Origin: Arenibacter antarcticus
Lineage (GTDB): Bacteria; Bacteroidota; Bacteroidia; Flavobacteriales; Flavobacteriaceae
NCBI RefSeq assembly: GCF_041320605.1
Contig: NZ_CP166679.1
Span: 496,001-560,000, forward strand
Reading direction: 5' to 3'
DNA length: 64,000 nt
A program made the translations under genes and the position numbers. The stretch's first letter is position 1, and every line of letters starts with the position of its first letter. Below are positions 1 through 64,000 of the stretch, piece after piece. The notes under the pieces were generated by a model. It did no database searches, was not told the DNA's origin, and saw only the letters and a program-made list of their open reading frames with translations.

Positions 1-642
1 CATGAATTCCATTAAAAAACAATAGATAAGCATATGAATAAAAAAGTATTCAAAAAAATCTAGGCTGCTTTCTCCTTTATTGAAAGCTACTCGCCTGTCT
101 TTCCTGATCCGTAGAGGACCGAGATGTGAATGCAACGATTTGCATTTACATCAAGGGGCCAGTTGGTGCGTTGGCCTTCGCAACGGCCGGCTCCTTAAAA
201 CAAAGGTACACCGTACCTTCGCTTTAAAGGCCCTGTTCGTTTTATTCATTGCTTGTTATTTTATAATAAGGTATTCATGAACCTCCTACGTCGGTTTCAT
301 CGGACAAGCAAAGAAATCGGAGATTCACGAAAACCGATAAAAAACAATAAAAATCACCTTGAGTAAAATGAAAGAACAATCAAATAAAAACACTGTTAAA
401 GGTATTTGAAATGTAAAATTTGTATTTACACATAACTTGCATTTTATTTTGCATAAACACAACAATTAGTCATGATCCCTTTTTTTACTTTAAAATTTGT
501 ATTTAGAAAGGTCAATTTAAAAAAAAAGCGAGCTTATACTCCACGCTCAACCCTATTTAAGGAATAATGATACGAGGGATTGGCTCCGCATTTCCCTACA
601 AAGCTCCGCTTTGAAAACCACAAAAAGGTATGCTGCGATTCA
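1..642. other. Hairpin-rich intergenic region without a supportable gene
   Basis: No open frame here looks like a protein gene. Several inverted repeats can be seen: an imperfect 12-bp stem at 124-135 / 140-151, GGCCA / TGGCC around 157-176, a compound hairpin at 193-230 containing AAGGTAC / GTACCTT (203-209 / 213-219), and CAAAGC / GCTTTG at 599-613. A 15-bp direct repeat, TAAAATTTGTATTTA, occurs at 414-428 and 491-505. The segment may be a small structured RNA, a remnant of a mobile or repeat element, or plain intergenic DNA; the sequence alone does not decide. Confidence 0.5.
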
Positions 643-681
643 CTTCAAAAAAGAAGCGAGCTTCATTTTTGAAGCTCGCTT
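643..681 (-). terminator. Intrinsic terminator downstream of tRNA-Arg
   Basis: An 11-bp perfect stem, AAGCGAGCTTC at 654-664 against GAAGCTCGCTT at 671-681, with a 6-nt loop. Read on the minus strand it is followed by CTTTTTT. It lies about 30 nt past the 3' end of tRNA-Arg. A second small hairpin, AACCAC / GTGGTT around an 8-nt homopolymer loop (686-705), lies between the tRNA and the terminator. Confidence 0.75.
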
Positions 682-711
682 GCACAACCACTTTTTTTTG
701 TGGTTTATTCG

Positions 712-785
712 TGACCCCGGAGGGATTCAAACCCCCAACCCTCAGAGCCGAAATCTGATGCGCTATTCAATTGCGCCACGGGGCC
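712..785 (-). tRNA. tRNA-Arg (anticodon TCG)
   Basis: A complete cloverleaf on the minus strand. The acceptor arm is GGCCCCG / CGGGGTC, the D-stem GCGC / GCGC, the anticodon stem TCAGA / TCTGA with loop TTTCGGC giving anticodon TCG, and the T-arm closes around GTTTGAATC. The anticodon reads CGA (and other CGN by wobble) arginine codons. No CCA is encoded after the discriminator A, so the tail must be added after transcription. The gene is followed by its own terminator at 643-681. Confidence 0.95.
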
Positions 786-817
786 AATAATAGACCTAAA
801 TGATCGTATTAAATTTA

Positions 818-1270
818 TTAACTACTTAATTTTGACTTTACTATATTGGAAATAGTCTTACCATCTGCCTTTCCAGCCAATTCCTTGGAAGCCATTCCCA
901 TTACTTTTCCCATATCCTTCATTCCTGAAGCTCCTTCTGCAACTATGATCTGTGCTACTATTTTTTCAATTTCTTCCTCGGACAATTGCTCCGGCAAAAA
1001 TTTCTCAATAATAGCAGCCTGTGCCAACTCGGGTTCCGCCAAATCTTCACGTCCCTGTTCTGTATAGATTGCGGCGCTATCCTTACGCTGCTTAACAAGT
1101 CTTTGTACCAACTTCACCTCTTCTTCTTCGGAGAGCTCAGTTCCAGGTCCCGTCTCGGTCTGCGCAAGCAATATGGCCGATTTAATGGCACGTAACGATT
1201 CTAAGGCTAAGGTATCCTTAGCTCTCATTGCCACCTTCAAATCATCCATTAACCGTTGCTGTAATCCCAT
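818..1270 (-). CDS. GatB/YqeY domain protein
   Basis: A 150-residue protein with the YqeY signature: helical N-terminus with the segment LMDDLKVAMRAKD, then LRAIKSAI, the conserved VQRLVKQRKDSA helix, and a C-terminal GMKDMGKVMGMASKEL segment. The fold is the tRNA-binding tail domain also found at the C-terminus of the amidotransferase subunit GatB. Free-standing YqeY proteins have no firmly established function. It follows ftsZ on the same strand but is separated from it by a strong hairpin, so it probably depends on read-through or its own promoter. Length is typical of the family (about 148-150). Confidence 0.9.
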   Translation of the reverse strand: MGLQQRLMDDLKVAMRAKDTLALESLRAIKSAILLAQTETGPGTELSEEEEVKLVQRLVKQRKDSAAIYTEQGREDLAEPELAQAAIIEKFLPEQLSEEEIEKIVAQIIVAEGASGMKDMGKVMGMASKELAGKADGKTISNIVKSKLSS

Positions 1271-1303
1271 AGCTTATTTTTTCGCCCTGCGAAGATAAAA
1301 AAT

Positions 1304-1334
1304 AAACCCGAAAATATATAGTATTTTCGGGTTT
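1304..1334. terminator. Strong hairpin terminator after ftsZ
   Basis: A 13-bp perfect stem, AAACCCGAAAATA at 1304-1316 against TATTTTCGGGTTT at 1322-1334, loop TATAG. On the minus strand it is followed by ATTTTTTA, so it can end the dcw transcript after ftsZ. The other flank is also T-rich, so it could work in both directions. Confidence 0.8.
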
Positions 1335-1362
1335 AAACTTTTTATTAAATATTGCGATTAAT

Positions 1363-3288
1363 TTAATCTACATTGTCGTGCAAATAAGAGTTATTGGATC
1401 GCAATTGGATATCATCATTACTGTCTTCTCCCAAACTCATCCTAGACACCTTATTCTCCCTTGGATTATCGTTTAAGTTAATCCCCTGCCGCTTATAGGC
1501 TGGTTGTTTGGATATTTCCTCTAGATTGTTAAGGCTGTTCTGGAATTTATAATTAAAATCCTTCAATTTCCTCCGGCGCTCATCGGCACGCTCCTTTAAA
1601 AGAGACTCCAAAGGGGTGTTTATAGGGTCTATTTCCTCTGGCCGAGCTCTAACTGGTGCTGGGGCCTCCTCTTCAACTGTTTTTCTTCTAAAAACCAATT
1701 CTTCATCTACAGGAAGGGAATCAGATTTATCGGACTTGGATTTGGCTCCTGTAAGCTTGTCCTCCAGTTCCATGTAATCATCCAAACTGTAGCGTTTTTC
1801 CCCGTTTTTATTATATTCCAAAACTGGAACTACCTCTACGTGATCTCTCACCTTCATTTCCTTCACTTCTTCCTCTAGGTCGAAAGTAATGGTATGCTGT
1901 TCTTCCTCTTCCTCTACTGGCTTTTTAGCCAAGGGCATATCAAAACTAAATTCAAATTGATCTTCCGCAATTGCCTTATTAGGTACAACGGTCGGATCTA
2001 CTACATCAATATCCCTTATTTCTTCTGTTGCATTGATAAAAATAAAATCATTATCAGCCGGTTCTGCGATCACCTCCTCATAAAACACATTGAAGTTTTT
2101 TATATAATTGGATGTCGGTATCAGATCCATATTGGATTTTTGTTGTACTTCTTCTTTTTTAACGGCCACAGGTTTAATCTCCTCTACTTCCTCGACCAAC
2201 TGGTGAACAACCTGCTTTGAAGTCAGAACTTGTTCTGCTTTTTGTTCATCTTCTAACGTATGAATGATTTTCTTTGTTTCCGTATTTACAATATCATCCT
2301 GTTGATCTATATTAAAACCCGTTGCAATCACTGTTACAGCGATTGCCTCTCCTAGCCCTTCATCTTCACCAACACCCATAATGATGTTAGCCCCAAAGCC
2401 GGCTTCATTTTGTATATGATCGTTGATCTCTCCAATTTCGTCTATCGTAATTTCCTGAGAACCGGAAACAATAAGTAATAGCACATTTTTCGCCCCGGTA
2501 ATCTTATTATCATTTAACAACGGCGAATCCAGTGCACTCATGATCGCCTCGTTGGCCCTTGAAGAACCTGAAGCGGTGGCAGAGCCCATAATAGCGGTAC
2601 CACTATTGGACAGCACCGTTTTTGCATCGCGTAAATCGATGTTTTGGGTATAGTGATGGGTAATTACCTCAGCAATACCACGGGCAGCTGTGGCCAAGAC
2701 CTCATCTGCTTTGGAAAAGCCGGCCTTAAACCCAAGATTACCATATACTTCCCTAAGTTTGTTATTATTGATGACAATTAAGGAATCTACATTGGCACGT
2801 AATTTCTCTATTCCCAACTGAGCTTGTTGGCAACGCATTTTACCTTCAAATAAAAACGGCATGGTGACGATCCCTACGGTAAGAACATCCATTTCCTTAG
2901 CCATCTTGGCAATAACAGGGGCAGCACCAGTACCTGTTCCCCCGCCCATACCGGCAGTAATGAATATCATTTTTGTAGTGGTATCCAACATGGCCTTTAT
3001 TTCTTCCATGCTCTCTATAGCAGCCTGTTCACCTACCTCTGGGTTGGCACCAGCCCCCAATCCTTCGGTCAATGAAACCCCTAGCTGAATCTTATAGGGC
3101 ACAGGGCTGTTATCCAAAGCCTGCGAATCCGTGTTGCAAATAATAAAATCTACCCCATTTATTCCGGCCTGGAACATGTGATTGATAGCATTACTACCTC
3201 CACCACCAACGCCAATGACCTTTATTACGTTACTTTGATTCTTGGGTAAATCAAAGGATATATTTTCAAATTCTGTGTTCTTGCTCAT
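1363..3288 (-). CDS. ftsZ: Cell division protein FtsZ (long C-terminal tail)
   Basis: Tubulin-like GTPase that polymerises into the cytokinetic ring. The N-terminal nucleotide-binding region contains GVGGGGSNA (26-34) and the tubulin signature GGGTGTG at 115-121, followed by the conserved NTDSQAL and [11 protein letters not shown] segments. The globular domain ends near residue 330. The remaining 300 residues are an acidic, Glu/Lys-rich, low-complexity tail, much longer than the roughly 60-residue linker of E. coli FtsZ; long tails are common in Flavobacteriia. It is the last division gene of the dcw cluster, 46 bp after ftsA and before a strong terminator. Confidence 0.97.
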
Positions 3289-3334
3289 TTTTCTTAATTT
3301 ACTGGTTTACTTTTCTTTGTCCTTACTCTATGCG

Positions 3335-4666
3335 TTATTCTGCATTATCCAAAAAATCTTTGAACCTTTCAAACCATTTATCAAAAATGGTACTTCGTTC
3401 CTTTTTTACAACAGGTTTTGTCTTGATGGGATTCTCCTGTTCCTTAGACTTGCTATCTGTACCCTCATTTGCTTCCTCTGTTTGCTGCTCTCTTATCACC
3501 TTCGGCTTGTTCTGCACCGAATTCATTAAAAGACCAACTGCGGTAGCATACAATGGGCTGGCAATTTCCTCATCAGAATCGCCCGCCAAATGCTCATTAG
3601 GATATCCAATTCTGGTATCCATACCGGTGATATACTCTACCAACTGCTTTAAATGCTTCAGCTGACTACCTCCACCAGTAAGTACAATTCCACCGATCAA
3701 TTTTTTCTTTTGTTCCTCGTGCCCGTAATTTTTTATCTCTACATAAACCTGCTCCACAATCTCCACTACACGTGCGTGAATAATTTTTGAGAGATTTTTC
3801 AAGGTAATTTCCTTGGGCTCCCTACCCCTTAATCCGGGTATGGATACAATTTCATTATCCTTGTTCTCCCCCGGCCAAGCGGATCCAAATTTAATTTTTA
3901 ATAGTTCAGCCTGTTTTTCTATAATAGAGCAACCTTCCTTTATATCTTCTGTAATTACATTACCGCCAAAAGGAATAACTGCCGTATGGCGAATAATTCC
4001 ATCTTTAAATATTGCAAGGTCCGTGGTACCTCCACCTATATCAATCAAGGCCACTCCAGCTTCCTTTTCTTCCTGACTTAAAACCGCATTGGCAGATGCC
4101 AAGGGTTCCAACGTAATATTGGCCAAATTGAGGCCAGCACTTTTTATACATCTGCCCACGTTTCGAATAGAAGAAACTTGCCCAACCACTACGTGAAAAT
4201 TAGCTTCTAACCTACCCCCGTACATTCCCATAGGCTGTTTTATCTCCGCCTGCCCATCTACCTTAAATTCTTGGGGCAGTACATGGATAATTTCTTCTCC
4301 AGGTAACATTACTAGCTTATATACTTGATTACAAAGCTTATCAACATCATCTTCGTTGATCACATCCTCCGATTTTGCCCTTGTGATATAATCACTATGC
4401 TGCAAACTCCTTATATGCTGACCAGCTATACCAACCACCACAGAACTGATTTTTAAGCCAGAATTGGCCTCGGCCTGATCCACGGCCTGCTGTATGGATT
4501 TTATAGTTTGTGTAATATTGTTCACTACCCCGCGGTGTACGCCCAAACTTTTAGACCTACCAATACCCAAAATCTCTATCTTGCCGTATTCATTCTCCTT
4601 TCCAATAATGGCCACAATTTTTGTGGTCCCTATATCCAACCCAACTGAATAATTACCTTCTTCCAT
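3335..4666 (-). CDS. ftsA: Cell division protein FtsA
   Basis: Actin-fold ATPase that tethers FtsZ filaments to the inner membrane. The phosphate-1 motif is at 11-16 (DIGTTK), the phosphate-2 motif DIGGGTTD at 209-216, and the adenosine motif VLTGGGSQL lies near 333. After residue 380 comes a polar linker, then a C-terminal amphipathic helix (about 421-443, IFDKWFERFKDFLD) that fits the membrane-targeting sequence. The gene lies between ftsQ (3-bp gap) and ftsZ on the same strand, the standard dcw order. Confidence 0.97.
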   Translation of the reverse strand: MEEGNYSVGLDIGTTKIVAIIGKENEYGKIEILGIGRSKSLGVHRGVVNNITQTIKSIQQAVDQAEANSGLKISSVVVGIAGQHIRSLQHSDYITRAKSEDVINEDDVDKLCNQVYKLVMLPGEEIIHVLPQEFKVDGQAEIKQPMGMYGGRLEANFHVVVGQVSSIRNVGRCIKSAGLNLANITLEPLASANAVLSQEEKEAGVALIDIGGGTTDLAIFKDGIIRHTAVIPFGGNVITEDIKEGCSIIEKQAELLKIKFGSAWPGENKDNEIVSIPGLRGREPKEITLKNLSKIIHARVVEIVEQVYVEIKNYGHEEQKKKLIGGIVLTGGGSQLKHLKQLVEYITGMDTRIGYPNEHLAGDSDEEIASPLYATAVGLLMNSVQNKPKVIREQQTEEANEGTDSKSKEQENPIKTKPVVKKERSTIFDKWFERFKDFLDNAE

Positions 4667-4669
4667 AAC

Positions 4670-5389
4670 TTAATTTTTGGTACACACTACCTGGTTGTTA
4701 AATGCTAAACTCACTGTATGATAATCGTTCAACGATTTATCCTTATACGCCTTTACATAAAAAGCCCTAAAATTGCTGAACTTTTTTTCCAAACCCTCCA
4801 CACCTCCAAGATCAACCACAAAATTCTCCATCCTAAAATTTAGCAGGTATTTTTGCTCCCCGGTAATATGAACCCCTATAATATTCTTTTTCAGGAATTC
4901 GTCTGTATTGCTGTATGTTAAAATCCTATATACATCTTTTAGGGATGTATCATTTATATTTCCCGTAATCAATGGCACTCTGGCAGAGTGATGCCTAGAA
5001 AAAGGCATATGTTCCCCATCTTCATCTAAATAGTATTTTGCACTCCCTTCTACTCTTGCTATTGGCTTCCGCTGTGCAACCTTAGCAACAAGGTCCCCGT
5101 TTACCGTAAGGTAAACCTGAGCTTTTTTAACCATTTCATTGGCCTCGATCGCTTTTTCTATTGTATTCAAAACTATATTTTCTTTGGTCAAGTTTGTCAG
5201 GTCGCCATAACTTTGTATTAACAATTTATCAACCGTTTCTTGGGTCATATATAGGTTTTGATCCCCTACAAACTCTATTTGAACATTTCCAATCCTTTTT
5301 TGGCCATTCCTAGCATTTGAAAACGCATAAAGCCCCATTACAACCAGTAACAAGACTCCTATTTTTAGGAAATTTAGATTTAGCCTCAT
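4670..5389 (-). CDS. ftsQ: Cell division protein FtsQ
   Basis: Bitopic divisome protein. It has a short cytoplasmic N-terminus, one membrane helix at about 7-25, and a periplasmic part beginning with a POTRA-like domain (residues about 32-105, from IGNVQIEFVGDQ). The rest resembles the beta domain that contacts FtsB and FtsL. Sequence conservation in this family is low, so the call rests on topology, length (239) and position between murC and ftsA. Its start overlaps the murC stop by 4 bp, suggesting translational coupling. Confidence 0.9.
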   Translation of the reverse strand: MRLNLNFLKIGVLLLVVMGLYAFSNARNGQKRIGNVQIEFVGDQNLYMTQETVDKLLIQSYGDLTNLTKENIVLNTIEKAIEANEMVKKAQVYLTVNGDLVAKVAQRKPIARVEGSAKYYLDEDGEHMPFSRHHSARVPLITGNINDTSLKDVYRILTYSNTDEFLKKNIIGVHITGEQKYLLNFRMENFVVDLGGVEGLEKKFSNFRAFYVKAYKDKSLNDYHTVSLAFNNQVVCTKN

Positions 5390-6729
5390 TGTAACTCTTT
5401 TTTAATTTTTTGCACTTCCAATCCTATATCACCTGCCCCAATGGTTACCAGCACCTCGGGGTTTTGAGATTTTATCTCCGCGATCAATCCACTCTTATCA
5501 ATTAGCTTCTTATTTGCTCCTTCTATTTTATCTAGCAACCATTGGGAAGTAACTCCTTCAATTGGTTTTTCCCTGGCAGGGTAAATATCTAAAAGCAATA
5601 CACTATCAAATTTGGATAGGCTAATAGCAAAATCCTCAATAAAATCTCTGGTCCTAGAAAATAAATGTGGCTGAAAGACCACTAACACCCTTTTACCGGG
5701 ATGCATTTCTGAAACCGCTTGATATACTGCATCTATCTCTGTGGGATGATGGGCGTAATCATCTATATATGTAAATTTTTCCGTTTTGATCTGATATGAA
5801 AACCTTCTTTGCACCCCCTTGAAGGTGGCCAAGGCATCTGCTAATGAACCTAAAGGTGCCCCTGCTTGTGTTGCCATTGCAAAAGCTACCAATCCGTTCA
5901 ACAAATTATGATGCCCAGGCTTATTGAATCGCACTTCCTTAACCGTTGAATCTGGGGTCCGAATATCGAAAAGATAACTACCCTTTTCTATTCTCAAATT
6001 AACAATACAATAATCCGAATCGTCCTCAATGCCATAAGTAATTCCTTCAAGAGGCAAACCGTTGCGCACAAACAACTTACCGTTAGGTTTTATCCTACCT
6101 ACAAAATCCCTAAAGGATTTTTCCAATTCCTCCTTATTTCCATAGATGTCCAAATGATCCGCATCCATAGAAGTTATACAGGCAATTGTAGGGGACAGGC
6201 GGAGAAAAGAGCGATCAAACTCATCCGCTTCAACTACTGAATACGCCGTACCTTCGAGCAAAAAATTACTGTTAAAATCTTCCGATATACCTCCCAAAAA
6301 AGCAGTCAATGGCGTTCCAGTCTCTTTTAAAATATGTGCCAAAATACTGGAAGTAGTCGTTTTTCCATGGGTTCCGGCAACTGCAAAACAAAAGGTATCC
6401 TTTGTAATCATCCCCAACACCTCTGAACGTTTTTTTACCTGAAAGCCATTGTTGACAAAATAAATGTACTCTTGATGATCTGTAGGTACCGCAGGGGTAT
6501 AAACCACAAGCGTTTTTTCTGGATCCAAATAATCCTTGGAAATCAAACCAAGATCATCCTGATAATGTACATCGATTCCGTGCGACATTAAGTCCTCGGT
6601 CAATGGAGTACTTGTTTTGTCGTATCCAGCCACAGCCTTCCCAATAAATTTAAAATATCTGGCAAGGGCAGACATACCTATGCCACCTATTCCAATAAAG
6701 TAGACGTTATGTATATCTTTTATATTCAT
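5386..6729 (-). CDS. murC: UDP-N-acetylmuramate--L-alanine ligase
   Basis: Cytoplasmic Mur ligase adding L-Ala to UDP-MurNAc, the first step of stem-peptide synthesis. The N-terminal Rossmann motif is GIGGIGMSALARY, the P-loop GTHGKTTT follows about 110 residues later, and the central ligase region contains EADEFDRSF. The C-terminal domain carries DDYAHHPTEI. I chose the ATG at 6729 because AAGGAG sits 4 nt upstream and family members begin with this context; an in-frame TTG at 6753 would add 8 residues without support. Length is about 447, normal for MurC. Confidence 0.96.
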   Translation of the reverse strand: MNIKDIHNVYFIGIGGIGMSALARYFKFIGKAVAGYDKTSTPLTEDLMSHGIDVHYQDDLGLISKDYLDPEKTLVVYTPAVPTDHQEYIYFVNNGFQVKKRSEVLGMITKDTFCFAVAGTHGKTTTSSILAHILKETGTPLTAFLGGISEDFNSNFLLEGTAYSVVEADEFDRSFLRLSPTIACITSMDADHLDIYGNKEELEKSFRDFVGRIKPNGKLFVRNGLPLEGITYGIEDDSDYCIVNLRIEKGSYLFDIRTPDSTVKEVRFNKPGHHNLLNGLVAFAMATQAGAPLGSLADALATFKGVQRRFSYQIKTEKFTYIDDYAHHPTEIDAVYQAVSEMHPGKRVLVVFQPHLFSRTRDFIEDFAISLSKFDSVLLLDIYPAREKPIEGVTSQWLLDKIEGANKKLIDKSGLIAEIKSQNPEVLVTIGAGDIGLEVQKIKKELQ

Positions 6730-6763
6730 TTTGCTCCTTATAGATCCCAACAATGAAATCCTA

Positions 6764-7852
6764 TTATTTTAATAATTTCTCTATTTCGTTTACGATATCA
6801 TTTGCTGCGTTGGGCATGGCTAATTTTTTAATATTATTCCCCAGCTCTTCCCTATATTCCTTGGATTCCACCAAACGGGAAAACACAGTATCAAATTCAG
6901 CCTCTAAATCCTTTTCTTTTATCAAGATTGCTGCATCTACTACGGCCAATGAATTGGCATTTTTTGTTTGATGATCTTCGGCAACATTCGGAGAAGGTAT
7001 AAATACTACTGGCTTACCCACAATGCTCAATTCCGAAACAGCACCTGCCCCTGCCCTAGAGATAATAATACCTGCCGCGCTATAAGCAAGGTCCATCCTA
7101 TTGATAAAGGAGAAGACCCTCACCGCTTCGCTTTCATGCTTTATATATTCATCATAGTACAACTTTCCACATTGCCATATCAGCTGAATCCCCATACTTT
7201 TAAATAGTGGCAATTTTTCCGCTATCAATTCATTTATCCGTCTTGCTCCCAAACTCCCGCCGAGAACCAAAACGATATTTTTACCTGGCTGAAGCTGAAA
7301 AAACGCTATCGCTTCGGACGCATCCGTCCCAATTGAAACTAGGTCACTCCTTACTGGGTTTCCAGTTTTCACTATTTTTTGAGCTGGAAAAAACGCTTCC
7401 ATCCCGTCATAGGCCACACAAATTTTCCTGACCTTATTGGCAAGTAGCTTGTTGGTAATCCCAGCATAGGAATTCTGTTCCTGCAAGAGACAGGGAATCC
7501 CCTTCCCCGCAGCCACCCTCAACATTGGGCCACTGGCAAAACCACCAGTCCCCACCACTACATGGGGTCGAAACCTTTTTACTATTTCTGCTGCTTTCAT
7601 CAAACTACTGATTACTTTAAAAGGAAACATTAAATTAGTCAGGCTCAGCTTCCGCTGTAAGCCACTAATCCATAGACCTTCAATTTTATATCCCGCCTGT
7701 GGCACTTTTTCCATTTCCATCCTATCTTTTGCTCCGACGAACAAAAACTCTGCATCCGGATAGCGAACCTTTAACTCATTGGCAATCGCGATTGCCGGAT
7801 AAATATGTCCGCCCGTACCCCCACCAGAAAGAATAAATCTATAATTGTCCAC
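6764..7852 (-). CDS. murG: UDP-GlcNAc transferase MurG
   Basis: Peripheral membrane GT-B glycosyltransferase that converts lipid I to lipid II. The N-terminal donor loop [12 protein letters not shown] is complete (9-20), followed by LQEQNSYAG and, in the C-terminal domain, [13 protein letters not shown] and [11 protein letters not shown], which bind UDP-GlcNAc. Length (362) is typical. The start overlaps the end of ftsW by 14 bp, as expected for coupled translation in the dcw cluster. Confidence 0.97.
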
Positions 7853-9032
7853 TTAATATTTCTAAAGGGTTATCTGCATCTATTGCCTCGGATTCCTTAG
7901 GCGTATTTTTATTACTGGCACTAAGAATGATCCCAATTGCCAAACAGGTCATCCAACTAGAGGTTCCTCCACTACTTATCAATGGCAAGGTCTGTCCGGT
8001 TACCGGAAAAAGCTCCACCGCTACAGCCATATTAATCAAGGCTTGAAACACGATTGGGAGCCCTACTCCCAATACCAATAATTTCCCAAAAACAGTGGAT
8101 GCACCATTGGACACGACCACAATTCTAAACAAGAGCAGCATATAAAAAAACATCAATACAAAGCCGCCTACCAAACCATATTCTTCCACGATAATGGCAT
8201 AGATAAAATCTGAAGAGCTCTGTGGTAAACTATGTTTCATAACACTCTTTCCAGCACCATTACCCATAATACCACCTGTTGCAATGGCAATTTTCGCCTT
8301 TTCAATCTGATAATCGGCCTCAGTATCTTCGGGGTTAGTGAAATTTTCTATCCTACTTATCCAGGTATCCACACGGTTCGGGAACAGATCTGGTGCCGCC
8401 TTTGCAATAAGGATAAATAGCGTTAATCCCAAAATACCAGCTCCAACGATACCCAATAGATATTTAAAGGGGTATCCTCCTAGAAAACACAATAACAATA
8501 CCATGGAAAAAATAATTGCTGCGGTGGAAAAATTTGCCGGTAAGATGAGTATAATCACCAAAAAAACAGGCAGCCACAGTGGCAATATGCTCTCCTTAAA
8601 AGTAATGGTCCGGTCCTTAATCTTGGTCAGGTACCGCGCCACATATATCATTAATACTACCGCTGCTAAGTTGGAAGTCTGAAAGGTAAATCCAACTATG
8701 GGGATTTGAATCCATCTACTGGCATTGGCCCCTTCTATCACATTTCCCTGTGCCATGGTGTACAGCAATAAAAGCAATACTATAGGCATGGCGATCAAGG
8801 ACAAGCCTTTAAAAAAGTGGGTAGGTATCCGGTGGACTCCAAAAATTATTCCAAACCCCATAAGCAATAGGATAGCATGTTTTACCAAATATCCAATAGA
8901 GGTCCCGTTGCCCACCACATATACCAAATTACTACTGGCACTGTAGACCGGCAAAAAAGAAAATAAGGACAATAGGGCAACCACTGCCCAAATAGCCTTA
9001 TCCCCATTAATATTTTTTAAGAGTCCCAGCAC
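7839..9032 (-). CDS. ftsW: Lipid II polymerase FtsW (SEDS family)
   Basis: Polytopic membrane protein of the SEDS family with about ten hydrophobic helices. It is the septal peptidoglycan glycosyltransferase that works with a class B penicillin-binding protein. Diagnostic segments are [28 protein letters not shown] and the C-terminal [11 protein letters not shown] motif. The position inside the dcw cluster, 3 bp after murD, favours FtsW over the elongation homologue RodA. Confidence 0.95.
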
Positions 9033-9035
9033 AGG

Positions 9036-10370
9036 TTATAATTTTTTTATTGCTTCTTTAAACTGATTTCCCCTATCCTCATAATTTTCAAACAAATCAA
9101 AACTGGCACAAGCAGGCGATAATAAAACCGTATCCCCTCGCTCGGCAATCTTATAGGCCACCTTTACAGCCTGCTCCATATCATAGGTTTCCACTATCAG
9201 GTCCACTACATTGCCAAAAACATCCTTTATCTTTGAATTATCTGTCCCCAAACATATAATCGCCTTTACTTTTTCGCGCACCAAAGACATCAACTGCTTG
9301 TAATCATTTCCCTTATCTACGCCTCCAACAATCCAAACAGTAGGACTTTTCATACTGTCCAGCGCATAATAAGCCGCATTTACATTGGTTGCCTTGGAAT
9401 CGTTAATATATTGTACATGGTGAATTTTAAGCACCTTCTCCAACCTATGCTCTACTCCCTGAAAGTTCTCTATACTGCGACGTATAGTATCCTTTCGGAT
9501 GCTGATTAATTTAGCCGCTGTGGAAGCTGCCATGGTATTCTTCAAGTTGTGCTTACCCTCCAAGGCTAAAGTTTCTGTACTCATCTCTATAGTGTTATTT
9601 TGTATTTTAATAATTATTTTTCCATTCTCGATAAACGCCCCTTCCGATAACTTTTTTTCTATGGAAAAGGGCAATAATTTTGATCTCACTGGGTTGGTCC
9701 TCAACCTCTCTACAATTACTTCATCATCTGCATCGTATATTAAATAATCTTCCTCCGTCTGATTCTTTGTTATATTGAATTTAGACGCTATATATTTTTC
9801 AAATTGGTAATCATACCTATCCAAATGGTCTGGAGTTATATTGGTAATGATTGCAATGTGCGGTCTAAATTGAACGATATCATCCAATTGAAAACTGCTT
9901 ATCTCCAACACATAGTGGTCAAAGCTATTTTCGGCCACCATTTTAGCATAACTATCCCCAATGTTCCCCGCCATCCCCACATGCAATCCAGCTTCCTTTA
10001 AAACATGGTAAGCAAGCATGGTAGTCGTGGTTTTTCCATTACTACCCGTAATACCAATGATATTAGCGTTGGAATATCTAGAAGCAAACTCTATTTCCGA
10101 AACAACGGAAATACCTGCCTTCCTTATAGCAACAACCAATGGAATGGTCTCTGGAATACCTGGGCTCTTCATAACCAGATCTGCATTTAGAATCTTAGAC
10201 TCCGTATGCTGCTGATCTTCCCAATTGATCTCAAAATGATTTAGAACGTTTTTATATTTTTCCTTGATGTTTCCCTTATCGGTAACAAAAACATCAAAGC
10301 CTTCTTTTTTTGCCAATATTGCGGTTCCTACACCGCTTTCTCCCCCACCTAATATCACCAACCTACCCAT
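9036..10370 (-). CDS. murD: UDP-N-acetylmuramoylalanine--D-glutamate ligase
   Basis: Mur ligase adding D-Glu to UDP-MurNAc-L-Ala in the cytoplasm. The N-terminal UDP-binding Rossmann domain starts with LVILGGGESGVG, the P-loop is GSNGKTTT, and HNLKNTMAA and NDSKATN mark the central and C-terminal domains. Length 444 matches the family. It lies between mraY (2-bp gap) and ftsW (3-bp gap) in one transcription unit. Confidence 0.97.
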   Translation of the reverse strand: MGRLVILGGGESGVGTAILAKKEGFDVFVTDKGNIKEKYKNVLNHFEINWEDQQHTESKILNADLVMKSPGIPETIPLVVAIRKAGISVVSEIEFASRYSNANIIGITGSNGKTTTTMLAYHVLKEAGLHVGMAGNIGDSYAKMVAENSFDHYVLEISSFQLDDIVQFRPHIAIITNITPDHLDRYDYQFEKYIASKFNITKNQTEEDYLIYDADDEVIVERLRTNPVRSKLLPFSIEKKLSEGAFIENGKIIIKIQNNTIEMSTETLALEGKHNLKNTMAASTAAKLISIRKDTIRRSIENFQGVEHRLEKVLKIHHVQYINDSKATNVNAAYYALDSMKSPTVWIVGGVDKGNDYKQLMSLVREKVKAIICLGTDNSKIKDVFGNVVDLIVETYDMEQAVKVAYKIAERGDTVLLSPACASFDLFENYEDRGNQFKEAIKKL

Positions 10371-10371
10371 C

Positions 10372-11592
10372 TTACCTCAATTTTAAGGTTACTATGGTTA
10401 GTACTGCTAAAAGAATACCCACCACCCAAAACCGGGTGACAATTTTACTCTCATGATATCCTTTCTTCTGATAATGATGATGCAGAGGTGCCATTAGAAA
10501 AATGCGCTTCCCTACTCCAAATCTTTTCTTGGTGTATTTAAAATACCCCACTTGCAACATCACCGAAATAGATTCGGCAAAGAAAATCCCGCACAACACA
10601 GGAATAAGGAGTTCTTTCCTGATAATTATAGCAATTACCGCTATAACACCACCAATGGTGAGGCTACCAGTATCTCCCATAAAAACAGTGGCAGGATAGG
10701 CATTATACCATAAAAACCCTACCAAGGCACCTGCAAATGCGGCGGTAAAAACTACCAGTTCACCCACTCGTGGAATAAACATGATATCTAAATAATTGGA
10801 GAAAATTATATTCCCGGAAATCCAAGTGAAAATCATAAGAGTCACCACTATAATGGCCGATGTCCCTGCCGCCAATCCATCTATACCATCCGTAAGATTG
10901 GCTCCATTAGATACGGCAGTTACTATAATAATTATGATAGGTATAAATATCAACCAAGCGTAATCTTTTGCCCCAGCACCCATCCAAGAAATAAAACTGG
11001 TATAATCAAGCTCATTATTCTTAATAAAGGGCACGGTTGTTTTAATCGATTTTATTTCTGCCCCCAGCTTTGGCACTCCCTGCACATTCTCAACGATTAC
11101 TGTATGAGCCCTTTCCTTCATGGTCACCTCTGGATGAAAGTACAGGGTAGCACCTACAATAAGGCCCAATACTACCTGACCCAAAACCTTAAACCTCCCC
11201 TTTAATCCTTCCTTATCTTTCTTAAATATTTTTATATAATCGTCCAAAAATCCAATAGCACCCATCCACAGCATAGTAACTATCAACAATTGAACGTACA
11301 CATTTCCCAGTTCGGCAAATAGGAGCACGGGAATTAGGGTAGCCAAAATAATGATAAGTCCTCCCATAGTAGGAGTACCAGCCTTTTGCTGCTGCCCATC
11401 AAGACCAAGATCCCGAATAGTTTCACCGATCTGCTGCTTCTGTAGAAACCCTATAATTTTCTTTCCATAGACCGTCGCAATCAGCAACGACAGCAAAACC
11501 GCCAAGGAAGCGCGAAAGGAGAGGTACTGGAAGAGTCCCGCTCCTATTAGGTCGTGTTCTTTATCTAAATATTCGAACAAATAATACAACAT
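10372..11592 (-). CDS. mraY: Phospho-MurNAc-pentapeptide transferase MraY
   Basis: Polytopic enzyme that moves phospho-MurNAc-pentapeptide to undecaprenyl phosphate to make lipid I. Family motifs are [17 protein letters not shown] (catalytic aspartates), [15 protein letters not shown] and the histidine-rich [14 protein letters not shown] near the C-terminus. At 406 residues it is longer than the E. coli protein (360), with an extra periplasmic segment at about 165-215; this longer form is usual in Bacteroidota. About 80 bp separate it from murE. Confidence 0.96.
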
Positions 11593-11673
11593 TCTTTGGT
11601 CTGTGTTTTACTGTTTTACGGTCTTGTTTTTAATAAATACTACTCTAGTTTCCATTGATCTATTCATAGGAGG

Positions 11674-13137
11674 TTATTTTCCCATCTCGGTTAAAAACTC
11701 CCCCACTATCTTAAAATCATCAAAATCTATACGCACCCCATTCGTCTCCTGATACGTCTCGTGCCCCTTGCCCGCAATAAGGATAATATCTTTAGCCCTT
11801 GCCAATTGGCAGGCCGTTTTTATAGCCTGTTTCCGATTTTCAATAGACAGGACTTTCTTAAAATTCTGGGGTTCCACTCCTGCCTCCATTTCCTCGATAA
11901 TTTTAGAGGGAGATTCTGTCCTAGGGTTATCAGAGGTAAAGATCACTGTATTGCTCAAGGTGCTCGCTATATGCCCCATAACCGGACGTTTAGACTTATC
12001 CCTGTCACCACCACAACCCACAACAGTGAAGACATTTTCATTTCCAGTTCTTAATTTATTGATCGTTTCGAGTACATTCTTCAAGGCATCTGGAGTATGG
12101 GCATAATCCACAATTGCCGTAATACCCTCTTGAGATCTATAATGCTGGAACCTTCCGGCAACGTTCTCCAATTCACTTAATAGCCTCAATATTTCCAGTT
12201 TTTCCAATCCCAATAAATCCGCCGCCGCATAGATGGCCAACATATTATAAGCATTAAAATCACCTATCAATTTTGACCAAAGCTCATTGTCGCCTATTTT
12301 CAACAATTGTCCATCAAACTGGTTTTCCAATATTTGAGCTCTATAATCAGCATAGGATTTTAAGGCGTAAGTCACTTTTCTTGCCTTAGTGTTCTGCATC
12401 ATCACCAAACCGTTCTTATCATCAACATTGGTAAGTGCGAAAGCTCTTTTCGGAAGCCCATCGAACAAAATCTTTTTAGTATCCCTATAGGCTGCAAACG
12501 TGGCATGGTAATCCAAATGGTCATGGGAGAGATTCGTGAAAATTGCTCCTTCAAATACAAGTCCTTCTGTTCTTTTTTGATGCAGGCCATGCGAACTCAC
12601 CTCCATAAAACAAAACTCTACTCCCACCTCGTTCATTAAGTGCAAATACTTATTTATGGTAAGGGAATCTGGGGTAGTATGGGTGGTAGGGAATTCCTTT
12701 TCATCTACCAATATTTTTATGGTCGATAGTAGACCTACCTTAAATCCTGCTTTTTTAAATAATTGATACAGTAGGGTAGTGATCGTGGTTTTCCCATTGG
12801 TACCCGTAACACCCACCAATTTTAGATTCTTGGAAGGGCTACCGTAATAGTTTGACGCCATAATAGACAATGCCTTATAAGCATTATCTACCTCAACATA
12901 ACTGATTCCGTTGATTAATTTTTCAGGAAGTGTTTCACAAACTATGGATCTTGCCCCTGCATCGATTGCCTTGTCAATAAACTTATGTCCATCTACCAAA
13001 ACGCCCTTTATCGCCACAAAAACATCCTCCACCCCAACTTCTCTGGAATCGAAGCATATTTTATTGACCGACTGCGAAGTGGAACCACTTACAGCCGAAA
13101 GACCAACCCCGTACAATATGTCTTTTAAAGACTTCAT
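11674..13137 (-). CDS. murE: UDP-MurNAc-tripeptide synthetase MurE
   Basis: Mur ligase that adds the third stem residue. The P-loop GTNGKTTITTLL is near residue 109, followed by HTTPDSL and SSHGL. The C-terminal domain holds the motif DNPRTESP, which matches the DNPR signature of meso-diaminopimelate-adding enzymes, so the likely substrate is meso-DAP. Length 487 is typical. Its start codon overlaps the stop of ftsI by 4 bp. Confidence 0.96.
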   Translation of the reverse strand: MKSLKDILYGVGLSAVSGSTSQSVNKICFDSREVGVEDVFVAIKGVLVDGHKFIDKAIDAGARSIVCETLPEKLINGISYVEVDNAYKALSIMASNYYGSPSKNLKLVGVTGTNGKTTITTLLYQLFKKAGFKVGLLSTIKILVDEKEFPTTHTTPDSLTINKYLHLMNEVGVEFCFMEVSSHGLHQKRTEGLVFEGAIFTNLSHDHLDYHATFAAYRDTKKILFDGLPKRAFALTNVDDKNGLVMMQNTKARKVTYALKSYADYRAQILENQFDGQLLKIGDNELWSKLIGDFNAYNMLAIYAAADLLGLEKLEILRLLSELENVAGRFQHYRSQEGITAIVDYAHTPDALKNVLETINKLRTGNENVFTVVGCGGDRDKSKRPVMGHIASTLSNTVIFTSDNPRTESPSKIIEEMEAGVEPQNFKKVLSIENRKQAIKTACQLARAKDIILIAGKGHETYQETNGVRIDFDDFKIVGEFLTEMGK

Positions 13138-15140
13138 GATAGCTCTAATACAATTTTATCGACCTTTTTTAGGTCGGTCCCTTTTGAAATGGATTGTCTT
13201 TTCACTTTTCCATTTCCCTTTACTTCAACCCTTACACCCAAATTTTCAAGAAGAGAAACGGCATCCATACCGCTCATCCCTTCTACGTTTGGCATTTGGT
13301 TATAATTTTTATTTGCCGCAGCATAAAATTCTTGATAGGCTTCATTTAAATTCTCATCCCCTGCTTCATTTATATCTACCTCGTCTACTACCGGAGAACT
13401 GGTATAGATCTTTTGAGCCACCGACTTAAAGACTGGCCCAGAAACGTCGCCCCCGTAGTAACCTACACTTTTGTTTGGCTCGTGGATCACCACAATACAG
13501 GAATATTTTGGATCATCTGCAGGGAAATACCCAGCAAAAGTAGATATGTATGCAAGCTTATCAGGGTCCTTGGACGAGTAATTTTTTTGAGTGGTCCCTG
13601 TCTTTCCGGCCATAGAAAAATTGGGAGAATATAATTTGTGTCCCGTCCCGTGCTTTTTTTCCACTACATTCTTTAGCAGTTGCCTAACCTTGGCTGCCGT
13701 TTCCTTAGAACATATAGACGGATTGATGACTTCTTTCTCAAATTTAATGATGGTCTTATCCCATTCCCTTACCTCTTTAATCAATCTTGGTTTCACCAAT
13801 TCCCCATCATTGGCAATGGCATTATAAAAAGCAAGTGTTTGCAATGGTGTCAATGACACCTCGTACCCATAGGACATCCATGCCAAAGAAACTCCAGACC
13901 AACCCTTATCTCCTGGATAACGGATTACCGGCTCGCCCTCTCCTTTTACAGGCAATCCCAATTTGCGATGAAGGTTCATATTCATCAAGCGGTTTACAAA
14001 TTTCTCTGGATTGCTCTTATAGTTTGTGTTTATAACCTTAGCAAATGCTGTATTGGAAGAAACTTCAAATGCCCTTCCCATGCTTATCTTGCCATAACCA
14101 CCCCATTTAGAGTCCCTTACGGTCCGGTTATAGACCTTATACAATCCATTTTCCGTATCGATAACAGTACTTGTATCTATTACTTTATCTTCTAAAGCCA
14201 CTACCATGGACATCAACTTAAAGGTCGACCCAGGTTCGTGCGACTCTCCTATGGCGTAGTTTAACCGCTCATAATATTTCCCATCGGAAGTCCTACCCAA
14301 ATTAGAAATAGCCTTGACTTCCCCTGTCTTGGTCTCCATTACAATTACACTTCCGTGTTCTGCCTCATATTTCTCCAATTGCCCCAATAAAGCATGATGC
14401 GCAATATCCTGTATATTGATATCTATGGTTGAAACCACATCATACCCATCTTTAGGCTCTTTAATGTTATCCCAGCCAATTGGCTTCCATTGTCCTTTTG
14501 CTATTTTTTGTTTTAAGCGCTTTCCTTCTTCTCCTCTCAGGTATTCCCCAAAAGCACCTTCCAGTCCCACCCTAGTGTAATATCCGTCCTCATCTACTCT
14601 TTCATACCCTACGCTGCGCTCTGCAATCTTTCCCAAGGGATGTTCCCGTACAATTTTTTGATCTACGATTAACCCACCTTTATAGGGGCCTTTATTAAAT
14701 AAGGGGAACTGTTTTACGGCAACGTAATCCGAATAATCTAAGTTTCTGGCCACCAGAGCATATCGATTCTTATTTACCTTGGCTTTTCGTAATACCTGTT
14801 GGTAATAAGAGGAAGATTTCCCAAACAATTTCGCCAAAGAATCGGACAATGGTTTAATGTTTTCCTCAAAATCCTTGCTTCTTACGGTTACAGCATCAAA
14901 TCGTATCGTATATCTAGAGACCGATGTTGCTAATAAACTTCCATCATCCGAATAAAGATTTCCCCTTTTTGGGGCAATGGTGAAAATTCTCTCCGTACGC
15001 TCCATGGCAAGTTTCCTATACTTATCACCATCTACCATTTGTATACTGACAAGTTTCACCAATACCGCAATGGCAAACAGAAATAGGCATCCTGCCACTA
15101 TATATAACCTAGTTAATATGTTTTTTTCTGTTACCGACAC
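13134..15140 (-). CDS. ftsI: Septal penicillin-binding protein FtsI with PASTA domain
   Basis: Class B transpeptidase that crosslinks septal peptidoglycan with FtsW. One membrane helix at about 12-33 is followed by the pedestal domain and the transpeptidase domain with SxxK at 305-308 (GSTFK), SxN at 361-363 and KTG at 513-515. Residues about 605-668 form a single PASTA domain (NQMPNVEGMSGMDAV onward), which E. coli FtsI lacks; the layout resembles SpoVD/PBP2x-type proteins. It overlaps ftsL by 1 bp and murE by 4 bp. Confidence 0.96.
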   Translation of the reverse strand: MSVTEKNILTRLYIVAGCLFLFAIAVLVKLVSIQMVDGDKYRKLAMERTERIFTIAPKRGNLYSDDGSLLATSVSRYTIRFDAVTVRSKDFEENIKPLSDSLAKLFGKSSSYYQQVLRKAKVNKNRYALVARNLDYSDYVAVKQFPLFNKGPYKGGLIVDQKIVREHPLGKIAERSVGYERVDEDGYYTRVGLEGAFGEYLRGEEGKRLKQKIAKGQWKPIGWDNIKEPKDGYDVVSTIDINIQDIAHHALLGQLEKYEAEHGSVIVMETKTGEVKAISNLGRTSDGKYYERLNYAIGESHEPGSTFKLMSMVVALEDKVIDTSTVIDTENGLYKVYNRTVRDSKWGGYGKISMGRAFEVSSNTAFAKVINTNYKSNPEKFVNRLMNMNLHRKLGLPVKGEGEPVIRYPGDKGWSGVSLAWMSYGYEVSLTPLQTLAFYNAIANDGELVKPRLIKEVREWDKTIIKFEKEVINPSICSKETAAKVRQLLKNVVEKKHGTGHKLYSPNFSMAGKTGTTQKNYSSKDPDKLAYISTFAGYFPADDPKYSCIVVIHEPNKSVGYYGGDVSGPVFKSVAQKIYTSSPVVDEVDINEAGDENLNEAYQEFYAAANKNYNQMPNVEGMSGMDAVSLLENLGVRVEVKGNGKVKRQSISKGTDLKKVDKIVLELS

Positions 15141-15463
15141 TATTTATCCTTTACGGTTTTAACTTTTATTTTCTGGGGAGGGGTTTCCGACGGAATTAAA
15201 CCCTTGTGTTCCACGATCCTTAAGATGGTAGACTCCAGTTTTAATTCTTGCATATCCGAGCGCGCATCCACAAACTCGCTTCGCAACTCCTTTACTTGCT
15301 CATTGAGAAACGCTATCCTATGCACCTTACTATCAGCACTATGGGAGCTAGCGATCATAACAGTCGCCAAAAAAGAAATAAAAATGATAAACATCCAATT
15401 CTTGGGAGCGCTACCGCTCACCAAAAACTTTCCTTTCAACAGATCCAATATTCCTTTTCGCAC
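15140..15463 (-). CDS. ftsL: FtsL-like divisome protein
   Basis: A 107-residue bitopic protein: basic N-terminus, one membrane helix at about 23-41, then a short coiled coil (about 48-90). This is the FtsL plan; in the divisome FtsL pairs with FtsB and activates FtsWI. Sequence identity within the family is too low for recognition by motif, so the call rests on size, topology and its place between rsmH and ftsI. Confidence 0.85.
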   Translation of the reverse strand: MRKGILDLLKGKFLVSGSAPKNWMFIIFISFLATVMIASSHSADSKVHRIAFLNEQVKELRSEFVDARSDMQELKLESTILRIVEHKGLIPSETPPQKIKVKTVKDK

Positions 15464-15539
15464 AGTTTTATACCTTATATATTACACGCCTCCAATTCCC
15501 TCCAAGACCAATCACCTCTATTTAGAAAATGCTCGCAAA

Positions 15540-16442
15540 TTAAATCCGCTCTGCAATCCTAAGCTTGGCACTCCTCGCCCTATTGTTCTGCTTTATCTCT
15601 GCCTTGGCGGGGGTGACCAATTTGCCCACCTTTTTAAAGGGAACATTTATATTGCCATAGAAATCCTTTTCTGGCTCTCCCTCAAACCGACCCGATCTCA
15701 CAAATCGCTTTACCAACCTATCTTCAAGGGAATGATAACTTATCACACTTAGCCTACCGCCTTCCTCCATTATTTCAGGAAGCTGCTCCAAGAACTCCAT
15801 TATCACTTGGATTTCTTGATTTACCTCTATCCTGATGGCCTGATAGATTTGCGCCAAGATCTTATGCTCCCTATGTATTGGCAGATAAGCCGCAAGCACC
15901 AGCTTTAATTGCTCGGTAGTCTTTATAGGCTCGGTTTCCCTATGGGTCAAAATGGTCTTTGCCATCGCATTGGCATTTCGCAGATCGCCATACTCAAACA
16001 GCACCCGTCTTAATTCATCATAATCATAGCCATTTACCACTTCATAGGCCGACACACTGTTCTTTTTACTCATCCTCATATCCAGATCAGCATCAAAACG
16101 TGTAGAAAAACCTCTTTCCGCCTTGTCAAATTGATGGGATGAAACTCCAAAATCCGCCAACACCCCGTCTATTTTCTTAATTCCATAAAACTTTAAAAAC
16201 TGTTTTATATATCTAAAATTTTCATTTATCAATAAGAAGCGTTCATCAGGAATAGTATTGCGCAAAGCATCTTCATCTTGATCAAAAGCTATTAACCTAC
16301 CTTTATCCCCCAAACGCTTTAAGATCTCCCTAGAATGACCTCCGCCACCAAAGGTGACATCCACATATACACCGTCTGGCTTTATGCCAAGTCCATCTAC
16401 AGACTCCTCTAACAATACTGCATTATGATAGCTCATAGTCAT
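15540..16442 (-). CDS. rsmH: 16S rRNA (cytosine-1402-N4)-methyltransferase RsmH
   Basis: SAM-dependent methyltransferase acting on C1402 of 16S rRNA. The SAM-binding loop is VDVTFGGGGHSREIL (about 27-41); FDQDEDAL, LADFGVSSHQ and the C-terminal SYHSLEDRLVKRF complete the family signature. Length (300) is typical. Start may be the ATG at 16442 or the one at 16436. The 5' end overlaps the mraZ stop, the usual arrangement at the head of dcw clusters. Confidence 0.96.
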   Translation of the reverse strand: MTMSYHNAVLLEESVDGLGIKPDGVYVDVTFGGGGHSREILKRLGDKGRLIAFDQDEDALRNTIPDERFLLINENFRYIKQFLKFYGIKKIDGVLADFGVSSHQFDKAERGFSTRFDADLDMRMSKKNSVSAYEVVNGYDYDELRRVLFEYGDLRNANAMAKTILTHRETEPIKTTEQLKLVLAAYLPIHREHKILAQIYQAIRIEVNQEIQVIMEFLEQLPEIMEEGGRLSVISYHSLEDRLVKRFVRSGRFEGEPEKDFYGNINVPFKKVGKLVTPAKAEIKQNNRARSAKLRIAERI

Positions 16443-16887
16443 CCCCTCCCATTACTTCTTCAGCCAAACCGGCAAAATCCTCGGCCGTGTCATTCAACAC
16501 TTTTTCATAACCGTCTTTATCCCAAATCTCTATAATATTAATCGCCGAACTCAACACAACTTCCTTCGTAATCCCTGCTACTTCCACCAAATTTTTAGGG
16601 ATCAGCAGCCGTCCCGTTGCGTCAATTTCCACTATCTTTACCCCCGCAGAGAACCTTCGAATAAAATCGTCGTTCTTTTTCTTAAAACGATTCATTTTTT
16701 TCATTTTCTGCATCAACAAATTCCACTCCGCCATAGGGTACAATTCCAAACAAGGTTGGAAAACGGATCGCTTAAGCACGAATCCATCGTTAAGTATCGG
16801 TGACATTTGATTCTTTAGCGCCACCGGAAGCATGACCCTTCCTTTGGTATCTGCCTTACAATCATATGTTCCGATGAAATTTATCAC
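16423..16887 (-). CDS. mraZ: Transcriptional regulator MraZ (GTG start)
   Basis: A DNA-binding protein of the AbrB-like swapped-hairpin fold that controls the dcw operon in several bacteria. It has two MraZ repeats with DTKGRVMLP and DATGRLLIP, the DxxxR motifs of the family. I place the start at GTG 16887, giving a 154-residue protein beginning (M)INFIGTYDCK, which is how family members begin. An in-frame upstream ATG at 16983 would add 32 residues that do not resemble MraZ, and that stretch instead contains the -7 element and three operator-like repeats. It is the first gene of the dcw cluster. Confidence 0.9.
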   Translation of the reverse strand: MINFIGTYDCKADTKGRVMLPVALKNQMSPILNDGFVLKRSVFQPCLELYPMAEWNLLMQKMKKMNRFKKKNDDFIRRFSAGVKIVEIDATGRLLIPKNLVEVAGITKEVVLSSAINIIEIWDKDGYEKVLNDTAEDFAGLAEEVMGGDDYELS

Positions 16888-16916
16888 TAAAGTAGCTGGG
16901 TTATAATTTGATAACT

Positions 16917-16960
16917 CAAATATATAGAATTTATTACCACATTTTACCACAAAATACCAC
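16917..16960 (-). promoter_or_regulatory. Probable mraZ promoter with three MraZ-box repeats
   Basis: On the minus strand three copies of GTGGT lie exactly 10 bp apart (plus-strand ACCAC at 16936-16940, 16946-16950 and 16956-16960). A -7 element TATATTTG (16917-16924) lies just downstream, and the GTG start of mraZ is 30 nt further on. Known MraZ proteins bind short G-rich direct repeats with 5-bp spacers just upstream of mraZ. The match in sequence type, spacing and position suggests autoregulation. Direct sequence observation plus family knowledge; binding is inferred. Confidence 0.75.
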
Positions 16961-17096
16961 TTTGTTGATAAATTCCGCTTCACAAGCTAAATTGTGACAA
17001 AAAACAAGTCGTATTCTCCTGTTTATGAATAAGGCCCGAACAATGGAAAAATCGTAAAATTCAAAAAATTATTCCTCCTTAATAATTCGGTAGCCA

Positions 17097-17124
17097 TTGC
17101 GTAATAATGAAATGCCTATATTTG
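17097..17124 (+). promoter_or_regulatory. Bacteroidota-type promoter of the hydrolase gene
   Basis: TTG at 17097-17099 and TATATTTG at 17117-17124, separated by 17 bp, fit the -33 TTG and -7 TAnnTTTG elements of Bacteroidota sigma-A promoters. The start codon of the hydrolase follows 27 nt later. Confidence 0.6.
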
Positions 17125-17151
17125 CCAACATAAGATCACAAGAAATCGTGG

Positions 17152-17916
17152 ATGGAAAAAAGAATTATTAAGGAGGGAAAATATCGTTATATTGAAATAG
17201 GTGAAGGAGCACCGATCATAATTCTCCACGGACTTATGGGCGGATTAAGCAATTTCCACGGCGTAATGGATCACTTTCCTGCCAAGAAATACAAGGTGAT
17301 TGTTCCCGAACTACCCATCTACGATATGCCCTTGCTCAAGACCAACGTCAAGAGCTTTGCCAAGTATTTAGATCAATTTATAACACACAAGGGCCTAAAG
17401 GATGTAATTCTTTTGGGAAATTCCCTGGGTGGACATATTGGATTATTGCACACCAAATTATTCCCAAAAAATGTAAAAGCTTTGGTTATTACCGGTAGTT
17501 CCGGATTATATGAAAGCGCTATGGGGGATGGTTATCCAAAAAGAGGCGATTACGAGTTTATAAAGAAAAAAGCACAGGATGTTTTTTATGACCCCGAAGT
17601 AGCGACCAAAGAGATTGTTGACGAAGTTTTTGCTACCGTTAATAATCGAATTAAATTGGTGAAAACATTGGCCATTGCCAAAAGTGCTATAAGACATAAT
17701 ATGTCCAAGGATCTGCCACATATGCTGACTCCAACTTGTATTATTTGGGGAAAAAACGATAGTGTTACTCCTCCTAATGTAGCAGAGGAATTCCAATCTC
17801 TACTCCCCGATTCAGAATTGTTTTGGATTGATAAATGTGGACATGCCCCTATGATGGAGCATCCTATGGAATTTAACTCCATCTTGGATTCATGGTTAAC
17901 GAAGCGAAACTTTTAA
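17152..17916 (+). CDS. Alpha/beta-fold hydrolase
   Basis: A 254-residue cytoplasmic protein with a complete alpha/beta-hydrolase triad: nucleophile Ser91 in GNSLGG, Asp203 in WGKNDSVTPP, and His231 in KCGHAPMMEHP. The oxyanion-hole segment is LHGLMGG at 25-31. A cap domain is inserted around 125-190. No signal peptide is seen. The substrate cannot be read from the sequence. It is divergent from mraZ with its own promoter, a placement I have seen described for flavobacterial dcw clusters, so a link to wall metabolism is possible but unproven. Confidence 0.9.
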   Translation: MEKRIIKEGKYRYIEIGEGAPIIILHGLMGGLSNFHGVMDHFPAKKYKVIVPELPIYDMPLLKTNVKSFAKYLDQFITHKGLKDVILLGNSLGGHIGLLHTKLFPKNVKALVITGSSGLYESAMGDGYPKRGDYEFIKKKAQDVFYDPEVATKEIVDEVFATVNNRIKLVKTLAIAKSAIRHNMSKDLPHMLTPTCIIWGKNDSVTPPNVAEEFQSLLPDSELFWIDKCGHAPMMEHPMEFNSILDSWLTKRNF

Positions 17917-18065
17917 ACAGTACATTTCCCCATAAATAAGTAGCTAAAATACATCATTCATAAATTGTTTTTTAGCGAATAGGGAAAGGCTTCTTGTTTT
18001 CAATTAATTTTCAAGGCAGTGATCCTGTCCGTTTTTTATTATTTTTAAGGAATTAAAACATTTAT

Positions 18066-18319
18066 ACCTATGAAATGAGCATGACCGAAGATTGGTCGCA
18101 AATACCAATGAAGTTATGTGAACCTGACTGCCGTAAGGCAAGTTTACCTGCTGTAGGTAGGTTTATATATTTGTATTGAGGGCAGCCGAAGTACGACCGT
18201 TAAAAAACAATAAATACCTACCTATGAAATGAGCATGACCGAAATCTGGTCGCAAATACGAATGAAGATATGCGAATCGCATATGACCGTTAAAAAACAA
18301 TAAATATCTACCTATGAAA
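18066..18319 (+). repeat. Imperfect repeats of the engB translation-start region
   Basis: The 24-nt block ACCTATGAAATGAGCATGAC+CGAA occurs at 18066-18089 and 18220-18243, and the similarity continues about 30 nt further. A second block, GACCGTTAAAAAACAATAAATA followed by (C/T)CTACCTATGAAA, occurs at 18195 and again at 18285, where its ATGAAA is the start of engB at 18314. Thus the engB start context exists three times; in the two upstream copies ATG-AAA is followed at once by TGA. A -7-like TATATTTG lies at 18166-18173. The rest of 17917-18313 shows no gene. Confidence 0.7.
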
Positions 18320-18928
18320 ATAAAGTCGGCCGACTTTGTTATGAGCAATTCCAACGTAACAAATTGCCCAAAAGACACCCTACCTGAATACGCCTTTATT
18401 GGTCGATCTAACGTTGGGAAATCATCCCTTATCAATATGCTTACCCAAAGAAAGGGACTAGCCAAAACTTCGGGAAGACCTGGAAAAACCCAATTGATTA
18501 ATCATTTTAAAATAAATGAAAATTGGTTTCTGGTAGATTTACCTGGCTATGGTTATGCTCGCGTTTCCAAAAAAGACAAAAAAACCTTTCAAAAATATAT
18601 TACCGATTATTTTTTAGAACGGGTACAATTGGTATGTGCCTTTGTTTTGATCGATATTAGGCACGAGCCGCAAAAAGTAGATTTGGAATTTTTGGAATGG
18701 ATGGGGGAAAATCAGATTCCGTTCTGTATAATCTTTACAAAAGCCGACAAATTAAGGCCCAAAGCAATCGAAAATCACGTAAACCACTATATCCAGAAAT
18801 TACTGGAAGGAATTTGGGAAGAAGCACCCCAGTATTTTATTACATCTGCCTCTAACGGGATGGGTCAAGAAGAACTGCTCACCTATATTGATGGGCTTAA
18901 TGATAGTTTTTTTAAGGAAACATTATAG
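18314..18928 (+). CDS. engB: Ribosome biogenesis GTPase EngB (YihA/YsxC)
   Basis: Small GTPase needed for 50S subunit assembly. G1 is GRSNVGKSSL (30-39), the switch I threonine lies in GRPGKTQ, G3 is DLPG (75-78) and G4 TKAD near 147. Length 204 is normal. The ATG at 18314 lies within a leader in which the same start context is duplicated upstream. Downstream, on the opposite strand, begins the gldC/gldB group. Confidence 0.96.
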   Translation: MKIKSADFVMSNSNVTNCPKDTLPEYAFIGRSNVGKSSLINMLTQRKGLAKTSGRPGKTQLINHFKINENWFLVDLPGYGYARVSKKDKKTFQKYITDYFLERVQLVCAFVLIDIRHEPQKVDLEFLEWMGENQIPFCIIFTKADKLRPKAIENHVNHYIQKLLEGIWEEAPQYFITSASNGMGQEELLTYIDGLNDSFFKETL

Positions 18929-18954
18929 CATACAAAACAGGCCTAGCTTAAAAG

Positions 18955-19338
18955 CTATTTTACCCATTGCTTTTGAATAATCTGGATAAGGGCATCTTGG
19001 TCCCCAAGCCCATCGATATTCTCCCTGTCTAAAAATGTCTTAAAGCTGCCATTTTCCACTTCAAATATTATGGGAAAATGGACCTCCCCCTCCTTTACCT
19101 TGTCCGCATATTTCCTTAGAAACTCGTCCTTATGCAGAAATTCCATCTTAATTCCAGAACTTTCCCTAAATTCTTTCCATCGATTATTTTCCGAAAAAGC
19201 ACCGTGGGTTATGGAACAGAGTGAGCATGAATAACTATCGGGACTAAGGATTTTATGGGCACCGTCTAAAAGTGCATTCCCTAGGCCACTCTTGGCATTG
19301 TACACAAAGACAAAGTATTTGTTCGTTGTATTTTCCAT
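18955..19338 (-). CDS. Conserved hypothetical protein with CSLCxITHG motif
   Basis: About 127 residues if translation starts at ATG 19338 (MENTTNKYF); an in-frame ATG at 19356 is also possible. It begins with a beta strand and glycine loop (FVFVYNAKSGLGNAL), followed by the Cys-Ser-Leu-Cys-x-Ile-Thr-His-Gly motif and a C-terminal region rich in acidic residues. No signal peptide or membrane helix. Similar small proteins occur in Flavobacteriia, but I know no function. The Cys pair and His could bind metal or be redox active. It may be co-transcribed after gldC. Confidence 0.75.
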   Translation of the reverse strand: MENTTNKYFVFVYNAKSGLGNALLDGAHKILSPDSYSCSLCSITHGAFSENNRWKEFRESSGIKMEFLHKDEFLRKYADKVKEGEVHFPIIFEVENGSFKTFLDRENIDGLGDQDALIQIIQKQWVK

Positions 19339-19444
19339 AACATGAATTGGATTCATTGTACGCCTTTCAGTCGCTCACATTAGCTAAACCTTTCCAACAC
19401 CATACCTAAATCCATTAGACCACTTAAGCTTTGAAAAAACAAAA

Positions 19445-19780
19445 CTACTTTTTAAGTTCTAACTTTTCGGCGAAATAATCGCAAAAATCTTTCATGGTAG
19501 CCGTCATTTTTTCATCCTGGGTTGCCTTGTAGAAAGTATCCGATAAGGAAACCAGGGTTTGATGAAAAAATATCTTCATCTCATCAACCGGCATATCCTT
19601 GGTCCATAAATCTATTTTTAAGGATTCTTTATTTTTACTATCCCAAACGGATAATAATACTGCCTTCGCTTCCTCATTAGAGATTCCACCATCCTCAGCA
19701 GACCATATTAATTTTTCCGGTACTCGGTTTTCATCCAAAGAAATTGTCAAATTAATTTCCGATGTATGTAATTTTGCCAT
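19445..19780 (-). CDS. gldC: Gliding motility protein GldC
   Basis: A 111-residue soluble protein matching GldC in length and sequence type (N-terminal HTSEINLTISLDENRVPEKLIWSAEDGG). GldC is one of the Gld proteins of the flavobacterial gliding apparatus; its molecular role is not defined. It lies 35 bp after gldB on the same strand, the arrangement known from Flavobacterium johnsoniae. Confidence 0.92.
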   Translation of the reverse strand: MAKLHTSEINLTISLDENRVPEKLIWSAEDGGISNEEAKAVLLSVWDSKNKESLKIDLWTKDMPVDEMKIFFHQTLVSLSDTFYKATQDEKMTATMKDFCDYFAEKLELKK

Positions 19781-19815
19781 GCTTTAATTTATTTATATTT
19801 TTTAAAAGAGTTGAT

Positions 19816-20784
19816 CTAGTCTAATTTTCTAGGCTTGTATTTTGATCTTTTAAACAATTCTTCACTTGGTATGGTCAACATTTCTTGAAGTGCTACCTCA
19901 TTGTTTTTCATAAAGGCCCTTACAATCTGCCAACCTACATATCTCCCTATTCTATCCGGGGATTCATTGTCCAGCTCTAACTGAAATTTAGAAAAAGGAG
20001 CAGGATCCAAAAATCGCGGTCCCAATTTATTATCGGTACTGTACAGCAGTTCACGTTCAACAAAATACCGCCAAACCTGCTCCTCATTAACATGTGCCCA
20101 ATCCAATTGCTCAGGGGTGTACCCTATAATTATATCATCTGTCACCTGTGGCATTAATTTATTCTTTAAATACAGTTCCTTCCCATAATAGACCGCTTGA
20201 GACAAAAACGTTCTCTCTGTTGATGTCGCAACCACTTTTTTAGCAAAGGCACTTGCCACGTCAGCTGCTAAAAATTTCTTATCTAGGTCATTGGCAACGT
20301 AATTAGGAATAACACTATAAAACTCGTGCGAAGTTCCTAAATAGTTATCGAGACCAATAAGCAAAAGGCTGTCGGTTAAAATAACCCGGTTATTATAATC
20401 AACATCCGATGTAACGGTTATCACTTTAGGCAACGGGCTGTTGGGGTAATAATATCTTATATGGCGAAACAAGGACTGCAACTCCCTTTCTTCTTCCTTA
20501 AAATTTGGAAATACAGAGTCCACTGCTTGCGAGAGTTGCACCTGAAGAGTGTCCTGAACTTTAGCTACCCAAACACTATCGGGATAGCTCGTTGGGAAAA
20601 GATAGGGGTACTTTTTCTTCAATTGGGGAATATCCTTAGGTTGCGCTTCGGCAAACTCCCTATCGAACCTGTACACTTCCAGTTCCACTTCTATTTTCGC
20701 AACTTCTTCAGCTGTTTTATCTGTTTCCTTACAACCTAAAAAGGTTATTAAAAGTAAGCAAATGAGCCATAATGGATTTCGCAT
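19816..20784 (-). CDS. gldB: Gliding motility lipoprotein GldB
   Basis: A 322-residue lipoprotein: signal peptide of 17 residues ending in a lipobox with Cys18 (LITFLGC). The mature part matches GldB, with segments such as FDREFAEAQP, LTDSLLLIGLDNYLG and the C-terminal PDRIGRYVGWQIVRAFM. GldB is essential for gliding in F. johnsoniae and is anchored in the envelope. Next gene is gldC; nadE is transcribed divergently. Confidence 0.93.
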   Translation of the reverse strand: MRNPLWLICLLLITFLGCKETDKTAEEVAKIEVELEVYRFDREFAEAQPKDIPQLKKKYPYLFPTSYPDSVWVAKVQDTLQVQLSQAVDSVFPNFKEEERELQSLFRHIRYYYPNSPLPKVITVTSDVDYNNRVILTDSLLLIGLDNYLGTSHEFYSVIPNYVANDLDKKFLAADVASAFAKKVVATSTERTFLSQAVYYGKELYLKNKLMPQVTDDIIIGYTPEQLDWAHVNEEQVWRYFVERELLYSTDNKLGPRFLDPAPFSKFQLELDNESPDRIGRYVGWQIVRAFMKNNEVALQEMLTIPSEELFKRSKYKPRKLD

Positions 20785-20885
20785 TTTTAACTATTTCGGT
20801 TATTGTTTTCTATTTCAATCCTTTGGCGTTATTTTTGCCAAGCAAACGGGCAAAGTTAAGTTTTTAAACCTTATAAACCTTTTAG

Positions 20886-21674
20886 ATGCAATCTGAAAAA
20901 GTTATAGAGCATATTGTAACCTGGCTAAAGAATTATGCCGAAAAGGCGAAAATGAAGGGATTTATCATCGGAATTTCTGGCGGTATAGATTCTGCGGTTA
21001 CCTCTGCTTTGTGCGCAAAGACCGGATTGGAATTACTTTGCTTGGAAATGCCCATTCATCAAATGGCAAATCAGGAAGCACGTGCAGCAGCACATATTGA
21101 TTGGCTTAAAGAGAATTACAGTAAGGTAAGAAGCAATACTATTGACCTCACCCCTGTGTTCGACAGCTTTGTAGGCACTTTACCAGCTGTTGCTCAAGAA
21201 GATGACCGATTCCTGTCCCTAGCCAATTCTAGGGCGCGATTACGAATGACCACCCTGTACTATTTTGCTGCACTAGACCAACTATTGGTTGCGGGTACCG
21301 GTAATAAAGTAGAAGATTTTGGAGTTGGTTTTTACACCAAATACGGCGATGGCGGAGTAGATCTTAGCCCCATTGCAGACCTGCTAAAATCTGAAGTATA
21401 CGAAATAGCAAAAGTGCTAGGCATTAAGCCCGAAATTATCCGCGCAGCTCCCACAGATGGCCTTTGGGGAGATGACAGGACGGATGAAGATCAGCTAGGA
21501 GCTACCTATCCAGAACTAGAGTGGGCAATGCAAATGGCAGAAGAAGAAAAAACAGAAGCGGATTTTTCTGGACGGGAAAAGGAAATTATGCGTATCTTTA
21601 TTACATTGAATAAAGCAAATCAACACAAAATGTGTCCAATCCCCATTTGTGAAGTTCCAATTGACCTAAAATGA
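20886..21674 (+). CDS. nadE: NAD+ synthetase
   Basis: Final step of NAD biosynthesis: ATP-dependent amidation of nicotinate adenine dinucleotide. The PP-loop SGGIDS is at 31-36; LVAGTGNKVEDFGVGFYTKYGDGGVDLSPI and PTDGLW..DRTDEDQLG are family signatures. At 262 residues there is no glutaminase domain, so ammonia is the expected nitrogen donor. Start ATG is preceded by a non-coding stretch shared with gldB. Confidence 0.96.
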   Translation: MQSEKVIEHIVTWLKNYAEKAKMKGFIIGISGGIDSAVTSALCAKTGLELLCLEMPIHQMANQEARAAAHIDWLKENYSKVRSNTIDLTPVFDSFVGTLPAVAQEDDRFLSLANSRARLRMTTLYYFAALDQLLVAGTGNKVEDFGVGFYTKYGDGGVDLSPIADLLKSEVYEIAKVLGIKPEIIRAAPTDGLWGDDRTDEDQLGATYPELEWAMQMAEEEKTEADFSGREKEIMRIFITLNKANQHKMCPIPICEVPIDLK

Positions 21675-21786
21675 CCTCTTACCTAAGAACAAAGTAGTTA
21701 AGTCGAATAAAATCCCCGAAATTTTCGATTTACAATAAAATAAGTGAGCTTTGTTTAACAACCCGTATAATTAAACCTGACGTTGC

Positions 21787-21818
21787 TTGTCAGTATTTGA
21801 TATTGTTTGTCAGTATTT
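21787..21818 (+). promoter_or_regulatory. 20-bp-period direct repeat upstream of the response regulator
   Basis: TTGTCAGTATTT occurs at 21787-21798 and exactly 20 bp later at 21807-21818, about 45 bp before the response regulator start. A two-helical-turn spacing puts both copies on the same face of DNA, as expected for a dimeric or tandem-binding regulator. The 187-bp gap shows no other feature. Confidence 0.5.
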
Positions 21819-21862
21819 TTTGACGCAATTGAAGAAATTGTCATTCACAAAACTAATTTAAC

Positions 21863-22492
21863 ATGATTAAAATATTAATTGCAGATAACCACCCCATTGT
21901 AAGACTAGGGGTGAAACAGGTTCTAGAACCAATTTCTGATATTCAAGTAGTAGGTGATGTCAGTACTACATCCGAGCTATTCAACCTATTGGATAGTACT
22001 TCTCCAGACATTGTCCTTTTAGAGATGGATATTCCAGAAATTAACGGTATTGCTACACTTAGAAAAATTAAAAAGGAATACCCTAGCATAAGGGTATTAA
22101 TCTATAGTGGGCAATCTGAAGACGTATATGCCTTAAGCACTATTCGTGCAGGCGCATTTGGTTACCTTTCTAAATCTTCCGATGTAGATTATATTATTAG
22201 TGCCATTAGAAAAGTAAGCGAGGGCAATATGTTTATTACCAATGAATTGGCACAACGACTTGCCTTTGACGAGGGTACTCAAAAGCCAAGAAGGTTCTTT
22301 AGAAAACTCTCCACAAGGGAGGTGGAGGTCCTTAAATTATTGGCCAGCGGAAAACGAAACAAAGAGGTTGCACAAGGGTTAAATTTAAATGAGAAAACCG
22401 TAAGCACTTACAAGGCGCGATTGATGCGTAAATTAAATGTGGACAACCTTGTAGATCTTCTTCAGCAAGCCAAAGCATTGGAACTGTATTAA
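21863..22492 (+). CDS. NarL/FixJ-type response regulator with Glu at the phospho-site
   Basis: Residues 1-120 form a receiver domain, 145-205 a LuxR-type helix-turn-helix (LSTREVEVLKLLASGKRNKEVAQGL, then EKTVSTYKARLMRKL). The phospho-acceptor position, normally Asp in LLDxxMP, is Glu54 (VLLEMDIPEINGI), and the acidic pair is Asp8-Asn9 rather than Asp-Asp. The switch Ser (LIYSGQ) and Lys (LSKSS) are kept. It may therefore be locked in an active-like state or be regulated without phosphorylation. No histidine kinase gene is adjacent. A direct repeat upstream may be its target. Confidence 0.93.
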   Translation: MIKILIADNHPIVRLGVKQVLEPISDIQVVGDVSTTSELFNLLDSTSPDIVLLEMDIPEINGIATLRKIKKEYPSIRVLIYSGQSEDVYALSTIRAGAFGYLSKSSDVDYIISAIRKVSEGNMFITNELAQRLAFDEGTQKPRRFFRKLSTREVEVLKLLASGKRNKEVAQGLNLNEKTVSTYKARLMRKLNVDNLVDLLQQAKALELY

Positions 22493-22515
22493 GCCCATAG
22501 CGTCCACCAAAATAC

Positions 22516-22571
22516 ACAGCGGTTTAAAAGGGTCTGTTATCCTGCAATAACACTCCCTTTTAAACCGCTGT
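22516..22571. terminator. Bidirectional terminator between response regulator and dnaG
   Basis: A 17-bp perfect stem, ACAGCGGTTTAAAAGGG at 22516-22532 against CCCTTTTAAACCGCTGT at 22555-22571, and an inner TGTTAT / ATAACA helix within the loop. A T-run follows on the plus strand (TTTTG). It separates two convergent genes and can serve both. Confidence 0.8.
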
Positions 22572-22589
22572 TTTGTAGTAGATTAATTC

Positions 22590-24578
22590 CTAAGAAAAAA
22601 CCCTATTCAATTTTTTATTTAGAAGCACGTTTAATTGGATATAATTCATTATTTCCTCCAAGGTCTCCGTGTTTTCTGCCATGTTATTCATAGTATTTTC
22701 CTGTAGTGACCCTATCCTTTTCTTAATCAGATAGCACCTTAATGTCAGTATCGTTTCACTGACCAACTGGGATACCCCAACCTTCTTCTCCTTTGGGAAA
22801 ATTTCCTTGCGCTCCCATTGATGTAAGGTATATTTTTCTTCTTCCATTAAAATCGAAGATATTTCCGATGCCAACCCTTGATCTAATCCCGCCATAAACG
22901 AAGTGATGGAAAAATTCTCTTTCCCATTCATCTCTTCTATCAACTTGTAGTAGATATTACGGAAGCCTTCATTGGCTAACTCTATTTCATCATCCTGAAG
23001 ATCCAAAAATATTTTCTGAAAAACCTTTGCTCCTAATGATTCGGGTTCCAGTTCCAAATCGCCCTTCTCATTTTCCTTTAATACAAGGTCCTCAAATTCT
23101 TCCTCCAAGGTACCATAGAGCAGTAAGATTTCAATAATTTTCCGCTCTAACTCGTACTGTACATCTAGTTTTTGTTGTTGCGGCTCGTTTTTCACCACAT
23201 TAAAGCTCTGCTGCTGCTGTTTCGCCATTTTCTGGGAATCGGCAGTGTCCTTTTTCCCGATCTGGGCCAAGGTATTAAAAAGGACCGCTTCGGATATATT
23301 CATGATCTGGGCGCATTCCTGAATATAAATTTCCTTTTTTATCCTATCGGGAATTTTAGAAATACTATGTACAATATCCCTAACCGTATCAGCTCTTTTA
23401 ATAGGGTCGTTTGCAGCTTCGCTCACCAGCAGTGATGCCTTGAACTGAATAAAATCCTTGGAATTATTCTGAAGATATTCTACCACATCCTCATATTCAT
23501 TGTTCTTGGCAAAGCTATCCGGATCATCTCCAGCAGGAAAGGTACACACCTTTACGTTCATGCCCTGTTCCAAAATAAGGTCTATACCCCTCAATGAAGC
23601 CCTTAGGCCGGCCGCATCCCCATCAAACAAAACCGTAATATTATTGGTCAATCTATTGACCAATCTAATCTGATCGGAAGTCAAGGCCGTACCACTGGAA
23701 GCCACAACATTGTGTATCCCACGCTGGTGCAACTGAATTACGTCCGTATACCCTTCTACCAAAAAACAATTATCCTCTTTGGCAATTGCTTGTTTGGCTA
23801 AATAAATACCGTAGAGCACCTTACTTTTATGGTAGATATCGCTTTCCGGGGAATTTACATATTTTGCCGCCTTCTTATCACTAGTAAGAATACGACCCCC
23901 AAACCCCAAAACGCGACCACTCATACTATGAATAGGAAACAAGACCCTTCCTTTAAAACGATCAAATGTTTTTTTGTTATCAGGATTTCCTGGGTCTTCC
24001 TTTACTATGGTGAGTCCTGTTTTTTCTAGGAAATCCAATTGATACCCTTTACCCAATGCCGTTTTAGTAAATCCGTCCCATTGGTCCAAACAGTAGCCCA
24101 AATCAAATTTCTTGATTGTATCGTCCGTAAAGCCACGCTCCTTAAAATAGCTCAACCCTATAGCTTTCCCCTGCTCTCTTTCCCATAAAATTTCTGAGAA
24201 ATATTTTTGAGCATAATCAGAAACCAAGTACATGCTTTCCCGCTCATTGGTTTTCTCCTTCTCCTCATCGGTTTGAAGGGTTTCCTCTATTTCTATATTG
24301 TACTTTTTTGCAAGATATTTTATGGCTTCCGGATACGTAAAATGCTCGTGTTCCATTAAAAAGGCAACCACATTGCCACCCTTCCCACTACTAAAATCCT
24401 TCCAGATCTGCTTTACGGGAGAAACCATAAAACTTGGGGAACGTTCATCGCTAAACGGACTTAAACCCTTAAAGTTAGAACCGGATTTTTTTAGTTGCAC
24501 AAACTCTCCGATCACCTCCTCTACTCTGGCGGTCTCATATACTTTGTCTATAGTAGTTTTCGAAATCAAATCACACAA
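22590..24578 (-). CDS. dnaG: DNA primase DnaG (zinc ligands lost)
   Basis: Primase for Okazaki-fragment priming. The N-terminal CHC2-type domain is recognisable, but the ligand positions (Cys40, His43, Cys61, Cys64 in well-studied DnaG) are Ser40, Ser43, Asp61 and Ser64 here: KGLSPFSDERSPSF and WKDFSSGKGG. The TOPRIM core is intact (VEGYTDV, LFDGDAAGLRA, GDDPDSF), and a C-terminal helicase-binding region follows from about 480. Total length 662. I believe this substitution pattern is shared by other Flavobacteriia, so it is unlikely to be a sequencing error. It is convergent with the response regulator gene. Confidence 0.95.
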   Translation of the reverse strand: MCDLISKTTIDKVYETARVEEVIGEFVQLKKSGSNFKGLSPFSDERSPSFMVSPVKQIWKDFSSGKGGNVVAFLMEHEHFTYPEAIKYLAKKYNIEIEETLQTDEEKEKTNERESMYLVSDYAQKYFSEILWEREQGKAIGLSYFKERGFTDDTIKKFDLGYCLDQWDGFTKTALGKGYQLDFLEKTGLTIVKEDPGNPDNKKTFDRFKGRVLFPIHSMSGRVLGFGGRILTSDKKAAKYVNSPESDIYHKSKVLYGIYLAKQAIAKEDNCFLVEGYTDVIQLHQRGIHNVVASSGTALTSDQIRLVNRLTNNITVLFDGDAAGLRASLRGIDLILEQGMNVKVCTFPAGDDPDSFAKNNEYEDVVEYLQNNSKDFIQFKASLLVSEAANDPIKRADTVRDIVHSISKIPDRIKKEIYIQECAQIMNISEAVLFNTLAQIGKKDTADSQKMAKQQQQSFNVVKNEPQQQKLDVQYELERKIIEILLLYGTLEEEFEDLVLKENEKGDLELEPESLGAKVFQKIFLDLQDDEIELANEGFRNIYYKLIEEMNGKENFSITSFMAGLDQGLASEISSILMEEEKYTLHQWERKEIFPKEKKVGVSQLVSETILTLRCYLIKKRIGSLQENTMNNMAENTETLEEIMNYIQLNVLLNKKLNRVFS

Positions 24579-24689
24579 TTTAGGATGGCTAAAGATACTA
24601 CATTTAGAGCTCCTTCAAAAAGGGAAAAACTATTCATTTAATATCCAAAATGCTTACCTTTCGGTTCATTTTAACACGCGAAAAATAGC

Positions 24690-24932
24690 ATGATTTTATT
24701 TTTAGGAACCAAACCGGGGAAAACCACTTCCAAAGTAATTCCGAACGTTGCTTGCCCCTATTGCGAACAACGCAACACCTTAATGGCAGTAACCACTACC
24801 AACTATTTTCATCTATTCTGGATCTCCCTTTTTCGAATTGGCACCAGCACAACCATAAGCTGTTCGCATTGCAAAAAAACCTATTTTAAGGATGAATTTA
24901 ATACTGAAATGATCCAGGGCATGGAAAGTTAG
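24690..24932 (+). CDS. Small zinc-ribbon protein
   Basis: An 80-residue protein with two CxxC pairs, CPYC near residue 25 and CSHC near 60, separated by a hydrophobic stretch (NYFHLFWISLFRI) too short and polar-flanked to be sure of membrane insertion. The pattern is a zinc ribbon (zinc-ribbon_15-like). Homologues are common in Flavobacteriia; function unknown. It is divergent from dnaG, the intervening 110 bp likely holding both promoters. Confidence 0.75.
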   Translation: MILFLGTKPGKTTSKVIPNVACPYCEQRNTLMAVTTTNYFHLFWISLFRIGTSTTISCSHCKKTYFKDEFNTEMIQGMES

Positions 24933-24967
24933 TCGCAGTTATATTTTAAACGGGTAATGTGGCAAAC

Positions 24968-25524
24968 TTACAGTTCAAATCGCAATCCTACGGATATATT
25001 TCGCTGCTCAACATCGGCATTGTTGAAAATAGAATTTAAATCGTACTTCACATAAAGCAAAGCTCCGCCTACCCCTGTATACGCACTTAGACCATAGACA
25101 AAATTGTTGGTATTGTAATCTCTTTTTATTTTGTCCTTTACACGATCCCCATCCCTTTTATATTTTAACTTTTGTTTCGTCCCTATATTAAATCCAGCAT
25201 AGCTACCCAACCCAAATCTAAATTGATGGTGGTTAGTGTATCGAATGCTTTTTTCTGTCCTATGAACTTTTGAGGGTCCAAATTCCAAATGCACAGGGAA
25301 AACCAAATTATCCATCCTAAATTTGGATTTATCCAGATCAAATTGAAATTCTTCCAAGGTTGTCTGATCTCCGTTATTCACAAAATATTGATTATTCTTT
25401 GGCTTTAAACCATTGAACTGGAAAGAGACCCCATAGTTGACCCTTAGGAAATTAGAATTTTTAAAAACCCTGGTTCTCCATGCATAACCAAGTTCCACAA
25501 TAGTTGCCCAGCCCGAAGAAGTTT
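24968..25524 (-). pseudogene. Outer-membrane beta-barrel protein, 5' end missing
   Basis: The frame encodes the C-terminal half of a beta-barrel protein: alternating strands (FRFGLGSYAGFNIG, FVYGLSAYTGVGGALLYVKYDL) and a terminal NISVGLRFEL ending in a hydrophobic residue as outer-membrane proteins do. There is no signal peptide and no ATG; the only starts are GTG-type inside a strand, and an in-frame TGA lies upstream at about 25537. From memory, flavobacterial homologues are much longer with an N-terminal signal and a coiled-coil part. I infer a 5' deletion that also removed its promoter. Homologue comparison would settle it. Confidence 0.6.
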
Positions 25525-25566
25525 TTCGAAAAAAGGCGAAAATTCAGACAATAAGGGTAGTGTGGT

Positions 25567-26544
25567 TTATTTCTTCCGATCCACTACATAATTCACCATT
25601 AGGATCAGTGAATTTTTGTAATCAGAATCAGGGTAAGTTTCTAATAGAGCCAGAGCTTCTTCCTTGTAGGCGAGCATCTTTTTCACCGCGTAATCCAAGC
25701 CACCGTTTTCTTTTACAAAAGCAATTACCTGTTTTACCCGTTTTTTATCCTTGTTGTGATTCTTGACGGAATTTATCAACCACTTCCTATCTGCCTTGGA
25801 ACAATGGTTTAGAACAAATATTAGGGGCAGGGTCATTTTTTGTTCTTTAATATCGATTCCTGTAGGTTTCCCGATGCGCTCTTCTCCATAATCGAACAAA
25901 TCATCCTTGATCTGGAAGGCCATCCCGATAAGCTCCCCAAACTTTCTAAAGGTTTCTACATCTTCGGAATCCGGTTTAACGGAACATGCTCCCAAACTGC
26001 AGCATGCCGCGATAAGGGTAGCAGTCTTTTGCCTGATAATCTCGTAGTATATTTCTTCCGTAATATCTAGGCGCCGTGCCTTCTCTATCTGTAGCAGTTC
26101 CCCTTCGCTCATTTCGCGAACGGCCACAGAGATAATCCGTAACAGATCAAAATCTCCATTATCTATAGAGAGCAGCAAACCTTTGGAAAGCAAATAATCC
26201 CCTACTAAAACCGCAATCTTGTTCTTCCACAAGGCGTTTACAGAGAAAAAGCCCCTGCGTTTATTACTATCGTCTACTACATCGTCATGGACAAGGGTAG
26301 CGGTATGAATCAACTCTATTACTGATGCGCCCCTATATGTCCTTTCATTTACCTCACCATTGTTCAATAGTTTGGCCGTTAGGAATACGAACATAGGCCG
26401 CATTTGCTTTCCCTTACGGTTAACAATATAATAGGTAATCCTATTTAACAATGCCACTTTGGAAGACATGGATTCGTAGAACTTTTTTTCAAAAAGTTCC
26501 ATTTCCATATTTATCGGTTCCTTTATTTGGGATACAATTTTCAA
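25567..26544 (-). CDS. Long-chain polyprenyl diphosphate synthase
   Basis: Trans-isoprenyl diphosphate synthase of the octaprenyl/heptaprenyl type, making the side chain of menaquinone in this kind of organism. The first aspartate-rich motif is DDVVDDSNKRRG, the second KDDLFDYG; GKQMRP and HTATLVHDD are also present. Length 325 is typical. Chain length cannot be fixed from sequence by eye. It follows a 160-bp gap after rlmN on the same strand. Confidence 0.93.
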   Translation of the reverse strand: MKIVSQIKEPINMEMELFEKKFYESMSSKVALLNRITYYIVNRKGKQMRPMFVFLTAKLLNNGEVNERTYRGASVIELIHTATLVHDDVVDDSNKRRGFFSVNALWKNKIAVLVGDYLLSKGLLLSIDNGDFDLLRIISVAVREMSEGELLQIEKARRLDITEEIYYEIIRQKTATLIAACCSLGACSVKPDSEDVETFRKFGELIGMAFQIKDDLFDYGEERIGKPTGIDIKEQKMTLPLIFVLNHCSKADRKWLINSVKNHNKDKKRVKQVIAFVKENGGLDYAVKKMLAYKEEALALLETYPDSDYKNSLILMVNYVVDRKK

Positions 26545-26705
26545 AGGGTAGATAGGACTGTTTTTTATTGGTGATTCAGTGCGGTAAAATTAGACAAAAA
26601 AAGTAATAAAAGTGGCCCTTTGGCAATATAAGGGCAATCTTAAAGGATTAAAGTATTGCAGTTACATAATTTTTAAAAGCAGCTGCCAAGATTAGCATCA
26701 GTGGT

Positions 26706-27746
26706 TTACGATTTATTGGCCAATTGTCCGCAAGCAGCATCTATATCCTTGCCGCGAGATCTACGAACGGTTACCGTTATCCCGTTTCTTTCCAAGGTAT
26801 TTACATACATATCAATAGCCTTGTTATTGGCCTGTTGAAATTGTCCGTCATCAATTGGGTTGTACTCTATTAAATTGACTTTGGAAGGAGCAAATTTGCA
26901 GAAGTCCACTAAGGCATCCACATCTTTTTGCTTATCATTTATGTTTTCCCAAACCACATATTCATAGGTAATCCTACTTTTAGTCTTCTCATACCAGTAT
27001 TCCAGTGATTCTCGTAAATCTGCTAACGTAAACGTGGCATTAAAGGGCATAATAGAGGTTCTAATCTCATCTATCGCAGAATGTAAGGAAACGGCTAGTT
27101 TAAATTTAACCGCCTCGTCTGCCATTTTTCTAATCATTTTAGGGACACCCGAGGTAGAAACAGTTATCCGCTTTGGCGACATACCTAAGCCTTCCGGGGA
27201 AGTAATCTTATCTATAGCCTTTAATACATTGTTATAGTTCATTAATGGCTCTCCCATCCCCATAAAAACGATGTTACTTAAGGGCCTATCAAAATACAGC
27301 CTACTTTCATTATCAATGGCCACAACCTGATCATAGATTTCGTCGGGATTAAGATTTCGCATGCGCTTGAGTCGGGAAGTAGCACAGAATTTACAATCCA
27401 GACTACACCCTACTTGACTAGATACACAGGCCGTGGTCCTAGATTTGGTAGGGATCAATACCGATTCCACAATAAGGTCATCGTGTAGACGAACCGCATT
27501 TTTAATGGTACCATCGCTACTGCGCTGCATTTGATCAACCTTAATGTGGTTGATTACAAAATTATCCTCCATCATTTGCCTCGTTTCCTTGGAGATATTG
27601 GTCATATCCTCGAAACTGTGGGCCGATTTTTGCCACAACCACTCATAGACCTGATTGCCTCTAAAAGGCTGGTCTCCCTGAGTTGTAAAGAACTCCCTGA
27701 GTTGGTCTTTGGTAAACGCCCTAATATCTTTTTTGTTCTTTGCCAT
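26706..27746 (-). CDS. rlmN: Dual-specificity RNA methyltransferase RlmN
   Basis: Radical-SAM enzyme that methylates C2 of A2503 in 23S rRNA and A37 of some tRNAs. The CxxxCxxC cluster motif (GCSLDCKFCATS) lies near residues 114-121 and the C-terminal catalytic Cys in DIDAACGQL. MGMGEPLMNY and LAVSLHS are further signatures. I start at the second Met (MAKNKKDI, 27746); an ATG two codons earlier is possible. Confidence 0.95.
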   Translation of the reverse strand: MAKNKKDIRAFTKDQLREFFTTQGDQPFRGNQVYEWLWQKSAHSFEDMTNISKETRQMMEDNFVINHIKVDQMQRSSDGTIKNAVRLHDDLIVESVLIPTKSRTTACVSSQVGCSLDCKFCATSRLKRMRNLNPDEIYDQVVAIDNESRLYFDRPLSNIVFMGMGEPLMNYNNVLKAIDKITSPEGLGMSPKRITVSTSGVPKMIRKMADEAVKFKLAVSLHSAIDEIRTSIMPFNATFTLADLRESLEYWYEKTKSRITYEYVVWENINDKQKDVDALVDFCKFAPSKVNLIEYNPIDDGQFQQANNKAIDMYVNTLERNGITVTVRRSRGKDIDAACGQLANKS

Positions 27747-27778
27747 TTGCACCGTTCAAAGATAATTTATTCTACAAA

Positions 27779-27821
27779 AAATCCCGTCAATCCAGGTTAT
27801 TCTGCATTAATGACGGGATTT
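27779..27821 (-). terminator. Terminator after queA
   Basis: Stem AAATCCCGTCA (27779-27789) against TGACGGGATTT (27811-27821) with a 21-nt loop. On the minus strand the second arm is followed by a further T-run (TTTTTTG), so it ends transcripts from queA before rlmN. Confidence 0.75.
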
Positions 27822-27841
27822 CCTACTAATTTTAATGTCTG

Positions 27842-28891
27842 TTATATAATCAGCATGGCATCACCATAAGAATAAAACTTATAGTTTTCCATAATCGCCT
27901 CCTTATACGCCTTCTTCATCAAGTCGTGCCCCATAAAGGCCGATACCATCATTAAAAGTGTAGATTTCGGCAAATGGAAATTGGTCACCATCGCATTTGC
28001 AATACTAAAATCGTAAGGAGGGAAAACAAATTTGTTTGTCCAACCATTAAACGTATTTAAGGTATGTTGTGAAGAAACCGCGCTTTCCAAACCACGCATT
28101 GCCGTGGTACCTACAGCACACACCCTGCGTTTCTTAAGCTTGGCATTGTTCACAATCTCGGTAGCTTTCTCATCTATAATTAGCTCCTCGCTATCCATTT
28201 TGTGCTTGGAAAGGTCTTCTACCTCCACCGGATTAAAAGTTCCCAAACCTACATGTAGAGTAACCTCGGCAAAATCGATTCCTTTAATTTCCAATCTTTT
28301 TAAAAGATGTTTGGAAAAATGCAAGCCAGCAGTTGGTGCGGCAACAGCCCCTTCATGCTTGGCATAAATAGTCTGGTAACGCTTTTCATCTTCCGGCTCT
28401 ACGGGTCTCTTGATATATTTCGGCAATGGAGTTTCTCCCAATTCCTTTAATTTTCTCCTAAAATCGGTATAAGAACCGTCATACAAGAACCTCAATGTTC
28501 TTCCCCTAGAGGTTGTATTGTCGATTACCTCCGCAACCAAAGTCTCATCGTCTCCAAAATACAGTTTGTTACCAATCCTTATTTTACGTGCTGGGTCTAC
28601 CAGTACGTCCCAAAGTCGCTGTTCCTCATTTAGCTCGCGCAGAAGAAAAACTTCTATTCTAGCACCAGTTTTTTCCTTGTTTCCGTATAATCTTGCTGGA
28701 AATACTTTGGTATTATTGATCACCATTACATCTCCCTCATCAAAGTAATTTATAAGATCCTTAAACATCTTGTGTTCTATCTTGCCAGTTTCCCGGTGTA
28801 CCACCATTAATTTGGATTCATCCCTGTTCTCTGCAGGGTACTCTGCCAATAATTCGTCTGGAAGCTCAAAACTGAAGTGCGATAATTTCAT
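27842..28891 (-). CDS. queA: S-adenosylmethionine:tRNA ribosyltransferase-isomerase
   Basis: Makes epoxyqueuosine from preQ1-modified tRNA, using SAM as ribosyl donor. Family segments [41 protein letters not shown] and [10 protein letters not shown] are all present. Length 349 is normal. No preQ1 riboswitch is visible just upstream. It is a single gene between aroA and rlmN on the same strand. Confidence 0.96.
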
Positions 28892-28985
28892 TTAGTATTT
28901 TCCTTGATTTTAGTTAAACATAAGCGGCTGCAAATATACGATGCTGGGATAGGGGATGTCAAGTAAATTGGCAATTAAATAATAA

Positions 28986-30215
28986 TCAGCTAGTTTGCAC
29001 CTGAAATTTTAGGCTTTCCATGTCCTTCCAAAAATCGGGGTAGGATTTGGACACTACTTCCGCGTCATTGATATACAGGGAAGTTTTAAGAGCCAAAGGG
29101 GCAAACGCCATAGCCATCCGATGGTCATTATAAGTATCTATTGCAATATCTTTATTTATTTTATCTGAAGGCTTAAGGGTTAGGGTTTTGTCGGTCACCG
29201 AGATTGGTGCGCCCAATTTGCCCAATTCCTCCTTTAAGGCCTCCAGCCTGTCCGTTTCCTTGATTTTAAGGGTATGTAGCCCTGTAAGATAACACCCTAT
29301 TCCAAGACCGAAACAGCTCACTACTATGGTTTGCGCAATATCTGGAGCATTGGCAAGATCAATTTCGATCGTTTTGTTCACTGTTGATGTTGTTTTCCTC
29401 AAAATTACCTGATGCTCCCCAAAAGTTGATTCAACCCCAAAATCCTTATAAATTTCAGCCAACACACTATCTCCTTGCAGGCTATTTTTATTATAGGCAG
29501 ACAAGGTAATTTCCGTTCCCACCTCACATAGGGAAACAATACTGTAGAAATAGGATGCGGAGCTCCAATCGGACTCCACCACTAGGGTAGCTGCTGGCAG
29601 CGTTTCTTGTGGCAGAACTTTAATCGTATTTCCATTAAACGAACTCTCTACACCTATTTGGGTAAGTAGGCCCAAGGTCATTTTTATGTAGGGGACAGAC
29701 GTAATTTCACCAATCAGCTCCAACTCCAATCCATTTTCCAACTTTGGCGCGACCAATAGCAGTGCGGATATATACTGACTGCTGATATTGGCAGGGAGGC
29801 TTACTTTATTTTGTACGAGCTTTTTTCCCTTAATTTTTATCGGGGGATAGCCCTCATTATTTTCATAAGTGATATCAGCACCCAATTCTCTTAGGGCATC
29901 TACCAACACTTTTATGGGGCGCTCCGTCATTCGTTTAGATCCCGTTAAAACGACTTCCTTATTTTCTTGGGAAGCAAAATAGGCGGTTAAAAAACGCATG
30001 GCTGTACCCGCATGGTGAATATCTACTACCCCTTTCTCAATTTTAAGACCTTTCTGCATTACCTCGGCATCATCCGAGTTGGAAAGATTATTGATCGTGA
30101 TAGCGGGATAGAGGGCTTGTAAAAGCAATAGTCTATTGGACTCACTTTTAGATCCCGTTATCTTTACCTCTGTTTTTATTAATGTGTTGGATGGAGCAGA
30201 TAAATGTAGTTTCAA
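28986..30215 (-). CDS. aroA: 3-phosphoshikimate 1-carboxyvinyltransferase (EPSP synthase)
   Basis: Sixth step of the shikimate pathway. The protein has GSKSESNRLLLLQAL at the N-terminus, AGTAMRFLTAYFA, SQYISALLL, and the C-terminal KETDRLEAL and NDHRMAMAFAPLAL motifs. Length 409 is slightly short, as in other Bacteroidota. It is not next to the Phe/Tyr operon but only 3 kb away. Confidence 0.94.
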   Translation of the reverse strand: MKLHLSAPSNTLIKTEVKITGSKSESNRLLLLQALYPAITINNLSNSDDAEVMQKGLKIEKGVVDIHHAGTAMRFLTAYFASQENKEVVLTGSKRMTERPIKVLVDALRELGADITYENNEGYPPIKIKGKKLVQNKVSLPANISSQYISALLLVAPKLENGLELELIGEITSVPYIKMTLGLLTQIGVESSFNGNTIKVLPQETLPAATLVVESDWSSASYFYSIVSLCEVGTEITLSAYNKNSLQGDSVLAEIYKDFGVESTFGEHQVILRKTTSTVNKTIEIDLANAPDIAQTIVVSCFGLGIGCYLTGLHTLKIKETDRLEALKEELGKLGAPISVTDKTLTLKPSDKINKDIAIDTYNDHRMAMAFAPLALKTSLYINDAEVVSKSYPDFWKDMESLKFQVQTS

Positions 30216-30300
30216 ATTTTATGGGATTTAGTACAACTGAATAGTAATTATTTTTGTGGCTTTTGATCAGGGTCAAAAAACGCAAGCTACAAATATACTA

Positions 30301-30627
30301 TTATTTCAGCTTTTTATTGCTGTGGTGACGATCGTGATCTCTTGTTGCCTTCAGATCTAATTTCTTATCAAAGGATTCCTGTAAGTCAATACCAGTTTGG
30401 TTGGCTAAGCACAGAACCACAAAAAGCACGTCTGCCAATTCTTCCCCAAGATCCTTGTTTTTATCTGATTCTTTTTCACTTTGTTCCCCATATCTCCTAG
30501 CGATGATTCGGGCTACCTCCCCTACCTCTTCTGTAAGTTGGGCCATATTGGTAAGCTCATTAAAATAACGGACCCCATGGGCCTTAATCCATTCGTCAAC
30601 TGCTAGCTGTGCATCCTTTATGTTCAT
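30301..30627 (-). CDS. MazG-like nucleotide pyrophosphohydrolase
   Basis: A 108-residue all-alpha NTP-PPase. The metal-binding pattern is visible as EEVGEVARII and, about 30 residues later, GEELADVLFVVLCLANQ. Such enzymes hydrolyse nucleoside triphosphates, often non-canonical ones, to monophosphates; the substrate here is unknown. It lies between aroA and dtd on the same strand. Confidence 0.88.
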   Translation of the reverse strand: MNIKDAQLAVDEWIKAHGVRYFNELTNMAQLTEEVGEVARIIARRYGEQSEKESDKNKDLGEELADVLFVVLCLANQTGIDLQESFDKKLDLKATRDHDRHHSNKKLK

Positions 30628-30709
30628 TATTTTAAATTTTTAGACAAAATTACATTTTCGTTCATTTTCATTTCTCAAAAAATAAACAAAAACAAAACGA
30701 AGAAGTTAC

Positions 30710-31162
30710 TTATTCCCTGTTCTTTGTATCTATTTGTATGGTTACGGGACCATCATTTATTAAGGCCACCTTCATGTTGGCTCCAAAAACTCCCGTTCCT
30801 ACTTTTTTACCTAGGTCCGCTTCCACTTGTGCTATAAAACGCTCATATAGTGGAATGGCGATATCGGGTTTGGCTGCCTTTAAATAGCTAGGCCTATTCC
30901 CTTTTTTTACAGCGGCCTGAAGGGTAAACTGGCTCACTATGATCAGCCCACCATCTACTTGTAATAAGGATTCATTCATCACCCCTTCGACATCGTCAAA
31001 AACCCTCAGGTTTATCATTTTTTTAGAAAGCCACACAACATCTTCCTCCCCATCAGCCTCCTCTATCCCCAAAAGCACTAGAAGTCCCTTGGAAATCTCA
31101 GAAATTAACTTCCCCTCAACGGTAACACTTGCTTGTGACACCCTTTGGATTACTGCCCTCAT
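30710..31162 (-). CDS. dtd: D-aminoacyl-tRNA deacylase
   Basis: Removes D-amino acids (and Gly from tRNA-Ala) from mischarged tRNAs. The active-site motif SQFTL is at 77-81, followed by KKGNRPSYLKA; the Gly-cisPro motif is NDGPVTI near 136. Length 150 is standard. The start codon touches the rsgA stop, so the two are probably cotranscribed. Confidence 0.96.
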   Translation of the reverse strand: MRAVIQRVSQASVTVEGKLISEISKGLLVLLGIEEADGEEDVVWLSKKMINLRVFDDVEGVMNESLLQVDGGLIIVSQFTLQAAVKKGNRPSYLKAAKPDIAIPLYERFIAQVEADLGKKVGTGVFGANMKVALINDGPVTIQIDTKNRE

Positions 31163-32109
31163 TATTTTTCGCCGTATATATCAGTTCTGTAATTCTCTTC
31201 TTCCCCTTTAATCATCTGCACATAGCTTTTATATCTGCTCCAGGCCACCTTATCCTGATCTAGGGCATCTTTTACCGCACATTGGGGTTCGTCTATGTGC
31301 AGGCAGTTATTAAACTTGCATTCGCCTTTCAATTTAAAAAATTCTGGAAAGTAATCACCAATCTCCTCCTTCTCCATATCCACTATACCAAAACCTTTGA
31401 TCCCCGGAGTATCTATTATCTTCGCATCTATTTCCAGATCGAACATTTCCGCAAAAGTTGTTGTGTGTTGTCCCTGTAAATGCTGACTAGATATGTTTTT
31501 TGTCTTTAGGTCCAATTTTGGTTCTATGGCATTGACCAAGGTAGATTTACCTACCCCGGAATGCCCAGAGAACATACTTGTTTTCCCCAACATCATTTCT
31601 TTCACTTGATCTACATTCTTCCCAGTAATTGCAGATATACCGAGACATTGATACCCCACTTCCCTATAAAGTGAAGCTAGGTATCTAATCTCGTTCAGTT
31701 CTTCAGTAGTATAGGTATCTATCTTATTGAAAAGTAAAATTGCGGGGATATGATAGGCCTCTGCCGTAACCAAAAATCGATCTATAAAACTGGTAAATGT
31801 CGTAGGATTATTCAAGGTTACGATTAGGAACACCTGATCCAGATTTGCCGCAATAATATGGGTTTGCTTGGAAAGGTTAACCGATTTTCTAATAATGTAG
31901 TTCTTGCGGTCCTGAATGTCCGTTATAACTCCTTGTGCTTCTGCAGAGAGATCCTCGTCAAAAGTTACCACATCACCAACCGCAATAGGATTGGTGCTCT
32001 TTATTCCTTTAAGTCGAAATTTCCCTTTAATCCGACATTCATAGAAGACTCCTTCCTTGGATTTTACGGTGTACCAACTGCCGGTAGATTTATAAACGGT
32101 TCCTTTCAT
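31162..32109 (-). CDS. rsgA: Ribosome small-subunit GTPase RsgA
   Basis: Circularly permuted GTPase involved in 30S maturation. An N-terminal OB fold (about 1-70) precedes G4 (FNKIDT), then G1 (GHSGVGKSTLVNAI) and G3 (DTPGIKGFG), the permuted order of the family. The C-terminal zinc-binding region shows CKFNNCLHIDEPQC. Length 315 is typical. Confidence 0.96.
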   Translation of the reverse strand: MKGTVYKSTGSWYTVKSKEGVFYECRIKGKFRLKGIKSTNPIAVGDVVTFDEDLSAEAQGVITDIQDRKNYIIRKSVNLSKQTHIIAANLDQVFLIVTLNNPTTFTSFIDRFLVTAEAYHIPAILLFNKIDTYTTEELNEIRYLASLYREVGYQCLGISAITGKNVDQVKEMMLGKTSMFSGHSGVGKSTLVNAIEPKLDLKTKNISSQHLQGQHTTTFAEMFDLEIDAKIIDTPGIKGFGIVDMEKEEIGDYFPEFFKLKGECKFNNCLHIDEPQCAVKDALDQDKVAWSRYKSYVQMIKGEEENYRTDIYGEK

Positions 32110-32233
32110 AAATGCATTAGACTTTTATTTTACAAAGAAACAACTTTAGTTTTATAATACCGCTAGTTATGCCTTTTCGATAAAAGCCTTACACAAACAC
32201 CTTTGTTGAAAACACTACCAATTGCTAGGCAAA

Positions 32234-32914
32234 TTAATTCATGATTTTCACTCTACCTCCTGCGAAGGTATTCTTGTTCACCTCTTTAGGATTTCCGTAA
32301 ACCACAACATCTCCACCAGCTTTCACATTTACATCTACCTTATCTGTGGCATAGATTGTAGCCTCCCCAGCAGCGGTGATTTTAACACTCGCCTTATCAC
32401 TCAACAGTGGTTTACCTTCAAAAATACCACCGGTATTAAGTACCACCTTTAAATTTTTGGTTTTCCCAGATGCCTCCACAATTCCTCCGGTAACGGATCT
32501 TGAGTCGACCTGACCTACATTTAGCCCGACTTTGATTTTAGCCCCTTCCTGAGTCTTTAAGGTTATAGACTGCTGAACGAGAGTTTCGTTTACTGTAATT
32601 CTAGCACCTTCATTGCCATCGATCAAATCGATCTCCTTAAAATACACCTCAACAAAAGTATTTTCCCCATGAAATATTTTATTCAATACCATTTTTATTT
32701 TAAGGGTCCCATTTTTGTTTATAAGCTGTAGGTCATCTGCATTATCTCCTTTAATCAACACTTTGTTTTCATCAGATTTAATAAGGTTCACCGCAATAAG
32801 ATCGTACACTTTTATTTCGTTAAAATCTCCAACAGCCTTTTCCACTATGCGCTGAGAAACCATGGTAAAGGATACCAACATTACACCCAGAACAACTAAA
32901 CTTTTTATTTTCAT
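32234..32914 (-). CDS. Head-GIN (DUF2807) secreted protein
   Basis: A 226-residue exported protein with an N-terminal hydrophobic signal (about 4-20). The rest is a repetitive beta-helix-like head-GIN domain: strands starting FNEIKVYDLIAVNLIKS, with glycine turns and SVKITAAGEATIYATDKVDVNVKAGGDVVVYG. Proteins of this family are abundant in Bacteroidota and probably surface-associated; function is unknown. Another copy lies at 46487-47272. Confidence 0.88.
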   Translation of the reverse strand: MKIKSLVVLGVMLVSFTMVSQRIVEKAVGDFNEIKVYDLIAVNLIKSDENKVLIKGDNADDLQLINKNGTLKIKMVLNKIFHGENTFVEVYFKEIDLIDGNEGARITVNETLVQQSITLKTQEGAKIKVGLNVGQVDSRSVTGGIVEASGKTKNLKVVLNTGGIFEGKPLLSDKASVKITAAGEATIYATDKVDVNVKAGGDVVVYGNPKEVNKNTFAGGRVKIMN

Positions 32915-33154
32915 AGTCTTCTATTTTACCTACCCAAGAAATAAATCTTAGCAGTTTTTGTACTTAATATTTTTGATAAAGATGTAACAAAAGTTGTTTT
33001 GTTACACTTTATTAAGGAAAGAATTAACTTTTTTTGGGGTACGTGGCTGTTATTGGTCAGATCTCCAACAAACGGATCCATTGAAGAAATATAGGGCTCC
33101 CTAATAAAGGCGCCTCTATTTTTACGGCTACCACTAAACTCCATGCCCACCAAC
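32915..33154. other. Intergenic region, no gene seen
   Basis: Separates the head-GIN gene from the terminator of the aromatic amino acid operon. I see no convincing gene or RNA. The upstream half presumably carries the promoter of the head-GIN gene, but I could not place a confident -33/-7 pair. Confidence 0.4.
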
Positions 33155-33183
33155 AAAAAAACCCGCAAAAAGCGGGTTTTTTT
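33155..33183. terminator. Terminator of the Phe/Tyr operon
   Basis: ACCCGC (33161-33166) against GCGGGT (33172-33177), loop AAAAA, flanked by an A-run on one side and a T-run on the other, so the helix can extend and the element can act in both directions. It lies about 100 bp after the last gene of the operon (DAHP synthase/chorismate mutase). Confidence 0.85.
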
Positions 33184-33279
33184 ATGACTCTAAAAATCAA
33201 AAATTTAGCATTTAGTTCCGCTAAAATCGACACCTAATCCACGCTTGTCATGTGTGTCTTATAAGCTTTACCTCAACAC

Positions 33280-34362
33280 TTAGAAGTTTATGATTTTTTC
33301 TTGATGATTAATAGATTCTTGGTGGATTGCTTTGAACATCTTTAAAATGAACTCTTCGCTCAACCCTTTAGATTCTCCTTCTAGGATCATATTTCCTAAG
33401 ATGGCATTCCATCGATTACTTTGCAATACAGCAACATTCTTTTGTTTCTTCAAGGCTCCAATACTGTCGGAAATCTTCATTCTTTTTCCAAGAATTTCGA
33501 TTACTTGATTATCAATAACATCTATCTGTGCCCTAAGGTTGTTCAAGTTATTTGTGTAATCCATTTCCAAGTTGGTTTCCTTCCTAATCTTCAGGTCTCT
33601 CATTATCTGAACTAATTTGGCTGGAGTAACTTGCTGTGCGGCATCGCTCCAAGCATTGTCCGGATCGTAATGGGTCTCAATCATTAAACCATCAAAATTG
33701 AGGTCCAATGCAGTTTGGGAAACATCAAAGATCATATCGCGCTTACCTGTAATATGGGAAGGATCATTGATTATTGGCAGATCTGGAAATTTGGTCTGCA
33801 ATTCAATAGCCATTTGCCATTCAGGGATATTTCTGTATTTGGACTTTTCATAGGTAGAAAACCCTCTGTGTATTACTCCCAAGTTCTTAATATTAGCCGT
33901 GTACAAGCGCTCTACTGCACCTAACCACAAGGCTAAATCTGGATTTACTGGGTTTTTGATCAATACTATTTTATCAGTTCCTTCTAAGGCATCTGCAATT
34001 TCTTGAACAATGAATGGACTTACCGTAGAACGGGCTCCGATCCATAGCAAATCTATATCGTGCTCCAAAGCTAATTCTACGTGTGCTCGGTTAGCTACCT
34101 CAGTAGCGGTTTTCATTCCGGTTTCCTTTTTCACCTTTTGCAACCACTTTAAACCTAAAGCTCCTACTCCTTCAAACATACCAGGACGCGTTCTTGGTTT
34201 CCAAATTCCGGCCCTAAAGTAATTAACATCGGTATCCTTTAATTCGTTGGCAATTCGCATTACCTGCTCTTCCGTCTCCGCACTACAAGGTCCGGCGATT
34301 ACTAATGGATGGTCCAATTTCATATCGTCCAACCAAGTTCTCATTTGTTTTGAATTTTCCAT
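33280..34362 (-). CDS. Bifunctional DAHP synthase / chorismate mutase
   Basis: Residues about 1-260 form a 3-deoxy-7-phosphoheptulonate synthase of the KDO8P-synthase-like type (AGPCSAETEEQV, FRAGIWKPRTRPGMFEG, GARSTVSPF, INDPSHITGKRD, MIETHYDP). Residues about 275-355 form an AroQ-type chorismate mutase (LNNLRAQIDVIDNQVIEILGKRM, KISDSIGALKK). One polypeptide thus catalyses both the first step of the shikimate pathway and the first step of the Phe/Tyr branch. The mutase domain probably also acts in feedback sensing, as in related fusions. It is the last gene of the operon. Confidence 0.95.
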   Translation of the reverse strand: MENSKQMRTWLDDMKLDHPLVIAGPCSAETEEQVMRIANELKDTDVNYFRAGIWKPRTRPGMFEGVGALGLKWLQKVKKETGMKTATEVANRAHVELALEHDIDLLWIGARSTVSPFIVQEIADALEGTDKIVLIKNPVNPDLALWLGAVERLYTANIKNLGVIHRGFSTYEKSKYRNIPEWQMAIELQTKFPDLPIINDPSHITGKRDMIFDVSQTALDLNFDGLMIETHYDPDNAWSDAAQQVTPAKLVQIMRDLKIRKETNLEMDYTNNLNNLRAQIDVIDNQVIEILGKRMKISDSIGALKKQKNVAVLQSNRWNAILGNMILEGESKGLSEEFILKMFKAIHQESINHQEKIINF

Positions 34363-34370
34363 TTCTATAC

Positions 34371-35231
34371 TTATTGTTTATTAAGTGGTATTCCGTTTAA
34401 TATTTCCTTTATTCTATTGGTATTGCACATCTCATTATAAATGCCTTCGTAATCATCTTCTTCCAACATTTTTTTAAAGAGTTTTAGGTTCCCTATATAC
34501 TCTCCTAAGGTTTCAATTACATTTTCCCGGTTCTGCTTAAAAATCGGGGTCCACATGGCTGGCGAACTTTTTGCCAATCGCACAGTGCTTTCAAATCCAC
34601 TTCCCGCCATGTCAAAAATATCACGTTCATTTCTCTCTTTGTCTATAACCGTCTTTCCTAACATAAAGGAACTGATATGTGATAAATGCGAAACATAGGC
34701 AATATGCTTGTCATGCGCTTCGGGATTCATATATCTAATTCTCATTCCCAACTGCTGAAACAGCTCTAACGCCCTTTCCTGCTGTTTGAAAGCCGTTTTC
34801 TCTATCTCGCAAATAATATTCGTCTTCCCTTGATACAACCCCTCAATTGCCGCAGAGGGCCCAGAGAATTCTGTTCCTGCAATGGGATGACAGGCCAAAT
34901 AGTTCCTTCTATTGGGATGGTTCTCCAAGGTTTTGCATATTAACGATTTTGTAGAACCTGCATCCATAACTATGGTGTCCTCATTTATGGCTTCTAAAAT
35001 AATGGGCAGTTCCCGCACCATAACATCTACAGGAATACTCACAATTACAAAATCCGCCTCGGCTAGTCGACTATAATCCGCTTTTTCATCGATCAAGGAA
35101 AGAGACAATGCCTCCTCCAAATGACGCTCATTGGTATCTACCCCAAAAATACGGACGTTAGGTCGCACTCTCTTAATATCCTTAGCGAAAGAGCCTCCAA
35201 TTAATCCAATTCCTACTACAAATACATTCAT
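34371..35231 (-). CDS. tyrA: Prephenate dehydrogenase
   Basis: NAD(P)-dependent oxidation of prephenate to 4-hydroxyphenylpyruvate for tyrosine. I start at Met 35231 so that the Rossmann motif VVGIGLIGGSFAKD begins at the N-terminus; an in-frame ATG at 35285 would add 18 residues. Later motifs are VSIPVDVMV, DAGSTKS, CHPIAGTEFSGP and the helical HKHIAYVSHLSHISSF. No ACT domain. It lies between the aminotransferase and DAHP synthase genes. Confidence 0.94.
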   Translation of the reverse strand: MNVFVVGIGLIGGSFAKDIKRVRPNVRIFGVDTNERHLEEALSLSLIDEKADYSRLAEADFVIVSIPVDVMVRELPIILEAINEDTIVMDAGSTKSLICKTLENHPNRRNYLACHPIAGTEFSGPSAAIEGLYQGKTNIICEIEKTAFKQQERALELFQQLGMRIRYMNPEAHDKHIAYVSHLSHISSFMLGKTVIDKERNERDIFDMAGSGFESTVRLAKSSPAMWTPIFKQNRENVIETLGEYIGNLKLFKKMLEEDDYEGIYNEMCNTNRIKEILNGIPLNKQ

Positions 35232-35317
35232 ACCTATGTTACTTATACCCTCTACAAACAAAACTAGATCAATGTCATCTAACACATCACCAACCCAACT
35301 TCATTTATTTTTAAGTT

Positions 35318-36460
35318 TTAAAATCTATTTATTGCCTCTTTAATTTTATCGGTCGATACACAAAGGGAGAATCTTATATACCCCTCCCCATTACTCCCAA
35401 ATATAGTCCCTGGAGTAATAAAGATATTTTTCTCGTAAAGCACCTCATCTATAAATTTTTCCGCTGAGGAGATTCCTTCGGGCAATTTTGCCCAAACAAA
35501 CATTCCAACGGCATTTTTGTCATATACACAGTTCAATTTATCTGCCAACTTAAACATCAGCTCCCTGCGCTCGTTATACACCCTGCTTAATTCCTGAAAC
35601 CAAGTATCATCACTGTTCAAGGCAGCTATAGCTCCTTTTTGGATACCGTAGAACATCCCCGAATCCATATTGCTCTTCACTTTTAAAATAGCATCGATAT
35701 GGTTAGCACCTCCCAATACCATCCCTACTCTCCATCCAGCCATATTAAAGGTCTTACTAAGAGAGTTTAGCTCTAGAGCCACCTCTTTAGCTCCCTCAAT
35801 CCTCAAAATACTGATAGGGTGTTCGTTCAACACAAAGCTATAGGGGTTGTCATTTACCAATAAAATATCATTCCTTTTAGCAAAGGCCACCAATTCCTCC
35901 AATTGGGCAACAGTAGCCGTAGCCCCAGTGGGCATATGCGGGTAACTGGTCCACATTATGGTTACTTTGGAAAGGTCCTGGGCTTCCAAGGCTACTAAAT
36001 CTGGGAACCATCCATTATCCTCCACTAGATCATAGTAACGAGGTACAGCCTCTACAAGGTTGGTAACTGAGGTATAGGTGGGATATCCAGGATTGGGGAT
36101 CAACGCTTCATCTCCCTTATTTAAAAAGGCCATACTGATGTGCATAATTCCCTCTTTGGAGCCCATTAATGGCAATACCTCAGTTTGGGGGTCTATAGTC
36201 ACATTAAACTTATTACGATAAAACCCAGCAAACGATTCCCTAAGTTCGGGCAATCCTTGATAACTCTGATATTGGTGTGCCCCTTCATGGACAATTGCCT
36301 CCGTAACTGCATCTAAAACAGCTTGGGAAGGCGCCATATCAGGACTCCCTATTCCCATATTTATCACTGGCCTACCCTCTGCCATTAATCCCCTAACTTC
36401 TCTTAATTTTTTAGAAAAGTAGTATTCCTCGATCGAATTTAACCTATCTGCGATTTTCAT
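35318..36460 (-). CDS. Class I/II PLP aminotransferase of the Phe/Tyr operon
   Basis: Fold-type I aminotransferase of 380 residues. GIGSPDMAPSQ, the PLP-binding Asn/Tyr region NDNPYSF, the Schiff-base lysine in SLSKTFNMAGWRVG, and the C-terminal RFSLC (substrate carboxylate Arg) are visible. Its position between pheA and tyrA, with a 4-bp overlap with pheA, indicates transamination of phenylpyruvate, 4-hydroxyphenylpyruvate or prephenate. Substrate preference is inferred from context only. Confidence 0.93.
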   Translation of the reverse strand: MKIADRLNSIEEYYFSKKLREVRGLMAEGRPVINMGIGSPDMAPSQAVLDAVTEAIVHEGAHQYQSYQGLPELRESFAGFYRNKFNVTIDPQTEVLPLMGSKEGIMHISMAFLNKGDEALIPNPGYPTYTSVTNLVEAVPRYYDLVEDNGWFPDLVALEAQDLSKVTIMWTSYPHMPTGATATVAQLEELVAFAKRNDILLVNDNPYSFVLNEHPISILRIEGAKEVALELNSLSKTFNMAGWRVGMVLGGANHIDAILKVKSNMDSGMFYGIQKGAIAALNSDDTWFQELSRVYNERRELMFKLADKLNCVYDKNAVGMFVWAKLPEGISSAEKFIDEVLYEKNIFITPGTIFGSNGEGYIRFSLCVSTDKIKEAINRF

Positions 36461-37287
36461 AACCCTCTAGCATTTTTATATTCCCCCAATACTTTAAATT
36501 CATCTGCCATAATTTCTAGTAAGGTTTTTGCTTTTTCAAAGTTTTTAAATTTTTCAAAGGTCACATCCACGAAAAAGGAATATTTCCACGGCATCTCAAT
36601 AACTGGCAAGGACTGGATTTTGGTGAGGTTGAGATTACAATCGCTCATCACATTTAAAATCGTTGCCAAACTTCCTCTTTTATGATCCGTTAAAAAACGT
36701 ATAGAGGCTTTATTTATCTCCTCTTCTGGCCAAACCTTGTTCTGTGTTTTAACAATTATAAACCGTGTAGAATTCTCTTTAATGGTCTGTATATCACTCT
36801 GAATAACCTCTAGATCGTAGAGATCTGCAGCCACTTTTGGCGCAATGGCAGCAATTCCCGTTAACTGGTTCTCTCGGATTCTTTTAGCAGTCTCGGCAGT
36901 ATCTACATCCTCTACCAACTTTATATGCCTATAATCCCTAAAAAACTCCTTACATTGCAATAAGGCCATTGGATGCGAATGCACTTCTTTGATATCCTCC
37001 AAAGTCTGACCTTTTAAGGCCATTAAATGGTGATGAATCTTTAAATAGCGCTCCCCTATTATATGCAAATTTTTACTGAATACCAGTGCATAATTAGGAA
37101 TAATGGATCCCGCTATAGAATTCTCTATAGCCATTACGCCACTATCTGCAGTTTTCAACAATAAATGATCTACTAAATCATCAAAGGAAGAACATTCCAC
37201 AAAGTCTACGTTATCCCCAAAATAGTCCTTGGCCACTTGGTGGTGATTAGAACCCTTTATACCCTGTATTGCAATTTTTAATGCCAT
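36457..37287 (-). CDS. pheA: Prephenate dehydratase
   Basis: Converts prephenate to phenylpyruvate. The catalytic domain (about 1-180) includes GIKGSNHHQVA, MAIENSIAGSI and the TRF motif (NSTRFIIV). An ACT regulatory domain (about 195-276) starts at RFLTDHKRGSLATIL and has the ESRP-like segment KIQSLPV, suggesting feedback by phenylalanine. It is the first structural gene after the Phe/Tyr-rich leader and attenuator, and the head of the four-gene aromatic operon. Confidence 0.95.
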   Translation of the reverse strand: MALKIAIQGIKGSNHHQVAKDYFGDNVDFVECSSFDDLVDHLLLKTADSGVMAIENSIAGSIIPNYALVFSKNLHIIGERYLKIHHHLMALKGQTLEDIKEVHSHPMALLQCKEFFRDYRHIKLVEDVDTAETAKRIRENQLTGIAAIAPKVAADLYDLEVIQSDIQTIKENSTRFIIVKTQNKVWPEEEINKASIRFLTDHKRGSLATILNVMSDCNLNLTKIQSLPVIEMPWKYSFFVDVTFEKFKNFEKAKTLLEIMADEFKVLGEYKNARGL

Positions 37288-37327
37288 TTATATTTATTTC
37301 CAAGAAAAATTTACTCTAGTTAATTCC

Positions 37328-37357
37328 AAAAAAAAAGTCCCGGTTTTCACGGGACTT
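37328..37357 (-). terminator. Attenuator terminator upstream of pheA
   Basis: On the minus strand AAGTCCCG pairs with CGGGACTT (plus-strand 335-342 and 350-357 of the 37-kb block, i.e. 37335-37342 / 37350-37357), 7-nt loop, followed by an unbroken T-run of about nine. It sits 27 nt after the leader-peptide stop codon and 41 nt before pheA. Its 5' arm can instead pair with CATGGGACT near the end of the leader peptide (9 pairs, one G-U), giving a mutually exclusive antiterminator. Confidence 0.88.
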
Positions 37358-37383
37358 CTATCTATATATACATTTAAAATACG

Positions 37384-37455
37384 CTAGAACAGTCCCATGC
37401 CTCTTTGAAAAAAGAAGTAAAAATAAAAACCATTCCAGAAATATTGCTTTGTCAT
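37384..37455 (-). CDS. Phe/Tyr-rich leader peptide of the pheA operon
   Basis: A 23-codon frame starting ATG at 37455 and ending TAG at 37384-37386. The peptide begins MTKQYFWNGFYFYFFF; Phe is at 6, 10, 12, 14, 15, 16 and 23, Tyr at 5, 11 and 13, Trp at 7. Ten of 23 residues are the end products of the operon that follows. The last codons contain GGGACT, which is complementary to the 5' arm of the terminator 27 nt downstream. In effect this is a pheL-like control peptide. A -7-type element occurs upstream. It is far shorter than usual gene-finder limits. Confidence 0.85.
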   Translation of the reverse strand: MTKQYFWNGFYFYFFFQRGMGLF

Positions 37456-37505
37456 TTTCTCGTAAAACTTGGGCTAAAGTAGTAATTAATTCTAAAACTC
37501 CGCGT

Positions 37506-37553
37506 CAAAAATATTCTTTTTTTACATTTATAAGTTTTAGGGATGCAAATTTA
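37506..37553 (-). promoter_or_regulatory. Candidate -7 elements for the pheA leader transcript
   Basis: Two matches to TAnnTTTG on the minus strand: TATTTTTG (37506-37513), about 50 nt before the leader ATG, and TAAATTTG (37546-37553), about 90 nt before it. Neither has a clear TTG at the best distance, so I cannot choose. The rest of 37554-37761 holds no visible gene; it also serves as the upstream region of the divergent gldA. Confidence 0.4.
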
Positions 37554-37779
37554 GGGAATCAGCCCCTATTTCCCACCTAAATTACGAATCCCACACCTAC
37601 ACTATTTCATAATAGTCTTATTTCCAATATTTACCATCCCCTTCCCAAACAAAAAACTTCTTAAAACAGACAAACGTCAGAGCAAAATCAATGGGAATTT
37701 ATTGATAAACTTAACGGATCAATTCACCTAAACAACAGGGATTGGCGAATTTGCCTTATTTTTGATAAAAAGCAACTTT

Positions 37780-38673
37780 ATGTCTATTGTAACAAAAAAC
37801 ATTTTTAAATCCTTTGGCGATCAATTAGCATTAAACGATATTTCGTTTACCATTAACAAGGGAGAAATTGTTGGCTTTTTGGGCCCAAACGGGGCAGGTA
37901 AATCTACGATGATGAAGATCTTGACCACCTATTACAGCCCGGACCAAGGCAGCGCGGAAGTGAATTCCCATAACGTGACAACAGAGGCCAAAAACGTTCG
38001 AAAAAGTATTGGGTACCTTCCAGAACACAATCCGCTTTATCTAGATATGTACGTAAAGGAATACCTCGGTTTTAATGCCGATGTATACAAAGTGGACAAG
38101 GAAAGAATCCAAATAGTATTGGAACAGACCGGATTAATGCCCGAAGCACATAAAAAAATAGGGCAACTTTCCAAAGGATACCGACAAAGAGTTGGCTTGG
38201 CTGCTGCACTATTGCACGACCCCGAGGTATTGATACTGGACGAACCTACTACCGGACTGGATCCTAACCAACTGCTGGAAATTAGAAATCTGATTAGAGA
38301 AATAGGAAAGGACAAAACCATTTTTTTATCCACACACGTCATGAAAGAAGTGGAAGCGGTATGTGATCGGGTAATCATTATTAGCAAGGGAAAAATAGTG
38401 GCCGACAAAACCCTATCGGACCTTAGAGAGGAGGAAGAACAAGTCTTGGTGGTGGAGTTCGACTTTAGGGTTGAAGAGGCTTTCTTGAAAAACTTGGAAC
38501 AGGCGGTAAAAGTCAAGAATATAGGAGGTTTTGTTTATGAAATCACCTTTGACACCCAAAAAGATATGCGGCCAGCGGTATTCGACTTTGCCCATGACAA
38601 CCAACTTAAAACCTTACAGCTAATCAGAAAAAACAAAAACTTGGAAAGCCTCTTTAGCGAATTGACACAATAG
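37780..38673 (+). CDS. gldA: Gliding motility ABC transporter ATPase GldA
   Basis: ABC ATPase with Walker A GPNGAGKST, Q-loop LPEHNPLYLDMYVKEYL, signature LSKGYRQRVG, Walker B VLILDEPTTGLD and H-loop STHVMKEV. The sequence is of the GldA type; GldA works with the membrane parts GldF and GldG, which are not in this window. I start at ATG 37780 (MSIVTKNIFKSFGD); an in-frame TTG at 37762 is unlikely. A TATTTTTG element at 37757-37764 lies close to the start. C-terminal 90 residues are the usual family extension. Confidence 0.9.
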   Translation: MSIVTKNIFKSFGDQLALNDISFTINKGEIVGFLGPNGAGKSTMMKILTTYYSPDQGSAEVNSHNVTTEAKNVRKSIGYLPEHNPLYLDMYVKEYLGFNADVYKVDKERIQIVLEQTGLMPEAHKKIGQLSKGYRQRVGLAAALLHDPEVLILDEPTTGLDPNQLLEIRNLIREIGKDKTIFLSTHVMKEVEAVCDRVIIISKGKIVADKTLSDLREEEEQVLVVEFDFRVEEAFLKNLEQAVKVKNIGGFVYEITFDTQKDMRPAVFDFAHDNQLKTLQLIRKNKNLESLFSELTQ

Positions 38674-38779
38674 GTTCCGTACTGCCCATAGAAAACGATA
38701 ATTTTCATAAGAGTATCACCAACTGACGCAGTTGTATTCCTCCCCTATCCCCTGAGACTAGATGTACTTCAGTTCTTGC

Positions 38780-39652
38780 CTATATCCGTTCTATAAGTGG
38801 ATTAAAAGCTTTGGACGCTACAAATACTTGGTCCCCCAATTTTAATTTTAGGGCTTCCTCCCTATCGGATACTACTTTCACCACCGAATTGCCCACCAAA
38901 ACGGAAACTACATAGATCACCTCCTCCTCTTCTATTTGTATTACTTCCCCTGTAAACCGAAATTTAGCACTGCTCCTTTCCGAACTAAAAAACTCCAGGG
39001 CCTTTCCTTCACGAATAACCCTGCCGTTGTGCAGCTCGTAAACAAAATCGGAGAGCTTTACAATTTCCCCAATATTATGACTAACCAAAATTGTAGTCAG
39101 GTTATATGCACTATGTACTTTTAATAAATATTCTTGAAGCTTAAATCTCATTTTATGGTCCAAAGCGGATAGAGGTTCGTCCAGAATCAAAATTTCCGGA
39201 CGCTGCACCAAGGCTCTGGCCAGTGCTACTCGTTGTTGTTGCCCTCCAGATAAGTTACTGGGGTTTCGATCTAAAAATTCACCTAATTCCACAATGTCTA
39301 CCAATTCCCGTACTATGGATTTAGGTTGCCCTTTTTGAAGGGCGAACTCCAAATTTTCTCGGACCGTCATATTGGGGAAAAGGGCGTAATCTTGAAATAC
39401 ATACCCTAGTTTTCGTTGCTGGGGCGGCAGATTTATTTTCTTTTCCCCATCAAACCAAGGGGTTCCATGAACTACGATACGACCTTTATCTGGAGTCAGC
39501 AGGCCGCTCAGCAATCGTAAGGTACAGGTTTTTCCAGCTCCTGAAACTCCGTACAACGTAACAAACTGCCCCTTTTCAATTTTCAATTCCAAATCCAAGA
39601 GCATACTCCCTCCCGAGGATTGTAATTTTTTGGACAGACTAATTTCAATCAT
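38780..39652 (-). CDS. modC: Molybdate ABC transporter ATP-binding protein
   Basis: ABC ATPase: Walker A GVSGAGKTCT, signature LSGGQQQRVALARAL, Walker B LILDEPLSALD, H-loop VSHNIGEIV. Residues after about 225 form a TOBE-like domain (FTGEVIQIEEEEVIYVV) that may bind oxyanion. Position directly after modB (4-bp overlap) and modA in the operon identifies it as the energy subunit for molybdate (or tungstate) uptake. Confidence 0.93.
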   Translation of the reverse strand: MIEISLSKKLQSSGGSMLLDLELKIEKGQFVTLYGVSGAGKTCTLRLLSGLLTPDKGRIVVHGTPWFDGEKKINLPPQQRKLGYVFQDYALFPNMTVRENLEFALQKGQPKSIVRELVDIVELGEFLDRNPSNLSGGQQQRVALARALVQRPEILILDEPLSALDHKMRFKLQEYLLKVHSAYNLTTILVSHNIGEIVKLSDFVYELHNGRVIREGKALEFFSSERSSAKFRFTGEVIQIEEEEVIYVVSVLVGNSVVKVVSDREEALKLKLGDQVFVASKAFNPLIERI

Positions 39653-40320
39653 CGGGCAAAGCGTTTTAGATAGCCCCCATTAGTAAGGTATACCAGGAGC
39701 AGAATAATAAAGGTAATCGCAAAGAGAATCATAGAATAATTATTGGCGGCGGTGTAATTAAGGGCTTCTACCTCATCATATATGGCAATGGATGCCACTT
39801 TGGTCTTCCCGGGCATATTGCCCCCGATCATCAGGACCACTCCAAATTCGCCCACCGTATGGGCAAAAGTCAACACAATCCCAGTTAATAGTGAGGATTT
39901 AATATTGGGCAATAATATTTTAAACAAGGTAGTACGTTTGGATTTCCCCATAGTATAGGCTGCCTCTTTTAAAGTAACTGGAAGCGAAGACAACCCAGCT
40001 TGAATAGGTTGTACCATAAAGGGCAAACTATAAATTATAGAAGCCACTACAAGCCCCCCAAAAGAAAAAATAAGTCTTATCCCCAGCCATTCATTTAACC
40101 AGTTCCCAAAAAAATTAGAGGGACTGAAAGCTACCAGCATATAAAAACCTAAGACCGTAGGCGGTAACACCAATGGCATACTCACCAAGGTTTCTACAAT
40201 TGGTTTGATCTTGGATTTGGTAGTGGACAACCAACTGGCGATGGGAATAGAAAGCACCAAGAGAATAATGGTCGTAACAACGGCCAATTTAAATGTTAGT
40301 ATTAGAGGTTGCCAATCCAT
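39649..40320 (-). CDS. modB: Molybdate ABC transporter permease
   Basis: A 223-residue inner-membrane protein with about five or six helices and the ABC permease EAA loop (LKEAAYTMGKSKRTTLFKILLPNIKSSLLTG). The first helices include SMPLVLPPTVLGFYML, typical of ModB. It is coupled at both ends: 1-bp contact with the Mop-domain gene and 4-bp overlap with modC. Confidence 0.94.
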   Translation of the reverse strand: MDWQPLILTFKLAVVTTIILLVLSIPIASWLSTTKSKIKPIVETLVSMPLVLPPTVLGFYMLVAFSPSNFFGNWLNEWLGIRLIFSFGGLVVASIIYSLPFMVQPIQAGLSSLPVTLKEAAYTMGKSKRTTLFKILLPNIKSSLLTGIVLTFAHTVGEFGVVLMIGGNMPGKTKVASIAIYDEVEALNYTAANNYSMILFAITFIILLLVYLTNGGYLKRFAR

Positions 40321-40721
40321 TATGGTGCTAGTATAATCTCATTCATCTTTACCAATGCTGTTACATCCTGGTTAGCCACTAACTCTAATCTTTCTACACT
40401 ATTGGAACCCACTACCGCAACCAGCTCGCCAATAGCTGTAGTCACTACCAATCTACTTAAAATTTCCCCTCTTTCTATACTCTTAAGGATCCCCTCTATA
40501 CAATTCTCTACACTGATTTGGTTCCTTTGCTGAATACCAAGGATTACTTCAGTTTCCTTAAACAACACTTTCACCTCATTTCCAAGAATCATATACGGCG
40601 CAGTGCTAGGCGTATCCAAAACTACAGATACCCAGTCTACCTGATTACCAAGAGTAATCGTAACCAAGGACAGGTTGCCTTTGGTTTTTATTTTTGAAAT
40701 ATTGCCCTGAAAACTATTCAT
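40320..40721 (-). CDS. Tandem Mop/TOBE molybdate-binding protein
   Basis: A 133-residue protein made of two Mop-like repeats: the first about 1-65 (NSFQGNISKIKTKGNLSLVTI), the second about 68-133 (CIEGILKSIERGEILSRLVVTTAIGELVAVVGSNSVERL). Such molbindins bind molybdate in the cytoplasm. It lies between modA and modB and overlaps modA by 8 bp. A storage or sensing role is inferred; no DNA-binding domain is present. Confidence 0.88.
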   Translation of the reverse strand: MNSFQGNISKIKTKGNLSLVTITLGNQVDWVSVVLDTPSTAPYMILGNEVKVLFKETEVILGIQQRNQISVENCIEGILKSIERGEILSRLVVTTAIGELVAVVGSNSVERLELVANQDVTALVKMNEIILAP

Positions 40722-41481
40722 CCATCAAATATCCAAAATCTTTCAATACCTCTTTGGCTTCCTCAGAGAAAAGAAAGTCATAAAACCCTTGTACCTCCAT
40801 TTCATTATCCCTTTCTCTTTTTATTAGCACTATCCCTTGACTTATTAAAGTGTAATGCTCTGGGTCCATCGCCACCCACATCCCCTTGTTCCGCATAGCC
40901 TGTGACATTACGGTAGACATAGCGGTAAATCCAATTTGCGCCGCTTTAGAGGTGATGAATTGATTGGTCTGGGCAATGCTCTCACCATATACCAGTTTGT
41001 CTTTTAGACTATCATAAAGGCCATAATACTGAAGCACCTGCTTTGCCGCAACCCCATAGGGTGCTGTTTTGGGATTCGCCAAAGCAATATGATTTATTTG
41101 CGGTTCCTTAAGGGTGTTTATAGAAATAGGGCTTTCATGGGTCAAAGACCATAACACTAATTTACCGTTTGCATATATTTTAGGTAGATCCTTGGCCTTG
41201 CCTGCTGCATATACCGCTTCAGGATATTTCATATTGGCAGCTACAAAAATATCATAAGGGGCACCCTCAACAATTTGGGCCGTTAATTTACCAGAGGATC
41301 CAATGATCAAATCGCAATCAATACCGTAAGTCTCGGTGTATTTTTTCACAATTTGCTCCATTGGTAATTGCATGTTGGCAGCGGCAGCAACTGTTATTTT
41401 ATTTGGGTCCTTATCTTGGCAACCTATTCCAAACCAGATAGCAGTTACCAACAAGAAAAAAGACCTGATCCCTTTCTTCAT
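40714..41481 (-). CDS. modA: Molybdate-binding lipoprotein
   Basis: Solute-binding component of the molybdate transporter. Signal peptide with lipobox Cys21 (WFGIGC). The mature part has AAANMQLPMEQIV, GSSGKLTAQIVEGAPYDIFVAAN and the later KAAQIGFTAMS, all typical of ModA. Promoter region upstream is short (about 70 bp to the BLUF gene). Length 255 is normal. Confidence 0.94.
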   Translation of the reverse strand: MKKGIRSFFLLVTAIWFGIGCQDKDPNKITVAAAANMQLPMEQIVKKYTETYGIDCDLIIGSSGKLTAQIVEGAPYDIFVAANMKYPEAVYAAGKAKDLPKIYANGKLVLWSLTHESPISINTLKEPQINHIALANPKTAPYGVAAKQVLQYYGLYDSLKDKLVYGESIAQTNQFITSKAAQIGFTAMSTVMSQAMRNKGMWVAMDPEHYTLISQGIVLIKRERDNEMEVQGFYDFLFSEEAKEVLKDFGYLMDE

Positions 41482-41549
41482 TCTATTCTTCTATTGTATT
41501 GTATAAACTAAGCAAATTATAGTTTAAGACTAAAAAACAGGCCTCCTGT

Positions 41550-41981
41550 TTAATGTGCATTCTCTACTAAAAGTTTTTGCACCCCAACCCAAAACATACC
41601 CAAAGTTGCAGTGGTAGATTCTGAAAGCTCTGAAAGCAACAATAAGTTTCGTTCAAAATTTCTAAGATCCGACTCGTTTACCTTCTTCTCAGCAGGCTTA
41701 TAATAGGCCATATTCCAATCACTAAAACCCCTCTCTTGAATATTGCCTTCCCACAATAACTCCACATCGAAGTGTCTTTTATCTCGCTCAATATCCGCAA
41801 ACAAAGTTTTGATTTGTTTCTTTTTTCCTTCTATGATTTGTACAAATCTAAAATTATGAAATACCAAACAACCAGTTACCTCCAAAATATTATTTCTATT
41901 TCGCGCGGATTCCAATATGGCTTTAATGTCTTCCTCTGAAATATGCGACATAGCCGTTGACTGATACGTTAGTTGATACAT
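41550..41981 (-). CDS. BLUF-domain blue-light sensor
   Basis: A 143-residue protein that is almost only a BLUF domain (about 1-95), which binds FAD and senses blue light. All key residues are present at the right spacing relative to AppA: Tyr6, Ser8, Asn30, Gln48, Trp89 and Met91. ILEVTGCLVFHNFRFVQIIEG is the family core. The C-terminal 45 residues form a helical extension without a known output domain, so signalling must go through a partner. It lies upstream of modA on the same strand. Confidence 0.92.
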   Translation of the reverse strand: MYQLTYQSTAMSHISEEDIKAILESARNRNNILEVTGCLVFHNFRFVQIIEGKKKQIKTLFADIERDKRHFDVELLWEGNIQERGFSDWNMAYYKPAEKKVNESDLRNFERNLLLLSELSESTTATLGMFWVGVQKLLVENAH

Positions 41982-42090
41982 AATTTAAATTTGATGTAAA
42001 TTACAATAATAAATTTCGATAAACCGAGTAAACTAAAGGCTGCGCTATAGCAGCATAGCCTTCGAAATCCCAATAATTCTAGAACAAAAA

Positions 42091-42133
42091 AAGCTTGGTA
42101 CACTTCCTTTAGAAGGATAGCATACCAAGCCTT
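42091..42133 (-). terminator. Terminator after the Gfo/Idh/MocA gene
   Basis: AAGCTTGGTA (42091-42100) against TACCAAGCCTT (42123-42133), with an inner CCTT / AAGG pairing. On the minus strand the stem is followed by TTTTTTTG, so it ends the transcript of the oxidoreductase gene. Confidence 0.8.
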
Positions 42134-42168
42134 AAATTTGGACTGTTTCTTAATTATGCAATAAAAAA

Positions 42169-43506
42169 TTAAAACTCCCGGTATGGGGCATCCAAAAATT
42201 TATTTGCCTCTGGTTCTGAAAATTTAGCCGACTTGCTATCCCAATGTAATGTTTTATTAGGGAAACGCCCGGCAATTACGCCCAACAAAATAGTTTCTGT
42301 AAGTCGCGCCGAGTACTCAAAAGGGGCACTGCATTCCGCCTTACCCAAACAGGCATCCACAAATTGATGGTAATGCTTGTTCCCTTCTTCATCATAACTC
42401 TTGACTGGTTCGCCCAAATTGTCAGATTCCTTTATAACAGAAAGATCAAGTTCCTGATATTTCCCATCTACAATATGCCGCGGAAGCTCCATAAAGTGAG
42501 GCAACAACAAGCTTCCTTTTTCACCTATAAACATGGCTCCCTGTTCTGGAAGTTTATCATTATTGGGCAGCACAAGGTCCTTGTGCTTTTCGGGGGCTCC
42601 AGCGCCATCATACCAGACCCATTTTAATGTTTCTGCGGTATACGGGGTTTCGGGAAAGGTATAGGTAACTGTATTTTTCTCAGGGAATCCAAATCCATTA
42701 GGTTTCCTACATTTATTTGTAATGGTCATAGGAACATCCAATTGCAAGGCATTGTAAGGAGTATCAAAAATATGCACACCCATATCTCCCAAGGTACCAC
42801 ACCCGTAGTCCAACAATTTTCTCCAATTTCCTGGATGGTAGTAACCTTCTTTGTAAGGTCGCTCTGCGGAAGTCCCCAACCACAGGTTCCAATCTAAATT
42901 CTCAGGTACTGGATCCGACCCTTTGGGCTCTGGACCGTCATAACCCCAATTTTTTGGTGACCAAGCTCTTACCGTGCTTACTTTTCCGATGATTCCGGAT
43001 TGGATCAATAAGGTAGCTAATTTATAATCGTAAAAAGAATGCACTTGGATTCCCATTTGGGTTACCAAATTCTTTTCTTTTGCCATTTTGCGCATTGCCC
43101 TTGCTTCCACCACATGATGGGTAAGGGGTTTTTGACAGTAGACTGGCTTCCCCATCTCCATAGCCATCATAGAGGCAGGAGCATGGGTATGGTCCGGAGT
43201 AGATACAATAACAGCATCAATGCCGCTCTTCAACTCTTTTAACATCACCCTATAATCTTTATAGGTGGTTGCATTGGGGTGTAATTTTTTGGCCTCGGCC
43301 AAAGCATTGGCATCCACATCGCACAAGGCAACTACATCTACCAAAGGATGGGAGGATATAGAAGCAAGGTCTGCTCCCCCCATATTACTAACCCCTATAT
43401 GTGCGGTCCTTAGTCGTCCATTCTTAGACAAGGCCCAGAGCGAGGTAGGCAAAAGCGCTGTTAAACCCAGTGCTGCGGTGCTTTTTAGAAAGTCTCTTTT
43501 TTTCAT
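42169..43506 (-). CDS. Secreted Gfo/Idh/MocA-family oxidoreductase
   Basis: A 445-residue protein with a Tat-like N-terminal signal (MKKRDFLKSTAALGLTALLP), then a Rossmann domain (HIGVSNMGGADL) and the family motifs STPDHTHAPASMMAMEMGKPVYCQKPLTH and a C-terminal substrate domain. Such periplasmic enzymes act on sugars or glycosides with tightly bound NAD(P). The neighbouring DUF1080 protein suggests a 3-keto-sugar pathway. Substrate unknown. Confidence 0.92.
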   Translation of the reverse strand: MKKRDFLKSTAALGLTALLPTSLWALSKNGRLRTAHIGVSNMGGADLASISSHPLVDVVALCDVDANALAEAKKLHPNATTYKDYRVMLKELKSGIDAVIVSTPDHTHAPASMMAMEMGKPVYCQKPLTHHVVEARAMRKMAKEKNLVTQMGIQVHSFYDYKLATLLIQSGIIGKVSTVRAWSPKNWGYDGPEPKGSDPVPENLDWNLWLGTSAERPYKEGYYHPGNWRKLLDYGCGTLGDMGVHIFDTPYNALQLDVPMTITNKCRKPNGFGFPEKNTVTYTFPETPYTAETLKWVWYDGAGAPEKHKDLVLPNNDKLPEQGAMFIGEKGSLLLPHFMELPRHIVDGKYQELDLSVIKESDNLGEPVKSYDEEGNKHYHQFVDACLGKAECSAPFEYSARLTETILLGVIAGRFPNKTLHWDSKSAKFSEPEANKFLDAPYREF

Positions 43507-43644
43507 TTCTTGAAATTATTAGTTGGTATCAATAGGTGGGGATAGTTGTACTAGTGGTTAGACTTCTTATTATCGTAAACCAATTTTTTTACGAAAGTCG
43601 ACGTCCTTCAGTATCCTCTTTCTCCGGTATTCCTAAAGTTGCGG

Positions 43645-44448
43645 TTATAGTTTTCTGATTTTTACATTCTTAAACCATATAGGGCTGGAATGATCTTGAA
43701 AACCAATATAGCCAGTTTTAAATCGACCATAGTTTTCAGCATTTTTCCACTTTCCTGTATTTTTTTTATTGTACCACTCGTCAGACCAAGGCACAAACGA
43801 CAATACTTTTTGTCCATTAAGCCAGTGTTCTACTTTTTCTGGGGTAAAAACTATCTTGGTAGTATTCCACTCCCCAACTGGGTGCAGAACTTTTTTAGCC
43901 GGATCTGCAGCATGCATGGCATAGTCAGATGCTGTCTGTTGTAGCGGCTGTAGCGCAGCTGGATTCTCTGTATTCCCCAAGCTTAAATTATATTCGGTAA
44001 GGTCGTGAATCGAAGCATAATTTTCATCATCGATTAACTGATATTCCGGGGAAATAGTTGCTGGACCTTCATTGGGTATATTTTCTTTTAGGTGATAAAA
44101 AATACCACTATTGCCACCTTTTGGCAATTTCCATTCCACATACAACTCAAAATTGTCGAATTCTTCGGTACCATAGATAATATCCTTTCCACCGGTATAA
44201 TCCTGTTCCAATCCCAGTTCGGTATCAAAAGTCAACGTACTATCCTTTACAACCCAACCTGGAGGCAAGGAGTCACCGTTATAGGCACGCCATCCTTCAG
44301 TAGTAGTACCGTCGAAAAGATAGATCCAATCCTCAGATTCGGTTTTCGCTGTGGTTTCAACTGTGGTTTTGTCGGAATCCGTTTTGGGATTCATTTTACA
44401 AGAAGATATCGCAAGAGCGAATACAAATAGGGCAATAATTTTTTTCAT
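43645..44448 (-). CDS. DUF1080 (3-keto-disaccharide hydrolase-like) lipoprotein
   Basis: A 267-residue lipoprotein, signal ending at Cys17 (LAISSC). The mature part is a concanavalin-like DUF1080 domain: IYLFDGTTTEGWRAYNGDSLPPGWVVKDSTL, FDNFELYVEWKLPKGGNSGIFYHL, WNTTKIVFTPEKVEHWLNGQKV and a C-terminal GYIGFQDHSSPIWFKNVKIR. Family members have been linked to hydrolysis of 3-keto-glycosides. It precedes the Gfo/Idh/MocA gene on the same strand with a 138-bp gap. Confidence 0.9.
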   Translation of the reverse strand: MKKIIALFVFALAISSCKMNPKTDSDKTTVETTAKTESEDWIYLFDGTTTEGWRAYNGDSLPPGWVVKDSTLTFDTELGLEQDYTGGKDIIYGTEEFDNFELYVEWKLPKGGNSGIFYHLKENIPNEGPATISPEYQLIDDENYASIHDLTEYNLSLGNTENPAALQPLQQTASDYAMHAADPAKKVLHPVGEWNTTKIVFTPEKVEHWLNGQKVLSFVPWSDEWYNKKNTGKWKNAENYGRFKTGYIGFQDHSSPIWFKNVKIRKL

Positions 44449-44569
44449 GTTTATTTCTATTAATTTTTAACCAAGCCATGAAGATAAATAATTTAGCCAA
44501 GAAACCTACCTTAAGGATTGGTAAATTAATTCGATTCTAAAATTGCATTGCCCAACAAACCAAAATGCA

Positions 44570-45049
44570 CTACTCCTTTTTTAAAAATTCACCACAATTG
44601 ATAGCCTTTTCCTGTTGCTCCCGTAATTTGTTGATAAGCATTTCTAAATTTTCAGGCTCATTTCCATATTCAAAGGTTATTTTCGCCCTTTGCCCAGAGG
44701 AGAATTCAAGCTCCACCCATTCCGCACCTCCATCGGCACAGTCGGGACAACCAATAATTTCCGGAAGTGTAACTATCTCTTTAAAATCAATCCCATTTAC
44801 AAGGGAATTCCAACTAGCTTTAGTCACGTTATCCGAACAGCTAATAGGTGCTACCTGATCATTCCATCCAGAGCGGGAATAAACCACCTTCTCTGGTGTT
44901 AATTGTATATTCATAGTACAATATCCAACACACATACCAAAGGAGGTGCCATAACCAATCTGTTTTATTTCCGAGAAGTTATCCTCACTATTATGGCAGG
45001 AAATCACCAAGCCGCCTATCAAAGAAAATAGCATCCAACGCTTTATCAT
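44570..45049 (-). CDS. Hypothetical lipoprotein
   Basis: A 159-residue protein with a lipoprotein signal (lipobox VISC, Cys18). The mature part has Cys at several positions (CVGYC, ISCSDN, GCPDCADGGAEW, NCGEF) that may form disulfides, and a TPEKVVYSRSG strand. Similar proteins occur in Bacteroidota; function unknown. It stands alone between the DUF1080 gene and the serine hydrolase gene. Confidence 0.78.
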   Translation of the reverse strand: MIKRWMLFSLIGGLVISCHNSEDNFSEIKQIGYGTSFGMCVGYCTMNIQLTPEKVVYSRSGWNDQVAPISCSDNVTKASWNSLVNGIDFKEIVTLPEIIGCPDCADGGAEWVELEFSSGQRAKITFEYGNEPENLEMLINKLREQQEKAINCGEFLKKE

Positions 45050-45237
45050 GTATTTTGTATTTATTTCAATTGAGTTTTACACCTTCCATTATAACCTCCT
45101 AAAAGATGCTTTGTCCTATTCCATTTAAAGGAAGTATTGAATATTGTTCCTTCTATAGACGATTATCTTCCAATTGGGTTGCGCAGGCACCGATTATTAT
45201 TAAAATTCTTTTTAATCCCATTAATGATAAAAGATTA

Positions 45238-46314
45238 TTAACCCTTTTTTCCACAAATCAACAAGGACACTGCCTCCTCCAAAATTTCTTCTACTCTCGG
45301 GTTGGTGCAATTAATTAGAATAGAAAACACCATATCCTCATCTGGATACACATAAAACACAGCGTATCCGCCTATACCATTACCTACGTGACCAAAATAG
45401 GGCCTACCCATTTTATCCTCGCTCACCTGCCATCCCAATCCGTAATAAGTAGATTCGCCGTTGATAAACGTAGCGGCGAGAAATTGAGACATCACTGGAT
45501 CTTCACCTAGGGAAGCATCCAAAAATGCCTGCCCAAAATGCGCGACATCGGACGAGGTGGATAAATATCCGCCTCCGGCCAATTTAAAACGGTTGTCTAC
45601 TTGAATGGCCTTTCTAAACCCCAGTCTGTACCTAGAATAGAAAGTTGCCTTATTGGAAAAGTTCTCCCTTGGAATTTCGGGAAACGTGTCCACTAACTCG
45701 AAGCGTTTTAGCACCTTCTCCTGAACATAATCTGCAAAAGGAATTCCACTGACTTCTTCGATGGCCAAGGAAATTAAAACCCAATCATAACTCGAATAAA
45801 GGTATTGGGTTCCCGGTTTAAAAACAAGCGCATCGTCTTGGAATAGGCTAAGGCTCTCCCTAATTCCCATAGGAAGGTTCAGTCCGTATTCCGCACCTCT
45901 ATATCCTCTAATTCCAGCAGTATGCCCCGCCAATTGGCGTAGGGTGAAATCATATTCTTTTTTAGGGTAATAGGGGACATAATTATAAAAAGAAGCATCC
46001 AAATCCAATTTTCTGTCCGCCACCATAGTGGCCAAGGCAGTTGCTGCAATGGGTTTGGAAACACTGGCCACCCTAAATACCGTTTTTAGGGGGTCTATTG
46101 GAATTTCCTGTTCCAAATTGGCAAATCCATAGCCTTTTTGAAAATAAACCCGATTGTTTTTACGCACACTAATTGCAAGCCCGGGAACACATTTATCTTC
46201 AATAAGTTGTTGTAGTAATAAATCTGCCTTCTCTTTTCCCGATAAGTGCGCATCCCTTCCCATTTCCCGTTGGGAAGCAAAAATATTCCGTATATATTTC
46301 AGAATGGGATTCAT
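45238..46314 (-). CDS. Serine hydrolase of the beta-lactamase / LACTB type
   Basis: A 358-residue protein of the class C beta-lactamase-like family. The SxxK motif is SVSK (in VFRVASVSKPIAAT), the YxN-equivalent is YSSYDW, and HVGNGIGGY matches the third (HxG) motif. No clear signal peptide is seen; it may be cytoplasmic or use an unrecognised export signal. Family members include D-amino-acid peptidases and esterases, and the substrate cannot be told. Neighbouring genes give no clue. Confidence 0.88.
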   Translation of the reverse strand: MNPILKYIRNIFASQREMGRDAHLSGKEKADLLLQQLIEDKCVPGLAISVRKNNRVYFQKGYGFANLEQEIPIDPLKTVFRVASVSKPIAATALATMVADRKLDLDASFYNYVPYYPKKEYDFTLRQLAGHTAGIRGYRGAEYGLNLPMGIRESLSLFQDDALVFKPGTQYLYSSYDWVLISLAIEEVSGIPFADYVQEKVLKRFELVDTFPEIPRENFSNKATFYSRYRLGFRKAIQVDNRFKLAGGGYLSTSSDVAHFGQAFLDASLGEDPVMSQFLAATFINGESTYYGLGWQVSEDKMGRPYFGHVGNGIGGYAVFYVYPDEDMVFSILINCTNPRVEEILEEAVSLLICGKKG

Positions 46315-46486
46315 GTGATGACTAATGAATTAGTACGCTATTTTGATGATTATCAGATCGGTTTAATTGGGTTATTTTACAAACCTAAGACCCCGTTTCC
46401 CTCAAGAAAAGCTGTTCGCTCCTCTGCTTTTCTACTTGAATTCCGGAACAGGATACACCTCAATCACACCAATTTGGATATAAGTC

Positions 46487-47272
46487 CTACTCTTGGTCTA
46501 TAAAGATCAGCGCTCCTTTATACAATTGCTCCACATCTACTTCGGCTGGCCTATTAAAACTTACTACATCCCCAGTACCTCGCAAGGTACCTTTTAAGGA
46601 TATTTGGGGATTAATACGCATATCATTGGAGCCCCTATGGTTAAAATTTACTGTATTTGCCATTAACGATTCCGCCTCCAAGCGCGAATCCCCTGCGGCA
46701 AATAGAATGCTTAAATTATTGGTTTTCCCCCGTAAATTATAATAGGAGATACCATTAGAAACGATACTCACCTTTTGGGTATCCAGATCCAAATTAAATT
46801 CCCCACTGGTAAACTTAGCTTCTGGATCGTTAAAACTCTCCGAAATGAGCTCCAGATTAGGAAAGGCCAACACCCCATCGCTTTTAATTGCCATCCCCGT
46901 ACTGCTTCTAACCTCTGTAAGATTAGGCACGGTAACATAAACATGGGTAATCCCGTATTTACGGGTAAAATTACAGGAGTTGGTATCCCGAAGTAGTAAT
47001 CGCCCTTCTTCTACCGTAACAGAAACATCATTCCGTAAATATTTTCCTGTTTCTACTTCAACTTTTGTGGTTGCCCCCTGTTTTATGGTAAGTTGCACAT
47101 TTTCGTAGACGGTAATTTTGGTGAATTCGGGCACTTCCACAGTTTCCTTTGTGATGGATCCAGCATTTTGAAAGCAGTCGGACGCATTTTCACTGTTGCA
47201 GTTCCATACTAAAATAGGAAGAACCATCAACACACTCCATCTAAAAAAATCCCTTATATGTAAATTCGTCAT
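46487..47272 (-). CDS. Head-GIN (DUF2807) lipoprotein
   Basis: About 261 residues from ATG 47272 (MTNLHIRDFFRW); an in-frame start at 47308 would add 12 residues and spoil the signal peptide. The lipobox is LVWNC. The mature part is a head-GIN domain with PEFTKITVYENVQLTIKQGATTKVEVETG and repeated short strands with asparagine turns. Its function is unknown. It is the second member of this family in the window. Confidence 0.87.
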   Translation of the reverse strand: MTNLHIRDFFRWSVLMVLPILVWNCNSENASDCFQNAGSITKETVEVPEFTKITVYENVQLTIKQGATTKVEVETGKYLRNDVSVTVEEGRLLLRDTNSCNFTRKYGITHVYVTVPNLTEVRSSTGMAIKSDGVLAFPNLELISESFNDPEAKFTSGEFNLDLDTQKVSIVSNGISYYNLRGKTNNLSILFAAGDSRLEAESLMANTVNFNHRGSNDMRINPQISLKGTLRGTGDVVSFNRPAEVDVEQLYKGALIFIDQE

Positions 47273-47441
47273 ATTCAAATTAAAATAAATTAGGCACTTA
47301 TAAAGCACTGGGCTGATTAAATCCTAATCTAGTTCACCATTATTTTCGAGTCCTTTATTGGGCTTACTCATCTAATATCAAGAGCTTTAGGTTTTCCTTG
47401 GCCCTTCTATCCCTCTTATTCCCTCCGGAACAACAGCTTTG

Positions 47442-48542
47442 TTAAAGCCTTATCCCAATTCCAAATTCTACTGCTTCGGCCTTGGCTCCGTGCGATTTTA
47501 GGGTGATGGCACCATAGATTTTGTCTGAAAAATATCGTTTTAATCCCATCCTATTGTACACCCTTCCTTCAAAATCGAAAGGATAATACACATAATAGCC
47601 CACCTGGGAAATCACCGACATTTTATTAACAAACAATTCATGCCCTAAAAATATCCCTACACGTTTAAAATCGTCATCGGGTTGAACGCCGTATTCCGGA
47701 AAGGCAACCGATTGGTACCGTATCAATTCCTTTAAAAAATTGGAAAAATACACATCGGTTCCCAACTGGATGGCACTAAGCCTTCCCAAACGTTTATCGG
47801 CATAGGCCGAAAAAACATAAAATGCATATTGACCCGAACCTACTACATCGCTTTCATTTATCCCAGTTCTAAACGCAAGATTAAGCTTTACTGGCTCCGT
47901 TACTTTTGCCCTATCTGTAGTTCTTAGATACTCTTTTTCCACACCACCATCCAAATCATAGGTGAGCCCAACATTAAGCGCAAGTGTGTTTGTAGACGTA
48001 TTAGGTGCCCTTACATTAGCGTTAGAATAATGGATTACCGACAAACCAGCCTTAAACCCCAAGCCCTCAAAAATATTTTCCTTGTGGTAGTTCAGCATAA
48101 TATAGGTAGAACTCAACAAATGCGTTCCATAAGCGTTGTTCCTGAAATTTTTATGCTTATCAAAAGGGTGGGTATTATAGGCCACCCCTTGCCCCAGTCT
48201 AAACTGTAGATTCCTATTTAAAAAATAAAAATTATAGTGCGCATACAGTCCAAAATTCTCCCCCAGGGTACTATTGTTCATATTTTGGTACACAAAAGAA
48301 ACCCCCGTATCCGGATAATTAAAGATCTGATGCCATTCCTTGTCTCCATAGTTCTTACGGTTAAAGCCTGCTATAAGTCCGCCGGGATGTGAAGTAATTA
48401 AATGGGAAATATAATTATTGTGCAAGAGCACCGAACCGTAATACTGGCTGACATCCAAGGTATATCTCTTGGTTTCTTTACGGTCCTGTGAAATACAAAA
48501 TGCCGTCCAAAGACAGCATAAGAGAAATAAGCGTAGTTTCAT
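47442..48542 (-). CDS. PagL-like acyloxyacyl hydrolase (outer membrane)
   Basis: I start at ATG 48542 (MKLRLFLLCCLW), which opens with a signal peptide. The mature part alternates as an outer-membrane barrel and ends in FGIGIRL. The segment VIHYSNANVRAPN matches the His-x-Ser active site of PagL-type lipid A 3-O-deacylases, but the residue 14 after the His, Glu in PagL, is Asn here. Length (366) exceeds PagL (about 150-170), with extra strands. It may modify lipid A or be a non-catalytic barrel. Confidence 0.75.
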   Translation of the reverse strand: MKLRLFLLCCLWTAFCISQDRKETKRYTLDVSQYYGSVLLHNNYISHLITSHPGGLIAGFNRKNYGDKEWHQIFNYPDTGVSFVYQNMNNSTLGENFGLYAHYNFYFLNRNLQFRLGQGVAYNTHPFDKHKNFRNNAYGTHLLSSTYIMLNYHKENIFEGLGFKAGLSVIHYSNANVRAPNTSTNTLALNVGLTYDLDGGVEKEYLRTTDRAKVTEPVKLNLAFRTGINESDVVGSGQYAFYVFSAYADKRLGRLSAIQLGTDVYFSNFLKELIRYQSVAFPEYGVQPDDDFKRVGIFLGHELFVNKMSVISQVGYYVYYPFDFEGRVYNRMGLKRYFSDKIYGAITLKSHGAKAEAVEFGIGIRL

Positions 48543-48931
48543 GAGCAGCAAATGTAGGGAAAATTTAAAAATGGGCGATTTTAAAAAATGATTTGATTTA
48601 AGCGTATAGACCATAACTGGAAATACCCATGGGCCAAGAAGATCTACCTATGCCGGGTTTGTCCTAAAACCCCTGTGTGTTCTTTCCCCTAAAGCTCCCG
48701 GATAAATACGGGAGTTATTAAAAAATAGCAAGGACTAAATGGCCACTTGCCTTTAGGCCGTGATCCGATTAGAGATTATCTCCACTAGGGCTTTAGCCCA
48801 ATTATGATTGATAAACTGCTTCATTTATGCTTCATAAATATCGTAAAGATGCTACATTAAACCCTCCTGTGAAGGCGCTTGAAACTGGACAATTTTATAA
48901 AAAATGATGAAATTATATAAAAAAAGCCACC
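48543..48931. other. Hairpin-rich intergenic region between acyloxyacyl hydrolase and metF
   Basis: No gene seen. Stem-loops: CTCCCG (48695-48700) / CGGGAG (48709-48714), GGGCT / AGCCC at 48788-48799, and TTTATG / CATAAA shortly after. The first could end transcripts from metF, but it is about 220 bp downstream and lacks a good T-run. A small structured RNA or an old repeat is possible. Confidence 0.45.
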
Positions 48932-49885
48932 CTAAAACAACTTTTCGGCAATGGCTTTAATATTGTCAGATTTCCCCATGGAATAATAATGCAGTACTGG
49001 AACCCCTGCCTCCTTTAACTCCTTGGATTGCTGAATGGCCCATTCAATACCCACTTGTCTCACTGCGACATTGTTAGCGCAAGCATCAACAGCATCTATT
49101 AGGTCTTGCGGCAGGTCTATTTTAAAAACCTGGGGCAGTATTTGTAAATGTCTTTTTACGGCAAGCGGTTTAATTCCTGGTATTATAGGCACCTGAATTC
49201 CCATTTCCCTAGCCTCCTCTACAAATTTAAAAAAGCGCTTATTGTCAAAAAACATTTGAGTCACCACATAATCGGCACCGGCATCTACCTTTTCCTTTAA
49301 CCTTTTAAGATCGGATTTTAAGGAAGGGGCTTCCATGTGTTTCTCTGGATACCCGGCTACCCCGATACAGAAATTAGCGCAATTATCGCTCTCCACGGTT
49401 TCGTGCAAATAACTTCCGGAATTAAGGTTTTGGATCTGCTTTACCAATTCCGTAGCATAGCAATGCCCACCGAGAGTAGGGTTAAAATACTGCTCCTCTT
49501 TCCGTGCATCTCCCCTTAAGGCCATTACATTATCTATTCCTAAATAATGGCAATCTACCAGCAAATATTCGGTCTCCTCCTTGGTAAAACCTCCACAAAG
49601 CACATGGGGCACGGTATCTACCCCGTATTTATGCTGTAGGGCAGCGCAAATACCCACTGTTCCTGGTCGCATACGGGTCAGTTTTTTATCAAACAACCCA
49701 TTTTTTTCCAAATACACATACTCCTCCCTAGAGGTGGTAACGTCTATGAATGGCGGTTTAAACTCCATCAACGGATCCACATTGTTATACAATTCCTGAA
49801 TATTTCTCCCCTTAACTGGCGGAATGATCTCAAACGAAAACAAGGTTTTTCCCTTTGCGTTATCCAAATGCTCTGTTACTTTCAT
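48932..49885 (-). CDS. metF: 5,10-methylenetetrahydrofolate reductase
   Basis: FAD enzyme making 5-methyl-THF for methionine synthase. I start at ATG 49885 (MKVTEHLDNAKGKTLFSFEI); a TTG four codons upstream is closer to a GGAGGG stretch and could be used instead. The TIM-barrel signature segments are FSFEIIPP, FIDVTTSREEY, ALRGDARK and VTQMFFDN. Length about 317. It follows metH on the same strand after about 300 bp, in what looks like one methionine operon. Confidence 0.95.
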   Translation of the reverse strand: MKVTEHLDNAKGKTLFSFEIIPPVKGRNIQELYNNVDPLMEFKPPFIDVTTSREEYVYLEKNGLFDKKLTRMRPGTVGICAALQHKYGVDTVPHVLCGGFTKEETEYLLVDCHYLGIDNVMALRGDARKEEQYFNPTLGGHCYATELVKQIQNLNSGSYLHETVESDNCANFCIGVAGYPEKHMEAPSLKSDLKRLKEKVDAGADYVVTQMFFDNKRFFKFVEEAREMGIQVPIIPGIKPLAVKRHLQILPQVFKIDLPQDLIDAVDACANNVAVRQVGIEWAIQQSKELKEAGVPVLHYYSMGKSDNIKAIAEKLF

Positions 49886-50190
49886 GGTCTTTCCCAATGC
49901 CCTCCAAAAAAGAGGGAACTTATTTTATTATTTAATATTCTCTTGATCATTACGCTCCCACAATGGGAAAAATAATAACTGGCCCTGGCAAACCGATTAT
50001 AGATTATGGCGTTTCCCAAATGGGACCGGGCTATCCACTTAATTTTTTTAGATTAAACACCTAAAAAAGATATCGCTCCTATCCCTAACGCAGTAAAACT
50101 TCACCGTTGGTCATATACCTATTAAATGTATTTCTAACCTCATTTCCACATCGACAAATCTTCACATTAGCTAATTAACAGATTTACACA
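49886..50190. other. Structured gap between metH and metF
   Basis: No gene seen. Nested inverted repeats at about 49981-50033: outer GCCCtGG / CCGGGC, inner AAAC / GTTT, and TCCCA / TGGGA at 50014-50025; also CCCA / TGGG near 49967. Just before metF a CCCTC / GAGGG hairpin contains the possible ribosome-binding site GGAGGG. Translational control of metF is conceivable. Confidence 0.4.
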
Positions 50191-52896
50191 TTAATCATCC
50201 GCAATATTGGGTGCCAGCCATCTACTGGCTTCTTCCAAGGGCATATTTTTTCGTGCAGCAAAATCTGCCACCTGATCCTCTTTTATTTTCCCTACCCCAA
50301 AATATCGGGCTTCATCATTTCCAAAATAATAGCCACTAACACTGGCCGCAGGCCACATAGCCAAACTATCCGTTAATTGTACCCCTATTTTTTCCTCTAC
50401 CTGCAACAGTTCCCAAATGGTCAATTTTTCCAAATGGTCTGGGCAAGCAGGGTATCCTGGTGCTGGCCGAATCCCCTTGTAGGACTCCTTGATCAATTCT
50501 TCGTTCGTGAGACCTTCATCTGAAGCATAGCCCCAATGCTCCATTCTCACTTCCCTATGCAAATACTCCGCAAAGGCTTCAGCAAATCTGTCGGCCAAGG
50601 CTTTTACCATTATACTGTTGTAATCGTCTAGGTTCTCACGGTAAGTATCGGCCAATTCATCGGTACCAAATCCAGTGGAAACACAAAAGCATCCCATATA
50701 GTCCTCAATACCACTGTCTTTAGGGGCTATAAAATCGGACAGGGCAAAATTGGGTTTGCCTACATATTTCTTGGATTGTTGCCTCAGGGTCCTAAAATGT
50801 ATTTCCTTCCCATTATGGGTAAGTTCTATATCATCGTCATGGACCATGTTTGCAGGGAACAGGCCGAAAATTCCCTTCGCTTGGAAAAGGTTTTCATCCA
50901 AAATCTTTTTCAACATAACCTCAGCATCGGCAAACAGCTCTTTGGCCTGTGGTCCAACCACCTCATCTTCTAAAATATCGGGATATTTGCCATGCAATTC
51001 CCAACTTCTAAAGAAAGGAGACCAGTCTATATAGGGTTCCAATTTACGCAGGTCTAAATCTTCAATTATCTGTATCCCTAAGTTTTTGGGCTTCACAATA
51101 GTAGAATTTGTCCAATCCACTTGATATTTATTTGCCCTAGCATCTGCTAGTTTTAGGTATTCTTTATGCTTGCCTCTATTTAGGAATTTCTTCCTAAAAT
51201 CGGCATAATCCAATTTAATATTTTCCTTGTATTTGGTGGATCCATCTTTTTGCAGCAGATCCCCCACAACGGTCACGGCCCGTGAAGCGTCGTTCACATG
51301 CACCACCGCACTATTGTAATGGGTATCTATTTTAACGGCCGTATGGGCTTTACTGGTGGTTGCCCCGCCAATTAGCAGGGGAACGGTAAAGTTTTGCCGT
51401 TCCATTTCTTTGGCCAGGAAGACCATTTCATCCAAAGAAGGAGTAATCAGTCCACTTAGCCCAATAATATCCACATTATGTTCCTTGGCCGCATTTATGA
51501 TCTTTTCGGGTGGCACCATTACCCCTAGGTCCACAATCTCATAGTTATTACACGCTAAGACCACACTTACGATATTCTTTCCAATATCGTGTACATCCCC
51601 TTTTACCGTTGCCATTAAAATTTTTCCGGCAGACGAACTACTTCCTTCGGAGGGGTTCTTTAGCTTTTCTTCTTCAATAAATGGTAATAGGTAGGCCACT
51701 GCCTTTTTCATTACCCGAGCCGATTTAACCACCTGAGGCAAAAACATTTTACCACTTTGGAACAGATCGCCAACCACGTTCATCCCCGTCATTAAATGAC
51801 CTTCAATTACGTGGATTGTTGCTTCCACACTTAACCTTGCCTCTTCTACATCCTCTACAATATATTGATCTATCCCCTTTACCAAAGCCCTGGTAATTCT
51901 ATTTTGTAAGGGCTCCTCCCGCCAAGACAGGTCTACCTTATTTTCTTTGGCCTTTCCAATTACCGATTCTGCGAAATCCAACAAACGTTCCGTTGCATCG
52001 TCTCTTCGGTTAAGAATAACATCCTCAACACGCTCCAAAAGATCTTTTGGAATATCGTCATATACTTCCAACATACTGGGATTTACGATCCCCATATTCA
52101 TACCCGCTTTTATGGCGTGATACAGAAAAACAGAATGCATGGCTTCCCGTACAGGGTTATTCCCCCTAAAACTGAAGGACACATTGCTTATTCCCCCACT
52201 GACATTACAATAGGGTAAATTTTCCTTAACCCAAGCCGTGGCCTTAATAAAATCTAAGGCATTAAGCTTGTGCTCATCCATACCCGTGGCCACAGGAAAC
52301 ACGTTAAGGTCAAAAATAATATCCTCAGGCGGGAATCCTACTTGGTGTACCAGGATATCATAGGAACGCTGTGAAATCTCCAACCGCCGCTCATAATTAT
52401 CGGCTTGACCAAGCTCATCAAAAGCCATCACAATTACAGCGGCACCATACCGCCTAATTAATTTGGCATGATGGACAAATTCTTTCTCCCCTTCTTTAAG
52501 GCTGATGGAATTCACCACACATTTTCCTTGAACCACTTGAAGACCTGCTTCAATAATATCCCATTTAGAACTGTCTATCATGATAGGAACCCTAGCAATA
52601 TCTGGTTCCGAAACGATAAGGTGCAGAAATTTAACCATTGCCTCCTTACCGTCAATAAGGCCATCATCCATATTCACGTCTATGATCTGTGCCCCGCCTT
52701 CTACCTGTTCCCTGGCAATATTTAAAGCTTCTTCAAACTTCTCCTCTTTAATTAGCCTGAGGAATTTCTTGGAACCTGCCACATTGGTACGCTCCCCAAC
52801 ATTTACAAAATTGCTTTCCGGGGTAACCACTAATGGCTCCAGTCCGGAGAGCTTTAAATATCTATCAGCAGTATTCTGTTCCTTAGTATAGCCCAT
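50191..52896 (-). CDS. metH: Methionine synthase MetH, folate-cobalamin-activation part
   Basis: A 901-residue protein equal to the C-terminal two thirds of cobalamin-dependent MetH. In order: pterin-binding domain (from about 20; [24 protein letters not shown]), cobalamin cap, B12-binding domain with [10 protein letters not shown] (lower axial His), and AdoMet-binding reactivation domain at the end ([26 protein letters not shown]). The homocysteine-binding part is encoded separately at 53880-54890. The two polypeptides must cooperate. Confidence 0.95.
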
Positions 52897-52938
52897 GTAT
52901 TCTTATATAATGTATTCTTAATGTTGCCTATGGCAACC

Positions 52939-53880
52939 TTAAAACGGTAATTTTAATAAATCCACATTTCCTCCGGAGAGGATAATTCCTATCTTTTTAT
53001 TTTTAAAACGCTCCTTTTCCCTTAACAATGCAGCAAATGGAACGGCACTGGAAGGTTCTATTACAATTTTCATCCGTTCCCAAATCAACATCATTGCACT
53101 TATAATTTCTGGTTCCTCTACTCGGATAATTTCCGAAACCAAGGCTTTAATAATGGGGAAATTTATATCTCCTAGCTGTGTTTTTAAACCATCGGCAACG
53201 GTATTGGTGGTAATATTGACCTCAATCTTCCCACTTTTCAGGGATCTGTAGGCATCATCTACCCCAAAGGGTTCACCTCCTATTACCTTACACCCTTGTC
53301 CAAAATAACGGGCAGCAAGTGCTGTACCGGCAATGAGTCCACCGCCCCCTACCGGACTAAATAGATAGTCCAGATCAGGTTGATCTTGTAACATTTCCAT
53401 AGCTGCAGTACCTTGACCTACAATAACATTAAGGTCATTGGAAGAATGTACAAATACAGCCCCTTTTTCAGCGACGATCTTGCTAGCTTCCCGCTCCCTT
53501 CCTTCTAGTGTAGGCTCGGAAATCACAACCTTACCTCCATAGGCCTTAACGGCTTCAATCTTAACGGCAGGAGCACTGCTAGGCACTACAATATAAGCGG
53601 TCACTCCTAAGTTATTTGCTGCAAGTGCCAGTGCCTGCCCAAAATTTCCTGAGGAATGAGTGACTACCCCTGCATTTCTCTCCTTCTCCGTTAATTGCTG
53701 AATGGCATTAATAGCCCCTCTCATTTTAAAAGCCCCCATTTTCTGGAAATTCTCGCACTTAAAAAATAATTGTGCGCCAGAAATGTCATCCAATAAACGA
53801 GAGCTAAGCACCGGAGTTCTATGAACAAACGGCGCTATGCGATTACCAGCCTCTTGGATAATTTCTCTAGTGGGTATCAT
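52939..53880 (-). CDS. Threonine/serine dehydratase
   Basis: PLP enzyme of fold-type II, 313 residues, without an ACT domain. The PLP lysine is Lys52 (GAFKMRGA); SSGNFGQ binds the substrate, and SPVGGGGLIAG the cofactor phosphate. The size fits catabolic threonine dehydratase or serine racemase/dehydratase rather than biosynthetic IlvA. It lies between the two metH genes, touching the start of one stop to one (1-bp overlap at 53880), so it is cotranscribed with them. The reason is unclear; serine and threonine feed the one-carbon and 2-oxobutyrate pools. Confidence 0.9.
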   Translation of the reverse strand: MIPTREIIQEAGNRIAPFVHRTPVLSSRLLDDISGAQLFFKCENFQKMGAFKMRGAINAIQQLTEKERNAGVVTHSSGNFGQALALAANNLGVTAYIVVPSSAPAVKIEAVKAYGGKVVISEPTLEGREREASKIVAEKGAVFVHSSNDLNVIVGQGTAAMEMLQDQPDLDYLFSPVGGGGLIAGTALAARYFGQGCKVIGGEPFGVDDAYRSLKSGKIEVNITTNTVADGLKTQLGDINFPIIKALVSEIIRVEEPEIISAMMLIWERMKIVIEPSSAVPFAALLREKERFKNKKIGIILSGGNVDLLKLPF

Positions 53881-54890
53881 TAATTTATTGTAATCAAAGT
53901 ATTGAGTGTTCTAGGACTATAATTCTTTACTATGTCCGCCATGGCCTTAATATGCTCTGGGGTGGTTCCACAGCAACCCCCAACAATATTTACCAGTTTC
54001 TTTTCGGCGTACTCCTTAATTTGGGAGGCCATCTGCTCTGGGGTTTCATCGTATTCTCCAAAAGCATTTGGCAATCCGGCATTGGGATGTGCCGATACGG
54101 CATGTTCGGTTTTCGCGGACAATACCTCCAAATGTGGCACTAACTGACTTGCCCCTAAGGCACAATTGAATCCCACTGATAAAATAGGGATATGACTTAT
54201 GGATATTAAAAATGCTTCTGCTGTCTGCCCCGACAAGGTACGCCCAGAGGCATCGGTAATGGTGCCACTTACCATGATCGGGATATCCAAGTTCCTTTCC
54301 TCCTTAACCTCCTCTATGGCAAACAATGCTGCCTTGGCATTAAGGGTGTCAAATATGGTCTCTACCAATAAAATATCGGATCCACCGTCTATTAGGGCTT
54401 CTACTTGTAATTTGTAAGCTACTCGCAGTTCATCAAAGGTAACACCCCTAAATCCGGGATCGTTAACGTCTGGTGACATGCTTGCCGTTTTGTTGGTTGG
54501 GCCAATACTTCCCGCAACAAAACGTGGCTTATGGGGTTCTTTGGCCGTAAATTTATTGGCCACCTCTTTGGCCAATCTGGCCGACTCATAATTTAATTCG
54601 TACACCAACTCTTGCATCCCATAATCTGCCATAGCGATTGTGGTGCTGGAAAAGGTATTTGTCTCCACAATATCGGCCCCAGCAGCAAAATATTGGCGGT
54701 GCACCTCTGCAATAGCTTCAGGCTGGGTTAGTGATAAAAGATCATTGTTCCCCTGCAATGAACTGGGCCAATCCTTAAAGCGTTCTCCTCTAAAATCTTC
54801 TTCCGTAAATTTATGGCGTTGAAGCATGGTACCCATAGCTCCGTCTAACACCAAAATACGTTCTTTCAATACTTCCTGAATATTCTTCAT
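53880..54890 (-). CDS. metH: Methionine synthase MetH, homocysteine-binding part
   Basis: A 336-residue homocysteine S-methyltransferase domain, the N-terminal module of Met[23 protein letters not shown] opens the barrel; the zinc-binding cysteines are in GFNCALGA and [10 protein letters not shown]. It is the first gene of the operon and follows a SAM riboswitch about 190 nt upstream. Confidence 0.95.
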
Positions 54891-54944
54891 CTACTTTATA
54901 AATATAAGCTGCCCACTTGGCATAAACCTTAAATTAAAAATCGC

Positions 54945-54959
54945 CCTGGACCGTCCAGG
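54945..54959 (-). promoter_or_regulatory. Possible expression platform hairpin of the SAM riboswitch
   Basis: CCTGGA (54945-54950) / TCCAGG (54954-54959) with a 3-nt loop, followed on the minus strand by GCGATTTTT. It lies between the aptamer and the first metH gene and could be the regulated terminator, though the T-run is short. Low confidence. Confidence 0.35.
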
Positions 54960-55081
54960 AATATTAAAAAATAAATTCTCCTAAAATCCCAACATTCTAA
55001 TTGGGTGGAGTATAATCAAGTAAGGAAGAGTTTAAGACCAAGGTCTTTCTTTCAGTTATCTATTCCGGATAAAAAACGGAT

Positions 55082-55202
55082 ACTATCGTCTTAGACACAG
55101 ATTAGAACGTAGCACCTTCTTTATACTTCCTAAAAGATTGGGAGAGAAACAAAGGGTTGCTAAGGCTTCATTGGGTCTAATCCCTCCGCCTTTCTTGATA
55201 AC
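55082..55202 (-). ncRNA. SAM-I riboswitch aptamer
   Basis: Read on the minus strand: GTTATCAAGAAAGG (55189-55202) starts P1; GGAGGGA (55181-55187), GACCCAATGAAGCC (55164-55177) and AGCAACC (55155-55161) form the conserved P2/J region; AAGGTGCTA (55110-55118) gives P3/J3-4; GATAGT (55082-55087) closes P1 with GTTATC. These are the invariant blocks of the S-box. It lies upstream of metH-dehydratase-metH-metF. SAM binding would be expected to switch the operon off. Confidence 0.93.
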
Positions 55203-55307
55203 GTTTTCAAATTGATAATGAACAGGGTACAAAGTAACGTAACAGTAATTGTAAAAGCAAGGAAAGCTCAGTTTTTTTTGACCTAGTTAGGTAGGTATGG
55301 AACCATA
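55203..55307. other. Promoter region of the methionine operon
   Basis: No gene seen between the aptamer and the terminator of the ferredoxin-NADP reductase gene. The promoter that drives the riboswitch must lie here, but I cannot place a confident TTG / TAnnTTTG pair. Confidence 0.35.
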
Positions 55308-55342
55308 AAGACCCGTTGGATTATCACAATTCAACGGGTCTT
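55308..55342. terminator. Terminator after the ferredoxin-NADP reductase gene
   Basis: AAGACCCGTTG (55308-55318) against CAACGGGTCTT (55332-55342), 13-nt loop that can extend the stem by a few pairs. T-rich on both flanks only weakly. It separates the cysteine/sulfate gene group from the methionine operon. Confidence 0.7.
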
Positions 55343-55405
55343 ATTTTGCCTCTCCTAAAATCCCTGACTCCCGTCTTGAGACATAGCTGCCAGAGAATCT
55401 TTAGC

Positions 55406-56470
55406 TTAAGCCAATATACTTTGCACGACTTCTTTTTTCGCCTCCTTTTTGCTTCCGTCAAATCCTTCCACTCCACCTACGGTAGTGTATTTCATAACAT
55501 AGCGTTTCCCTGGATTGATCAATTGATAAGCACTTTGACACATTACCGCCGCTTCGTGAAAACCGGATAAGATCAATTTGAGTTTACCAGGATACGTATT
55601 TACGTCCCCTATGGCATAAACTCCTGGAATATTGGTCTGATAGTCATAGGCATTGTTCACCTTAATGGCATTCTTTTCTATTTCCAATCCCCAATCTCCA
55701 ATGGGACCTAATTTAGGCGACAGACCGAATAAAGGAATAAAGAAATCTGTTTCCACATAGGATTCCCCTTTCCCCTCATCATTGTGCTTTACCACTACCG
55801 CTTCCAAATGGTCATCCCCATATAGACGGACAACCTCAGCTTGGGTAAATAATTTTATTTTTCCCAATTTAGCCAGTTCAGCAGCCTTTTCCACAGAATC
55901 CAATGCTCCTCTAAATTCGTCCCTTCTATGTACCAGAGAAACTTCGGAAGCCACATCGGCTAAGAAAATGGCCCAATCTAGGGCAGAATCTCCTCCACCC
56001 GAAATCACCACTTTTTTATTGCGATATACTTCAGGATCCTTTATGATATATGCTACTCCCTTGTCTTCAAAATCTACCAAAGATGGAATTAGAGGCTTTC
56101 TTGGCTCAAAAGAACCTAATCCTCCAGCAATAACCACCACAGGCGCATGATGCTTGGTGCCTTTGTTTGTAGTTACTACAAAGGTCCCGTCATCCAATTT
56201 ATCCAAGGTTTCTGCTCGCTCGCCAAGTGTAAACCCTGGCTCGAAAGGCTGAATCTGTTGCATTAGGTTTTTAACTAGATCTCCTGCCAATATCTCGGGA
56301 AATGCCGGAATATCGTAAATAGGTTTTTTGGGATATATTTCTGAACATTGTCCACCGGGTTGTGGCAATGCATCTATTAGATGTGTTTTCAATTTTAACA
56401 ATCCTGCTTCAAAAACGGTAAACAAACCTGTTGGTCCAGCTCCTATTATTAGTATATCTGTCTTTATCAT
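55406..56470 (-). CDS. Ferredoxin--NADP+ reductase, thioredoxin-reductase-like
   Basis: FAD/NADPH enzyme of the YumC type, 354 residues. FAD-binding GAGPTGLF (about 10-17) and PGGQCSEIYP; NADPH-binding VISGGGDSALDWA; the C-terminal FAD motif YAIGDVNTYPGKLKLI. No CxxC redox pair, which excludes a true thioredoxin reductase. Next to cobA and sulfite reductase, it probably reduces the ferredoxin that feeds sulfite reduction. That role is inferred from position. Confidence 0.9.
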   Translation of the reverse strand: MIKTDILIIGAGPTGLFTVFEAGLLKLKTHLIDALPQPGGQCSEIYPKKPIYDIPAFPEILAGDLVKNLMQQIQPFEPGFTLGERAETLDKLDDGTFVVTTNKGTKHHAPVVVIAGGLGSFEPRKPLIPSLVDFEDKGVAYIIKDPEVYRNKKVVISGGGDSALDWAIFLADVASEVSLVHRRDEFRGALDSVEKAAELAKLGKIKLFTQAEVVRLYGDDHLEAVVVKHNDEGKGESYVETDFFIPLFGLSPKLGPIGDWGLEIEKNAIKVNNAYDYQTNIPGVYAIGDVNTYPGKLKLILSGFHEAAVMCQSAYQLINPGKRYVMKYTTVGGVEGFDGSKKEAKKEVVQSILA

Positions 56471-56576
56471 ACTACTTTTTTTAAATCTAATGTTAAGTTA
56501 AGAGTGTCGCATAATCCAATGCGTCTTTTGTGTCATATCTGCTTTAACTTAGCACCTATTATATCAATACCTTTTC

Positions 56577-57410
56577 TTACACTAATGTTTGTTGATGTTG
56601 CGAACTACTTACTATGTTTCTGGCGTGGTCCATCACTATGGATCTGTGTTTTACTACCTCGCCTATGATAATGATAGCCGGATTGCTCAATTCCTCTTTG
56701 GCTACTATTTCTTGAATCGACCCTATGGTACCGATACCTACCTTTTCATTTTTACAGGTTCCGTTTTGGATTATAGCGATTGGGAGTCCCGATTTTCCTT
56801 CACCTTTAAACAAATCCACTATCTCGCCAAGCTTCCCCATTCCCATAAGTATTACTACCGTTGCGCTAGATTTCGCGGCCAAGGCCACATCTGCCGATAT
56901 TTTATGATTCTTGGTAGTTCCCGTGATCACCCAAAAACTTTCAGAAGCTCCTCTTTTCGTTACTGGGATATGTTGTGATGCTGGCACTGCCATTGATGAT
57001 GAGATTCCCGGGATCATGGCTACTTCCAATCCTTTGCTGGCTGCATAGTCCATTTCTTCGGCCCCTCTTCCAAAAACAAAGGGGTCGCCACCTTTTAATC
57101 TAACCACATGCCCATGCGAAAATGCCCTGCTAACAATTAGCTCATTTATTTGATCTTGCTGATAAGCATAACACCCTTTTCTTTTCCCGACAAAAATATG
57201 TTCGGCATCTGGGGCATATTCCAACAAGGAAGTATCTACAAGGGCGTCATAAAGGACCACATTGGCCGACTTTAAAACTCGTATTGCCTTAAGCGTAATG
57301 AGTTCCACATCTCCAGGCCCTGCGCCTACAACGGTCAATCGCTTAACCCTATTGGAACCTTGTACGGGTAAGGCATGTATAGTTTCTATGTTTTCAATTT
57401 TACTTATCAT
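56577..57410 (-). CDS. cobA: Uroporphyrinogen-III C-methyltransferase
   Basis: SAM-dependent double methylation of uroporphyrinogen III to precorrin-2, the entry to siroheme. VVGAGPGDVELITLKAIRVL, GGDPFVFGRGAEEM, VIPGISSSMAVPA and VILMGMGKL are the family blocks. At 277 residues it has no dehydrogenase/ferrochelatase domain, so another enzyme must finish siroheme. It lies 4 bp after the sulfite reductase gene that uses siroheme. Confidence 0.94.
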   Translation of the reverse strand: MISKIENIETIHALPVQGSNRVKRLTVVGAGPGDVELITLKAIRVLKSANVVLYDALVDTSLLEYAPDAEHIFVGKRKGCYAYQQDQINELIVSRAFSHGHVVRLKGGDPFVFGRGAEEMDYAASKGLEVAMIPGISSSMAVPASQHIPVTKRGASESFWVITGTTKNHKISADVALAAKSSATVVILMGMGKLGEIVDLFKGEGKSGLPIAIIQNGTCKNEKVGIGTIGSIQEIVAKEELSNPAIIIIGEVVKHRSIVMDHARNIVSSSQHQQTLV

Positions 57411-57414
57411 GCGC

Positions 57415-59505
57415 TTAGGCTGTTGTCAGTTCTAGTTGTCTATACGTTTCCACTTCGCTTAAAAATGTCCCTGCATCTTCTAAATACGACTTTGCAAAAG
57501 ATTCCGTTGGTGCGTTCTCCTTTAATTGAAGCACCGTTTTCTCAAATCCTTTTTCCAATTTAAATTTCCCAGTGGCCACGAACAGTTTGTCAAAATCTTT
57601 AATAATACTGATATGGGTATTTACCTTGGTATTTTCGGAGGTCAAAAGCGCTTTTGCAGTGTTAACCATAGAAGAATAGGAGTGGTAAATACTTGCCGCC
57701 CATTTTTCTTCTTCCAAATTCAATTTTGCCGTTTCCAATTTTTCCTGACTGTCAAATAATAGGGTCGCTATTAAATCGATGACCACTCCTGCACATTCCC
57801 CTACTCCAATAGCCTGTTCATATTTTTCCGTGTTACCCCAATCGATAAAATCTGAAGGGCTTAGGTTTTCCACATCGGACAAAGGCTTTAAATACTCATA
57901 GAAATACATTTGTCCTTTTTCTTCGTAGTACTCCACAAAGGTCTTCCCATTCCCGTTTAGATCAAAGTCGTCCAAAATTGATCGCAGAGCCTGAGGTCCT
58001 CGTTTACTTGGGATCTTAATTACCTTATCTGCATAACGACCATTGCCATCACCCAAATTACCGCCGCCTAAAAGTACCTGTAGGGCAGGCGCTACTAATT
58101 TATTCTTGGTCCTCACCGACATGCCTTGAAATCCAATATTGGCCATATTGTGCTGTCCACAAGCGTTCATACATCCGCTTATTTTTATTACTACATCCGG
58201 ATTATTAATATAATGTGGATATTCTGCCTTAATCACCTTTTCCAATTTATCGGCAATTCCAGTACTACTGGCAATTCCTAGGTTACAGGTATCAGTTCCT
58301 GGACAAGCGGTGATATCTACTGCAGTATTGTATCCGATTTCGACAAAATCGAGTTTTTTTAGTTCTTGATAAAAGAAAGGCAATATAGATTCCTTAACAT
58401 GGGGAATCAATATATTTTGACGCAAGGTTAACCTGACTTCACCAGCGGCATATTTTTCTACCAAATCGGCCAACTGTCTTGCCTTATCAATATAAAAATC
58501 ACCCAACAATACTTTAATTCCGACTGCAACATACCCCTGTTGCTTTTGCGGCACCAAATTGGTAGATTTCCAAAGTTCAAAACTATTATGGTCCTCTATG
58601 ATTGCCTTTGGAGCTTCAGTTTCTGCTACGTTGATCTTGGGATAGGATTCTGGGTCAATTTCATAGGTTTTAAATGGAACAGCCAGTTGTTCTTCTTCCA
58701 ATAATTTCTTAAATCCGTCCAGTCCAATATCCTTCAAAAGAAATTTCATTCTGGCCTTCGCCCTGCTCTTACGTTCCCCATAACGGTCAAAAACACGCAC
58801 CACACCTTCCATCAATGGAATGATTTGATCTGCGGGAAGGAAAGAATACATTTCATCTGCAAGTCTTGGCTGGGAGCCCAAGCCGCCGCCCAACATCACC
58901 TTAAATCCCCTTACGCCATTCTCAATTTTAGCAATAAAGCCAAGATCGTGCATGTAGGAAAGTCCAGTATCGGTATCCGAGGCTGAAAAAGAAACCTTAA
59001 ATTTCCTTCCCATTTCCTGACTTATTGGGTTTCTTAAAAAGTATTGGAATAAGGCATCGGCATAAGGAGAAACATCAAATGGCTCACTTACATCTATTCC
59101 CGCCGTTTCGCTAGCCGTAACATTACGCACCGTGTTACCACAGGCTTCACGGATAGTAATGGCATCTCTTTCCAACTGGGCCCATAATTCCGGGGTGCGA
59201 TTAATATCCACATAATGGATCTGTATATCCTGACGCGTAGTAATATGTAAACGTCCCGTGGAATACTCCTCGGACACTTCACAAATTCTCCTCAGCTGTT
59301 GGGAAGTAACTTTTCCATAGGGCAATTTTATCCTGACCATTTGGACCCCAGGTTGTCTTTGTCCGTAAATTCCTCTGGCCAAACGTAGACTACGGAATTT
59401 TTCCTCGTCTAATTTTCCACCTTGAAATTCATGGATCTTATTAGCTAAGGCAATGATATCCTTTTCTACTACCGGGTTTTCCAATTCTGTCCTGAAACTC
59501 TGCAT
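57415..59505 (-). CDS. Siroheme sulfite reductase with C-terminal helical extension
   Basis: A 696-residue protein. Residues about 1-560 hold two ferredoxin-like and two siroheme/4Fe-4S half-domains of the nitrite/sulfite reductase family; the cluster ligands are Cys401, Cys407, Cys445 and Cys449 (CPGTDTC, CMNAC). From about 565 on there is an extra all-helical domain of some 125 residues, probably HEPN-like. Context (cysNDH) favours sulfite rather than nitrite. A 21-bp operator candidate lies 49 bp upstream. Confidence 0.9.
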   Translation of the reverse strand: MQSFRTELENPVVEKDIIALANKIHEFQGGKLDEEKFRSLRLARGIYGQRQPGVQMVRIKLPYGKVTSQQLRRICEVSEEYSTGRLHITTRQDIQIHYVDINRTPELWAQLERDAITIREACGNTVRNVTASETAGIDVSEPFDVSPYADALFQYFLRNPISQEMGRKFKVSFSASDTDTGLSYMHDLGFIAKIENGVRGFKVMLGGGLGSQPRLADEMYSFLPADQIIPLMEGVVRVFDRYGERKSRAKARMKFLLKDIGLDGFKKLLEEEQLAVPFKTYEIDPESYPKINVAETEAPKAIIEDHNSFELWKSTNLVPQKQQGYVAVGIKVLLGDFYIDKARQLADLVEKYAAGEVRLTLRQNILIPHVKESILPFFYQELKKLDFVEIGYNTAVDITACPGTDTCNLGIASSTGIADKLEKVIKAEYPHYINNPDVVIKISGCMNACGQHNMANIGFQGMSVRTKNKLVAPALQVLLGGGNLGDGNGRYADKVIKIPSKRGPQALRSILDDFDLNGNGKTFVEYYEEKGQMYFYEYLKPLSDVENLSPSDFIDWGNTEKYEQAIGVGECAGVVIDLIATLLFDSQEKLETAKLNLEEEKWAASIYHSYSSMVNTAKALLTSENTKVNTHISIIKDFDKLFVATGKFKLEKGFEKTVLQLKENAPTESFAKSYLEDAGTFLSEVETYRQLELTTA

Positions 59506-59553
59506 GATCCTTGTTTTATGAATTCAAATAATGATTTACTTTCTAATTATATA

Positions 59554-59574
59554 GTATCTCTATAGAAATAATAG
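59554..59574 (-). promoter_or_regulatory. Rrf2-type operator candidate (site C)
   Basis: A 21-bp block with CTATAG and AATAATAG upstream of the sulfite reductase gene. It aligns with sites A (62928-62948) and B (63008-63028); the shared core is CTAT-n-G, then n5-6, then RTAG. Positioned 49 bp before the start codon, consistent with control of the sulfite reductase/cobA unit. Confidence 0.5.
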
Positions 59575-59618
59575 ATTACTATAAAGCAGCCTTACCACGT
59601 TAGATAGGCATAGGTTAT

Positions 59619-60866
59619 TTACTCAATAAATCCTACCCCTGCCGTACTATTGCTCTGATTATCTATTAGGATAAAAGAACCGTTGGTACGGTGCTCTTTA
59701 AACGTATCGTAAAAAATAGGCTTGTTTAATCTAAAGGTTACTTGTGCAATATCGTTCATTGCCAAAGCACTTATTCCTTTTTCTATTCCGGAATAGTCTG
59801 GCTTTATTTTATGATGGATATTTTCTACTTTGGCCAATACTTTGTTTACCCCGTGTTGTAGTACATACTTATTGCCAACACTTAATTCTCTGGAGTCCAT
59901 CCAAGAAACCGTGGCTGTAAATTCCTTTTCAACCTTAGGCAAATCGTTTGCTTTCACCAACATATCCCCTCTACTTACATTAATTTCATCTTCCAATGTG
60001 ATGGTAACAGAGGACCTTCGTGTAGCAGTTTGATACTTCTTATCATAGAAATAAATATCCTTTATTCTAGATCTGGTCATAGATGGCAGCACTACCACCT
60101 CATCACCAACACTCAATTCCCCTCCGTAGACTTTCCCTGCAAACCCTCTAAAATCGTGAAATTCCTCGGTTTTAGGTCGGATTACATATTGTACCGGAAA
60201 TCTTGGAGTACCTACATTGTAAATATCCGCTCTATCCAAGCCTTCAAAATGCTCCAACAAGGTCTGCCCCTTATACCAAGTCATCCGATCTGAGCGGTTA
60301 ACCACATTATCGCCTTTTAGGGCACTAACTGGAATAAAAGTGATTTTCTGATCCTGATAATCACGTTTCCCCATCAGCTCCTCAAAATCGGTCTTGATCT
60401 CCTGGTATCGTTCCTCTGAAAAATCTACAAGATCCATTTTGTTTATGGCTACTATTACATCTTTAATCCTCAGAAGGTTGTTGATGAAAAAATGCCTATG
60501 GGTCTGTTCTATTACTCCTTTTCTAGCATCAATTAGTATAATTGCTGCCTGAGAGGTAGAGGCACCGGTAACCATATTTCTAGTATATTCTACATGTCCA
60601 GGGGTATCGGCTATGATATAACTCTTGGTATGGGTAGAAAAATATATATGGGCAACATCTATGGTAATTCCCTGCTCCCTTTCGGCCACTAGACCATCGG
60701 TCACCAAGGAGAAGTCCAGATAATCATATCCTTTCTGCTTACTGGTTTTTTCTATGGCCTCCAATTTATCATCGGTAAGGGATTTGGTATCGTACAGCAA
60801 TCGTCCGATCAGGGTACTTTTACCATCATCCACACTTCCTGCCGTTGCTATTTTTAGTACTTCCAT
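59619..60866 (-). CDS. cysN: Sulfate adenylyltransferase subunit 1
   Basis: GTPase subunit of ATP sulfurylase, EF-Tu-like. G1 GSVDDGKSTL (10-19), G3 DTPGHVEY, G4 NKMD, followed by two beta-barrel domains. Its 415 residues contain no APS-kinase extension, unlike the CysNC fusions of some bacteria. It works with CysD, whose gene lies 89 bp upstream in the operon. Confidence 0.95.
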   Translation of the reverse strand: MEVLKIATAGSVDDGKSTLIGRLLYDTKSLTDDKLEAIEKTSKQKGYDYLDFSLVTDGLVAEREQGITIDVAHIYFSTHTKSYIIADTPGHVEYTRNMVTGASTSQAAIILIDARKGVIEQTHRHFFINNLLRIKDVIVAINKMDLVDFSEERYQEIKTDFEELMGKRDYQDQKITFIPVSALKGDNVVNRSDRMTWYKGQTLLEHFEGLDRADIYNVGTPRFPVQYVIRPKTEEFHDFRGFAGKVYGGELSVGDEVVVLPSMTRSRIKDIYFYDKKYQTATRRSSVTITLEDEINVSRGDMLVKANDLPKVEKEFTATVSWMDSRELSVGNKYVLQHGVNKVLAKVENIHHKIKPDYSGIEKGISALAMNDIAQVTFRLNKPIFYDTFKEHRTNGSFILIDNQSNSTAGVGFIE

Positions 60867-60955
60867 TATTCAGTCTTAAGTATTGAGTATTGAGAGGTAT
60901 AATTAATCTGTCAAGCAGCTTATAGTGTTCCTCTTGTTTGTGCTTATAGGAACTT

Positions 60956-61963
60956 CTAAAAGTATCCTTGTTGCTTTCTTTTTTCCATGGCGGCCTCAGA
61001 TCGTTTATCATCTATTCTAGCCCCTCTTTCCGAAATCTTGGATTCCCTGATTTCCCCTACCACCTTTTCTATTGTATCGGCATGGGAAAGTACGGCAGAG
61101 GTACAGCTCATATCCCCTACGGTTCTAAAACGGACCATACGCTCTTCTACAAGCTCGTCCTTGGCACGGAAAACCACCTCATCTTCTGCAGACCAGATAA
61201 AACCATCTCTTAAAAATATTTTACGTTTATGCGCAAAATAAATCGATGGAATTTCAATTTCTTCTTTTTGGATATAGCTCCAAACATCCAATTCCGTCCA
61301 GTTGCTTATAGGAAATACCCTTACATTCTGTCCCAACTCAATCTGACCGTTCAACATATCGAACACTTCTGGGCGTTGGTTTTTTTCATCCCATTGCCCA
61401 AAATCGTCCCGAACGGAAAAAATGCGTTCCTTGGCACGTGCTTTTTCCTCATCCCTTCTTGCACCACCTATACAGGCATCAAACTTAAACTCCTCAATAG
61501 CATCCAATAAAGTAGTCGTTTGTAAGATATTCCTACTCGCATATTTACCAGATTCTTCTACCACTTTTCCTTGATCTATAGAATCTTGTACATTCCTTAC
61601 AATCAATTCTACCCCGAGCTCTTTCACCAATTTATCCCTAAAGGCAATGGTTTCTGGAAAATTGTGCCCCGTATCTATGTGCATCAAGGGAAATGGGATC
61701 TTTGCGGGGAAAAATGCTTTTTGCGCTAATCTCACCAAGGTAATGGAATCCTTTCCTCCTGAAAACAAAAGGACAGGCCTTTCAAATTGCGCCGCTACCT
61801 CCCTAAGAATATAGATAGCCTCGCTCTCCAAATCGTTATTTATAAGTACCTCTAGCACCCTAGACTGATTAACGTCTATTTCTGTGTCCAAATCTGATTC
61901 TATTATGCTCAAAATAGTATTGTTATTTGATTTATTTTCACCTTTAAAAAAAGCTTCTTTCAA
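60956..61963 (-). CDS. cysD: Sulfate adenylyltransferase subunit 2
   Basis: Catalytic subunit of ATP sulfurylase that makes APS from sulfate and ATP. The PP-loop is LLFSGGKDSITL (residues about 67-78); MHIDTGHNFPET, GGARRDEEKARAKER and VFPISNWTELDVWSYI are typical. At 335 residues it has about 25-30 extra at the N-terminus compared with E. coli CysD (302), with no alternative Met before the conserved part. It follows cysH (17-bp gap). Confidence 0.95.
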   Translation of the reverse strand: MKEAFFKGENKSNNNTILSIIESDLDTEIDVNQSRVLEVLINNDLESEAIYILREVAAQFERPVLLFSGGKDSITLVRLAQKAFFPAKIPFPLMHIDTGHNFPETIAFRDKLVKELGVELIVRNVQDSIDQGKVVEESGKYASRNILQTTTLLDAIEEFKFDACIGGARRDEEKARAKERIFSVRDDFGQWDEKNQRPEVFDMLNGQIELGQNVRVFPISNWTELDVWSYIQKEEIEIPSIYFAHKRKIFLRDGFIWSAEDEVVFRAKDELVEERMVRFRTVGDMSCTSAVLSHADTIEKVVGEIRESKISERGARIDDKRSEAAMEKRKQQGYF

Positions 61964-61980
61964 CCGTTATTAATCTCTTA

Positions 61981-62604
61981 TTATGTATGCAATCCACATT
62001 CCCTATGTTCCAAAACCTTGGTAGGATCGAAATATTTATGCTCATTGGGGAGGTTTTTTAATTTTAAATAACTGTCCAATTGACTGTCATTATAATGATA
62101 AAACGGACTTACTTTTAACACCCCATCCTTACTAAGACTTAAAATATCCAAAGAATCCCTTAGTGCAGTCTGACCTTTCCTAAGATTGGTGAACCAGACA
62201 TCTGGACCATGTTCCTCCATCGCCCTTTTAAATGGCTCTAACTTCACCTGTTCCGTAAAGAGGGCATGCCTTGGATCATCTATCCCTGGAATTCCCATAA
62301 TAGCATCCCTATGTGCAGATGTCTGCTTCGGCACATACAACTTAATGTTTAATTGTAATCGCTTTATCAATTCCTCGGCATGTTGATAGGTTTGCGGGGT
62401 ATTGTATCCTGTATCGCACCAGATTACCGGAATATTGGAACTCACTTCGGTAACCGCATTTAAAATAGCCACTTCATAGGGTCTAAAGTTTGTTGTCACC
62501 AATGGCCTTTGTGCATATTGAATAGCCCATGAAATAATCTCTTCGGGCGGAATACCTTTAAACTGCTGATTTAAATTGAGTATTTGTTGCTCTGTAAATG
62601 CCAT
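61981..62604 (-). CDS. cysH: Phosphoadenylyl-sulfate reductase
   Basis: Reduces (P)APS to sulfite using thioredoxin or glutaredoxin. It has the PP-loop-like TTNFRPYEVAILNAV, WCDTGYNTPQTY and the C-terminal catalytic ECGLHT. Only two Cys are present in 207 residues, so the two CC pairs that bind 4Fe-4S in APS reductases are missing; this points to the PAPS type, which needs APS kinase (cysC). No cysC is in the window. Confidence 0.93.
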   Translation of the reverse strand: MAFTEQQILNLNQQFKGIPPEEIISWAIQYAQRPLVTTNFRPYEVAILNAVTEVSSNIPVIWCDTGYNTPQTYQHAEELIKRLQLNIKLYVPKQTSAHRDAIMGIPGIDDPRHALFTEQVKLEPFKRAMEEHGPDVWFTNLRKGQTALRDSLDILSLSKDGVLKVSPFYHYNDSQLDSYLKLKNLPNEHKYFDPTKVLEHRECGLHT

Positions 62605-62639
62605 TGCTTAATTATTTTGTTCCTCGTTATCTTATTCTA

Positions 62640-62906
62640 CTACCTCCCCCAATTGATTCTATCCCAAATTCTTTCGTGAAAGAAATACAATAACATCTTC
62701 GTAAAAAGCTCTACCAGCCCGATAGAGAATGCCACTGATAAGGTTCCTGTAACCAACCATGAAATTATAATGGTATCCAAGGTCCCAATAAATCTCCAAC
62801 TAATAGACTTAACGATACTCCGCTTCGGATTCTCCGATCGACTATCCGCTTTGTAGCTTTTTGAAACCGTACTGTTATTATTGGCAATCAACTGGTCTGC
62901 GATCAT
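62640..62906 (-). CDS. DUF2061 membrane protein of the sulfate operon
   Basis: An 88-residue protein with about 30 polar residues, then one or two membrane helices (about 38-76) matching DUF2061: KSISWRFIGTLDTIIISWLVTG...ELFTKMLLYFFHERIWDRI. It lies 35 bp before cysH and is the first gene of the unit. Homologues are often found next to sulfate-assimilation genes in Bacteroidota; function is unknown. A role in sulfate or sulfite movement is only a guess. Confidence 0.88.
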   Translation of the reverse strand: MIADQLIANNNSTVSKSYKADSRSENPKRSIVKSISWRFIGTLDTIIISWLVTGTLSVAFSIGLVELFTKMLLYFFHERIWDRINWGR

Positions 62907-62927
62907 GTGGCAAAATACTTATAGTTT

Positions 62928-62948
62928 ATTATCCTATCGATTTAATAG
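62928..62948 (-). promoter_or_regulatory. Rrf2-type operator candidate (site A)
   Basis: ATTATCCTATCG followed by ATTTAATAG (plus strand). Seventeen of 21 positions equal those of site B, 80 bp away. It ends 22 bp before the DUF2061 start, where it would overlap the promoter or transcription start of the cys operon. Confidence 0.6.
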
Positions 62949-63007
62949 AGTAAGCAAAAATAGAACTATTTTGAAAAAATTTATATGAATTCCTAAACAT
63001 TTTTCCA

Positions 63008-63028
63008 ATTACCCTATAGTTTTAGTAG
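63008..63028 (-). promoter_or_regulatory. Rrf2-type operator candidate (site B)
   Basis: ATTACCCTATAG followed by TTTTAGTAG (plus strand), then ATTAA, which also follows site C almost unchanged. Lies between the Rrf2 gene and the cys operon, 80 bp upstream of site A. Probable binding site of the neighbouring Rrf2 regulator. Confidence 0.6.
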
Positions 63029-63121
63029 ATTAATAAAAAATGAGTAAAAAAAATGCAGATTTACTATCCTTTGGAAGGAAGTTGATAAATATTATTCGTT
63101 AAAATTTAATAAAGTTCCCTT

Positions 63122-63532
63122 TTATGACACTAGATCTGCCAGGGTATTGTTCTTAAACACTTCCAAGGTACTATCCCTCACCTTAAGCATTAGTATGTGT
63201 ACCGAACAGTTTGCTTCATCTGGACAATCGTCACATTTTTCATAGAAATTTAAGCTTACGCAAGGCACCATGGCTATAGGTCCTTCCAATACCCGCATCA
63301 CGGTGGTCATGGGAATATCCTTGGGATCCTTAATAAGGTAGTAGCCACCGCCCTTTCCTTTTTTAGAACCAAGGATGCCGGTCTTTCTTAGGGTGAGAAG
63401 TATGCTCTCTAAAAATTTTTGTGAGATGTTCTCCTGTTTCGCTATCTCTGAAATTTGAACGGGCTGTCGCCCTTTTTGCGTCGCAAGAAAGGTAAGCGCT
63501 TTTAAACCGTATTTAGTTTTTTTTGAAAGCAT
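63122..63532 (-). CDS. Rrf2-family regulator with cysteine cluster
   Basis: A 136-residue Rrf2 (IscR/CymR-type) transcription factor. Winged helix 1-70, with recognition helix ISQKFLESILLTLRKTG and wing KKGKGGGYYL. Residues 91-112 carry Cys91, Cys100, Cys103, Cys109 and His112; IscR ligates 2Fe-2S by three Cys and one His in a similar loop, though the spacing differs. It lies just upstream of the sulfate operon, so I infer it senses Fe-S or sulfur status and binds the 21-bp sites nearby. Confidence 0.93.
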   Translation of the reverse strand: MLSKKTKYGLKALTFLATQKGRQPVQISEIAKQENISQKFLESILLTLRKTGILGSKKGKGGGYYLIKDPKDIPMTTVMRVLEGPIAMVPCVSLNFYEKCDDCPDEANCSVHILMLKVRDSTLEVFKNNTLADLVS

Positions 63533-63619
63533 GGAGCGAAGATAAGGAAAATTGGATATTTAAACCCGTAAAACATTAAGAGCTAAAAATATCCTTAATT
63601 CACCTCATTGACAATGCTA

Positions 63620-64000
63620 CTAGCTATCCAGAGCCTGCTCTATATCGGCAATAATATCGTCTATATGCTCTAGACCTACCGATACACGGACCATTCCATC
63701 CGTAATTCCAGTTGCCAACCTATCTTTGGTAGAAAGCTTGCTATGGGTTGTAGATGCGGGATGGGTCACAATACTCCTGGCATCTCCTAGATTTGCAGAA
63801 AGGGATAGCATCTTAATGGCATCAAAAAAGTTGCGCCCTGCCCCCACACCACCTTCTATTTCAAAAGCCACCACACAACCTCCAGCCTTCATCTGCCGCT
63901 TTGCTATTTCGTATTGAGGATGAGATTTTAGGAAGGGATATTTCACCCAATTTACCTTGGGATGTCCTTCCAAAAATTGAGCTAGTTTAAGGGCATTCTC
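63620..64000 (-). CDS. Trans-sulfuration enzyme (Cys/Met metabolism PLP family), 3' part
   Basis: The frame is open through the window end (ENALKLAQFLEGHP at the edge), so only the C-terminal 126 residues are seen. VRVSVGLEHIDDIIADIEQAL is the typical C-terminus of the cystathionine gamma-synthase / O-acetylhomoserine sulfhydrylase family, and SLGDAR-like SANLGDARSIVTHPASTTHS is the PLP-domain-adjacent block. With sulfate-reduction genes next to it, homocysteine synthesis by sulfhydrylation is the likely role, but cystathionine synthase cannot be excluded. Confidence 0.88.
   Translation of the reverse strand, partial: ENALKLAQFLEGHPKVNWVKYPFLKSHPQYEIAKRQMKAGGCVVAFEIEGGVGAGRNFFDAIKMLSLSANLGDARSIVTHPASTTHSKLSTKDRLATGITDGMVRVSVGLEHIDDIIADIEQALDS

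Follow-up and report, generated by a model that had tools for sequence, protein, structure and literature searches.

The question raised by this locus is whether transcription of the pheA operon of Arenibacter antarcticus is decided by a ribosome translating a short aromatic reading frame ahead of it. The genome is a single 4.69-Mb contig, and the window, i.e., the whole stretch of 64,000 nucleotides that was analysed, corresponds to G000:C1:496001–560000. Taking sequence comparison and folding models together, we consider it very probable that a ribosome-mediated transcription attenuator precedes the operon. The basis of this reading consists of the parts themselves, their conservation, selection on the reading frame, co-variation, and a modelled geometry.

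The Leader Region and the pheA Operon

The leader ORF MTKQYFWNGFYFYFFFQRGMGLF lies on the minus strand (37384–37455). It starts with an ATG at 37455 and contains 23 codons, of which seven are Phe and three are Tyr, before the TAG at 37386–37384; a frame of this length and composition had been described in an earlier note on this DNA and was found in place. Besides the ORF listing, it is supported by conservation and by the synonymous drift of its aromatic codons. The codon table and the modelled stalls point to codons 5–16 (37408–37443, minus strand; six Phe, three Tyr, and one Trp) as the control codons. The aromatic codon count of the earlier note is correct, but the modelled geometry excludes codon 23 (Phe) as a sensor. 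At this position 65 distinct leaders have Leu (34), Phe (30), or Val (1). Because codon 23 is both outside the geometry and variable, the useful sensor set would be the six Phe and three Tyr codons within codons 5–16.

The intrinsic terminator claimed previously was recovered by the terminator scan (hairpin 3:4, 37333–37359, minus strand). Its stem, from 37359 to 37333, has 10 pairs including one G–U, and the T run (37328–37336, minus strand) extends to 37328, where a short transcript of about 140 nt is expected to have its 3′ end. The proposed 9-position antiterminator is also present on this strand, between segment 2 (CATGGGACT, 37399–37391), its 5′ strand, and segment 3 (AGTCCCGTG, 37356–37348), its 3′ strand, which overlaps the 5′ arm of the terminator; one of the pairs is a G–U. 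Swap and co-variation tests bear on both segments, and geometry and recoding tests on segment 2. A third pairing can form between segment 1 (CTGGAATGGTTTT, 37438–37426, codons 6–10) and positions 37396–37384. A −7 promoter box TACTTTAG (37474–37481, minus strand) was recognised in a motif scan of the leader upstream regions with the published consensus TAnnTTTG, located at −12 to −5 in Flavobacterium psychrophilum (PMC9723704). It places the predicted transcript start at about 37469, approximately 14 nt before the leader ATG. Of 152 loci, 133 have the motif TAnnTT[TA][GC] in the 75 nt preceding the leader start, 105 of them at 24–27 nt; in the 75 nt further upstream, it occurs in 18 of 121 loci. 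The promoter box and the 1:2 helix are additions to the earlier note.

Four genes follow on the minus strand, and the Pfam matches agree with the four-gene Phe and Tyr operon reported before. In order, these are pheA, encoding prephenate dehydratase (36457–37287; PF00800, E 1.6e-56), a class I/II aminotransferase (35318–36460; PF00155), a prephenate dehydrogenase of the tyrA type (34371–35285, start as mechanically listed; PF02153 and PF20463), and a DAHP synthase fused to chorismate mutase (33280–34362; PF00793 and PF01817). In the mechanical ORF listing, neighbouring frames overlap or sit within about 32 nt of each other.

The terminator might instead end another transcript or a small RNA, the aromatic frame being a by-product of T-rich DNA. 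Taken singly, neither the aromatic run nor the terminator count stands out: the genome has 47 runs of six F/Y codons versus 55 for the reversed pattern, and the scan gave 8 terminator-like sites in 10 kb versus 7.9 expected, the pheA terminator having the most G–C-rich long stem among the 8 listed. Neither part alone is improbable in A. antarcticus, and it is the comparative evidence which makes the case. Against the by-product explanation, the nearest gene upstream of the leader is on the opposite strand, the promoter box is just upstream, the frame drifts synonymously, and the antiterminator exceeds its synonymous and decoy controls (see below), so that this explanation can hardly be correct. 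Separately, F/Y-codon runs were discarded as a search key, being of no use in this AT-rich genome.

Distribution Across Genomes

An aromatic leader of 19–26 codons and a terminator precede pheA in all 80 relatives compared (the best 80 of 96), among which the closest PheA sequences are those of Arenibacter species (84–88% identity) and Cerina (82%), a set which may not include A. antarcticus itself or a very close genome. A same-strand relative of the aminotransferase is present at all 80 loci. In this comparison, which the earlier note had suggested, the frame, the aromatic codons, and the terminator are all kept (80/80), and both terminator and antiterminator show paired changes. The converse situation, a hairpin kept after loss of the frame, was not seen, leaderless loci also being without such a terminator (partly by eye).

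Among further genomes in which the DNA upstream of pheA was read, 79 of 98 had leader and terminator (part of them by eye). The proportion was 60/62 in the same family; the leader was not seen in genome G020, nor within the 382 nt available before pheA in G032. In G012 (L104/L198) leader and terminator lie about 525 nt before pheA, and the interval appears, by eye, to contain repeated hairpin units. Outside the family but within the order, genomes larger than 1 Mb with a similar PheA gave 7/8. Seven genomes of the order with a size of approximately 0.6 Mb (L183–L189), probably insect endosymbionts judging from size and order, had neither leader nor terminator before pheA (0/7), and the TAnnTTTG box was still present in all seven by eye. 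Order members whose PheA is divergent, at 34% identity or less, gave 0/4. Elsewhere in the class, leader and terminator were present in 10/12; in the two leaderless genomes pheA is directly behind an aroA-like frame (by eye). In other classes the count was 2/5, both with an unusually similar PheA (43–44%). These two loci (L153 and L154) carry a Phe/Tyr leader, and the same family labels otherwise give matches of 29–36%; the operon may have been transferred together with its switch, or the contigs may be mis-binned.

As to sampling, 102 of the 118 genomes in the phylum search had a pheA match, A. antarcticus included; 29 of these were examined, and 72 matches of at most 41% identity were omitted; the order search examined 17 of 21 new genomes with a PheA match, the four omitted having 29–32% identity. 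Twelve leaders, for which the automatic choice was wrong or too long, and the order-level leaders were assigned by eye. The 152-locus set used below combines 81 and 71 loci, leaving aside nine without a recognised leader, among them L104 of G012; the seven order-level leaders and that of G012 are thus outside the 152-locus tests. Alignment A1 consists of 71 distinct rows, all 23-codon leaders from A. antarcticus and the 80-relative set.

A covariance model, R1, built from these 71 rows and searched independently of pheA, matched 49 of 60 family genomes including A. antarcticus (E ≤ 0.01), and in 45 of the 49 a match sits upstream of pheA. Within the A. antarcticus genome the pheA leader scored E 5.5e-27 and the best of 16 weaker matches E 0.02; no second strong copy of the pheA leader was found there by R1. 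Three of the 16 weaker matches were examined: one is an Ile leader and two resemble ordinary terminators. Fourteen matches from other family genomes were also examined, consisting of the displaced pheA leader of G012, the leaders of G039 and G030 described below, and eleven without a recognised leader. At one R1 match (L197), a non-aromatic small frame precedes a transporter-like protein.

Conservation of Codons and Pairings

The manner in which the leader varies points to selection on its reading frame. At eight conserved aromatic codons, chosen for their conservation, the 71 distinct rows show 46 synonymous and 4 non-synonymous single-base departures from the commonest codon. Codons 5–16 taken together give 60 synonymous versus 26 non-synonymous departures, and codons 17–23 give 51 versus 96.

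In the aligned sequences, the pairs of the terminator and of the antiterminator co-vary. For the terminator, 93.4% of 710 cells are paired, compared to at most 55.9% in slid versions. In counts against shuffles, which treat relatives as independent, five terminator pairs have changes on both sides (3.8 in shuffles, five being reached by 10 of 500) and double-change cells amount to 51 versus 15.9, the number of pair types in the 71 rows not being above shuffles; the antiterminator has four pairs with double changes, matched by 147 of 500 shuffles, and 19 double-change cells versus 9.9, reached by 0 of 500. Paired cells represent 85.9% of 639 for the antiterminator (at most 52% in slid versions), and its two outer pairs cannot form in 40 and 38 rows, respectively, out of 71.

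Two further tests are specific to the antiterminator. When segments 2 and 3 were exchanged between dissimilar leaders, the native combination was stronger than the average exchange at 144 of 152 loci, with mean energies of −12.8 kcal/mol for native and −9.0 kcal/mol for exchanged segments; in the other 8 of 152, some with an analysed range ending at the stop codon, own pairing is no better. The antiterminator also beats the mean synonymous recoding of the leader tail in 59 of 63 non-redundant leaders, versus 36 for reversed and 45 for swapped decoys, and the result is unchanged (59/63) with the codon usage of the genes of the window.

Segment 1 and the segment 2 region probably constitute a protector helix. 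This 1:2 helix is paired in 91.5% of 923 cells (71 rows), and has four double-change pairs (reached by 74 of 500 shuffles) and 20 double-change cells versus 11.7 shuffled, but one slid control which pairs in only 49.6% has 22. It beats synonymous recodings in 59 of 63 leaders (58 with the other codon usage), the two decoys giving 33 each. As regards a protector role, the antiterminator still arises at 100 of 152 loci when the RNA is not being translated.

Ribosome Position and Folding

The position of the segments was compared with that of a ribosome whose assumed footprint, counted from the first base of the A-site codon, reaches 15 nt back and 12 nt forward. Segment 2 begins a median of 12 nt (IQR 10–13, n = 152) from the first base of the last core aromatic codon and ends a median of 4 nt upstream of the stop codon. 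For the A. antarcticus RNA at the decision point, the expected number of antiterminator pairs is 8.9 for stalls at codons 1–15, 7.3 at codon 16, 3.4 at codon 17, 0.8 at codon 18, and 0.0 from codon 19 to the stop. In this model, stalls at codons 1–16 would leave the antiterminator free and a ribosome at codon 19 to the stop would block it. Counting an antiterminator as formed from 5 expected pairs upwards, a mid-core stall allows it at the decision point in 149 of the 152 loci, a stall on the last core codon in 125, and a ribosome at the stop in 9. By computation, antiterminator and terminator exclude each other, and a ribosome on the stop codon hides the antiterminator. With no ribosome it forms in 100 of 152 loci, A. 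antarcticus included, unlike in Escherichia coli pheL, and a shut-off of untranslated leaders is thus unsupported.

When the full-length RNA is folded to equilibrium, the terminator is the preferred structure at nearly every locus, wherever the ribosome stands, including 144 of 152 loci with a mid-core stall; the A. antarcticus pheA leader in this state gives 0.43 terminator and 0.52 antiterminator. Since equilibrium favours the terminator in nearly every state, the switch must be kinetic, decided during synthesis. Equilibrium folding was accordingly set aside as an uninformative test of switching.

Phenylalanine and Tyrosine Codons

All 63 non-redundant leaders hold at least three Phe and at least two Tyr codons, a richness which is partly by construction, as the detection used Phe and Tyr content jointly, with Tyr alone not required. 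Their cores contain Phe (316), Tyr (199), Asn (50), Trp (24), Thr (21), Ser (15), and Gly (13), together with rare residues such as Cys (2), Leu (1), Ile (1), and a few others. Trp is present in 35 of the 63; the TGG at codon 7 may partly serve the 1:2 helix.

Phe alone might matter to the same attenuator, with Tyr codons tolerated as spacers or as neutral neighbours of the Phe codons. The leader of E. coli pheL, which has no Tyr, responds to Phe alone, and Phe outnumbers Tyr in the cores (316:199). A leader of this kind should, however, accept Leu, Ser, and Cys about as readily as Tyr; all are rare, as is Ile among the other one-step neighbours of Phe codons, and joint sensing is therefore favoured. 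The presence of at least two Tyr in every leader, with a detection asking only for Phe or Tyr together, the restriction of Tyr codon 13 to TAC/TAT variation in 65 distinct leaders, the inclusion of tyrA in the operon, and the Tyr-only leader before a phenylalanine hydroxylase described below also speak against sensing of Phe alone, which we consider unlikely. From the codon patterns, joint sensing of Phe and Tyr by one leader seems probable.

Leaders with Other Codons

Two family genomes without a pheA match (G039 and G030, the L192/L193 pair) are still matched by R1. In G039 the leader MKNLNNTYYYYPILTRRIGQ, with four Tyr and no Phe, and a terminator precede a Biopterin_H protein (E 1.3e-43), by its domain of the phenylalanine hydroxylase type. 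In G030 the leader MTNNNTWWSNSKFYLKR, with two Trp, one Phe, and one Tyr, precedes a DAHP synthase with chorismate mutase. In A. antarcticus itself, the His leader MKNNRTHHHHFFTFVQAS and a terminator are upstream of hisG (L173, G000:C1:3742694–3746158), and the single RF01692 match of the genome, located elsewhere than pheA, covers a Trp-Trp-Trp leader MKNSISNTWWWNNLRKTS and, by eye, a terminator. At L206 (G000:C1:651400–652949, minus strand) the Ile-rich leader MKNITIISSIISAIVIIASAEGKL and a terminator precede a thiamine-pyrophosphate enzyme which looks like an acetolactate synthase; its antiterminator was weak in a quick check (−9.3 kcal/mol). In the Tyr (G039), Trp (G030), His, and Ile examples, which are single cases and not a survey, the leader codons fit the gene that follows, as judged from the sequences. 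A second small Ile-rich frame, MKTSAIISIIIICPSG, is located at L206 after the MKNITIISSIISAIVIIASAEGKL terminator and before the acetolactate-synthase-like gene; tandem Ile control is possibly the meaning of the two frames.

Proposed Mechanism and Significance

Conservation in 80/80 relatives, the 46:4 synonymous drift, co-variation, and the modelled stall geometry together support the attenuator reading of the earlier note. We infer from these elements where transcription would start, how translation of the leader and stalling on it would control termination, and how Phe and Tyr would act on this, as follows. RNA polymerase would begin some 14 nt upstream of the leader ATG. With an ample supply of charged tRNA-Phe and tRNA-Tyr, the first ribosome would reach the TAG and cover CATGGGACT, the terminator hairpin would form, and a short RNA of about 140 nt would be released. 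When either charged tRNA is scarce, the ribosome would stall within codons 5–16, and the free CATGGGACT would pair with the 5′ arm of the terminator before segment 4 is made. The antiterminated polymerase would then continue into pheA, the aminotransferase gene, tyrA, and the DAHP synthase/chorismate mutase gene. When nothing is translating, segment 1, located in the aromatic codons, would probably compete with the antiterminator for segment 2.

We lean, with some reserve, towards an old joint sensor of Phe and Tyr, in some lineages perhaps also of Trp, which would operate across much of the class and gate both the entry and the branch enzymes of the pathway, with re-coded variants. One leader reading two end products is a testable claim, and the natural variation, with no leader in the ~0.6-Mb genomes and different codons in front of different genes, allows the codon-to-product rule to be tested directly as well. 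If correct, this would provide a clear model for the control of aromatic amino-acid synthesis in a large environmental and host-associated group. These bacteria mostly do without Shine-Dalgarno-led initiation. As attenuation needs polymerase and ribosome to be in step, deep conservation of the leader would, if true, be indirect evidence for transcription-translation coupling in this group. The alignment could also seed an Rfam family.

Comparison with Known Systems

At the pheA leader no Rfam family reaches its gathering score: RF01859 (Phe_leader) gives 18.8 bits (E 1.2; gathering score 55), and this family and RF00513 are at chance level only. Elsewhere in the window, a SAM riboswitch (RF00162) is found at 55053–55204 on the minus strand (61.9 bits) and a Flavo-1 RNA (RF01705) at 50020–50099 (42.5 bits, barely above the gathering score). 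Bacteroid-trp RNA (RF01692), a Bacteroidetes cis-regulatory motif (Weinberg et al. 2010, Table 1, PMC2864571), differs from the pheA leader in amino acid and sequence, and has no match in the window at the gathering score nor at 37250–37700 with E up to 10.

In F. psychrophilum a conserved structured 5′ element without an Rfam match is listed upstream of pheA, and the same article finds strong indications that amino-acid operons are controlled by leader-peptide attenuation (PMC9723704, 2021); for pheA by name, the available part of its text gives no leader sequence, Phe/Tyr statement, or mechanism. Small frames reminiscent of leader peptides are described in Bacteroides (PMC7366714). The view of the earlier note that few such leaders are reported in Bacteroidota should thus be tempered, Bacteroid-trp being in Rfam and the pheA element and attenuation being named in PMC9723704. 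No description of a Phe/Tyr leader of pheA in Bacteroidota was found in searches of the open-licence PMC literature. An element at the flavobacterial pheA is therefore already in print and the kind of switch is known; the Phe and Tyr reading, the depth of conservation, the geometry, and the re-coding are new here. A study by Lopatovskaya et al. (2010), cited in PMC4833913, may cover some of this topic.

The listing of the flavobacterial element among structured elements could suggest a leader that binds a ligand or protein and senses Phe or a pathway product without translation. The Rfam search at the A. antarcticus leader yields nothing in favour of this, the conserved part is the coding frame, and the position of a ribosome explains the mutually exclusive helices; we regard such a sensor as very improbable, and a translated attenuator remains the preferred reading.

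The closest known system is pheL-pheA of E. coli (RF01859), a textbook case of attenuation. Both have a Phe-rich leader, a terminator, and a competing antiterminator before the prephenate dehydratase gene, and the decision-point calculation places their states in the same order: for E. coli pheL the expected pairs number 7.9 and 6.0 in the stalled states and zero both at the stop and with no ribosome. In this last state the A. antarcticus leader does form an antiterminator. The equilibrium of pheL flips fully on a mid-core stall, and not on a stall at the last Phe, whereas 144 of the 152 loci still prefer the terminator on a mid-core stall. The pheL peptide has 15 amino acids with seven Phe and no Tyr, compared to the 23 codons with Tyr of the A. 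antarcticus leader, and segment 2 lies after the stop codon in pheL (by eye) and overlaps the last codons in A. antarcticus. Finally, unlike the E. coli pheL-pheA unit, the operon behind the A. antarcticus leader also carries tyrA and a DAHP synthase.
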